Below, one piece after another: positions 1 to 37,087 of a stretch of 37,087 nt of DNA. The stretch is taken from contig SVPE01000019.1 of the NCBI GenBank assembly GCA_015066015.1, positions 1-37,087 on the forward strand, in the 5' to 3' direction. Within the stretch, counting starts at the first letter, position 1. Every line of letters begins with the position of its first letter. The notes beneath the pieces are model-generated. The model saw only the letters and a list, made by a program, of their open reading frames with translations, did not search any database and was not told the DNA's origin. The DNA comes from Oscillospiraceae bacterium (GTDB lineage Bacteria > Bacillota > Clostridia > Oscillospirales > Acutalibacteraceae). The translations under genes and the position numbers were made by a program.

Positions 1-48
1 TCTTTTTCGTATTGACTTATGTTTCTGTATTCTCTTGGCATAATAATT

Positions 49-94
49 CCCCCTATGGTAGTTTCTTTTATTCTACCATAGGGGGTCTGTTTTT
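49..94 (+). terminator. Rho-independent terminator for a gene left of the window
   Basis: A perfect 13-bp stem (CCCCCTATGGTAG at 49-61, complement at 73-85) with an 11-nt loop is followed on the plus strand by TCTGTTTTTT. The T tract fits transcription entering from the left on the plus strand. The same hairpin could also stop the minus-strand transcript coming from 199-1137, but there it is followed only by AATTATTATG. A smaller hairpin (GTCCGTT/AACGGAC, 101-117) lies beside it. Nothing else is recognisable in 1-198. Confidence 0.75.
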
Positions 95-198
95 TCTATT
101 GTCCGTTTTTAACGGACTTGTTCAACTTCAAATACCTGCTTTTTGTTTTGCTTTTTGGTCTGCGCTTAATGCAACAGCCCCTTCTTATTCATATTTAC

Positions 199-1137
199 TT
201 ATACAAGCTCATAAAGAGCAGCTGTATCGGTTTTTGCAGGATCAACATACCAGGATCTGCCAAGCTGCACAAGCGTCACTCTGACGTCGGCGAGGTCCTT
301 TTCACCGCAGCTGACCTTAACCGAATACTCTCTGACGCCACTGATGTCTTCCTTAGCAACACCGTACTTTTTGAAGCTTTCATCATCTGCCCCGGCAATA
401 TAAGCCTCAACGTCGATATCCTTGCCCTCGTCTGCAGAGGTTTCGATCCTGTAGCCCTCACCGAAAGCTGCCTCATATGCACCCTCCGACTCAAAGGAGG
501 TCTGCATACCTGTGTTTTCATCAAACTTATCCTCTGTACCCGTCAGCTTTTCACCGTAGGTTCTTACGTTTGCCTCAAGAGCGGTAAACATTACCTCGTC
601 ACTCATATAACTGTCGCCGAAAATCTCCCTGCGGGTTTCAACAAGCTTATCAAAATAGCTTGTGAAAATGAGGTCATAATTATCCCAGCCGTTTTCACTT
701 ACAAGCTCCTCATAGTAAGGATACATTGCATTGATGAGCTGACCCTGAAGCGAGCCGTCGTCATTCAGAGTCTTTTCACCCTTGAAGGAGTCATCACTCA
801 AGCCCTTGACATTGACATCTCCGCCTGTAACGTCACCGTCAGTCACATTGGCAACTGCATCTGCACCGTCAATGATGGGATACATATAATTCACACGGAT
901 GAAATCACCGTACTTCTGATTCACACTGAGAAGTGAGTTCTTGTATGCGTTGTAGCCGTCACCGGTCTGCACAACTGTATCAACATAGGATTTTGCCACC
1001 TTGTCAGGATGGAAGGCGGTGTACCTTGAGGTAAAGGTTGTGTAAACTATCGCAACGAGCGCAGCGAGCACTGCGAAAAACACAACTACAGCATATAATT
1101 TGAAGTTAAACTCTTTTTCTTTTTTTACCTTAGCCAT
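199..1137 (-). CDS. Membrane-anchored extracytoplasmic protein of unknown function
   Basis: The 312-residue product has a short lysine-rich cytoplasmic N-terminus (MAKVKKEKEF), one membrane segment at about residues 13-34 and a long acidic, soluble domain expected outside the cell. I do not recognise the domain. There is no lipobox and no catalytic motif that I can name. The start has a strong site (GGAGGAGG, 8 nt before ATG). The gene begins 3 bp after the stop of the sugar symporter gene, so the two are almost certainly co-transcribed from the promoter at 2668-2696. That pairing suggests a role linked to uptake of the same substrate, but this is inference only. Confidence 0.8.
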   Translation of the reverse strand: MAKVKKEKEFNFKLYAVVVFFAVLAALVAIVYTTFTSRYTAFHPDKVAKSYVDTVVQTGDGYNAYKNSLLSVNQKYGDFIRVNYMYPIIDGADAVANVTDGDVTGGDVNVKGLSDDSFKGEKTLNDDGSLQGQLINAMYPYYEELVSENGWDNYDLIFTSYFDKLVETRREIFGDSYMSDEVMFTALEANVRTYGEKLTGTEDKFDENTGMQTSFESEGAYEAAFGEGYRIETSADEGKDIDVEAYIAGADDESFKKYGVAKEDISGVREYSVKVSCGEKDLADVRVTLVQLGRSWYVDPAKTDTAALYELV

Positions 1138-1140
1138 TGT

Positions 1141-2616
1141 TTATGCCTCCTCCTTTGTAAGTGTGCCGTTAGCTTCACGGCGGGCAATAAGCTCCTTAGT
1201 GATCTTCTCCTTCTTCTCCCCTACCATATCATAGAAGAAAATGGGAACCGCCTGAAGAACAACGAAAACTGCAGGTATGATTGTATAAATCATAAGAAGC
1301 TTATCAAGAGTTGCATCCGTCTGCACGGCATAAGCAACGTTTGCATCGGTTGAAACTGCGTAACCTGACCAGGTGTAAAGAAGCCACGGGCCGAGAGCCT
1401 TTGTAAATGCGGAGGCAATCTTGGAGAAAAGTCCGTAGCCTGCATATGCGAGACCCTCCTGACGTTTGCCGGTTTTGTACTCAATTTCATCAACACAGTC
1501 AGCAATCATAATATTGGGGGTAACGTTTGTATTTCCGTGCTGGAGGCCGCAGAAGAAATTGAGAATAAGGAAAGGAATAATAAGTCCGTCATTAAAGCCG
1601 ATTCCCTTTGAAACAAGGAAAAGGATGGCCAATGACGATGCGCCGTAAAGGCAGAAGATAATGAAGGTCTTCTTGGTCGAGAACTTCTTGAGCACGATAT
1701 TTACAAGAAGCGTACCTACAGCCGTACCGATACCCATGGGAAGAAGGAGTCCGAGCTTCAGATCCTTCGAGCCGAGAAGATATATTGCGATGTAAAGTGA
1801 AACTGTTCCGTAAACACCTCTGCCGAAGCCTGCGAGCTTGGTAAGTGAAACCATAAGCAGATTTTTATTCGTGAAAACAACCTTAACGGCATCCTTGAGG
1901 CTAACCTTTTCCTGTGTGAAAGGAACTCTTTCCTTGTTGTTTACAAAGAAAATCATTGTAAAGAGAATAATCCCCAAAGCACAGACGGCTGTTGAAATGA
2001 GAAGGTCGAGACCCTGTCCCTCAGCATTTTTGAACTGCTGCTGACCCATTGCAGCCTTCATAATAAGACCTACAACAAGGATAACAACCATACCGCCTGA
2101 CTGACCTACCGAACGAAGGAAGGAGGCAATTGAAATAGCACTTGAACGCTCCGAGGGGTTAGGTGAGCAAAGTGAACCGAAGCAGTTTGCGGGGCTTTCA
2201 ACGGCGCAACAGAAGGCAGTATAAAGAGAATAGATAACGAACATCCACACAATTGCGAGATTCTGATTATCGGTATTCGGAGCAACGAAAACGAGCATTG
2301 AAATCAGCGCAAGAGGCACTACACCGAAGCCGACCCAAGGTTTGACCTTGCCGAACTTTGTTCTTGTGTTGTCAACAAGGTAACCGATTACAAGCTCGCA
2401 TACGGCACCGACAATACCTGCGACAAGGAATACCATTGAGATTGCGTTTGACATAGTGTCAGGATCAAAGCCCTTGCCCTTGAAGGCGAAATCGGCAAAA
2501 TAGGTTGCCGTATAGTCGGGCATCCATCCCGTCAGAAGTGCCACACCAAAAAGACCGATACCGAAAGTGGCAATTTCTGATTTTTTCATATACTTTTTGT
2601 TTGCTTTATCAGACAT
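1141..2616 (-). CDS. MFS sugar:cation symporter, GPH (MelB-like) family
   Basis: The product is 491 residues with about 12 hydrophobic membrane segments. Its N-terminal portion (IATFGIGLFGVALLTGWMPD, then VIGYLVDNTRTKFGKVKPWV) matches the glycoside-pentoside-hexuronide:cation symporter family, whose cytoplasmic loop carries the D-x-T-R-T-K-F-G-K-x-K-P-W type motif. Such proteins import oligosaccharides or glycosides with Na+ or H+; the substrate cannot be read from sequence. An upstream in-frame ATG would add 25 residues, but the ATG at 2616 is preceded by GGAG at 8 nt and gives the usual family start (MSDKANKKYMKKSE). A TTGAAG-N17-TATAAT promoter lies upstream. The membrane-anchored gene 199-1137 follows after 3 bp. 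Confidence 0.9.
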   Translation of the reverse strand: MSDKANKKYMKKSEIATFGIGLFGVALLTGWMPDYTATYFADFAFKGKGFDPDTMSNAISMVFLVAGIVGAVCELVIGYLVDNTRTKFGKVKPWVGFGVVPLALISMLVFVAPNTDNQNLAIVWMFVIYSLYTAFCCAVESPANCFGSLCSPNPSERSSAISIASFLRSVGQSGGMVVILVVGLIMKAAMGQQQFKNAEGQGLDLLISTAVCALGIILFTMIFFVNNKERVPFTQEKVSLKDAVKVVFTNKNLLMVSLTKLAGFGRGVYGTVSLYIAIYLLGSKDLKLGLLLPMGIGTAVGTLLVNIVLKKFSTKKTFIIFCLYGASSLAILFLVSKGIGFNDGLIIPFLILNFFCGLQHGNTNVTPNIMIADCVDEIEYKTGKRQEGLAYAGYGLFSKIASAFTKALGPWLLYTWSGYAVSTDANVAYAVQTDATLDKLLMIYTIIPAVFVVLQAVPIFFYDMVGEKKEKITKELIARREANGTLTKEEA

Positions 2617-2667
2617 AGTTTTTTCTCCGTTCCCCCCTGCCTTAGCAGAGGAATTTTTTACCTGAGA

Positions 2668-2696
2668 ATTATACCATAAAATAAAACTCACTTCAA
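2668..2696 (-). promoter_or_regulatory. SigA-type promoter of the symporter operon
   Basis: On the minus strand TTGAAG (2691-2696) and TATAAT (2668-2673) are separated by 17 bp, about 45 nt upstream of the ATG chosen at 2616. This also argues against the longer start at 2691, which would lie upstream of the transcription start. Confidence 0.75.
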
Positions 2697-2725
2697 GACA
2701 AAAATAAAAAAGTGTTTGATTTTCC

Positions 2726-2754
2726 TTGACTAATCACATTATTTATGATATCAT
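2726..2754 (+). promoter_or_regulatory. Promoter of tRNA-Leu
   Basis: TTGACT (2726-2731) and TATCAT (2749-2754) with a 17-bp spacer lie 37 bp upstream of the mature tRNA 5' end. Confidence 0.7.
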
Positions 2755-2791
2755 ATCACACAGTGCAACAGCGAGAGCTGTTCATATAAAT

Positions 2792-2878
2792 GCAGACGTG
2801 GCGGAATTGGCATACGCGCTAGATTCAGGTTCTAGTGAAAGCAATTTCATGTGGGTTCAAGTCCCATCGTCTGCACCA
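2792..2878 (+). tRNA. tRNA-Leu(CAG), CCA encoded
   Basis: The acceptor stem GCAGACG pairs with CGTCTGC (2868-2874), followed by A and an encoded CCA. The anticodon stem CTAGA/TCTAG encloses the loop TTCAGGT, giving anticodon CAG. A long variable arm (GTGAAAGCAATTTCAT) and a T arm GTGGG-TTCAAGT-CCCAT fit a class II leucine tRNA. It has its own promoter and terminator, so it is a single-gene unit. Confidence 0.95.
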
Positions 2879-2884
2879 AAATTC

Positions 2885-2913
2885 AGCAGTGACCGAAAGG
2901 TCGCTGCTTTTTT
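2885..2913 (+). terminator. Terminator of tRNA-Leu
   Basis: AGCAGTGACC-GAAA-GGTCGCTGCT forms a 10-bp stem with one G-T pair and a GNRA-type tetraloop, followed directly by a T tract. Confidence 0.85.
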
Positions 2914-2973
2914 AATTCGTCTATTAATTGAAAAACTCTCCATTCAGGCGAATTTTTTTCCCTGAACAAGTTA

Positions 2974-3022
2974 TTGAATAAAATTCATTTCTGCGATATT
3001 ATGTAATCAGATCAGCGCTGAT
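2974..3022 (+). promoter_or_regulatory. Promoter and likely operator of the XRE regulator gene
   Basis: TTGAAT (2974-2979) and TATTAT (2997-3002) are 17 bp apart. Just past the expected transcription start lies the perfect 12-bp palindrome ATCAGCGCTGAT (3011-3022). Its place between promoter and start codon of a helix-turn-helix gene suggests an autoregulatory operator. The promoter is seen directly; the operator role is inference. Confidence 0.6.
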
Positions 3023-3045
3023 TAATATTTTGTGAGGTGAAAAAA

Positions 3046-4131
3046 TTGATAATTTACTTCAGTGAAAACTTAAAAAAATTACGTCTTAGTCAGAATCTGA
3101 CACAAGAAAAGCTTGCTGACTTTCTCAATGTATCCTTTCAGACCGTAAGCAAATGGGAACGAGGTGAAACCTACCCTGATATTACAATGCTTCCGTCAAT
3201 TGCACAATTCTTCAAGGTAAGCGTTGATGTTTTGCTAGGTGTTGACAAAACAGAAAACGAAAAAGAATTAAATAATTTACTTGAAGAATACGATAATCTT
3301 ACTGACGAAAAACTGATATCCGAACAAATAAAAGCCCTCAAGGATAAATATCCGACCGATTTTCGTGTTCAACTCAGATGGATGGGTTATCTTTCATTTT
3401 ATGACGGTTGGGATAATCTTGAAAAAAATGCTCCCGAAATAATGTCTGTTTACAATCACATACAGAATAACTGTACTAATGATGCGGTACGAATCTGCGC
3501 CAAAAGATATTATATCTGGTTTATGAGCAATTTGTCATGCAAAGAAAATCCCAAAGTAACCTTTGAGGATTATGAACCTATAATCAGAGAGATGCCACTT
3601 ATGAGAGACGGCAGAGAAAACTTTTACTATTGTTACAGATTACATAATCATCCGTGCGCCGACGAAATAATTATGGAGGCAATTGAAGAGCAGCTTTTTC
3701 TGTTTTACTCTACAATTTCAGATTATTATTTAACAGACAAATTCAGTTGCGATTACCAAATAATTACCACTGAAAAGACCAAGGAATTTTTTAACAATAT
3801 TTATGATGACGGAAACTACAGCAGAATGTGGAGAACTGTTATAAGCCGTTGCTACGGAATGCTTGGATATTTCTATTTTCAGAAGGGTGACAACGAAAAC
3901 GCGCTGCACAATCTAAGAAAAAGCGCAGAGCTTGCAATAAAATTTGATAATCTGCCGAGAATTACTACTCTGCATTCCACCATTTTTGACGGCAAAAAAT
4001 TTGATAAGCATGAGCTCGGCACTAACTTTATCGCAAAAAGCTGGATAAAAGAAACAATAGAAAACTATCCTCTTTCCGATGATTTTAAAAACACATCAGA
4101 GTTCAAAGAAATAATGGCTATGCTCTCATAA
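3046..4131 (+). CDS. XRE-family transcriptional regulator with large C-terminal helical domain
   Basis: Residues 1-65 form a classical Cro/C1 helix-turn-helix (ENLKKLRLSQNLTQEKLADF, then VSFQTVSKWERGETYPDI). The remaining roughly 295 residues are helical and include one TPR-like segment near the end (MLGYFYFQKGDNENALHNLR), a layout shared with regulators that sense a ligand or peptide through a helical C-terminal domain. The target and ligand are unknown. Start choice: the GTG at 3037 lies inside the ribosome binding site, whereas the TTG at 3046 has GAGGTGA 5-6 nt upstream and gives a typical family N-terminus, so TTG is preferred (361 residues). The gene stands alone, with its own promoter, palindrome and a shared downstream terminator. 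Confidence 0.85.
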   Translation: MIIYFSENLKKLRLSQNLTQEKLADFLNVSFQTVSKWERGETYPDITMLPSIAQFFKVSVDVLLGVDKTENEKELNNLLEEYDNLTDEKLISEQIKALKDKYPTDFRVQLRWMGYLSFYDGWDNLEKNAPEIMSVYNHIQNNCTNDAVRICAKRYYIWFMSNLSCKENPKVTFEDYEPIIREMPLMRDGRENFYYCYRLHNHPCADEIIMEAIEEQLFLFYSTISDYYLTDKFSCDYQIITTEKTKEFFNNIYDDGNYSRMWRTVISRCYGMLGYFYFQKGDNENALHNLRKSAELAIKFDNLPRITTLHSTIFDGKKFDKHELGTNFIAKSWIKETIENYPLSDDFKNTSEFKEIMAMLS

Positions 4132-4186
4132 ACGGTCTGAAAAGCCAATCGCCATTACCACACCTTAATCCTTACTCCCCTTTTTC

Positions 4187-4223
4187 ACAAAAAACAGCCG
4201 GGAAATCCCGACTGTTTTCTCTT
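4187..4223. terminator. Bidirectional terminator between the XRE gene and aspS
   Basis: AAAACAGCCGGGA (4191-4203) pairs with TCCCGACTGTTTT (4206-4218), with one internal mismatch and a 2-nt loop. T-rich sequence flanks it on both strands, and it sits between two converging genes. Confidence 0.8.
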
Positions 4224-4242
4224 TTTATATTTTATCTTATTC

Positions 4243-6021
4243 TTACTCTTTGATGTGAGCAATTCCTAACATTGTGAGCTGCTCCTGGTCAACGATTGCA
4301 GGACACTCTGTCATGGGCTCACTCGCATTCTGCACCTTCGGGTAAGCGATACAATCACGCAGAGTTTCCAGTCTGAGCATCTGCATAACAAGACGGTCAA
4401 GACCAAGACCGATACCGCCGTGAGGAGGTGCACCGTATCTGAATGCATCTGTGAGGAAGCCGAACTTTTCGTGTGCCTCTTCATCGCTGAGACCGAGAAG
4501 TGAGAAGATTCTCTTCTGAAGATCGGGATTGGTGATTCTTATTGAGCCGCTGGCAAGCTCAATGCCGTTGAGAACAAGGTCATAGGCATTTGCTCTTACA
4601 TTTGCCTTGTCGGTTTCAAGATAGTCAAGACACTCCTCAAGAGGTGCAGTGAACGGATGATGCATCGCAACATACTGTCCGAGCTCCTCGTCCCAGTCAA
4701 AGAACGGGAATTCAACGACCCAGAGAAGGTTGTACTTGTCTTTGTCAATAATATCAAGCTTCTTTGCAACGGCCTGACGGAGCGCACCGAGAACTGAAAG
4801 TGTTGTATTTGCCTTGTCCGCAACAATGAGGATAACGTCGCCGTTTTCAGCACCGCATTTTTCACAGATTGCCTTCATTTCGTCCTCTGTCATAAACTTT
4901 GCAAAGGAGGAGGCAATTGTGCCGTCGTCGCCGATTCTTGCCCATGCAAGTCCCTTTGCGCCAATACCTCTTACAAACTCTGTAAGCTTATCAACCTCTT
5001 TACGGGTGAGAACGGAAAATGCCTTTTTAGCAGTAATAGCGGCAACCTTACCGCCGTTTTCAAGTGCGCCTGTGAATACACCGAAGCCGCAGCCCTTAAC
5101 CTCCTGACTAAGGTCTGTGATTTCCATACCAAAGCGTGTGTCGGGCTTATCTGAGCCGTAACGCTCCATTGATTCCTTGTAGGTAAGTCTCGGGAAAGGT
5201 GTTGCAACATCTACACCGAGTGCCTCCTTGAAAAGACGCTTGATGAAGCCTTCGATAAGTCCGAGAATATCCTCTTTATCGATGAAGCTCATTTCAACGT
5301 CAATCTGTGTGAATTCGGGCTGTCTGTCAGCACGGAGGTCCTCGTCACGGAAGCAACGTGCAATCTGCATATATCTGTCAAAACCTGCAACCATTGAAAG
5401 CTGCTTGTAAAGCTGAGGTGACTGAGGAAGCGCATAGAAGCTGCCCTTGTGGATTCTTGAGGGGACAAGGAAATCTCTTGCGCCTTCGGGAGTTGACTTT
5501 ATAAGCATCGGGGTTTCGATTTCGATAAAGCCGTTGTCATCAAAGTAGTCACGGGTAATCTTTGTGATTTTGTGACGCATAAGAATATTCTTCTGTAAAT
5601 CGGGACGGCGAAGGTCAAGATAGCGGTACTTGAGCCTTGTCAGCTCTGAGGTCTGACAGTTTTCGATAATCTCAAAGGGAGGAGTCTCACTCTTGCCGAG
5701 GACACGAAGGTCCGTAACAAAAATTTCGATATCGCCTGTGGGGATATCCTTATTCTTTGATGAGCGCTCTCTTACCTCGCCCTTTGCCATAAGCACATAC
5801 TCACTTCTTACAGTAAATGCTTTGTCGAAAATTTCCTTTGCGGTGCTGTCGTCGAAGGCAAGCTGAACAATACCTGTTCTGTCACGAAGGTCTACAAAAA
5901 TAAGTGCTCCGAGGTCTCTCTGTCTCTGCACCCAGCCTGCAACAACAACCTCCTTGCCACAGTCCTCTGCTCTTAAATCACCGCAGTAGTTTGTTCTTTT
6001 AAGTCCTGTCATAAAATCCAT
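4243..6021 (-). CDS. aspS: Aspartyl-tRNA synthetase
   Basis: This class II synthetase joins aspartate to tRNA-Asp with ATP in the cytoplasm. The 592-residue length is normal for the bacterial type. The order is an N-terminal OB-fold anticodon domain (GWVQRQRDLGALIFVDLRDR), the catalytic core with motif 2 (FRDEDLRADRQPEFTQID), a GAD insertion domain in the middle, and motif 3 near the C-terminus (GIGLGLDRLVM). The ATG at 6021 is served by AAGGAG 9 nt upstream, and the site overlaps the hisS stop region. The gene is therefore the second member of a hisS-aspS operon and shares its T-box control. Confidence 0.97.
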   Translation of the reverse strand: MDFMTGLKRTNYCGDLRAEDCGKEVVVAGWVQRQRDLGALIFVDLRDRTGIVQLAFDDSTAKEIFDKAFTVRSEYVLMAKGEVRERSSKNKDIPTGDIEIFVTDLRVLGKSETPPFEIIENCQTSELTRLKYRYLDLRRPDLQKNILMRHKITKITRDYFDDNGFIEIETPMLIKSTPEGARDFLVPSRIHKGSFYALPQSPQLYKQLSMVAGFDRYMQIARCFRDEDLRADRQPEFTQIDVEMSFIDKEDILGLIEGFIKRLFKEALGVDVATPFPRLTYKESMERYGSDKPDTRFGMEITDLSQEVKGCGFGVFTGALENGGKVAAITAKKAFSVLTRKEVDKLTEFVRGIGAKGLAWARIGDDGTIASSFAKFMTEDEMKAICEKCGAENGDVILIVADKANTTLSVLGALRQAVAKKLDIIDKDKYNLLWVVEFPFFDWDEELGQYVAMHHPFTAPLEECLDYLETDKANVRANAYDLVLNGIELASGSIRITNPDLQKRIFSLLGLSDEEAHEKFGFLTDAFRYGAPPHGGIGLGLDRLVMQMLRLETLRDCIAYPKVQNASEPMTECPAIVDQEQLTMLGIAHIKE

Positions 6022-6034
6022 TTTCAGTCACTCC

Positions 6035-7366
6035 TTATAATTCAATATTTCCCATAATACCGGAAAAATCAAGGTTATCAAATTCTTTCAGGCTTTCGCT
6101 GATTGATATGTTGAGAAAATCACTTTCAAAAGTGGCAAGCTGAAGTTCCTGCTCTTCGCCGCTTTCCATGTTTTTAAGTCTGATTATACCGCTTTCAAGT
6201 TCACTGTCACCGATAACAACGGTGAATTTTGCACCTATCTTGTTTGCATATTTCATCTGAGCCTTTACACTTCTGCCGACGACATCGAACTCGACAAACA
6301 TACCCTCGCGTCTTAAAGCATTAGCCATAGCTGCAGCCTGAAGCGTTGCTTTTTCGCCCATTGTTGCGATGTAAAGCTCACACTTACTTGCCTCGGGGAA
6401 GGGAAGTCCCTGGTTTTCCATCAGAAGCATAAGTCTTTCAATACCCATGCCGAAGCCGAGAGCCGGTGTATGGTTGCCTCCGACCTCTTCGACAAGACCG
6501 TCATAACGTCCGCCTCCGCAGACTGTGCCCTGAGCGCCTATATCGGTTGAAACGAATTCGAATACGGTTCTTGAATAATAGTCGAGACCTCTTACAATAG
6601 TGGGGTTAACCGTAAAGTCAATACCCATAGCCTTAAGATATCCCTGTACCGACTCAAAGTGTGCCTTACAGTCATCACAAAGGTAATCTGTAACCTTCGG
6701 GGCATCCTTTGCTATTGCAGAGCAAACGGGACTCTTGCAGTCAAGGATTCTCATCGGATTTCTGTCGAGTCTGCCAAGACACGTGCCGCAAAGCTCATCC
6801 TTCTTACTTTCAAAATAGTCCTTAAGTGCCTTGTGATACTCCTTACGGCATTCCTTGCAGCCGATTGAGTTGATTTCAAGCTTGAGATTTCTTACACCGA
6901 GGAAATCAAAAAGGTTATTTGCAACTGCAATTACCTCAGCGTCGGATGCGGGTGAAGCAGTACCGAGGCATTCAATGCCGAACTGATGGAATTCACGGAG
7001 TCTGCCCGCCTGAGGCTTTTCGTAGCGGTAGCAGGAAGTGAGGTAGCAGAGCTTCTGAGGCATTGCCTCGTTGAAAAGTCCGTGCTCGAGATAGGAGCGA
7101 ACCACACCTGCAGTGCCCTCGGGACGGAGGGTTATCGAGCGTCCGCCCTTGTCCTCAAAGGTGTACATTTCCTTCTGCACAACATCTGTTGTATCGCCTA
7201 CACCGCGCTGAAAAAGCTCTGTATGTTCAAAAACGGGTGTACGGATTTCCTTGTAGCCGAAATTCTGCGCTATTTCAAGACAGGTATGCTCGACAAACTG
7301 TCTTTTGTGGCTTTCATTCGGTAAAAGGTCAAGTGTACCTTTAATTGATTTTGTAACTAATGCCAT
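6035..7366 (-). CDS. hisS: Histidyl-tRNA synthetase
   Basis: This class II synthetase charges tRNA-His. Motif 2 (LTSCYRYEKPQAGRLREFHQ), the histidine-specific signature (TIVRGLDYYSRTVFEF) and motif 3 (LGFGMGIERLM) are visible, followed by the C-terminal anticodon-binding domain. The reading frame is open further upstream, but the ATG at 7366 is preceded by GGGAGG at 8 nt and yields MALVTKSIKGTLDLLP, the usual family start (443 residues). About 25 residues after motif 3 are longer and more acidic than usual, which I regard as minor. It is controlled by the T-box leader just upstream and is followed by aspS after 13 bp. Confidence 0.97.
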   Translation of the reverse strand: MALVTKSIKGTLDLLPNESHKRQFVEHTCLEIAQNFGYKEIRTPVFEHTELFQRGVGDTTDVVQKEMYTFEDKGGRSITLRPEGTAGVVRSYLEHGLFNEAMPQKLCYLTSCYRYEKPQAGRLREFHQFGIECLGTASPASDAEVIAVANNLFDFLGVRNLKLEINSIGCKECRKEYHKALKDYFESKKDELCGTCLGRLDRNPMRILDCKSPVCSAIAKDAPKVTDYLCDDCKAHFESVQGYLKAMGIDFTVNPTIVRGLDYYSRTVFEFVSTDIGAQGTVCGGGRYDGLVEEVGGNHTPALGFGMGIERLMLLMENQGLPFPEASKCELYIATMGEKATLQAAAMANALRREGMFVEFDVVGRSVKAQMKYANKIGAKFTVVIGDSELESGIIRLKNMESGEEQELQLATFESDFLNISISESLKEFDNLDFSGIMGNIEL

Positions 7367-7454
7367 ATATTTAACCTCCCTATGTTTAAAATGCAAAGTT
7401 CGAATATTTTATTTTAACCTGCTTTTGCCTTTCGTATCGGGTAAAGCTATATAA

Positions 7455-7676
7455 AAAATAAAAACTCCATCCACAATGTTTCCATTGGGGATGAAGCATT
7501 AACTCCACGGTACCACCCCGATTGAACAGATAAACTGTTCCACTCGATGCCTTAACGCGGCAAACGGACTTTCGTCAGCTCGGGAATGTCTTCACTGCAG
7601 CTCTTTTCGTAAGGTGCTTTCAGCCGTGGCACCTCTCTCTTTAACGGGAGCATACAGTTACTCTTTTCCGTCAACG
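7455..7676 (-). promoter_or_regulatory. T-box riboswitch leader of hisS-aspS (tRNA-His sensing)
   Basis: On the minus strand the T-box core AATCGGGGTGGTACCGTGG is present at about 7498-7516. It is followed by a terminator hairpin whose arms lie at about 7473-7497 and then by a T tract. Upstream are the parts of stem I: a GAGTA loop-E-like strand (about 7660), an AG-rich bulge (AGAGAGAGG), a distal loop closed by GTGC/GCAC, and on the return strand CAGTGAAGACATTCC. The CAT at 7586-7588 is in the expected place for the specifier codon and codes histidine, which fits hisS. Uncharged tRNA-His would stabilise the antiterminator and allow readthrough. The fold was drawn by eye. A possible extended -10 (TGATATTAT, 7720-7728) lies inside the 3' end of mgsA. 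Confidence 0.9.
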
Positions 7677-7703
7677 CTTTTACGGTATTCACCTGAATTC
7701 TTC

Positions 7704-8108
7704 TCAGGCCTTTGGATTTATAATATCACGCCAGTCAAGGTCGCCTCTTTCAAGCGCGTGAATGAGAGCTTCCGCTGTTGCGATGTTTGTTGCAACAGGA
7801 ATATTGTAAACATCGCAAAGTCTTAAAAGGTTAGCCTCGTTGGGCTCGTTGGGCTTTACTGTAAGAGGATCACGGAAAAGCAGAAGAAGGTCAATTTCAT
7901 TACATGCAATTCGTGCTGAAATCTGTTCTTCACCGCCCTGGTAACCGCAAAGAAACTTTACGATTTCAAGACCTGTAGCCTCGGCAACCATTTTACCGGT
8001 TGTGCCTGTTGCACAAAGTGAATGTTTGGAAAGTGTGCCGCAATAAGCGATACAGAACTGAGTCATAAGTTCTTTTTTCGCGTCGTGTGCAATAAGGGCT
8101 ATATTCAT
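7704..8108 (-). CDS. mgsA: Methylglyoxal synthase (MgsA) with altered active-site residues
   Basis: MgsA converts dihydroxyacetone phosphate to methylglyoxal and phosphate, a bypass of lower glycolysis. The 134-residue protein has the family N-terminus (MNIALIAHDAKKELM) and the phosphate-binding loop CATGTTGK (residues 32-39), plus RDPL (79-82) and NIPVATNIATAEALI. Three positions differ from the E. coli enzyme as I recall it: the catalytic Asp71 in GGDQQ is Glu60 here (GGEEQ), His98 is Asn87, and Asp101 is Asn90 (PNEPN). The fold assignment is firm; full activity is not. AAAGGAGG precedes the ATG, and a promoter lies in the gap to the minD-like gene. Its 3' end abuts the hisS leader. Confidence 0.85.
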   Translation of the reverse strand: MNIALIAHDAKKELMTQFCIAYCGTLSKHSLCATGTTGKMVAEATGLEIVKFLCGYQGGEEQISARIACNEIDLLLLFRDPLTVKPNEPNEANLLRLCDVYNIPVATNIATAEALIHALERGDLDWRDIINPKA

Positions 8109-8148
8109 ATATATCCGTCCTCCTTTAAATTATTAACAACTTTTCTGC

Positions 8149-8185
8149 ATTATACCTTAATATAATAACAAAAAACAACAGTCAA
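8149..8185 (-). promoter_or_regulatory. Probable promoter of mgsA
   Basis: The 145-bp gap between the minD-like gene and mgsA is AT-rich. On the minus strand it holds TATAAT (8149-8154) with TTGTTT 18 bp upstream, and an overlapping alternative TTGACT (8180-8185)-N17-TATTAA. Either would transcribe mgsA separately from the shape cluster. No convincing terminator is visible after the minD-like gene. Confidence 0.5.
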
Positions 8186-8253
8186 TGCAATAGATTTTGT
8201 AAAAAAACAACAGAATATTTTTGTAGAAAAACTTTGCCGTTTTCAACAAAGAA

Positions 8254-8973
8254 TCAAAGAAGACTAAGAGGAATATACTCTCCGCAGATTCTTTTTGCTA
8301 TGTTTGAAAAAGCCACATAAGATTCCTGACGTTTCTTATAAATCTCGCCGCCCATAGCACCAAGTCTGATTTTTTCGTCCTCGGGTACAACGCCGATAAG
8401 CTGCACCTGAGTTGAGTCAATAACCTTATCAATATTAAGAAGTCTGCCTTTTACTATATCCTTTTTGTCTGCTCTGTTTATGACAAGTCTGCACCGACTG
8501 ACCCCCATACGCGCCATCTCATTTGCTGCAGTACAGGCACTTCTGACACAGACGAGGTCGGGTGTAGCAACAACGATTCCGCAATCAGCTGCTGCACATG
8601 CAAGGCTCAGTCCCCTGCCTATACCTGCAGGTGCGTCAAAAAGGATAAAGTTATAATCACAGTCATAATGATCAACAAGCTTTTTCATTTTTTCACTGTC
8701 AATATTCTCATAATCCGAAGGGCAACTCAGAACAGAAATTCTGTCATTTTCGTAAACCGCCTCAAGGGGCTCACAACGTCCGAGAATTACATCACCGAAA
8801 TCGTATACGAGCTCCTTTGTAACACCGACAAGAAGGTCAACGCTTCTGAGTCTGTCACAATCTATTATGAGTACATGGTTACCCAGCTTTGCAAGTGCCT
8901 TTGCAAGAGCAACCGTAAAGGTAGTTTTACCTACACCGCCTTTACCTGAGGCAACAACTATTTTCTTCGCCAC
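8254..8973 (-). CDS. minD: MinD/ParA-type ATPase at the end of the shape cluster
   Basis: The protein has the deviant Walker A motif GKGGVGKT (residues 10-17), a switch I/Walker A' region (LIIDCDRLRSVDLL) and a Walker B-like strand (FILFDAPAGIG), all typical of MinD/ParA ATPases. In rods and many clostridia MinD recruits MinC to the membrane to block FtsZ near the poles. At 239 residues it is slightly short, and its C-terminus (AFSNIAKRICGEYIPLSLL) is not an obvious amphipathic membrane-targeting helix. No minC or minE lies next to it, although minC commonly precedes minD in this clostridial cluster. It starts 15 bp after pbp2 and so is co-transcribed with it. The family is certain; the Min role is inferred from context. 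Confidence 0.8.
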   Translation of the reverse strand: MAKKIVVASGKGGVGKTTFTVALAKALAKLGNHVLIIDCDRLRSVDLLVGVTKELVYDFGDVILGRCEPLEAVYENDRISVLSCPSDYENIDSEKMKKLVDHYDCDYNFILFDAPAGIGRGLSLACAAADCGIVVATPDLVCVRSACTAANEMARMGVSRCRLVINRADKKDIVKGRLLNIDKVIDSTQVQLIGVVPEDEKIRLGAMGGEIYKKRQESYVAFSNIAKRICGEYIPLSLL

Positions 8974-8988
8974 GCAGAATCCCTCCTG

Positions 8989-11013
8989 TTACTGTACAAG
9001 TACATTTTCACTGACAGTTGTTTCTGTATTTACCTTGGCTTCAAAGTAATTTTTAAAAATCTCCGCAAGAATAGGAGCCGTATAAGCACTCATACCTGCG
9101 CTTTCAACAGCTATCGCAACGGCAATTTCAGGATCCTCGTAGGGTGCAAATCCCATAATAAAACCGTTGTTAAGCTCATATACTGAGCCGTTGATTTCCT
9201 TTTCAACAGTAGTTGTACCCGTCTTGACGGCGACATTTACCGGTACAATCTCAAAGTCGAGATAGCTCTCTGTTGCAACAAGATGCATACCTTCATAAAT
9301 GAGCTTCCAGTTTTCAGCCTTGAAGTTAGCCTTTGAAAGCACCTGAGTTTCTGTTTCGCTGATTGTTTTTTTTAGGTCTGAGCTTCTTATCGCCTCAACA
9401 AGATGAGCCTTGTATCTTACACCCTTGTTTGCAATTGTTGAAACATATGAGCAAAGCTGAATCGGGGTAAACAGATTATTACCGTGACCGATACCTGCCT
9501 GAATAGTAAGACCGGGAGTCCAGATATCTCCGATGCTTGTACGGTATTCAACGCTGTCAACGGTGCCTGTGCTTTCATAAAGCTCAATGCCCGTAGGCTC
9601 TCCGAGACCGAACATGGTAAAGTAACTGTTAAGCTTTTCTATACCGAGAAGTCTTGCAGTTTCATAAAAGAAGATGTTACATGAATGGCACAAGGCCCAT
9701 CTTACATCAAGCCAGCCGTGCTTACCCGTACAACCGGGCTGATAGTCCTGATAGAAGGTGTAAATCCCTTCACAGTAAACCTCTTTTTCGGCATTGATAA
9801 CATTTTCCTCAAGTCCGGCAATACCTACGGCAGGCTTGATAGTTGAGCCGGGGGTAAAGGTACTGTCAAGAGCTCTGTTCCATAAGGGCTTGTTGGGGTC
9901 GGTTACGAGCTTGTCGTAATCGTCAATATAAGTTGAGTTGTTATAGGTAGGATAGGAGCAGATAGCACGCACGGCGTTGCTTTTGACATCCATAACAATT
10001 GCCGCGCCCGAAAGTGAATAAGCTGTAATCTTCGACTGCAGCTCCTGAATCTTCTTTGCCAGTGCATCCTGGGCAACCTTCTGTATTTTTCTGTCAATCG
10101 TAAGCACAAGAGTGTTACCCTGAACGGGCTCCTTGGTGTACTTCTCAGTTTTAGTACCCGAGGAGTCAACAGTGACTATTTTCTCACCCTTTATACCCTT
10201 AAGCTCCGATTCATAAACTGCTTCCAGACCGCTTTTACCGACATAGTCATTGAGTGAATATCCGTTATTCTTTCCTTCCTCGTACTGCTCTGCGCTGATA
10301 GGTCCTACAATTCCGAGCACATGGGGCGCAAGCGTACCGTCAGGATACTCTCTTTCACTGTCAATGTAAAGCTCAACACCGGGGAAAAGATAGCTCTTTT
10401 CCATAATTGCAGAGGCAAGCTCGTTTGTTACATCTGTAGCAAAAATATAGTTTCTGCTTTCGTTGAAGCCGTCCTTTACAAGTGAATAATAAACCGACGC
10501 AATATCTCTTGCGTCTTTTACGGAATAGCCAGCAAGCTCATATTTATCAACAAGCTCGTCAAAACAGTTCTGCACCGTAGCATAATGCATAAGGTCAAGG
10601 AATGCCTCACTTTTAAGATAGGCGACGGAAAGCTCCATATCCTTGGAAAACTCGAGGATATCTCCGTTAAGTTCAATAGGAAGCTCGTCCTTCCACTCCG
10701 CCTTATATTTGTCGAAAATACGGATAAGCTCAAGAATTATTCTGTTTCTCTCGCTATAGTCCGTAGGAAACGATGAGTAGGTAAATATAATTTTGTTAAC
10801 CTGCTTATTGGTTACAAGAGGATAACCGTTGCAGTCGAGGATTTCGCCTCTTATTGGATTAACCTCTACAGTAACGGCAGAAACAGGTGTTTCCGCATCC
10901 TCGTCAGCGCTGAGTATCTGCAGGTCAAAAAGCTTGAAAAGGAAAACTGAAAACGCAAACGCAACTATAAGTATAACAACAAGACTTCTTTTCTTTTCAC
11001 TTCGTGTTGACAT
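8989..11013 (-). CDS. mrdA: Penicillin-binding protein 2, elongation-specific transpeptidase
   Basis: This class B PBP cross-links peptidoglycan during side-wall growth together with MreBCD. It has one N-terminal membrane anchor (about residues 10-30), a non-catalytic pedestal domain, and a transpeptidase domain with all three catalytic motifs: Ser390-Thr-Ile-Lys393, Ser444-Cys-Asn446 and Lys597-Thr-Gly-Thr600. The length of 674 residues fits the PBP2/SpoVD class. AAGGAA lies 8-9 nt before the ATG. It follows mreD by 37 bp. The partner SEDS glycosyltransferase (RodA) is not in this window. Confidence 0.93.
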   Translation of the reverse strand: MSTRSEKKRSLVVILIVAFAFSVFLFKLFDLQILSADEDAETPVSAVTVEVNPIRGEILDCNGYPLVTNKQVNKIIFTYSSFPTDYSERNRIILELIRIFDKYKAEWKDELPIELNGDILEFSKDMELSVAYLKSEAFLDLMHYATVQNCFDELVDKYELAGYSVKDARDIASVYYSLVKDGFNESRNYIFATDVTNELASAIMEKSYLFPGVELYIDSEREYPDGTLAPHVLGIVGPISAEQYEEGKNNGYSLNDYVGKSGLEAVYESELKGIKGEKIVTVDSSGTKTEKYTKEPVQGNTLVLTIDRKIQKVAQDALAKKIQELQSKITAYSLSGAAIVMDVKSNAVRAICSYPTYNNSTYIDDYDKLVTDPNKPLWNRALDSTFTPGSTIKPAVGIAGLEENVINAEKEVYCEGIYTFYQDYQPGCTGKHGWLDVRWALCHSCNIFFYETARLLGIEKLNSYFTMFGLGEPTGIELYESTGTVDSVEYRTSIGDIWTPGLTIQAGIGHGNNLFTPIQLCSYVSTIANKGVRYKAHLVEAIRSSDLKKTISETETQVLSKANFKAENWKLIYEGMHLVATESYLDFEIVPVNVAVKTGTTTVEKEINGSVYELNNGFIMGFAPYEDPEIAVAIAVESAGMSAYTAPILAEIFKNYFEAKVNTETTVSENVLVQ

Positions 11014-11050
11014 TCTGTTTCATTCCTTCCGTAATAATTTTTTGTTTTCT

Positions 11051-11596
11051 TTAACCGATAAAGGTCTGCTTCGACCTTTCGTTTTTACCCGTAGCGCTTA
11101 TGATAAAGCCGATCAGATAGTAATAAATAAAGACAAAGGCTGCGGAATAAACGGCTTGCGGCAAAAAGTGAGTAAAAAGAATCATCCATGTGCCGTCATA
11201 TCCTTTACGAAGAATAAATATTCCCCAGTAAGCCACACTTACCGCAATGCAGCAGACGAGACTGAGAAAAACCGATGTCACAAGTCTGTTACGAAGCACA
11301 AAGGTTATCAGTATACCTATACCGAAGCCGATACAAAGCAGCATAAGAGTGAACATCCCGTCTGCACCGGTGGATGCAAAATCCCACAGCGCACCTGCAA
11401 GAAGACCGTAGACAAGCCCTGCTGTACTTCTTTCATACATTGCCACACAGACTGTGAAAGGTATAAGAAGCATCGGTGAAAGATTTCCTATATTCAGATT
11501 GAAGCCCGGCGTGTGCTGAATCAGTGCCGAAGCTATCATTACAAGTATAATAAGTCCGCGTCTTAATCCCATTTGCTTTGATGGACTCAGATTCAT
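11051..11596 (-). CDS. mreD: Rod-shape-determining membrane protein MreD
   Basis: A 181-residue protein with five to six membrane segments (for example GLIILVMIASALI, LLIPFTVCVAMY, VYGLLAGALWDF) and the small polar loops typical of MreD. It bridges MreC and the PBP2/RodA synthases. A GTG two codons upstream is open, but it lies too close to the GGCGGTGAG site, so the ATG at 11596 is preferred. Sequence conservation in MreD is low; the position between mreC and pbp2 is the main support. Confidence 0.88.
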   Translation of the reverse strand: MNLSPSKQMGLRRGLIILVMIASALIQHTPGFNLNIGNLSPMLLIPFTVCVAMYERSTAGLVYGLLAGALWDFASTGADGMFTLMLLCIGFGIGILITFVLRNRLVTSVFLSLVCCIAVSVAYWGIFILRKGYDGTWMILFTHFLPQAVYSAAFVFIYYYLIGFIISATGKNERSKQTFIG

Positions 11597-11634
11597 ACAC
11601 ACTCACCGCCTTTCATTGAAATTCTGAATTATTA

Positions 11635-12483
11635 TCAGCCTGTTACGCCCTGTCCGGCAAATTCAGTTATTACAAAAACATCCTCAAGCTGACTGATGTC
11701 AACACCCGGATCAATAACCGCATAGCTGGAAAGGTCATAGGGGCTTTCGTTTACTTCGCTTACAGTGCCGATAATAAGACCCTTCGGATATGTTGCTCCG
11801 ACACCGCTGGTTACAATTATACCTCCGGGAGTAATGGAGCTTGAACGGCTGAGTCCCGAGAGTATACAGTTACCCTTGAGTGAAAAATCCACAGTTGTGG
11901 TAACATAAGCAATTTCACGACTCTTGCTTTCAAGAGAAGAAATTTTAGTGTCGGGATTAAGAAGAGTTTCCACCACAGAAAAGGTCGGATGAACCTTCTT
12001 TACAATTCCCACAACATAATTACCGCTGATTACCGGATCATTGAAAGCAATTCCGCTGTCTGACCCCTTATCAATAATTATTGAAGAAAAAAGATCCATA
12101 CTGTCTGCGCCGATTACATTACAGCTTTCAAGTACAAAATCGGGATTAAGTTCCTTTACACCAAGCATTGCCTCATAGGTTTCCACCTTGTGCTCAAGCT
12201 CATCATATGTGGCAATTTTGTTTTCATACTCGGCAATTTTGTAATTGAGGCGTTCAATTTCCTCTTTATAGGTCCCAGCAGACTCAAAGGAAGCATCAAG
12301 CCACGAAAGCTTTTCACTTACAAAGCCTGAAAGCTTCTGCAAGGGTCTGAAGACAATGCCTATAGCATTTGTAACCGGTGAAGAGGAGTTTACGGTTGCA
12401 ACCGCAATTACCGACCCGGCCATAACAGTACAGATGACAATAAGGAAAATTTTAAATTTTGTGCTTTTTAAAAACTGAAGCAT
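11635..12483 (-). CDS. mreC: Rod-shape-determining protein MreC
   Basis: The product (282 residues) has an N-terminal membrane anchor at about residues 9-31, a coiled coil at about 70-108 (YKEEIERLNYKIAEYENKIA), and two beta-barrel-rich domains ending in the MreC-type GLIIGTVSEV and DISQLEDVFVI segments. It acts outside the membrane as a scaffold for PBP2 and MreD. It begins 24 bp after mreB and belongs to the same operon. Confidence 0.93.
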   Translation of the reverse strand: MLQFLKSTKFKIFLIVICTVMAGSVIAVATVNSSSPVTNAIGIVFRPLQKLSGFVSEKLSWLDASFESAGTYKEEIERLNYKIAEYENKIATYDELEHKVETYEAMLGVKELNPDFVLESCNVIGADSMDLFSSIIIDKGSDSGIAFNDPVISGNYVVGIVKKVHPTFSVVETLLNPDTKISSLESKSREIAYVTTTVDFSLKGNCILSGLSRSSSITPGGIIVTSGVGATYPKGLIIGTVSEVNESPYDLSSYAVIDPGVDISQLEDVFVITEFAGQGVTG

Positions 12484-12507
12484 ACTTCTGTCACCTTTCG
12501 CGAAAAA

Positions 12508-13518
12508 TCAGTTCTTTTTACCGACTGAGCCTAAAACATCCTCGTTAAGGAAAATTCCCGTACCGTCGGCAACACAGTCAAGAGGATTATCGGCAACACG
12601 CACGGGCATACCCGTTTCCGTTGTGATAAGTGTGTTGAGACCTCTGAGAAGCGCGCCGCCTCCGGTAAGAGTAATACCGTATTTCATAATATCAGCTGAA
12701 AGCTCGGGAGGTGTCTTTTCAAGAGTGCCCTTGATTGCATCGAGAATCTGCCTGATGCAATCCTCTGTAGCCTCTCTTACCTCCTCGCTTGTGATTGTTA
12801 CATTTTTGGGAAGTCCGTCAAGAAGGTTTCTGCCCTTTACTTCCATTCTGCCTTCGTTACCGTAGTCAATCGCAGAGCCGATTTTGATTTTGATTTCCTC
12901 GGCTGTACGCTCGCCGATAAGAAGGTTGTATTTCTTTTTGATGTACTGACTGATAGCACTGTCAAAATCATCACCTGCAACTCTGACAGAGCGTGAGGTA
13001 ACAATATCACCAAGTGAAATAACAGCAACCTCGGCTGTACCGCCGCCGATATCAACTATCATGCTTCCCTTTGCTTCTTTTACGGGAAGACCTGCACCGA
13101 TAGCGGCTGCCATAGGCTCTTCAATAAGGCTTACATATCTTGCACCTGCCTCGAGTGCAACGTCGTGAACATTTCTTCTTTCAACCTCAGTAACACCCGA
13201 AGGAATACAAATTACAACCCTGGCCTTTGCAAGAAATGATCCGCCAAGAGCCTTCTGGATAAATTTGCGGAGCATCTCCGTTGTAACATCAAAATCAGCA
13301 ATAACACCGTTACGCAGCGGGCGCATTGCAGTAATCGAACCGGGAGTTCTTCCTATCATCTGCTTTGCCTCATTACCTACGGCAACAACCTTTGCAGGTC
13401 TTGAATTAACATTAATCGCAACAACAGAGGGCTCTCTTATAACAATGCCTTTACCCTTGACATAAACAATGGTGTTCGCTGTACCTAAATCAATACCGAT
13501 ATCCTGAGAAAATAACAT
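12508..13518 (-). CDS. mreB: Actin-like cell-shape protein MreB
   Basis: The 336-residue protein carries the actin-fold ATP-binding signatures: phosphate-1 ([18 protein letters not shown]), phosphate-2 ([15 protein letters not shown]) and the adenosine motif ([11 protein letters not shown]). It starts with [11 protein letters not shown], so it may bind the membrane through the short hydrophobic N-terminus. It polymerises under the membrane and guides the elongation machinery. It is the first gene of the mreB-mreC-mreD-mrdA-minD unit, with a good promoter (13582-13610) and a clear AAGGAGAAAG site. Confidence 0.97.
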
Positions 13519-13581
13519 AAGCTTTCTCCTTTCGTTAAGCCATTACATAAAATGGGCATTATAATACATTATAATCAATTT

Positions 13582-13610
13582 ATTATACCTTAATTTTCTC
13601 TGTTACTCAA
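13582..13610 (-). promoter_or_regulatory. Promoter of the mreBCD-mrdA-minD operon
   Basis: On the minus strand TTGAGT (13605-13610) and a perfect TATAAT (13582-13587) are separated by 17 bp. The leader to mreB would be about 55 nt. Confidence 0.8.
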
Positions 13611-13664
13611 GAGGTAAGCGTAATTTTTTACATAATATCAGCAATTTTTTTCAGATTCAACCGC

Positions 13665-13693
13665 TTTACTTTACCTTCTGCAAAGTATATAAT
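13665..13693 (+). promoter_or_regulatory. Promoter of the MBL-fold hydrolase gene
   Basis: TTTACT (13665-13670) and TATAAT (13688-13693) with a 17-bp spacer lie 37 bp upstream of the ATG at 13731. This promoter is divergent from the mreB promoter. Confidence 0.6.
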
Positions 13694-13730
13694 ATAAACC
13701 GTAATCTAACTTTAAGAGGTGCAGTCAAAT

Positions 13731-14543
13731 ATGAAAATCACAGTACTTACCGACAACAAAGCAAAATCCCCTCTCAAGGGTGAATGGGGACTCTCACTTT
13801 ATATTGAACATAATGGCGACAGAATACTTCTTGATACAGGCGCTTCTCCCCTCTTTGCAGAAAACGCAAAAAAGTGCGGCATCAGTCTGGAAAAAGTAAA
13901 CCTTGCCTTTCTTTCCCACGCCCACTATGACCATAGCAACGGCTTCGGTGAATTTTTCAGAATCAACAAAAGTGCAAAACTCTATCTCAGTATCAACTGC
14001 AAGGAAAACTGCTATGGCAAGCGCTGGATTTTTTCAAAATACATAGGCATAAAAAAAGGCTATACCGACACCTACAGGGAAAGACTCATCCCCACAGATG
14101 GCTTCACTAAGGTTAAAGACGGAATTTATATTCTCCCTCACCGCGATGGCGACTACAGCATTTACGGCAAGAAAAACGGTCTTATTCAAAAAGAAAAAGG
14201 GAGTTTCAGATACGATTCCTTCAACCATGAACAAAGTCTCGTCATCCGCACAGAAAACGGACTTGTTATTTTCAATTCCTGTTGTCACACAGGTGCCGAC
14301 AACATAATATCCGAAGTTACCGAAGCTTTTGAGGGTGAAAAGATCCTTGCACTCATAGGCGGATTCCACCTTTATAAGTCCTCTGCCGATGATGTACTTC
14401 AGCTTGCAGAAAACATAAGGGCAACCGGAATAAAAAGCATCTATACGGGACACTGCACAGGTGACAAGGCTTTTGCCATATTAAAAGAGCAGCTCGGTGA
14501 AACGGCAAACGAGCTTTTTGCAGGTATGGTAATCGAACTTTAA
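13731..14543 (+). CDS. MBL-fold metallohydrolase, COG1237-like
   Basis: The metal-binding signature is LSHAHYDHSNG (His63, His65, Asp67, His68), with further ligand positions in NSCCHTG, GGFHLY and YTGHCTG. This pattern and the 270-residue length fit the subgroup annotated as 7,8-dihydropterin-6-methyl-4-(beta-D-ribofuranosyl)-aminobenzene-5'-phosphate synthase-like (COG1237), known mostly from archaea and anaerobes. Most bacterial members have no proven substrate, so I do not assign one. No signal peptide is seen. AGAGG lies 11 nt before the chosen ATG; an upstream GTG (13719) falls within that site. The gene is monocistronic. Confidence 0.85.
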   Translation: MKITVLTDNKAKSPLKGEWGLSLYIEHNGDRILLDTGASPLFAENAKKCGISLEKVNLAFLSHAHYDHSNGFGEFFRINKSAKLYLSINCKENCYGKRWIFSKYIGIKKGYTDTYRERLIPTDGFTKVKDGIYILPHRDGDYSIYGKKNGLIQKEKGSFRYDSFNHEQSLVIRTENGLVIFNSCCHTGADNIISEVTEAFEGEKILALIGGFHLYKSSADDVLQLAENIRATGIKSIYTGHCTGDKAFAILKEQLGETANELFAGMVIEL

Positions 14544-14570
14544 GCAGTGCTTATAATTTACTTTCGGGTT

Positions 14571-14671
14571 ATACCGCCGGCGCTTCTAAGAAGCGCCGGC
14601 GGTATTGCGCGCAGAGGTGCCACGCGCTGCTGCGCCTCAGGTTCGGCACAGAAACAATTTCGGACAGCGCA
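14571..14671. repeat. Very stable 16-bp palindrome plus GC-rich structured spacer
   Basis: A perfect 16-bp inverted repeat (14571-14586 with 14590-14605) encloses only TAA. Its core is ACCGCCGGCGCTTC. No T tract follows on either strand, so it is not a standard terminator. It is followed by a GC-rich stretch in which TGCGC (14606-14610) can pair with GCGCA (14667-14671) around smaller hairpins (GTGCC/GGCAC, GCGC/GCGC). It separates the convergent MBL gene and alcohol dehydrogenase gene. Its sequence is richer in G+C than the neighbouring genes. Confidence 0.6.
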
Positions 14672-14709
14672 AAAAAAATCCGTCGGGATTCGATGTCCCG
14701 GCGGATTTT
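14671..14709 (-). terminator. Terminator of the iron alcohol dehydrogenase gene
   Basis: AAAATCCGCCGGGA and its complement (14675-14688 with 14696-14709) form a 14-bp stem with one G-T pair. A run of eight T follows on the minus strand, immediately after the stop at 14715. Confidence 0.85.
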
Positions 14710-14714
14710 ACTGT

Positions 14715-15926
14715 TTATTTCATTAAGCGTCTGATTACTGCTTCGCAATCTGCCTTATCCATAATCTTAGGAACAGGATAAAGAGGATTGCCTTCCTTGA
14801 GAGCTCTTGCTACGATTGTAGGAATATCTTCTTCCTTAATCATATCAAAGCCGTCAGGAATGTTCATATTCTTATTGAGAGTCTTAATAGCCTCAATAAA
14901 CGCCTCTGCCTTTTCCTTGTCTGTACCGTCAGTCTTAACGCCGGCAATTTCAGCAAGTCTTGCAAGCTTCTTGTGAGCTGAAGCACCGTAGTACTCAAGC
15001 ACATAAGGAAGAATTACTGCATTGGCAAGACCGTGAGGAATGCCATAGAAGCCGCCGAGGTTGTGAGCAATTGCATGAACATAACCAACGTATGCTCTTG
15101 TAAATGCCATACCTGCATAATAGGATGCCCAGAGCATCTTGTCTCTTGCTTCAACGTTTTTACCGTCAGCATATGCAGTCTCGATGTTATCAAAAATCAT
15201 CTTTGTTGCTTTTTCTGCATAAGCGATTGTGCTCTTGACATTACTGTTACCTATGTAAGCTTCAACAGCGTGTGTGAGAGCGTCCATACCGGTTGTTGAA
15301 GTTATGTGAGGAGGAAGACCGATTGTAAGCTCGGGATCAAGTACAGCATACTTGGGACGGAGCTTCGGGTCGTTGATAGCATTCTTTTCGTGTGTCTCGG
15401 GATCGCTTACAACTGCGGCAAGAGTAACCTCTGAGCCTGTACCTGCTGTTGTGGGAACTGCAAATAAGGGAGGAAGCTTGTGCCATACCTTAAGAACACC
15501 GCGCATCTTCTTTACAGGAGTCTTGGGATTGGTAACACGTGCTGCTGCAGCCTTTGCGCAGTCCATGGGTGAACCGCCGCCAAAAGCAATAACACCCTGA
15601 CAAGCGTTGTCAAGATAAAGCTGACGTGCGTCTTCGATATTCTGAATTGAGGGATTGGGCTGAGTGCCGTCATATACAGTGTATTTTACACCTGCCTTGT
15701 CGAGCTCTTCAAAAAGGGAATCGAGAAGATGGATACCCATAAGACCCTTATCAGTTACAACAAGAACGTTGTCAAGTCCCTTTGACTTAATAAATTCAGG
15801 AAGCTTGCGGATTGCACCGGGGCCATCAATTACATAAGGCTCAGACCAATCGAAGAAAGGTGTGCACTGTGCAATGAAAAATGCCTTCTGATAGATTCTG
15901 CAATAAGCTTTTTTAATCTGCCACAT
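14715..15926 (-). CDS. Iron-containing alcohol dehydrogenase
   Basis: This group III NAD(P)-dependent dehydrogenase has the nucleotide-binding loop FGGGSPMDCAKA, the PTTAGTGSEVT motif, and all four expected iron ligands by comparison with FucO-type enzymes: Asp and His in MDALTHAVEAY, and the two histidines at the ends of HAIAHNLGGFYGIPH. The length of 403 residues is slightly above the family usual because of an extra N-terminal segment (MWQIKKAYCRIYQKAFFIAQ). The ATG at 15926 has AAAGGAAAG 7 nt upstream, so I keep that start. The protein is cytoplasmic. Likely roles are reduction of acetaldehyde, butyraldehyde or another sugar-derived aldehyde; the substrate is not determinable. The gene stands alone. 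Confidence 0.92.
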   Translation of the reverse strand: MWQIKKAYCRIYQKAFFIAQCTPFFDWSEPYVIDGPGAIRKLPEFIKSKGLDNVLVVTDKGLMGIHLLDSLFEELDKAGVKYTVYDGTQPNPSIQNIEDARQLYLDNACQGVIAFGGGSPMDCAKAAAARVTNPKTPVKKMRGVLKVWHKLPPLFAVPTTAGTGSEVTLAAVVSDPETHEKNAINDPKLRPKYAVLDPELTIGLPPHITSTTGMDALTHAVEAYIGNSNVKSTIAYAEKATKMIFDNIETAYADGKNVEARDKMLWASYYAGMAFTRAYVGYVHAIAHNLGGFYGIPHGLANAVILPYVLEYYGASAHKKLARLAEIAGVKTDGTDKEKAEAFIEAIKTLNKNMNIPDGFDMIKEEDIPTIVARALKEGNPLYPVPKIMDKADCEAVIRRLMK

Positions 15927-16084
15927 TGTAAATCTTTCCTTTCAATATATACTTTTTGTATTCGTCCGGCTAATGCCGAAATTCAAGATATATTTTAACA
16001 CATCCGCGAGGTATCGTCAAGCATATTGAGACATTTTTACATTTTCTGTTTTTTAACCTGTAACACAATTGTAATTATTCTATA

Positions 16085-16114
16085 TTGTACATTTAAACCT
16101 GTTTTAAGTATGAT
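16085..16114 (+). promoter_or_regulatory. Possible promoter of the Usp-like gene
   Basis: TTGTAC (16085-16090) and TATGAT (16109-16114) are 18 bp apart. The -10 is good and the -35 weak. The 200-bp gap to the alcohol dehydrogenase gene otherwise shows only AT-rich sequence. Confidence 0.4.
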
Positions 16115-16149
16115 GTTATATACTTCAAGTGAAAAGGAGGCTTGAAGCC

Positions 16150-16572
16150 ATGAAAAATCAGAGGACAGTTCTTGTCTGTGTAACGGCACAGTCATCCTCA
16201 GAAAACCTTATCAGTGCAGGGAAGGCAATTGCTGAAAAGCACTCCGCCGAGCTTGAAATCGTTTCCGTTGTTCCTATTGAGAACAATGAAAGAGAGTTTG
16301 ACCCTCAGGTGCTCGATAAACTGCACACCGCAGCCAGAAAGTATGGCGGTGAAATAGCCGTCTACTTCAGCGATGACCCGACTATGACAGTCTGTGCCCA
16401 CATTGCAAAAAGAAAACCCGTAACCCTTGTTGTCGGCTTTCCCGGCGAAAAGAGTAACAACTTCATCTCACTCATACACCTGATACTCCCCGATGTCCCC
16501 ATCAGTATGGTTGATGCAAAAGGCACAGTCTACAACATTCTTCCCAATGAAGCCACCCCAATAAAGATATAA
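16150..16572 (+). CDS. Small universal-stress-protein-like protein
   Basis: The 140-residue protein has the alternating strand-helix pattern of a Rossmann-like UspA fold (TVLVCVTAQSSSENLISAGK, then ELEIVSVVP, then VTLVVGFPG). It most resembles the Usp-type domain also found within KdpD sensor kinases. The usual ATP-binding G-2x-G-9x-G(S/T) motif is not clearly present; the nearest segment is GFPGEKSNNF. A GTG at 16129 is open, but AAGGAGG lies about 10 nt before the ATG at 16150, so the shorter form is preferred. No partner gene is nearby. The function is unknown; nucleotide or stress signalling is a family-level guess. Confidence 0.7.
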   Translation: MKNQRTVLVCVTAQSSSENLISAGKAIAEKHSAELEIVSVVPIENNEREFDPQVLDKLHTAARKYGGEIAVYFSDDPTMTVCAHIAKRKPVTLVVGFPGEKSNNFISLIHLILPDVPISMVDAKGTVYNILPNEATPIKI

Positions 16573-16602
16573 TTTTTCTCTCCTTTTAATCCCCCGCAAA
16601 AG

Positions 16603-16645
16603 CATCCGGCAGAGTTCTTAAGCTCTGCCGGATGTCTTTATTTTT
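16603..16645 (+). terminator. Terminator of the Usp-like gene
   Basis: CATCCGGCAGAG (16603-16614) pairs with CTCTGCCGGATG (16623-16634), a perfect 12-bp stem, followed by TCTTTATTTTT. It also lies at the 3' end of the converging TetR gene. Confidence 0.85.
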
Positions 16646-17240
16646 ATTTTTTCTTTTCAAATGTTATATCGGGGTTGCCCGGTATCATAAGTCGTTTTAT
16701 CAGCACATAAGCAAGTGCGGTAACTTCATTTTTACTCATCTTATCATAATTAGCAAACCAATATCTGACAAGACCGTAAAAACCGTTTGACAGGAACATA
16801 TAGAAGAAATCATAGTTTGTTCTGTCTTCACCGTTATGAAACTGCTTGAAATAATTGTAGTTAAAATCACAGAAGAGTCCGCTGAGTCTGCCTATAACCG
16901 TCGTTGATGCCTTATCGAAAAGCATAAGACAGGTATCCTTACGGCAGTCGAGAATATCTATAAGTCCTTCAACCGAAACATAAACATTCTTCGGGAATCC
17001 GATATCAGAAAGACTGTTGATAAGTTGCTCAACCTCTGCAACAAGACTGTTTTCAACATCTGAAACAAGGTCATTTATGTCCTTGTAATGAAAGTAAAAG
17101 GCGTTTCTGCTGAGTTGGGCTCTTTCGCAAAGAAGCTTTACAGTTATTTTGTTAAGAGGAAGTTCACTTGAAAGCTCAACCAGACTTCTTTCGAATGCCT
17201 TTTTAGTTTTTTTCACGCAACTGTACTCTTTTGTGGCCAT
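16644..17240 (-). CDS. TetR/AcrR-family regulator
   Basis: The N-terminal helix-turn-helix is clear (ITVKLLCERAQLSRNAFYFHYKDI, about residues 36-59). The C-terminal region (YDFFYMFLSNGFYGLVRYWF) resembles the TetR_C_7/DhaS-like ligand domain. The start at 17240 is set by GGAGGAG 7-8 nt upstream; the open frame extends 14 codons further without a site. A tandem 10-nt direct repeat, AAATTCTGYT twice (17292-17311), lies upstream. The secreted protein gene 17329-18465 ends only 88 bp upstream in the same orientation, so the two may be co-transcribed. Target genes are unknown. The product is 198 residues. Confidence 0.85.
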   Translation of the reverse strand: MATKEYSCVKKTKKAFERSLVELSSELPLNKITVKLLCERAQLSRNAFYFHYKDINDLVSDVENSLVAEVEQLINSLSDIGFPKNVYVSVEGLIDILDCRKDTCLMLFDKASTTVIGRLSGLFCDFNYNYFKQFHNGEDRTNYDFFYMFLSNGFYGLVRYWFANYDKMSKNEVTALAYVLIKRLMIPGNPDITFEKKK

Positions 17241-17328
17241 AATTACTCCTCCTGACAATAAACTAAGGATACCATACCACAATACATAACAAAATTCTGC
17301 TAAATTCTGTTAATTAAATATTAAAAAT

Positions 17329-18465
17329 TTATAACATCGCAATAAGCTCATCAATTTTGACAGCCTTTGCATCTGAGTTTATCTCTTTTGCATCAGCGTA
17401 AGCCGTTGCTCCGGATTCGAAAACAGCATACAGTGTATCCCCGTTTACGTCTATACCTTCCATAAGTGTTGGCATTTTCACCTTTGAAACAAGCGACCCG
17501 TCATCAGCAACACAAAGATGTACTGCTTCACCGTCAACAACCTTTCCGCCCTGAGTCCATTCGTCAAGAGGCTCATAGATATGAAGCGTCGAATCATAGA
17601 ATCTTCCGTAGGATGTGCTGAAAATTATATTACCCCCGCTTGTTACTGCCATACCCTGTACCTTTTCAGGGATAGAAAGGATAAGGTCCGGTGCCTTTTC
17701 ACTTCCGTCATATTCTTCCGGCTCAATAGGAAGCTCATATCCTACTGACCACGCCTTGTTATCGTTGCCGGGGAAACTATGGTCGGGATTTACGGGATAA
17801 TCATCCTCTTCATAGAATTCAGCAACATAAAGTCTCTCACCGTCGCAGCATACAGTCGATGCTCTGACCTGAGTCTGAAATGAGCCGTCGAATACAATCT
17901 CAGCACCATCGTCTGCTTTGTCAAGCGCAGATGCCGAAAGGTGATATATAAAACCACCCTCTGTATCACTGCCACCTGCACAGACCCATACATCCTCACC
18001 GTCAGATGCGATGCCGCCCGCATGCTTTATAAAGTCCTTCAATACAATCTCTTTTGCCTCGCCGGTTTCCTTATTGATAAGGTAAATCCTTGAGTTTTCA
18101 CCCTTTACGTAACCGCTTACGGCAAAGCAGTCAAGAATTTCAACATAGCAAATTCCCTGAGGAACAAACCCCTCGTCAAGTCCGGGAAGTTCAAAAGCAT
18201 CAGTTGAGTAAACACTGTAATCGAGCTTAGAATATCTACCGTCAATAAGAATGCTTATGTTGCCGACAAAAATCAGAATTACCTTTTTGATTTTTGCAAA
18301 AAGCTCCTCAAAGAAGGCTGCCGGTCCATTTGAAGTTTCCTGCTGAGTGTCAGCTTCTGAAATCACTGTTGGTGCATTTTCGTCAGCGGCAAAAGTGCCG
18401 ACACAAACACCAAAGGATGAGAAAATCATAAAAAGAGCCATCACTACACTTATAAGCTTTTTCAT
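17329..18465 (-). CDS. Secreted beta-propeller-like protein of unknown function
   Basis: Residues 1-27 are a signal peptide (MKKLISVVMALFMIFSSFGV, with a likely cleavage after the FAA at about 27). After a Glu/Gln/Thr-rich linker and a short hydrophobic stretch (VILIFVGNISILI), the protein shows repeated strand motifs of the kind seen in six- or seven-bladed propellers (GFVPQGICYVEILDCFAVSG, GGIASDGEDVWVCAGG, TVCCDGERLYVAEF, VQGMAVTSGGNIIFSTSYGR, LMEGIDVNGDTLYAVFE). No catalytic motif is recognised; binding or scaffolding outside the cell is the best guess. The stretch at about residues 59-75 could keep it membrane-associated. It has its own promoter at 18509-18538. Confidence 0.75.
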   Translation of the reverse strand: MKKLISVVMALFMIFSSFGVCVGTFAADENAPTVISEADTQQETSNGPAAFFEELFAKIKKVILIFVGNISILIDGRYSKLDYSVYSTDAFELPGLDEGFVPQGICYVEILDCFAVSGYVKGENSRIYLINKETGEAKEIVLKDFIKHAGGIASDGEDVWVCAGGSDTEGGFIYHLSASALDKADDGAEIVFDGSFQTQVRASTVCCDGERLYVAEFYEEDDYPVNPDHSFPGNDNKAWSVGYELPIEPEEYDGSEKAPDLILSIPEKVQGMAVTSGGNIIFSTSYGRFYDSTLHIYEPLDEWTQGGKVVDGEAVHLCVADDGSLVSKVKMPTLMEGIDVNGDTLYAVFESGATAYADAKEINSDAKAVKIDELIAML

Positions 18466-18508
18466 TACGTTATCCTCCTGAAAATAAATTTATCTGTCCG
18501 ATGCAGTA

Positions 18509-18538
18509 ATTATAACACAGACCCTTTTTATCAGTCAA
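18509..18538 (-). promoter_or_regulatory. Promoter of the secreted propeller-like gene
   Basis: On the minus strand TTGACT (18533-18538) and TATAAT (18509-18514) are 18 bp apart, about 45 nt upstream of the start codon. Confidence 0.7.
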
Positions 18539-18558
18539 CATCCACAGGCACTGATGTA

Positions 18559-18585
18559 ATATTTCATCTCAGGCTGTCATATGCT
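18559..18585 (+). promoter_or_regulatory. SigE-type sporulation promoter of spoIIID
   Basis: ATATT (18559-18563), 14 bp, then CATATGCT (18578-18585) matches the known SigE pattern (ATA-type -35, about 14 bp, CATACA-T-type -10). In Bacillus spoIIID is a SigE target in the mother cell. The predicted start falls at about 18592, inside or next to the ribosome binding site, so the leader would be only about 12 nt. Confidence 0.6.
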
Positions 18586-18603
18586 TGAGCGAGGAGGTAT
18601 TAT

Positions 18604-18855
18604 ATGGAAAACAATGCTGATGAAAGGGCCGTTATTCTCGGCAGATACATAGTAAAACACAATGCCACAGTACGCAGTACGGCAAAGGCAAATTCAGTCA
18701 GCAAAAGTACAGTGCACAGTGATGTTGCCGTAAAGCTAAAAAAAATTGACGGGGACCTTTACGAGAAGGTTCGTGCCGTGCTTGACAAAAACAAACGCGA
18801 GCGTCATCTCAGAGGCGGAATAGCCACAAAGGAAAAATATAGCCGATCCCGTTAA
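18604..18855 (+). CDS. spoIIID: Sporulation transcription factor SpoIIID
   Basis: The 83-residue protein matches SpoIIID along its length: DERAVILGRYIVKHNATVRS, the helix-turn-helix AKANSVSKSTVHSDVAVKL, and the conserved C-terminal tail RHLRGGIATKEKY. SpoIIID switches mother-cell gene expression from SigE to SigK during endospore formation. AGGAGG lies 6 nt before the ATG, and a SigE-type promoter is present. The protein is of normal size (Bacillus: about 93). Its presence supports a spore-forming lineage, although sporulation of this strain cannot be judged from one gene. Confidence 0.95.
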   Translation: MENNADERAVILGRYIVKHNATVRSTAKANSVSKSTVHSDVAVKLKKIDGDLYEKVRAVLDKNKRERHLRGGIATKEKYSRSR

Positions 18856-18871
18856 AAGTGATAAATAACGC

Positions 18872-18908
18872 AAAAATTCGTCAGGACGTTTATCCCGACG
18901 AATTTTTT
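18872..18908. terminator. Bidirectional terminator between spoIIID and a TetR gene
   Basis: AAAAATTCGTC (18872-18882) pairs with GACGAATTTTT (18897-18907), with further G-C pairs possible in the loop. It lies between convergent genes with T tracts in both directions. Confidence 0.8.
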
Positions 18909-18917
18909 ATTATTCAA

Positions 18918-19475
18918 TTACATTTCTCTTTTCATATATTCATAAAATCTGTTAAAAAACAACCTGCAATACTTCATATCTTTTCTGAAAGCTTCCTCAT
19001 TGTAATTATTAAGTCCGCTGACAAGAATATGAAGGTAACCTCTTGAAAAAATGTCGATTTCAGTCTTATACCTTTCCCACATTTCTTTTGAATAAAGTAC
19101 ATCGTTGCTTTTGTCACCATAATAGGAATCGGCAAGAAAAGCAAAATCTATAAATTTTGTCCCCTTTATCATATTGCCGAGAATAACCAGTTCATCATCG
19201 TCAAAAAGAAGATTCTCTTTTTTTACAGTTTTACTGAATTCACTCTCGTCACAAGAGAGAATAAGAGTTGCCTGCTTAAAGAACTTATCGATTATATATT
19301 TGTTGAGGCTTTTACAAAAAGATTCCATGTCCGAATAGTAAACATAAAAGGTTGCTCTGGCAACGCCAGCCTTTTCACAAAGATCGGTTACGTTGATTTT
19401 TCCGGATTCTTTTTTCAGAAAGCTGCTGTAAGCCTTTAACAGCTTACGGGAAATTGTTTTATCCAATTTATCCAC
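18918..19475 (-). CDS. TetR-family regulator (second of an overlapping pair)
   Basis: The helix-turn-helix is at about residues 27-47 (INVTDLCEKAGVARATFYVY). The rest is helical with no recognised ligand-binding subfamily. The protein has 185 residues. Its start overlaps the stop of the upstream TetR gene by 8 bp, so the two are translationally coupled. No transporter or enzyme gene is attached to the pair, so the regulated target lies elsewhere or is not evident. Confidence 0.85.
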   Translation of the reverse strand: MDKLDKTISRKLLKAYSSFLKKESGKINVTDLCEKAGVARATFYVYYSDMESFCKSLNKYIIDKFFKQATLILSCDESEFSKTVKKENLLFDDDELVILGNMIKGTKFIDFAFLADSYYGDKSNDVLYSKEMWERYKTEIDIFSRGYLHILVSGLNNYNEEAFRKDMKYCRLFFNRFYEYMKREM

Positions 19476-20010
19476 CCGCCCTTTGTGATTCTGTCAGTAT
19501 TCTCTTATATATTTCAATATTCTTTTCATCGAATATTTCATCGTCAAGGATGCTCTTAACATAGGTTCCCATACCGGAAAAAACAACGAATTTCAATGTG
19601 AACAATTCTTTTTCACTGAGCACCTTCTCAAACACAGAGAAATACGAAAAAGCTACTCTTATGCCGATTTCAAAAAACTTTATATCCCCGTTTCTTCCGC
19701 AAAGAAGTCTGGTATAATGCTTCTGACTTTCAAACTTTTCACAAAGAACATCAATCAGAACCGAGAGATCACCTGTCTTATCATTTTCAAAAGCAGCCAC
19801 AATTGATTTCATAATTTCATCAATCATCAGTCCGCATACTTTATCGTACATGTCAAAAATGTCCTCGAACTGACGGTAAAAGGTAGTTCTGCTTACACCT
19901 GATCTTGAGATAAGCTCCGTTACGGTTATCTCACTGTAGTGTTTTTCTTCCAGCAACGAAAAAAAGCCTCTGATAAGCTTGTCGGCTGACTTATTGGTTA
20001 ATCCATACAT
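19468..20010 (-). CDS. TetR-family regulator (first of an overlapping pair)
   Basis: The helix-turn-helix (ITVTELISRSGVSRTTFYRQ, about residues 28-47) is intact. The C-terminal part (180 residues in total) is helical and only distantly similar to its overlapping partner. GAGG lies 9 nt before the ATG. A possible promoter, TTGTTA-N17-TAGCAT, lies 50-90 bp upstream. Two TetR proteins made from one message could form a heterodimer; this is inference. Confidence 0.85.
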   Translation of the reverse strand: MYGLTNKSADKLIRGFFSLLEEKHYSEITVTELISRSGVSRTTFYRQFEDIFDMYDKVCGLMIDEIMKSIVAAFENDKTGDLSVLIDVLCEKFESQKHYTRLLCGRNGDIKFFEIGIRVAFSYFSVFEKVLSEKELFTLKFVVFSGMGTYVKSILDDEIFDEKNIEIYKRILTESQRAGG

Positions 20011-20123
20011 TTGAATATTCCTCGTAAGTAAAAGATTCTCAACGTTATGCTATCACATTATTTATTATTTAACAACCTCAATCTTACAAAAAACCACTAT
20101 TTGTAACATTTTTTATAAAGAAT

Positions 20124-20150
20124 CAGCGGCACGGAAAACCCGTACCGCTG
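20124..20150 (-). terminator. Likely terminator of the FGGY kinase gene
   Basis: CAGCGGTACGG/CCGTGCCGCTG forms an 11-bp stem with one G-T pair about 24 bp after the kinase stop. The following sequence (ATTCTTTAT) is only moderately T-rich. Confidence 0.6.
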
Positions 20151-20173
20151 AAATAATTTTATGTTTTTGTCAA

Positions 20174-21766
20174 TCAGCCGTTAAGCATCTTGAAAACCTT
20201 CTTGTTAGCTGCATGAAGCTCTTTATAGGCAGCAAACATCTTATCATAAACAGGCTTATTGTCCTTGTTGGGAAGGAAGGTCTTGTCTGCAGTAATAAAC
20301 TCGCCTACATTCTCGATACCCTCAATAACTCCGAGACCTACTGCAACAACAACCGCTGCACCTACTGCGCCGACGTTCTGAGGATTTGCAACTGTTTCAA
20401 CTGTTCTGCCAAGACAGTCAGCAAGAATCTGGCTTGTTGAATCGTTGAGTGCACCGCCACCTACAAAACGGATAACCTCTGATGTCTTTGTCTTCTTTTC
20501 GTGAGTCTCAAGCATCCAGCGCATATGCATACATACACCTTCAACAACAGCTCTTATCATTTCGCTCTTGCCGCTTTCAATGCTGAGGTTGTAAAACATA
20601 CCTCTTGCGTTGGGATCCTCAAAGGGACAACGGTTACCGTGAAGCCAGGGTGTGAAGATAACACCGTTTGAACCTGCGGGAACACCTTCAATAACAGTTG
20701 AAAGATACTGATAAAGGTTAGTGTATTCTGATTCCATGTCCTCTGCAACATCTGTCTTCTTGAGATAAATGCCGATTTCGTCAAGAGCAAGATGGTTCTT
20801 AACCCACTCAAGGCACTTGCCTGCAGTTTCAAGCTCTGCAAAGTAGTTGTAGTATCCGGGTCTTGCACCGACAACTGCAGCAATCATAGCTGAAGCGTCA
20901 ACAATGCTCTTATCAACAACAGTTGAAACCCAACCTGATGTGCCCATATATACATGAGTTGCATTCATATCAACTGCACCTGCACCGACACCGATAAGTG
21001 AAGCATCCATACCGCCACCGAAAACAGGAGTACCCTCCTTGAGTCCGAGCTCAGCAGCAGCCTTTGCGGTAAGGTTGCCGGCAACATCTGTTGACTTAAT
21101 GATTTTTGCAAGATGGCGCATATCAACCTTGAGAATCTTGCAGACCTCCTGACTCCAGCACTTCTTATGAATATCAAAAAGAAGTGTACCGAAGGCTGAG
21201 TCCTCAGTCATAACGAATTCACCTGTCATTCTTGCGATAAGTGATTCTTTTACGTCAAGCCACTTATGTATCTTTTCAAAATTTTCGGGCTCATTATTCT
21301 TGACCCAATTGTACTTGAAAACGGGGTCCTTTACGGATGCTGCAACAGCACCGGTCTTAGCAAGTGAAACGAGAAGCTTAGGAAGACTTGCGCCTGCAAT
21401 CTGATGCAGGAAGCCGTGGTCCATAAGCTCTTTCTGTTCCTTACGTGCACGCTGGTCCATATAGCTGAATGCACGGCGTACAGGAAGACCTTCTTTATTT
21501 ACAAGCACAAGGCCCTGAGCCTGTGAGCAGAAAGAAATACCGTCAATCTGTTCGGGTTTTACATCACATTTTCCGAAAAGCTCCTTTGTTGTTTTGCACA
21601 TAGCGTCCCACCATTCATTGGGGTCCTGCTCTGCACCGCCGTCGGGATAAACATAAAGCTGATATCCCTCAATAGCATCAGCAAGAAGCTCAATTTTCTT
21701 GTCGATTGAGTAAAGACATGTTTTGACACCGGTGGTACCGATATCGTAAGCAAGTGCGTATTTCAT
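20174..21766 (-). CDS. FGGY-family carbohydrate kinase, xylulokinase-like
   Basis: The actin-like kinase fold is shown by the N-terminal phosphate loop YDIGTTGVKTCLY (residues 7-19), the catalytic region FGGGMDASLIGVGAG and the second-domain ATP motif RFVGGGALNDSTSQILAD. The size of 530 residues fits FGGY kinases, which phosphorylate sugars such as xylulose, ribulose, gluconate or glycerol. Closest overall appearance is xylulokinase, but the substrate loop cannot settle this. The gene starts 23 bp after a TetR gene in the same direction, so that TetR is its likely regulator. No isomerase or transporter gene is adjacent. Confidence 0.85.
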   Translation of the reverse strand: MKYALAYDIGTTGVKTCLYSIDKKIELLADAIEGYQLYVYPDGGAEQDPNEWWDAMCKTTKELFGKCDVKPEQIDGISFCSQAQGLVLVNKEGLPVRRAFSYMDQRARKEQKELMDHGFLHQIAGASLPKLLVSLAKTGAVAASVKDPVFKYNWVKNNEPENFEKIHKWLDVKESLIARMTGEFVMTEDSAFGTLLFDIHKKCWSQEVCKILKVDMRHLAKIIKSTDVAGNLTAKAAAELGLKEGTPVFGGGMDASLIGVGAGAVDMNATHVYMGTSGWVSTVVDKSIVDASAMIAAVVGARPGYYNYFAELETAGKCLEWVKNHLALDEIGIYLKKTDVAEDMESEYTNLYQYLSTVIEGVPAGSNGVIFTPWLHGNRCPFEDPNARGMFYNLSIESGKSEMIRAVVEGVCMHMRWMLETHEKKTKTSEVIRFVGGGALNDSTSQILADCLGRTVETVANPQNVGAVGAAVVVAVGLGVIEGIENVGEFITADKTFLPNKDNKPVYDKMFAAYKELHAANKKVFKMLNG

Positions 21767-21789
21767 AATGTTTTCTTCCTTTCAAATTT

Positions 21790-22449
21790 TCAATTCACTT
21801 TAAGTGCTGCTTTGATAAATCTTAATATATTCTGCACGGCAAATTCATCGTTCTGAAAAATGTCCTTACCGGCATATATTTCATATCTTTTTTTGTAATA
21901 ATCGCAAGCGTATGAAAACTGGATATTCATAAGAAGATTATCCACAAGAAAAGCCGCCATACCGGGATCAATATCCATGCGTATTTCCCCTGCAAGCTGT
22001 CCTTCAAGAATTACCTTCCTGTAGGCCGCAGCAGTAACTGTTTCCATATCAGAAGCGATTCTGCCTGCAAGTTCGGAGTTGCTTTCACTTGTAACCTCGT
22101 TGTAAAGCTTTATAAGCACCGAATTGATTCTGGAAAACTCGATGGCGATGCGTACGATCTTCTCAAGTCTGCACATAACATCCTCATCAGAGTTTGTAAC
22201 CGCATCGATTATCAACTTAAGACTGTCAATCCCGTAATTTACACTTGTAAGGAAAAGGTCTGTCTTTGTGTCAAAATACTTGTAAAGCGATCCGACGCTT
22301 ACCTCTGCCTTTTTGGCAATTACATTGATGTTTGCATTTTCAAATCCGCAGTAAGCAAACTCTCTTACGGCAATCTCAAGGATTTTACGGCGTTTTTCTT
22401 CAGGGATATTTTCAAATGTGGGCTTACAGTAAAGCTTATAACCTTCCAT
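21790..22449 (-). CDS. TetR-family regulator, probable regulator of the FGGY kinase
   Basis: The helix-turn-helix is typical (INVIAKKAEVSVGSLYKYFD, about residues 41-60). The C-terminal ligand domain is about 150 residues. Start choice is not firm: a TTG at 22467 is open, but the ATG at 22449 has GGTGA 5 nt upstream and gives 219 residues. Its stop is 23 bp before the kinase start, which suggests a two-gene operon with autoregulation. The 73 bp upstream to the GH3 stop are AT-rich with no clear promoter. Confidence 0.85.
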   Translation of the reverse strand: MEGYKLYCKPTFENIPEEKRRKILEIAVREFAYCGFENANINVIAKKAEVSVGSLYKYFDTKTDLFLTSVNYGIDSLKLIIDAVTNSDEDVMCRLEKIVRIAIEFSRINSVLIKLYNEVTSESNSELAGRIASDMETVTAAAYRKVILEGQLAGEIRMDIDPGMAAFLVDNLLMNIQFSYACDYYKKRYEIYAGKDIFQNDEFAVQNILRFIKAALKVN

Positions 22450-22522
22450 TTCAGTCACCGTTTTCAACTTGTTTTTTACATTTTAACAATTTTTGATTTA
22501 AATTTCAAGTACTTACTCAAAA

Positions 22523-24955
22523 TTACATTGCAGAGCTGTTCATCGCAAAGCGAAGAATGTTCATAGCACTTCTCTGGATTTCACCGCGAGTGATTCCCTC
22601 AGGCTTACCGAGAGTTTTGAGCAGTGTACCGTCAGGCTTTTTAATTATGCACACTCTGCCGCCGCCGGGCATAAGAAGATCAACCTGCGCGCGTACTCTG
22701 TATGCTTGGTCACACATTTCGGGAAACTCCTGACTCTTTGATTTCTTCATCCACCAGTCAGTCATAACATTGCCCTCGTAACCCCACTCCTCGCGAAGAA
22801 TTCTTGTGCAAAGCTCGTAGTTATAATGTCCCCATACACCGTTTATAAGGTTGTAGGAGGTCATAATGTTTTTAGGCTGAGCTTCCTTTACGCAGATTTC
22901 AAAGCCCTTGAGATAAATCTCACGAAGGGCTCTTTCGGAAAGTCTCGAATCGTTACCTGCGCGGTTGAACTCCTGATTGTTACAGGCAAAGTGCTTGGGA
23001 CAGGCTGATCTGCCACCGTGCTGAATACCCCTTACTGCTGCTGCAGCAATTTTACCGCAAAGATACGGGTCTTCGGAATAGTATTCAAAATTTCTGCCGC
23101 AAAGAGGATTACGGTGTATATTGATACCCGGCGCAAGAAGCACATCACTTCCCCTGTCGCCCATTTCCTTTGAAACTGCGGTGTACACCCTTTCAACAAG
23201 CTCATCATCAAAGCTGGACGCAAGGAGTGTTCCGATAGGAATAAGTGAGCAGCAGGCTGAAAGTCTGATTCCGGAAGGGCCGTCAGTTGTAGTAACTGCA
23301 GGCACACCCTTTTTACGAAGTGACGGAAGAACACCTGCAAAGCAGCCTGCGTTACCGGGTGCCCCCAAGGGGCTGCCCATAATATAAGCACCTCTTGTTA
23401 TTGCTTCAAGCTCGGTTTCATCAAGCTGAGCAACAAACTCTTCCATAGTGTTTGTACCGTTTCTTACGTCGCTGAGCTTGATTCCTCTGTCACCCGTAAA
23501 AGGAATATCCTTGGGAAGATTGTCGGCAATTATCTTTTTAAGGTCGTACTGTCTTTTTACAACGTCTTCTCTTCTGATTTCGTATTTGCCCTCGTTTTTT
23601 ACTGCAGTCACAATACGGAAGGACTGCTGAGGAGCAGAAACCTGCTTAAGCTGCTGCACAAGCTCGGTTTCGGCATACGTCTTTTTATAAAGACTCTTTG
23701 CATCGCGTACATTGTCACCGATTGCAAGTCCGTATTCGCCGTTTTCAATTACATAGGCAAACTGATAACCCGTAACACCCCTGTCATCATAACTTGCAAA
23801 GCTTGTAAAGGGAACAAAGAGCGTAACTCTTTCGCTTTCGCCTTTTTTAAGAAGCTTTGTCTTTTTATAGCAGACAAGCTCTCTTGCAGGGTTACCGAGC
23901 TTTCCGCAGGCCTTTTCGGCAAATACCTCAACAACGTGTCTGCCGGCATAAGGACCCTTGTTTGTTACAATGCAGACAATTTCAATGCCGTCTTTCTTTT
24001 CAGTAAAGGTTTCACCGTCAATAAGGAATTTACTGTAGGAAAGACCGTATCCGAACGGGTATTTCACACCCTCCTTATTGAAGGTTTCAAAATAACGGTA
24101 TCCGACATAGATATCCTCAGTATAATTGTTATAATCCTTAGCTCCGAAATCCTTTGCCGAGGGGAAGTATTCGTAGCGCCTTGAAACAGTTGCCGTAAGC
24201 TTACCTGAGGGGTTAACCTTCCCTGTAAGAAGATCGCACACTGCATTACCGCTTTCCATACCGCCCTGCCATACAAGAAGCACTGCGGAAATCTTATCAC
24301 CGAACTGCTCAAGCCAGGTAAGATCCATAATGCAGCCGATATTAAGAAGAATAACAACTCTGTCGTATCTGTCAGTGACCTTGGAAATCATTTCAATTTC
24401 TTCATCGGTAATGTAGTAGCTGCCCTTTTCAAGAGCGTTTTCTCTGTCCTCACCGCTTGAACGGCCTATTGTGATAACAGCAGTATCCCCTTCCTTCTTA
24501 TCAAGGGCAACCATATTATCTGTAAGAGGCATTTCGGGATAGAATCTGGGCCACTGTCCCCACACACCGTGATCAACGGGATTTTTTGCACACCAGTCGG
24601 TGTAGGTCTTTGCCACTGACTCATTGAGCTTCAGACTGTCACAGGCTCTGACTGCATCAAGAAGATTTACTGCATAAGGCTTATTAACATCACCGCCCGA
24701 GCCGTATCCGGTATAGAACCAATCATTCTGCACTCTGCCAAAAAGTGCAACTCTGCTGTTTTCCGCAAGAGGAAGCACACCGTTATTCTCAAGAAGAATT
24801 GCACCCTGAGCTGCAGCGTCGCGGAGAATTTCCGGCATACCTTCGGTGACTACCTTGGGTGCCTTGCTTCTTGCCTGTTCAGCCTGAGAAAGACTGTTGA
24901 ACTTATTGTAAACTGCAGCACCTGCAGAATAAATTTTTTCAAAAACCTTGTTCAT
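22523..24955 (-). CDS. Glycoside hydrolase family 3 enzyme with permuted domain order
   Basis: GH3 enzymes remove glucose, xylose or arabinose from beta-linked glycosides. Here the alpha/beta sandwich that normally follows the barrel comes first (GAILLENNGVLPLAENSRVAL, about residues 51-70, through about 285). It is followed by a fibronectin-III-like domain (about 290-420), with the TIM-barrel last (about 480-810). The barrel carries KHFACNNQEFNRAGNDS and the probable nucleophile Asp733 in NVMTDWW. This permuted order is known from a Ruminococcus albus beta-glucosidase. No signal peptide is present, so the enzyme probably acts inside the cell. It starts 16 bp after the exporter gene pair and is likely in that operon. 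Substrate is undetermined. Confidence 0.92.
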   Translation of the reverse strand: MNKVFEKIYSAGAAVYNKFNSLSQAEQARSKAPKVVTEGMPEILRDAAAQGAILLENNGVLPLAENSRVALFGRVQNDWFYTGYGSGGDVNKPYAVNLLDAVRACDSLKLNESVAKTYTDWCAKNPVDHGVWGQWPRFYPEMPLTDNMVALDKKEGDTAVITIGRSSGEDRENALEKGSYYITDEEIEMISKVTDRYDRVVILLNIGCIMDLTWLEQFGDKISAVLLVWQGGMESGNAVCDLLTGKVNPSGKLTATVSRRYEYFPSAKDFGAKDYNNYTEDIYVGYRYFETFNKEGVKYPFGYGLSYSKFLIDGETFTEKKDGIEIVCIVTNKGPYAGRHVVEVFAEKACGKLGNPARELVCYKKTKLLKKGESERVTLFVPFTSFASYDDRGVTGYQFAYVIENGEYGLAIGDNVRDAKSLYKKTYAETELVQQLKQVSAPQQSFRIVTAVKNEGKYEIRREDVVKRQYDLKKIIADNLPKDIPFTGDRGIKLSDVRNGTNTMEEFVAQLDETELEAITRGAYIMGSPLGAPGNAGCFAGVLPSLRKKGVPAVTTTDGPSGIRLSACCSLIPIGTLLASSFDDELVERVYTAVSKEMGDRGSDVLLAPGINIHRNPLCGRNFEYYSEDPYLCGKIAAAAVRGIQHGGRSACPKHFACNNQEFNRAGNDSRLSERALREIYLKGFEICVKEAQPKNIMTSYNLINGVWGHYNYELCTRILREEWGYEGNVMTDWWMKKSKSQEFPEMCDQAYRVRAQVDLLMPGGGRVCIIKKPDGTLLKTLGKPEGITRGEIQRSAMNILRFAMNSSAM

Positions 24956-24971
24956 ATCGAATCTCTCCTTT

Positions 24972-25433
24972 TTAATCTACGTCAAAAATATGTTTGAACT
25001 TGTGTCTGTTGATTTCGTGTACGGCCACAGACACAAGAATGATACCTACTGCAAGTCCGCTGGCAATACGCAGAAGTGCAATAAACGAATCATAAAAATT
25101 TTCCATCTCACCGACAACAAAGTAATAGGTTGTGTAGTAGAGCTTTCCGCCGGGAACAAGAGGAATTATAGAGCAGGCAAGAATAGGCGTGGCCGGTGCC
25201 TTTGTCATTCGTGCCATTATCTCCGCATAAATAGTAGCCACAAGTGCCGGAAAAAGATTCTGCATCAGTTCATGGTCAAAATATACACAGGACAAAGCAT
25301 ATACAACACAGGTAAGAAGTCCTCCGAAAGATGAAATAATTACTCTGTTTTTGTTTGAACGGAAAAGAAGGGTAAAACCGAAGGTGCCTACAAAGCCTGA
25401 AATTGCCAAGCGTAAAAATTCCTGAAAATCCAT
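24972..25433 (-). CDS. ThrE-type exporter, small membrane subunit (DUF3815-like)
   Basis: The 154-residue protein has four to five membrane segments (LRLAISGFVGTFGFTLLFRS, VIISSFGGLLTCVVYALSCV, CSIIPLVPGGKLYYTTYYFV), and PLVPGG is the family signature of the C-terminal half of ThrE-type threonine/serine exporters. In many Firmicutes the exporter is split into two proteins, as here. The ATG at 25433 is served by AAGGAGG, which overlaps the stop of the upstream partner gene. Function is by family; threonine/serine export is shown for actinobacterial ThrE only. Confidence 0.85.
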   Translation of the reverse strand: MDFQEFLRLAISGFVGTFGFTLLFRSNKNRVIISSFGGLLTCVVYALSCVYFDHELMQNLFPALVATIYAEIMARMTKAPATPILACSIIPLVPGGKLYYTTYYFVVGEMENFYDSFIALLRIASGLAVGIILVSVAVHEINRHKFKHIFDVD

Positions 25434-25446
25434 CTCATACGCCTCC

Positions 25447-26244
25447 TTACAAAATCTTTCCCATGGTAATAATCGCAACTGCAAAGCCGCAGGCGATGGC
25501 AAGCGCAATCATAACAGACTCGAGAAGCCTCAGAAGACCCGACATAATATCTCCGCAAAGCATCTCTCTGACAGAGTTGACTATCATAAGTCCGGGAACA
25601 ATCAGCATAATATCGCCTATCATTATCATATTGGCATTTTCACCAAAGCCTATATGCACAAAAAATATTGCAAGAAAGCCTGCTGCTGCCGACGAAAGTG
25701 CCGTAAAAAACAGACGGTTGACACCCGTTGACTTTACATAGGCGTTAATAAGATAAATAACCAGAGCAATCGGCGCCGATGCAACGGAATCAGCAAAGTT
25801 TCCTCCGAAAAACACTGTAAACGCCATTGCTGCGATTATATATCCGAGACACACCGTAGGACGGAACTTTTTCTTTTTTACAAATATGCTTTTAAGCTCA
25901 GCAGCCGCCTCTTCTATAGGAGGTCTCTCAGCGCAAATTTTTCTTGAAAGTGCATTGATCTGCTCAAGACGGTCAAAGTTGGGCGCATAAGAATATATGC
26001 GGCGCATCTGTGTGTTTGTTTTGCCGTTTTTTTCAATTACAGTAGCATAAACCATCGAGATAACGGAAAAAACCTGAGTCTTATGTATACCGTATGCAGA
26101 GCATATATGCCTTACGGTTTCCTCTACACGGTTAATCTCCGCACCACATTGCACCATACTTTTGCCCAGATCAAGTGCAAGGCTGAGTATTTTTTCCGAA
26201 TTTTCGGGCAGATTGCTGTTTGTTTCGCTGTTACTAACTTGCAT
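25447..26244 (-). CDS. ThrE-type exporter, large subunit
   Basis: The N-terminal cytoplasmic half (residues 1-120) contains the ThrE hallmark LALDLGKSMVQCGAEINRVEETV and the VIEKNGKTNTQMRRI strand region. Residues about 130-265 form five membrane segments, with the VPGLMIVNSVREML signature. The split ThrE pair together makes a complete transporter. GAGGGGG lies 5 nt before the ATG. It is the first gene of the unit with the small subunit and the permuted GH3. Confidence 0.88.
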   Translation of the reverse strand: MQVSNSETNSNLPENSEKILSLALDLGKSMVQCGAEINRVEETVRHICSAYGIHKTQVFSVISMVYATVIEKNGKTNTQMRRIYSYAPNFDRLEQINALSRKICAERPPIEEAAAELKSIFVKKKKFRPTVCLGYIIAAMAFTVFFGGNFADSVASAPIALVIYLINAYVKSTGVNRLFFTALSSAAAGFLAIFFVHIGFGENANMIMIGDIMLIVPGLMIVNSVREMLCGDIMSGLLRLLESVMIALAIACGFAVAIITMGKIL

Positions 26245-26301
26245 AATTTCCCCCTCAAAAGAAAACGGATTTTATACAGATTTACCCAATATACATATGT
26301 A

Positions 26302-26331
26302 ATTATAATACCTTGAGGGGTTAAAAGTCAA
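26302..26331 (-). promoter_or_regulatory. Promoter of the ThrE-GH3 operon
   Basis: On the minus strand TTGACT (26326-26331) and TATAAT (26302-26307) are 18 bp apart, about 55 nt upstream of the first start codon. Confidence 0.7.
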
Positions 26332-26373
26332 TAGCAGAGACACTTAAAATGGATTTTCAAAACCTATCTGATG

Positions 26374-27384
26374 TTATTTAACATTTATATCATATTTTCT
26401 TATATACTCCCCTGTTTTTTCATCCCTCACCACTGTCGCTTTATTCCCTGAAAGCAGCTTTACAAGGTTATATACATCAAGCCATATCTGATTTTCGCCT
26501 TCCTTCTGACTTTCATCGAAAATAAGCTGCATCCCCAGATGCAGATGAGGCACATTCATCCCGTTTACGTTTTCTTTTGTACTGTAGCCCGTCATACCTA
26601 TATAACCTATTACCTGTCCGGGTTTTACGGTAACTCCCTTTTCTATACCCTCAGCATAGGGTCTGTCCTTTCGAAGATGAGCATAATAGTAGGACCGCTT
26701 TCCGTCGGTGCTACGTATTCCGAGCCTCCATCCGCCATATTGATTCCAGCCGATATTTTCCACCGTACCGCCCTCAACGGCAACAACCGGTGTGCCTATA
26801 CTCCCCATAAGGTCATTGCCCAAATGGCTTCTTCTGTATCCGTAGCTTCTTGAATTCCCGAAATCGTCATAATGCGAATAAGAAAAGCCCTCAGCTATGG
26901 GACTGTATGCAACAAATCCGTATCCGCTGACAAGCTTTTTACCGCCGTTTCCGTCAGGTGCTTCCTTTTCATATATTCCCAGAATACCCGAAAGTGCGGC
27001 AGAAAAGACATCCTTATAGTGATTATAGTACTTGTTATCCTTCATAAGGTCATCGACTGTATATATTTCACCCAGCTTTTCAACCATCTCGTCAAGCTGG
27101 GTGCTTTTGTAAGCATTCCAAGTATCACCGTTTTTACACGCAAGGTAAGAAAGTGAATCAATCCAGCTTATATGCCTGAGCTTTCCATAGGTATCAATAT
27201 CAAGCTGAGAGGTATCCTTCAACGCCTTCAGACTTACATTCATTTCTGCCCATTTTATGTAAGGCTTTTCTTCAGCTTCACTCTCTGCCTTCACGTTGGT
27301 ATAAAGTGATACACCGACTGTTGCAAGTGCAAGTATCACCGACAGAAATGCTGCAATCTTTCTTTTATCTATTCTCAGAATCAT
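26374..27384 (-). CDS. M23-family (LytM-type) peptidase, membrane-anchored or secreted
   Basis: An N-terminal hydrophobic segment (about residues 10-29) acts as signal or anchor. A helical linker region of about 130 residues follows, then the LytM domain. The zinc site is complete: His187 and Asp191 (HLGNDLMG), catalytic His236 (YYYAHL) and His280-Leu-His282. The enzyme should cleave peptide cross-links in peptidoglycan, or it may be a sporulation-type M23 factor. Length is 336 residues. AAGGAG lies 7 nt before the ATG. A modest promoter, TTGAAA-N18-TATTGT (27403-27432), is present, so it is probably transcribed alone. Confidence 0.9.
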   Translation of the reverse strand: MILRIDKRKIAAFLSVILALATVGVSLYTNVKAESEAEEKPYIKWAEMNVSLKALKDTSQLDIDTYGKLRHISWIDSLSYLACKNGDTWNAYKSTQLDEMVEKLGEIYTVDDLMKDNKYYNHYKDVFSAALSGILGIYEKEAPDGNGGKKLVSGYGFVAYSPIAEGFSYSHYDDFGNSRSYGYRRSHLGNDLMGSIGTPVVAVEGGTVENIGWNQYGGWRLGIRSTDGKRSYYYAHLRKDRPYAEGIEKGVTVKPGQVIGYIGMTGYSTKENVNGMNVPHLHLGMQLIFDESQKEGENQIWLDVYNLVKLLSGNKATVVRDEKTGEYIRKYDINVK

Positions 27385-27402
27385 TACATTACTCCTTCTG
27401 AT

Positions 27403-27432
27403 ACAATACTGTTATTTAAACTTATGTTTCAA
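27403..27432 (-). promoter_or_regulatory. Possible promoter of the M23 peptidase gene
   Basis: TTGAAA (27427-27432) and TATTGT (27403-27408) on the minus strand are 18 bp apart. The -10 is imperfect. It lies between the four-way-junction element and the peptidase gene. Confidence 0.45.
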
Positions 27433-27497
27433 TATGGAGCGAGATTCTAACAAAGTAAAAATTATATTCCGAATCACAATCGGGGCTTACCACAATA

Positions 27498-27613
27498 CAG
27501 GGAGGCAGAACGTGCGTCGCGCGTTCACACAGAGAAAATCCGGTTTCAATCAGCGGGAAACCGGATTTTCTCTGTGTCTTTGACTTTCTGCGGAAAGTCA
27601 AAGTGCCTCCCTG
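27498..27613. repeat. Compact four-way-junction (cloverleaf) intergenic element, copy 1
   Basis: A closing stem of 10 bp (CAGGGAGGCA 27498-27507 with 27604-27613) encloses three hairpins. Arm A is 8 bp including one G-T (27508-27515 with 27519-27526). Arm B is a perfect 21-bp stem (27527-27547 with 27557-27577, 9-nt loop). Arm C is TTTGACTTTC (27579-27588) with GAAAGTCAAA (27593-27602, loop TGCG). Only C27578 and G27603 are unpaired at the junction. It lies between the aldolase terminator and the M23 promoter. It is not a tRNA and has no T tract. A copy of the same design is at 32935-33092. I know of no named family for it. Confidence 0.75.
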
Positions 27614-27640
27614 CAGCACAAATATAAAGTTTGTTCATAT

Positions 27641-27667
27641 AAAAAGGGTGCCGTCACCGACACCCTT
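27641..27667 (-). terminator. Terminator of the aminotransferase-aldolase operon
   Basis: AAGGGTG/CACCCTT (27661-27667 with 27644-27650) with an additional CG/CG pair inside is followed on the minus strand by TTTTTATATG. Confidence 0.75.
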
Positions 27668-27680
27668 GATATGTTATTTC

Positions 27681-28904
27681 TTATTTCTGCTTGGAATACT
27701 TTACTCTGTAAATTACATTCATAAGTACACTGTCAAGTTTGCTGATTGCCTTGGGTGAACCGAAAAGCTCGCCTGCAACAATTGACTTACAGTTCTTTTC
27801 CATAACCATTTCAGCTGCTGATGCTTCATCCTTATTACTACCGCAGCAAACTGCACCGTTATCCTTAAGAAGAACAGCATTTGTACCCTTCTTGGCGATC
27901 TTCTTTGCAACCTTCTTTGAGGACTTGAGTGTATCGTTAGGATCAAACTCTGCACACTTTACGGTAACACCTACGATCTGTGCGAAGTCATCAAGAAGAG
28001 GTTTGAGAGTCTTGCCGATTTTTGATGAAGCAACAATTGCATCTTCTTTGGAGTGAATGATTGCACCGAGATCATCGCGCTTGAGATAAATAGCTCTGTG
28101 AAGGTCAGCCTCTGAAGGATATTTGTCACCGGTAATGAGCTCGTCCTTCTTACCGAAAAGACCTACTGTTGCAACAACAGCGCCTTCCTTGTCGGAAAGA
28201 ACAACTGCATCATCGATTCTGATACTGTCATAAGCATTAAGCTCAGCTGCAGGAGCATCAGCTCTCTTTTTGAGATCAGCAACATAGTTGTATACATCCT
28301 TGAATGTATCTGTTGCCTTGCCTGTAACTTCCGCATACTTGTTATAGATGAATTCAGCACAAACCTTTTCTACTTCGTTTGCAACCTTAAATGCATCGTC
28401 ATAATCAGCACCGAGGCAAACAGCACCGTGGTGGCGCATAATAACTGCCTTTGAGTCTGAACGCTTGAGAGCACCTACAACACCCTTGCGGAGCTTGCCG
28501 GTACCGGGAAGACCGTATGCAGCAACAGGTATATTGTCGCCGATGATTTCCTTGCTGTAGCCTGTGATGCCGTTGACATCACAGCCTATTGCTGAAACAA
28601 TGGAAGCATTTGCCTGATGAGTGTGAATAACAAAGTTACAATCCTTTCGAAGAATGTAACACTGTGCGTGAAGGCCCTTTTCGCTTGAGGGCTTGATGTC
28701 GCCTTCGTAGGTGAGATCATCAAGGTTGACAACAACAATGTCATCAGGAGTAAGGCTGAGATAATCTCTGCCTGAGGGAGTAATTACAAACTGTGTATCA
28801 CTGATACGGCAACTCACGTTACCCCATGTACGTGCAATAAGACCTGTTGCAACAAGCTGTTTACCTGCTTCAACAACAATTTCTTTAGCCTGTAAAAGAT
28901 CCAT
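27681..28904 (-). CDS. Two-domain class II aldolase/adducin protein
   Basis: Two aldolase/adducin-like domains are fused. The first (residues 1-200) has the phosphate-loop-like TWGNVSCRI and TPSGRDY, SSEKGLHAQCY with the usual acidic residue, HTHQANAS for two metal-binding histidines, and RHHGAVCLG for the third. The second (about 225-407) repeats the fold (YPSEADLHRAIYL, IIHSKEDAIVAS, KDNGAVCCG), but its metal site is degenerate: one histidine of H-x-H is Lys and the RHHG is KDNG. Such enzymes cleave sugar phosphates (fuculose-, rhamnulose- or ribulose-phosphate type) or epimerise them; the substrate is open. It follows the aminotransferase by 74 bp containing possible alternative hairpins. 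Confidence 0.88.
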   Translation of the reverse strand: MDLLQAKEIVVEAGKQLVATGLIARTWGNVSCRISDTQFVITPSGRDYLSLTPDDIVVVNLDDLTYEGDIKPSSEKGLHAQCYILRKDCNFVIHTHQANASIVSAIGCDVNGITGYSKEIIGDNIPVAAYGLPGTGKLRKGVVGALKRSDSKAVIMRHHGAVCLGADYDDAFKVANEVEKVCAEFIYNKYAEVTGKATDTFKDVYNYVADLKKRADAPAAELNAYDSIRIDDAVVLSDKEGAVVATVGLFGKKDELITGDKYPSEADLHRAIYLKRDDLGAIIHSKEDAIVASSKIGKTLKPLLDDFAQIVGVTVKCAEFDPNDTLKSSKKVAKKIAKKGTNAVLLKDNGAVCCGSNKDEASAAEMVMEKNCKSIVAGELFGSPKAISKLDSVLMNVIYRVKYSKQK

Positions 28905-28911
28905 TGATTTA

Positions 28912-28961
28912 CCTGCCTTTCATCAATTCAAGAATAAGGCAGGCTCGCAAAAACCTGCCTT
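28912..28961 (-). promoter_or_regulatory. Candidate translation switch at the aldolase ribosome binding site
   Basis: On the minus-strand mRNA the order is AAGGCAGG (28961-28954), then its complement CCTGCCTT (28943-28936), then a second AAGGCAGG (28919-28912) that holds the aldolase Shine-Dalgarno, 7-8 nt before the ATG. The central CCTGCCTT can pair with either copy, so two 8-bp hairpins exclude each other: the upstream one leaves the start site open, the downstream one hides it. Regulation is inference; the repeats are seen directly. Confidence 0.5.
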
Positions 28962-28978
28962 AGATTTATGTAGGTTGA

Positions 28979-30457
28979 TTATTCAACGATTGAGATGTTT
29001 GAGAATACTCTGTCAAAACGAGCAAGAGCATCGTCGATCATTGCTTCGTCGTATGCTGCTGAAGTGTAAAGTCTTGATCCTGCAAGAGTTACAAGACCTT
29101 CAGCCATGTAAGCAGCACCCATATGGGTCATTTCCTTCTTACGCTTATCAGTTTCCTTGATTACGCCGGGAATTGTCCAAGGCTTGCTCCAGTCAATTGA
29201 GAAGTGCATTGTGGCAACTGTTTCCATGTGGCAAACTGAGCCCTGGTTGAATGCTACGAAGGGAAGGTTGTACTTGTCGATAATCTGATTGAGACCTGCA
29301 GTGATTCTGTCACCCATGAGGCCTGCCTTCTGGCAAGCGTTCTGCTTGTCGATTTCTTCAAGAGTGTAATAACCTGCAACGCATGAAAGAGGAGTAGCAG
29401 CCATTGTACCGCCGCAGAATGCCTTCTTAATCTTCATACCGCTTGCATCAAGACCTGCGCCCATGTACTTCATGTATTCTCTCTTACCGCCGATACCGCC
29501 TGCACCGGGATATCCGCCTGCGATTACCTTACCGAAGATGGTGAGGTCGGGCTCTACGCCGAAGTAGCCCTGAGCACCTGCCATACCGATACGGAAGCCT
29601 GTAACAACCTCATCGAAGATAAGGAGTGCGCCATACTTACGGCAAAGTCTTTCAACGCCCTTATTGAAGTCGATGTCAAGAGGACGTGTACCACTTTCGG
29701 GACCAATGGGCTCCATAAATACAGCAGCTGTACCGCCGTTGAGCTGATTTCTTCTGAGCTTCTTCTCGAGATCGTTAAGATCACCGGGGAAGAATTCCTG
29801 TGTATCTCTCATAAGACGGATGGGAACACCGTTTGCCTGAGTGAACTTTGAACCGGGAACACGGATACCGTAACCAAGCTGATCTGACCAACCGTGGTAT
29901 GCGCCACCCATCTTGAGGATGTGCTTTTTCTTTGTAGCAAGTCTTGCAACACGGCAAGCTACCATACAAGCCTCTGTACCTGAACCGAGCATACGGAACA
30001 TGTCAACTGTGGGAACAGAGTCGGAGATCTTCTTTGCAAGCTTGTATTCAAACTCGTGGAAAAGACCTGTTGAAGGACCGCAAGTGTTAAGAAGGTCGAT
30101 AACCTGGTCGCGTACAACCTTGGGATTTGAACCGAGAACTGTGGGACCGCCTGCCTGAAGGAAGTCATAGTACTCGTTGCCGTCGATATCGTAAAGCTTT
30201 GCACCGTCAGCCTTTGTGAAAACAAGGGGGAACGGATAGTTAAAAGCAAGGTTATGCTGAACACCGCCGGGAATGATCTGCTTTGCTTCGTCGATCATAG
30301 CCTTTGACTTCTGGCACTTTGCTTCGAAGTATTCTTCTTCATACTTCTTGAGAACATCAGGGTTGATTGAGTGCATGGGCTGCTGAATAAGGTAGTCAAG
30401 CTTTTTGGTAACAGCAGCAGCGTCGGGATACTGTGAAATTGCAAATCTTGTGTCCAT
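28979..30457 (-). CDS. Class III (PLP-dependent) aminotransferase, glutamate-1-semialdehyde-aminomutase-like
   Basis: The PLP fold is complete: LGSGTEACMVACRVAR (about 157-172), GAYHGWSDQ, FDEVVTGFR with Asp282, and the Schiff-base Lys310 in IFGKVIAGGYP. The 492-residue length includes an N-terminal extension of about 50 residues relative to HemL. The rest of the haem pathway is absent here, so a HemL role is unlikely; a transaminase acting on an amino-sugar or amino-acid intermediate feeding the downstream aldolase is plausible. Start choice: the ATG at 30466 lies against the CAGGAG site, while the ATG at 30457 has a 9-nt spacing and is preferred. It is first in the operon with the aldolase. 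Confidence 0.88.
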   Translation of the reverse strand: MDTRFAISQYPDAAAVTKKLDYLIQQPMHSINPDVLKKYEEEYFEAKCQKSKAMIDEAKQIIPGGVQHNLAFNYPFPLVFTKADGAKLYDIDGNEYYDFLQAGGPTVLGSNPKVVRDQVIDLLNTCGPSTGLFHEFEYKLAKKISDSVPTVDMFRMLGSGTEACMVACRVARLATKKKHILKMGGAYHGWSDQLGYGIRVPGSKFTQANGVPIRLMRDTQEFFPGDLNDLEKKLRRNQLNGGTAAVFMEPIGPESGTRPLDIDFNKGVERLCRKYGALLIFDEVVTGFRIGMAGAQGYFGVEPDLTIFGKVIAGGYPGAGGIGGKREYMKYMGAGLDASGMKIKKAFCGGTMAATPLSCVAGYYTLEEIDKQNACQKAGLMGDRITAGLNQIIDKYNLPFVAFNQGSVCHMETVATMHFSIDWSKPWTIPGVIKETDKRKKEMTHMGAAYMAEGLVTLAGSRLYTSAAYDEAMIDDALARFDRVFSNISIVE

Positions 30458-30518
30458 ATTTAACATCTCCTGAAAAAATTATTTCGGGTGAGCTGTCACT
30501 CACCGATATTTCCCTATA

Positions 30519-30559
30519 ATTATACAATATTTAGGCAACGGTTGTCAACTGTTACCGTT
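30519..30559 (-). promoter_or_regulatory. Promoter of the aminotransferase-aldolase operon, with a possible operator
   Basis: A consensus TTGACA (30543-30548) and TATAAT (30519-30524) are 18 bp apart on the minus strand. An inverted repeat AACGGT-N11-ACCGTT (30537-30559) brackets the -35, where a repressor could block polymerase. The promoter is strong by sequence; the operator is inference. Confidence 0.7.
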
Positions 30560-30639
30560 TATGAAAAATGTTAAATATTTTTATACATAATACATAAATC
30601 CGATAAATAAAAATTAAAAGAAAGGCAGGCGGCAAAGTG

Positions 30640-30945
30640 ATGAACGAAAATTGTAACTCTTATATAAAAGAAAATGAGCCTCCATGCGAAAAGATTTACC
30701 CAAAGGGAGACTACCGTGTCACAGACACCTCTCTGCTCGATGTAAGGACAGGACCCGGCAGAGAGTTCAGAAAAAAATGCTACAGGGAGCTCACCCGCGA
30801 TGCCCGACGAAAGACCTATGAGCTGTTACGCTTCAAGGCCGACGGTTACGCAATGGGTGTGGAATTCACCGTACACAAAACCAGCGGCAGTTGGGGAAAA
30901 ACGCCTTCAGGCTGGGTTTATCTTGACTATTGCACTAAAATATAG
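30640..30945 (+). CDS. Small SH3b-domain protein
   Basis: The 101-residue protein has a single bacterial SH3-like domain: YRVTDTSLLDVRTGPGREFR at the start and GSWGKTPSGWVYLDYCTKI at the end, with a longer insertion between (ELTRDARRKTYELLRFKADG). Such domains usually bind cell-wall peptides as part of hydrolases. Here there is no signal peptide, no membrane segment and no catalytic domain, so either the protein is cytoplasmic or it is a detached fragment of a larger enzyme. The start is the ATG at 30640 (a GTG lies directly before it) with AAAGGCAGG upstream. Its stop touches the next promoter. Confidence 0.75.
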   Translation: MNENCNSYIKENEPPCEKIYPKGDYRVTDTSLLDVRTGPGREFRKKCYRELTRDARRKTYELLRFKADGYAMGVEFTVHKTSGSWGKTPSGWVYLDYCTKI

Positions 30946-30974
30946 TTGAAAAGCACCTTGCAATATGTTATACT
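30946..30974 (+). promoter_or_regulatory. Promoter of the GH127 gene
   Basis: TTGAAA (30946-30951) and TATACT (30969-30974) are exactly 17 bp apart. The -35 begins at the base after the stop codon of the SH3 gene, about 55 bp before the GH127 ATG. Confidence 0.75.
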
Positions 30975-31006
30975 GCGGTTAAAACAAAGGACTACGAGGT
31001 ATTCTC

Positions 31007-32797
31007 ATGAATATTCTGAAAAAAAGACTTTCCTCTTTTGAGCTTAAGGACGTAAGCTTATACGGCTATGAGGCAGATTGCTTTAAGCTGGAAATAAAAT
31101 ATCTGCTGTCGCTTAACGAAAACAGACTTCTCAGAGGCTTTTGCGATATTGCAGAAATAAGCTGTGACTCGCCCCTTTACGGCGGTTGGGAAACCTCAGC
31201 CATTCAGGGACATACCATGGGACATTATCTTACCGCACTGTCTCAGGCTTATGCATCTGCAGGCGATGTCAGACTCCTTACAAAAATCAGACGCATCCTC
31301 TCTGTACTCGGCAAATGTCAGAATAAAGAATCAGGCTACCTTGCCGCAATCCCCGAAGAGCATTACATAAAGCTGGAAAAAGGCGATATTTCAGACACCT
31401 GGGTACCCTGGTATTCCATGCACAAAATTTTATCGGGACTCATCAGTGCTTATGAACTCACTAGTGAAGCCGATGCCCTTGAAATCGCCTCTCGTCTCGG
31501 CGACTGGGTTTATTCAAGAACATCCGCTTGGACACCTGAAATCCAGAAAACCGTTCTCAACATTGAATACGGCGGAATGAACGACTGCCTTTACAGACTT
31601 TACAGTCACACAAAGTCACCAAATCACCTGTCTGCGGCACACGCCTTTGACGAGCTCCCCCTCTTCGAGGCTCTTTACCGCAACGAGGACATTCTTGACG
31701 GCAAGCACGCCAACACTACCATACCGAAATTTCTCGGTGCTTTAAGGCGATACCTTGTGCTCGGAAAAGGTGAAGAATTCTATCTTGAAGCTGCCGCTAA
31801 TTTTTGGAATACAGTCACAGAAAACCACACCTATGCCACCGGTGGTAACAGTGAGTGGGAACACTTCGGGAAAAGCCGCATTCTTGATGCAGAGCGCACC
31901 GAATGTAACTGTGAAACCTGTAACACCTACAATATGCTCAAGCTTACACGTGAGCTTTTCGCGGTAACCGGTGACAAAAAATATGCCGACTACTACGAAA
32001 CTGCATTTATCAACGCAATTCTCTCCTCACAGAATCCGGAAACAGGTATGACCACCTATTTCCAGCCTATGGCAACGGGCTTCTTCAAGGTTTACAGTAC
32101 ACCCTTCGATCACTTCTGGTGCTGCACCGGCTCAGGTATGGAAAGCTTTACAAAGCTCGGTGACAGTATATATTTCAAGGACAGCTCCTCAGTTTATGTT
32201 TTACGGTACACCGATTCCGAAGTCAACATAGACGGCAGCTTCTGCTTAAAACAAAAATTCACAGACGGACTTACGCCGTCAGTAAAGCTCACTGTATACG
32301 GAAATGCTGACAAAGACATCCTTCTTCGAGTCCCCCACTGGTGCACAAAGGCTCCTGTTATAACTCTCAACGGAGAAACGTCAGTCTACAGTGAAAGTAA
32401 CGGCTTTATCCGCCTTTCAGCTTCCTGGAATGACGGTGACGAAATAAACTGTCAGTTCTTCACAGAAATTAAAATCCACCGTATGCCCGACAACGAAAAC
32501 GCTGTAGCTTTCTCCTACGGACAGTATCTTCTCAGTGCAGATCTGGGAAAAAGCAACATGAACACAGGCGTTACCGGTGTCAATGTCACAATCCCCCTTG
32601 CCGATAAAAACGAAAGCGGTGAAATCCTCATTGAAGGCTGCATTGAAGACTGGTTGAAAAACATCAGTGACAATCTTATTCCCGTTGACGGCAATCTTGA
32701 ATTTGAACTCAAAAACGCTGACCGAAAATTGATTTTCACCCCCCATTTCCGCCAGCACAAAAACAGATACGGAATTTATTTCAGAATCAAAAATTAA
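31007..32797 (+). CDS. Glycoside hydrolase family 127 enzyme, beta-L-arabinofuranosidase-like
   Basis: The alpha/alpha-barrel GH127 (DUF1680) signatures are present: GGWETSAIQGHTMGHYLTAL (about 59-78), YGGMNDCLYRLY, and TYATGGNSEWEHF. The zinc-cysteine site is intact: Glu303 and Cys305 in NCETCN, and Cys372-Cys373 in FWCCTGSG. These match the ligands and the cysteine nucleophile described for Bifidobacterium HypBA1 by order and spacing. The enzyme should release beta-L-arabinofuranose from plant glycans or glycoproteins, although sister families share the fold. The length of 596 residues is slightly short. No signal peptide, so it works on imported oligosaccharides. It is monocistronic, with a good promoter. 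Confidence 0.92.
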   Translation: MNILKKRLSSFELKDVSLYGYEADCFKLEIKYLLSLNENRLLRGFCDIAEISCDSPLYGGWETSAIQGHTMGHYLTALSQAYASAGDVRLLTKIRRILSVLGKCQNKESGYLAAIPEEHYIKLEKGDISDTWVPWYSMHKILSGLISAYELTSEADALEIASRLGDWVYSRTSAWTPEIQKTVLNIEYGGMNDCLYRLYSHTKSPNHLSAAHAFDELPLFEALYRNEDILDGKHANTTIPKFLGALRRYLVLGKGEEFYLEAAANFWNTVTENHTYATGGNSEWEHFGKSRILDAERTECNCETCNTYNMLKLTRELFAVTGDKKYADYYETAFINAILSSQNPETGMTTYFQPMATGFFKVYSTPFDHFWCCTGSGMESFTKLGDSIYFKDSSSVYVLRYTDSEVNIDGSFCLKQKFTDGLTPSVKLTVYGNADKDILLRVPHWCTKAPVITLNGETSVYSESNGFIRLSASWNDGDEINCQFFTEIKIHRMPDNENAVAFSYGQYLLSADLGKSNMNTGVTGVNVTIPLADKNESGEILIEGCIEDWLKNISDNLIPVDGNLEFELKNADRKLIFTPHFRQHKNRYGIYFRIKN

Positions 32798-32830
32798 TTG
32801 AATAACCCGAAAGGATCCACCCGACAGAAA

Positions 32831-32866
32831 GCAGATATTTTTAGTGATTCTACTGAAAATATCTGC
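32831..32866 (+). terminator. Likely terminator hairpin of the GH127 gene
   Basis: GCAGATATTTT (32831-32841) pairs with AAAATATCTGC (32856-32866), extended inward by AGT/ACT. The following T content is modest (CTTGTATTTAATT), so confidence is moderate. Confidence 0.55.
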
Positions 32867-32934
32867 CTTGTATTTAATTATGTCAGATTTACGGTACTTC
32901 ATAAAATACGACTTTGACTTTTCGGGCTTTTTAT

Positions 32935-33092
32935 GCGCGAAGATGCGTCAACGCCGAGGGCGTTGACGTCGGAGCACCGCCGCAATCCCTTCCCCCGAAA
33001 GAACAAAAAGCCGACCTCTTACCTTCGTTCCAAAACATATGCGGCGGCGCTCCGCTTTTTGACTTTCACAGAAAGTCAAAAAATCTTCGCGC
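32935..33092. repeat. Compact four-way-junction (cloverleaf) intergenic element, copy 2
   Basis: A 10-bp closing stem (GCGCGAAGAT 32935-32944 with 33083-33092) encloses three arms. Arm A is 11 bp including a terminal G-T (32945-32955 with 32959-32969, loop GAG). Arm B is 15 positions with one mismatch (32970-32984 with 33040-33054) and has a 55-nt loop. Arm C is TTTTTGACTTTC (33056-33067) with GAAAGTCAAAAA (33071-33082, loop ACA). The only unpaired junction base is C33055, the same position and base as in copy 1. The 375-bp space between the GH127 gene and the next gene is otherwise filled by two terminators. Open frames across it look non-coding. Confidence 0.75.
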
Positions 33093-33114
33093 TTCCCGGC
33101 ACTTTCAGATAGCA

Positions 33115-33148
33115 CAAAAAATCAGCACGGATTTTCTCCGTGCTGATT
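33115..33148 (-). terminator. Terminator of the anchored secreted protein gene
   Basis: AATCAGCACGGA/TCCGTGCTGATT (33137-33148 with 33120-33131) is a 12-bp perfect stem followed on the minus strand by TTTTTT. Confidence 0.85.
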
Positions 33149-33172
33149 ACTTAATTCCGGTTACCGAATTTC

Positions 33173-35023
33173 TTATTCGGCTGTACTTTCCTCGTCGTCT
33201 GTCAGATCAACACTTCCGTCACGGTGCTTTTTTGTCATAAAGTAGCCCATAACAGAGAATGCCGCAAGAAGGCTTGAAGGTACTGCAACAACCTCGGGGC
33301 TCTCCTTGACAGTCTCAACAGCCTTTTCGATAAAGCTTTCCTCGTTACCGTTTTCACTGTCAAACAGGGAATCTGTAGTAACAATATTACCGTTTGCATC
33401 GGTGACATACATTCCGTCTATAAGCTGCTCGAGGTAGTTGAAGTCGAATCTGTCGCCGGTGCCTGTAGTAGTTGCCGCAGTCGTGCTTACCTGATAGGTT
33501 GTGCTTTCAACCTTATATGTAGTTGCTTCTGCGCCGTAGGTTGTGAGAAGATTCTCAGCAATGTCTGAAGCTGCCTGAGAAACGGCATTGTCAATGGAAT
33601 TGAAAATCTGGTCAACCTTTTCATTGGCTACAGTGTTACTGTTAGGAATGATTGTTCCGATGAACTGCTCAACCTGACCTACCATATCATTTTCCGCAAC
33701 CGGCTTGTTCTGTTCCTCAAGAACGGCACTTTTGATAACCTCGAAGCTGTAAACAGTTGTCTCTGCAGGATTCGTTCCGTCATCGTAAACGGACTTGATT
33801 TCAACAGTTTCCTGAGCCTTTTTTGTGTCAAGATCCACACTTACAGTTGAGTTCGGAGCCATTTCTGCTCCGTTGAGGAAAATTTTCAGATATGCGTCGT
33901 CACCGCCTTCAAGCTGTGAAGCAAGACTGAATGGTGTAAACCACACTCTTTCACAGGAAGCAGGAACTGTAAGCTCGTAGAAAAAGATATCCGTATAAAA
34001 CTCCTCTTCAAGAGCAAAATATCCGTTTTTGCATGCAAGATCAAAAAGCTCCTCGCAGGTCATTGAGTCTGTATAAGCAACATTCTTTTCATTGAGCATT
34101 GATTTAAGAATGAAGCGCTGAAGGGCATTATCCTCACTGCTCTGCATGGCAATTACAAGATAAACGGGATCAACATTTATATCGTAAAGTGTGTTGATAA
34201 TCGAAGCATAGTAAAGATAGTCTACATATTCCTTCTGAGCTCTTGTTGCCTCGTCAAACGAAGCAAGGGGCACCTGATAACCGTTTTCGGCAGCAGTGAT
34301 AATCTTTGCCCAGTGAAGCACCTCGTCAGCCTCAGGGTTTTCACTTATGGGAAGCTGTCTGAACTGCTCGACATAATTTTTGATTGTAAGCACACCAAAA
34401 CCTGAATAACTGTCAATACCGGAAGGAAGTGTAACACCTACAAGAGCTGCCAAAATTGCAATAAGCGCCTGGTCAACGGTTGTGCCGACAGGAATTTCAA
34501 CATTCTTTTCATAAAGCACATAAACCGCATTATACTTGAGTGCAGCATAAACTACGGCAACTGCCATTGAATTGTCAACGGCATTATTTCTTGAAAGGCT
34601 GATGCCCTGACTCCGGATGTAATCGCACATGGTCTGATAGTCCGTTGTAAAGCCCATAAGGGTAACGGCATAATAAATAAGCGATGATACCTCATAATAA
34701 GCGTCGCCTACGGTTTCCTCATCAAGCTTGAAAAGAAGACTGTAGTTGTTTACATCCGTTACGAACTCTTCAAAAGTGCACTCATAACCGTAATCGTCGG
34801 GAACGGGTGTAAAAGCAGCTGATGTAACTGCACTCGGATCTGAACGCACAAGAATATTGTCAAGCCATGAATAACTGTATTCAGGCTTGTCCGCGCGGGG
34901 GTTACCCGGGTTGTTGATATTGATATCCGCAGTATAAAAAACCTCGAGAGGACTTGCCAGTGCAGGCAGAGTCATCGCCCAAAGCATTACAAGCACCATA
35001 AACAGAGCTGAAATCTTCTTCAT
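33173..35023 (-). CDS. Large secreted protein with C-terminal membrane anchor, function unknown
   Basis: Residues 1-23 are a signal peptide ending in ALA. The body (about 24-380) is helical and unassigned. At about 385-470 a strand-rich region (TVPASCERVWFTPFSLASQL ... NSTVSVDLDTKKAQETVEIK) resembles cadherin-like beta-sandwich domains of clostridial surface proteins; this is weak. A Thr-rich linker follows (VSTTAATTTGTG), then a single membrane segment near residue 590 (SSLLAAFSVMGYFM) and a short charged cytoplasmic tail. The layout is a surface protein held in the membrane, without an LPXTG signal. The promoter at 35093-35121 is near-consensus, so it may be abundant. No neighbour explains its function. 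Confidence 0.8.
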   Translation of the reverse strand: MKKISALFMVLVMLWAMTLPALASPLEVFYTADININNPGNPRADKPEYSYSWLDNILVRSDPSAVTSAAFTPVPDDYGYECTFEEFVTDVNNYSLLFKLDEETVGDAYYEVSSLIYYAVTLMGFTTDYQTMCDYIRSQGISLSRNNAVDNSMAVAVVYAALKYNAVYVLYEKNVEIPVGTTVDQALIAILAALVGVTLPSGIDSYSGFGVLTIKNYVEQFRQLPISENPEADEVLHWAKIITAAENGYQVPLASFDEATRAQKEYVDYLYYASIINTLYDINVDPVYLVIAMQSSEDNALQRFILKSMLNEKNVAYTDSMTCEELFDLACKNGYFALEEEFYTDIFFYELTVPASCERVWFTPFSLASQLEGGDDAYLKIFLNGAEMAPNSTVSVDLDTKKAQETVEIKSVYDDGTNPAETTVYSFEVIKSAVLEEQNKPVAENDMVGQVEQFIGTIIPNSNTVANEKVDQIFNSIDNAVSQAASDIAENLLTTYGAEATTYKVESTTYQVSTTAATTTGTGDRFDFNYLEQLIDGMYVTDANGNIVTTDSLFDSENGNEESFIEKAVETVKESPEVVAVPSSLLAAFSVMGYFMTKKHRDGSVDLTDDEESTAE

Positions 35024-35092
35024 TCTTAAATGCTCCTCCTTAATTTTTTTGTCGGGACATAACTATCCAATTATCCTTATTATACATAGTAT

Positions 35093-35121
35093 ATGATACA
35101 ACTTTATTTTCCCGTTGTCAA
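35093..35121 (-). promoter_or_regulatory. Strong promoter of the anchored secreted protein gene
   Basis: On the minus strand TTGACA (35116-35121) and TATCAT (35093-35098) are 17 bp apart, about 65 nt before the start codon. Confidence 0.8.
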
Positions 35122-35180
35122 CAAAAAGTGTGATTATTCAAAAAAACTTTTCACTTGTATACGCTTTTTCAGACTGCTAC

Positions 35181-35209
35181 TTGAAAAAATAAAGATTATA
35201 TGCAATAAT
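35181..35209 (+). promoter_or_regulatory. Promoter of the acyltransferase-3 gene
   Basis: TTGAAA (35181-35186) and AATAAT (35204-35209) are 17 bp apart, 24 bp before the start codon's ATG. It is divergent from the promoter at 35093-35121. Confidence 0.6.
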
Positions 35210-35233
35210 TAAATCAATTCAAGGAGGGATACT

Positions 35234-36292
35234 ATGGCAATTTTCTTACTTATAACCTTACTTGTGGCCTTCGTCGGCATGAAAGCTGCAAAGCCGGGAG
35301 AGTTTCACAAAGACTATATTTCAATAAATCAGACCACATCAATCAACGGTCTTTTCACTCTTCTGGTGTTCTGGAGTCACGTCTGCACTTATATAAGCCT
35401 TGACGGCAGCTTTGACAAGCCCTACACCGTCTTCAAAAGCTACCTTCTGCAGATGGTCGTTGTCCCCTTCCTCTTTTACTCGGGCTACGGCATTATGGAA
35501 TCAATAAAGAAAAAGGGTACTGCCTACGTAAAGGACATACCTAAAAACCGCTTTTTCAAGGTGCTTTTGCATCTTGACATAGCCGTTGTACTTTTTCTTA
35601 TTGTAAATTTTGTTTTCGGCAAAACTTACCCTGTAAAGAGAATTCTGCTTTCTTTTATCGGATACTCAGCCGTAGGTAACAGTAACTGGTATATTTTTGC
35701 AGTCTTAGGTCTTTATGCCGTCGTTTTCATAGCCTTTATGATTGCAAGAAAAAACAATATCCTCGGTGTCATTCTTGCTACAATGCTTTCCGTCGGCTTC
35801 GTCTATGCACAGATTCTTCTTAAAAGAGACTCCTGGTGCTACGATACAATTATCCTCTTCCCCGTGGGTATGATTTTCTCAATTGTGAAAGAGCCTCTGG
35901 AGAAGCTTATCACAAAGCACGACTGCATTTACTTTACCGCCTTCGGACTTGCCTTTCTTGCCTACACCCTGTTTTACTTCAAACGTGATGACGGCATTGA
36001 GTTTTACTCAATGTGGGGCATACTGTTTATGGCACTTGTTGTCCTTGCAACTATGAAGGTAAAAATCGGCAACGGAATCCTCGACTTTTTCGGCTCCCAT
36101 GTTTTCAGCGTATATATTCTGCAAAGAATTCCTATGATAATTTTAAGTAAGCTCGGTCTTGCCGCAAGTCACAAGTACGTTTTCGTGGTGCTTTGCTTCG
36201 TCTGCACCGTAGTGATGGCAGTCCTCTTCGACTTCTTCACAGGAAAGCTTGACAGTTTACTGTTTAAAAAGCGCATTAAAGAGGCCCATTAA
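35234..36292 (+). CDS. Acyltransferase-3 family membrane protein
   Basis: The product has 352 residues and about ten membrane segments. The N-terminal segment TSINGLFTLLVFWSHVCTYI holds the conserved His (His49) of acyltransferase-3 proteins, and VVPFLFYSGYGIMESIKKKG and GNSNWYIFAVLGLYAVVFIA follow in the usual order. Such proteins O-acetylate or O-succinylate sugars of surface polysaccharides or peptidoglycan. No SGNH domain is fused and no glycan biosynthesis genes are adjacent, so the target is unknown. AAGGAGG lies 6 nt before the ATG. Confidence 0.88.
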   Translation: MAIFLLITLLVAFVGMKAAKPGEFHKDYISINQTTSINGLFTLLVFWSHVCTYISLDGSFDKPYTVFKSYLLQMVVVPFLFYSGYGIMESIKKKGTAYVKDIPKNRFFKVLLHLDIAVVLFLIVNFVFGKTYPVKRILLSFIGYSAVGNSNWYIFAVLGLYAVVFIAFMIARKNNILGVILATMLSVGFVYAQILLKRDSWCYDTIILFPVGMIFSIVKEPLEKLITKHDCIYFTAFGLAFLAYTLFYFKRDDGIEFYSMWGILFMALVVLATMKVKIGNGILDFFGSHVFSVYILQRIPMIILSKLGLAASHKYVFVVLCFVCTVVMAVLFDFFTGKLDSLLFKKRIKEAH

Positions 36293-36352
36293 TACTTTAT
36301 TGAAAAACGCCCGAAAAATATAAAAATATATTCAAAAGTTTCAGAAAAGCTC

Positions 36353-36381
36353 TTGACAACTTCTTTTGTTTATGGTAATAT
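36353..36381 (+). promoter_or_regulatory. Promoter of the tRNA-Ser pair
   Basis: A consensus TTGACA (36353-36358) and TAATAT (36376-36381) are 17 bp apart, 16 bp before the first tRNA-Ser. Confidence 0.75.
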
Positions 36382-36397
36382 TATCGGGCATTCAAAC

Positions 36398-36487
36398 GGA
36401 GAGATACCGAAGTGGTCATAACGGAACGGTCTTGAAAACCGTCGTACGTCCTGCGTACCGTGGGTTCGAATCCCACTCTCTCCGCCA
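36398..36487 (+). tRNA. tRNA-Ser(TGA), CCA encoded
   Basis: GGAGAGA pairs with TCTCTCC (36477-36483), then G and CCA. The anticodon stem ACGGT/ACCGT encloses CTTGAAA, giving anticodon TGA. A long variable arm (CGTACGTCCTGCGTACC) marks a class II serine tRNA. Confidence 0.95.
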
Positions 36488-36523
36488 TTTTTTATTTAAT
36501 AGTCGTTTTTTAACGGCACCAAT

Positions 36524-36614
36524 GGAGAAGTACTCAAGTTGGTGACGAGGCGCCCCTGCTAAGGGCGTAGGTCGGGTAACCGGCGCAGGAGTTCGAGTCT
36601 CCTCTTCTCCGCCA
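36524..36614 (+). tRNA. tRNA-Ser(GCT), CCA encoded
   Basis: GGAGAAG pairs with CTTCTCC (36604-36610), then G and CCA. The anticodon stem CGCCC/GGGCG encloses CTGCTAA, giving anticodon GCT. The long variable arm fits serine. Only 36 bp separate it from tRNA-Ser(TGA), with no terminator between, so both come from one transcript. Confidence 0.95.
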
Positions 36615-36621
36615 CAAAAAA

Positions 36622-36659
36622 AGAGTCTTTTGTCTACCAGACAAAAGGCTCTCTTTTTT
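36622..36659 (+). terminator. Terminator of the tRNA-Ser pair
   Basis: A 14-bp stem with one G-T pair (AGAGTCTTTTGTCT at 36622-36635 with 36639-36652) is followed by a T tract. Confidence 0.85.
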
Positions 36660-36664
36660 CGAAC

Positions 36665-36828
36665 TAAGTGTGCCTTGCGGCACGATAAGCGATGCTAACG
36701 CATCGTGAAGTTGCTGCGCAGTGAAGTGCCTGCGGACGTGGGTGGCACACTTAACTTCACATTGTGCGAAGCACAACGCTTCACAGCGGCATTGCCGCTG
36801 CTTCACTTGGGCATTGCCCAAACTTCAC
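36665..36828. repeat. Array of distinct short palindromes joined by GTGAAG/CTTCAC words
   Basis: Small hairpins follow one another: GTGCC-TTGC-GGCAC, CGATGC-TAAC-GCATCG, TTGTGC-GAA-GCACAA, AGCGGC-ATT-GCCGCT and TTGGGC-ATT-GCCCAA. Each stem has a different sequence with a 3-4-nt loop, and units are spaced by GTGAAG on the left half and CTTCAC on the right half (36755-36760, 36779-36784, 36801-36806, 36823-36828). A larger stem TAAGTGTGCC (36665-36674) with GGCACACTTA (36744-36753), or GTGAAGTT (36705-36712) with AACTTCAC (36753-36760), can fold the left half as a unit. It fills the gap between the tRNA terminator and the four-helix-bundle gene promoter. Confidence 0.7.
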
Positions 36829-36834
36829 TAAATA

Positions 36835-36863
36835 TTGAAGAACAACACAAATTATGTTATAAT
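36835..36863 (+). promoter_or_regulatory. Promoter of the four-helix-bundle gene
   Basis: TTGAAG (36835-36840) and TATAAT (36858-36863) are 17 bp apart. The -35 starts 7 bp after the last CTTCAC word of the palindrome array, so the array lies immediately upstream of the promoter. Confidence 0.75.
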
Positions 36864-36885
36864 TAGATGGAACGGAGGTGCCATT

Positions 36886-37087
36886 ATGTCAGAAAGCAAA
36901 TTGAGAACGCAATCCATGGATTTCGCTGTATCCATCATAAATCTTGTAAAATATTTGAAGGAAAAACGGGAATCCATTGTTTCCAATCAAATCGGCAGAA
37001 GTGGTACTTCTATCGGTGCAAATATCCGTGAAGCACAATATGCTCACGGCAAAGCTGATTTTATTGCTAAATTGCAGATCGCTCTTA
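36886..37087 (+). CDS. Four-helix-bundle protein, S23/IVS type (cut by the window end)
   Basis: The first 67 residues read MSESKLRTQSMDFAVSIINL, then VKYLKEKRESIVSNQIGRSG and TSIGANIREAQYAHGKADFI. The S-x-x-N-Q-x-x-R-S-G-T-S-I-G-A-N-I-x-E-A pattern is the hallmark of the four-helix-bundle family first seen encoded in 23S rRNA intervening sequences, related in fold to the Avd accessory proteins of diversity-generating retroelements. The family is about 115-130 residues, so roughly half is missing beyond the right edge. The biochemical role is unknown; nucleic-acid binding through a basic pentamer is suggested for Avd. GGAGGTG precedes the ATG. The gene sits next to the palindrome array. Confidence 0.9.
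   Translation, partial: MSESKLRTQSMDFAVSIINLVKYLKEKRESIVSNQIGRSGTSIGANIREAQYAHGKADFIAKLQIAL

Follow-up and report, generated by a model that had tools for sequence, protein, structure and literature searches.

What kind of element occupies positions 32935 to 33092 of the window, the whole stretch of 37,087 nucleotides analysed here, and how can another intergenic site of the same window fold to the same plan from different letters? The earlier note had described the element (copy 2) as a cloverleaf, and folding confirmed this architecture: copy 2 forms a four-way junction of a 10-bp closing stem and three hairpin arms, A, B and C, with at most one unpaired base, a single C between arms B and C. 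Its RNA fold energy is -74.8 kcal/mol (z -9.0), which none of 200 shuffles equalled. Copy 1 follows this plan too, and as single-stranded DNA each of its strands folds accordingly, with z scores of -15.5 and -14.3. Both copies are intergenic. Copy 1 is flanked by two minus-strand genes, one of the aldolase-II family and one for a peptidase M23, and copy 2 by a GH127 glycosidase gene and, converging on it, a gene that has no Pfam match. The features are as follows:

27498..27613, plus strand: copy 1, short-loop type (DNA fold on both strands; covariance model match of 111.6 bits, copy 1 being in the training set of the model)
27498-27507/27604-27613, plus strand: closing stem of copy 1
27508-27526, plus strand: arm A of copy 1
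27527-27577, plus strand: arm B of copy 1
27578-27603, plus strand: arm C of copy 1
32831..32866, plus strand: terminator-like hairpin after the left-hand gene of copy 2, distinct from the element (consensus match and flank comparison)
32935..33092, plus strand: copy 2, whole element, long-loop type (fold; covariance model match at 32937-33090, 40 bits, E 1.1e-5)
32935..32944, plus strand: closing stem of copy 2, 5' side, GCGCGAAGAT, pairing with 33083-33092
32945..32969, plus strand: arm A of copy 2, 11 bp with the 3-nt loop GAG (fold)
32970..33054, plus strand: arm B of copy 2, 6+8 bp with a 55-nt loop at 32985-33039 (fold)
33056..33082, plus strand: arm C of copy 2, 12 bp with the 3-nt loop ACA, including the TTTGACTTTC/GAAAGTCAAA of the earlier note (fold and pattern match)
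33083..33092, plus strand: closing stem of copy 2, 3' side, ATCTTCGCGC (fold)
33120..33148, minus strand: terminator-like hairpin after the right-hand gene of copy 2, distinct from the element (consensus match only)

A second palindromic repeat of about 36-58 bp, represented in the window at 32831-32866 (GCAGATATTTTTAGT...ACTGAAAATATCTGC), occurs in both orientations near several cloverleaf copies and was seen in copy flanks on contigs C20, C23, C25, C33 and C38. The window also holds a T-box leader (RF00230, 111 bits) at 7484-7683 on the minus strand.

The two window copies belong to a large family. The arm C pattern matches twice in the window against an expectation of zero, and at 10 places in the 2.38-Mb source genome; all 10 places carry the other two arms and the closing stem and fold into the full cloverleaf, so that the genome search proposed in the earlier note met no arm C that stood by itself. 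A covariance model (R1) built from seven of these places found 68 distinct places with E values up to 1.4e-4 on 24 contigs, the seven included, after the two strands were merged and four weaker overlapping matches dropped. A second model (R2), built from 47 copies, added five copies within 788 kb, and a looser scan by shape alone of the same 788 kb gave 67 matches, which comprise 65 of the 73 copies then known and two further ones checked by fold; the same sequence shuffled in 300-base blocks gave none. As these 788 kb surround copies already known, the count of the shape scan is not a genome density. The suspicion that the genome holds many copies was thus borne out by 68, then 73 and finally 75 copies, a lower bound, the genome search having scored 150 of 889 candidates. 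Near-identical copies, such as L044 and L045 (3.3% apart), stand in different flanks. At one locus, a Gut-1 RNA (RF01706; L011:922-998, minus strand) and a cloverleaf copy are about 130 bp apart.

The overall architecture is shared across the family. In minimum-energy folds, 67 of the 68 copies have three hairpins within the closing stem and the remaining one shows four branches, and the median stems of the parsed copies are 8 bp in arm A, 20 bp in arm B and 12 bp in arm C. The family ranges from 83 bp, the smallest copy found, to 160 bp; 59 of the 68 copies measure 90-124 bp, and nine, copy 2 among them, reach 142-160 bp because of a long loop in arm B. That arm B tolerates such a loop, as had been surmised from copy 2, agrees with the nine copies above 130 bp and with the 67 parsed copies, in which loops longer than 11 nt are restricted to this arm; in a related species (G226), three of 12 copies carry a long loop, again in the middle arm. 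Many copies have T-rich runs at the end of arm B. The part thought to be conserved turned out to be another one: in an alignment of 55 copies conservation is highest in the closing stem, GCGGGGAGGC/GCCTCCCCGC, whereas arm C, which the earlier note held to be the sole conserved arm, varies widely (TTTGAC, TTTGGC, CTCCGG, CTCAGG, TTTTGC and others) and had seemed constant because just two copies had been compared. For copy 2 itself, the earlier note saw no evident sequence shared with copy 1 in the closing stem, arm A or arm B. Its closing stem GCGCGAAGAT is an outlier among the 68 copies, but other copies with a long loop, e.g. C4 and C41:34720, are similar to it in the arm A core (CAACGCC/GGCGTTG) and the arm B stem (GGAGC-CCGCC).

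The borders of the element are sharp. A logo of the 68 copies shows conservation from the ends GCGGGGAGGC...GCCTCCCCGC inwards, and no outside position exceeds about 0.25 bit. The 10-bp inverted ends make up a terminal inverted repeat; no unpaired GTAG or CGTC tag stands at the stem base, as no base outside GCGGGGAGGC is conserved. Target-site duplications are typical of MITEs, yet a comparison of flanks yielded none in this family: over the 68 copies, at lengths of 2-12 and offsets of 0-5, there was no convincing excess over shuffled flank pairs, and the top scores came from one copy each or from 2-base matches (eight where 2.5 were expected, in a set of several hundred tests). Immediately 3' of the element, eleven copies have 25-182 bp in common with another copy (e.g. 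ATCTTCCCTTCACCCCACACTCAGCATTTTATAATCAACC), and immediately 5' seven have 23-46 bp in common (CAATTGTGAATT...), as if they belonged to a composite repeat; L048, L047, L052, L061, L055 and L067 are among the copies that share flanks just outside the closing stem.

Pairing is retained while the paired letters change. In the structure-fitted alignment A4 of 47 copies, which leans towards the structure, two-sided changes occur in 37 of 46 pairs, and the covariation score is 0.450, compared to 0.131 in shuffles and at most 0.106 with partners slid. Likewise, 95.9% of cells pair, against 78.6% in shuffles and at most 53.2% with partners slid, and 332 cells are altered on both sides against 90 in shuffles. 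One column pair over 55 copies illustrates the pattern, with A-T in 26, T-A in 25, C-G in one and no pairing in three. Even where two copies are close, two-sided changes in the stems are no rarer than one-sided ones, and the loops are free to change. Among nine pairs of copies less than 8% apart we counted five one-sided changes, seven two-sided changes with pairing kept and one two-sided change that broke it, compared to 0.4 two-sided changes expected if the sides were independent; these counts come from the MAFFT alignment A3, which loses arm A and whose fold and close-copy counts cover only part of arm C besides the closing stem and arm B.

Neither strand is favoured by the fold. Parsed forward, the copies give 2461 Watson-Crick, 32 G-T, 12 A-C and 15 other pairs, and parsed in reverse 2489, 30, 18 and 15, respectively; the mean minimum free energies of the two strands are -81.0 and -81.4. 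In 30 copies from the related species G208, G226 and G228, one of 1247 predicted pairs is G-T. Altogether, the rarity of one-sided changes and of G-T pairs, with no strand favoured, points to DNA rather than RNA as the molecule whose fold is kept, and the family is a DNA-level, multi-copy repeat that conserves its fold and changes its stems in concert. The earlier note had taken the change of stems for compensatory change under selection. Its observation, pairing kept through changes of sequence, holds, but selection is one of two readings: as one-sided intermediates are scarce, a concerted, templated correction of the DNA arms fits at least as well. Beyond the closest divergence bins, an excess of two-sided changes is equally expected from slow selection. 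We also considered in-place inversion of loops and set it aside; eight loop pairs are related as reverse complements against one as reverse and one as complement, a comparison in which loop ends tend to be complementary and the control is not neutral.

Orthologous sites of two related species offer a closer view of this process. Six gene-flanked site pairs of G208 and G228 were matched, each with a copy in both species; these pairs were drawn from loci chosen for holding a copy, so that the frequency of empty sites is not inferable from them. In four pairs the copy has the same orientation, three being matched on both flanks and L264/L279 on one. Over the 156 stem pairs of these four, none changed on one side and three changed on both sides with pairing kept. 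Of the unpaired bases, by comparison, 16 of 40 differ, as do 56 of 360 positions in the flanks when gaps are counted. In the remaining two pairs (L267 versus L276 and L274 versus L273) the copy, together with its flanking hairpins, is oppositely oriented between the species; with one copy turned, 81 pairs show two one-sided and two two-sided changes. Since the long match lies on one flank only and the gap is rearranged, these two cases fit inversion and independent insertion alike. In the first of them a 167-bp block stands on the other side. At L280/L282, L283/L285, L288/L268 and L264/L279 (G228/G208), further hairpins, GCGCACGGC... and GCGCGCAGC..., flank the cloverleaf, giving hairpin-cloverleaf-hairpin units. 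No clean empty site emerged from G210 and G200, in which the genes that flank each window copy lie on different contigs, and loci L109-L113 match one side only.

How far the plan extends depends on whether it is sought by sequence or by shape. With the sequence-weighted model, five of 34 genomes of the genus, the source genome included, match at E 0.01, and the single weak matches in G003, G138, G201 and G210 lack a flush three-arm junction, that of G210 being a plain hairpin. At nine candidates scored per genome, one of 398 genomes of the family and two of 394 of the order match, the second order match (G451) again being a plain hairpin without a flush three-arm junction. Sequence models thus find the source family in none of the other genomes among these 34, 398 and 394. 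The arm C pattern matched in one of 200 family genomes, and its four stray matches in other phyla, from a search that may omit records near the source genome, form no cloverleaf.

By contrast, the shape scan of 852 kb from congeners gave seven matches against none in shuffles: three in G213, three in G226 and one in G225, the last of which (L126/L232, a single site) proved on inspection not to be this kind of cloverleaf. Most of the other congeners were shape-sampled in small stretches only. Further stretches of G226 contributed nine more matches, making 12 in about 214 kb, and a model (R3) built from nine of the G226 shape matches found, counting both strands, 74 places in G226, 37 in G208 and 42 in G228, and nothing at E 1e-4 in the other 31 genomes of the genus, the source genome included. 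All 30 loci fetched from these three species contain a shape match, while stretches of 12.7 kb from G208 and 20 kb from G228 gave none, though both species are carriers. In total, the known carriers are five of the 34 species, with at least three sequence families (source; G213; G226/G208/G228). Outside the genus, 363 kb of sequence (12 genomes, 11 genera) yielded none of this kind, and the sole match, L253 in G180, is not such a cloverleaf on inspection; at L253:11124-11268 it is a cluster of hairpins in which the word GTGATATT recurs as a spacer, and its multi-hairpin arrangement is a different one. Shape rather than sequence seems to be what is kept.

No mobilising enzyme was found for the family. 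The sole Y1_Tnp match in the source genome is partial (profile positions 57-121 of 121, at G000:C27:46131-46322, locus L107, IS200-like), lies 20 kb from the nearest listed copy and has no cloverleaf-like repeat beside it. With this partial match and no adjoining copy, the REPIN-RAYT arrangement is not seen here, and as the assembly is 91% complete, a RAYT gene may have been missed. By eye, no transposase is recognisable in the translated ORFs between seven groups of closely spaced copies, and all 13 matches to an end plus arm A were copies already known. As for a phage or plasmid source, the arm C pattern gave no match in viral contigs, copy L048 gave none in plasmids and none in phages, and 17 viral contigs exactly matching two end patterns showed no cloverleaf in the shape scan.

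The 68 copies are mainly extragenic. Fifty-six are clear of ORF calls of at least 90 aa, nine are inside and three partly inside such calls, and ten of the 12 overlapping calls have no Pfam match; we take these calls for spurious. By simple ORF calls, 35 copies lie between tandem, 26 between convergent and four between divergent genes, with three unassigned, compared to 213, 77 and 76 of all 366 gaps of the same stretches, which shows that divergent gene pairs are avoided; an earlier count on shorter stretches gave 38, 22, six and two. The copies, 37 on the plus and 31 on the minus strand, are also biased in direction. Read A-B-C, 47 of 68 oppose the locally G-rich strand (p 0.002), and with the skew required to reach 0.03 or more the figure is 41 of 61 (p 0.01). 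The majority coding strand is opposed by 41 of 68, which is not significant (p 0.11); of the 35 copies between tandem genes, 25 run against those genes (p 0.017), and at 20 places where skew and coding majority conflict, 13 copies oppose the skew. Since skew and gene direction are correlated, effects of replication and transcription on orientation are not separated by these counts. Of the 30 copies at the G208, G226 and G228 loci, 21 have the same direction as the G-rich strand (p 0.04); this holds in the arbitrary orientation of R3, which need not correspond to that of the source family.

These data bear on several other readings. A structured RNA, either a small RNA or a 3'-UTR element evolving by ordinary compensation under selection for its fold, would account for the very strong fold, the covariation and the mostly intergenic placement seldom between divergent genes. 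However, RNA helices normally contain more G-U pairs than the near absence of G-T seen here, the two strands fold equally, with G-T and A-C balanced when both are parsed, and no Rfam match at gathering score lies over the element, in the window or at 16 loci; we rejected an RNA gene or riboswitch on this strand symmetry and the lack of Rfam matches at the elements, and regard the RNA reading as quite improbable. The preference for convergent over divergent gene pairs is also what bidirectional terminators or transcript stabilisers accumulated between genes would produce, and the T-rich end of arm B and one weak terminator-like match inside copy 2 are in keeping with them. Yet a terminator needs one hairpin, not three and a closing stem, separate terminator-like hairpins already adjoin both window copies, and G200 and G210 (about 88% identical over one stretch) are without copies by the model. 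We regard this reading as improbable.

The inverted ends, the sharp border and the presence of copies on both strands would suit a classical MITE of a DDE transposon, in which the closing stem is the terminal inverted repeat and the inner palindromes are incidental. This is rather unlikely, as the 68 copies show no target-site duplication, pairing is kept in the inner arms with the same strictness as at the ends, and other species have the three-arm plan bounded by different ends. Finally, chance, an assembly artefact or contamination might be suspected in an assembly of 42 contigs with 91% completeness and 3.4% contamination, but is hardly credible for copies spread across 24 contigs, found by shape where shuffled sequence gives none, and built to the same plan in other assemblies of the genus.

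We therefore favour, with a probability of roughly 55%, a family of REPIN- or MITE-like, non-autonomous DNA repeats, mostly intergenic, in which the folded four-way junction is conserved, the arms change in concert and the copies spread as a folded strand. The copies have probably moved, and would do so as a folded single strand handled by a putative enzyme, as proposed for REPINs, perhaps with a bias towards one strand at the replication fork. IS200/IS605 elements are known for a single-strand preference there (PMC6006769), and the orientation bias of the copies is compatible with such a preference, though not proof of it. The arms might stay perfect if a mismatch in one arm were overwritten from the other during hairpin synthesis, a templated correction that selection for the fold perhaps assists. 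More tentatively, the families may represent a class of mobile DNA recognised by shape, whose machinery would read the junction while the letters drift in each species, copying re-templates the arms and the loops run free.

Such a family, keeping only its fold, would be missed by repeat surveys based on sequence; here, sequence-weighted models confine it to one species, whereas congeners yield the same plan when scanned by shape. Should the concerted arm changes be templated, DNA that has no function as RNA can show covariation, which usually serves as proof of a functional RNA structure, and this would matter for covariation-based screens for non-coding RNA. The orthologous pairs of G208 and G228 make concerted arm change directly measurable.

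Among the matches listed in the open literature, none describes multi-arm cloverleaf DNA repeats in bacteria, which is not proof of absence, and several known systems share part of the plan. The GTAG and CGTC palindromic repeats, as described in PMC3733652, are likewise small, palindromic and patchy among species, and CGTC repeats seem to lack a dedicated transposase; they differ in that their stems measure 5-13 bp and carry an unpaired tag, GTAG or CGTC, whereas the cloverleaf has three arms on one junction and no conserved base outside. The words Firmicutes, clostridi and cloverleaf are absent from the text of PMC3733652. The enterobacterial RU-1, RU-2 and RU-3 elements (PMC2229807, PMC2759123) are similar in being 103-168 bp long, intergenic and MITE-like, and their abstracts do not mention multi-arm junctions. 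With respect to the arms, quasipalindrome correction, in which imperfect inverted repeats become more perfect, has been attributed to template switching (PMC7202029, PMC3820800) and would yield two-sided changes without intermediates; it is known as a single-site mutational process and is not known to shape a cloverleaf repeat family.

A close resemblance exists to REPINs, which are short, multi-copy, extragenic, non-autonomous and hairpin-forming, and in whose hairpins two-sided compensatory changes are reported to be common. The cloverleaf family shares with REPs and REPINs the high copy number, extragenic position, non-autonomy and palindromic build, as seen in its 68 copies and the 56 that avoid ORF calls. 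It differs in architecture: a REPIN, as described, is a pair of inverted REPs separated by a variable spacer and accompanied by a RAYT in its genome, whereas the present element combines three arms with a closing stem. For REPINs, the legend of a supplementary figure refers to a “clover” configuration of lower stability.
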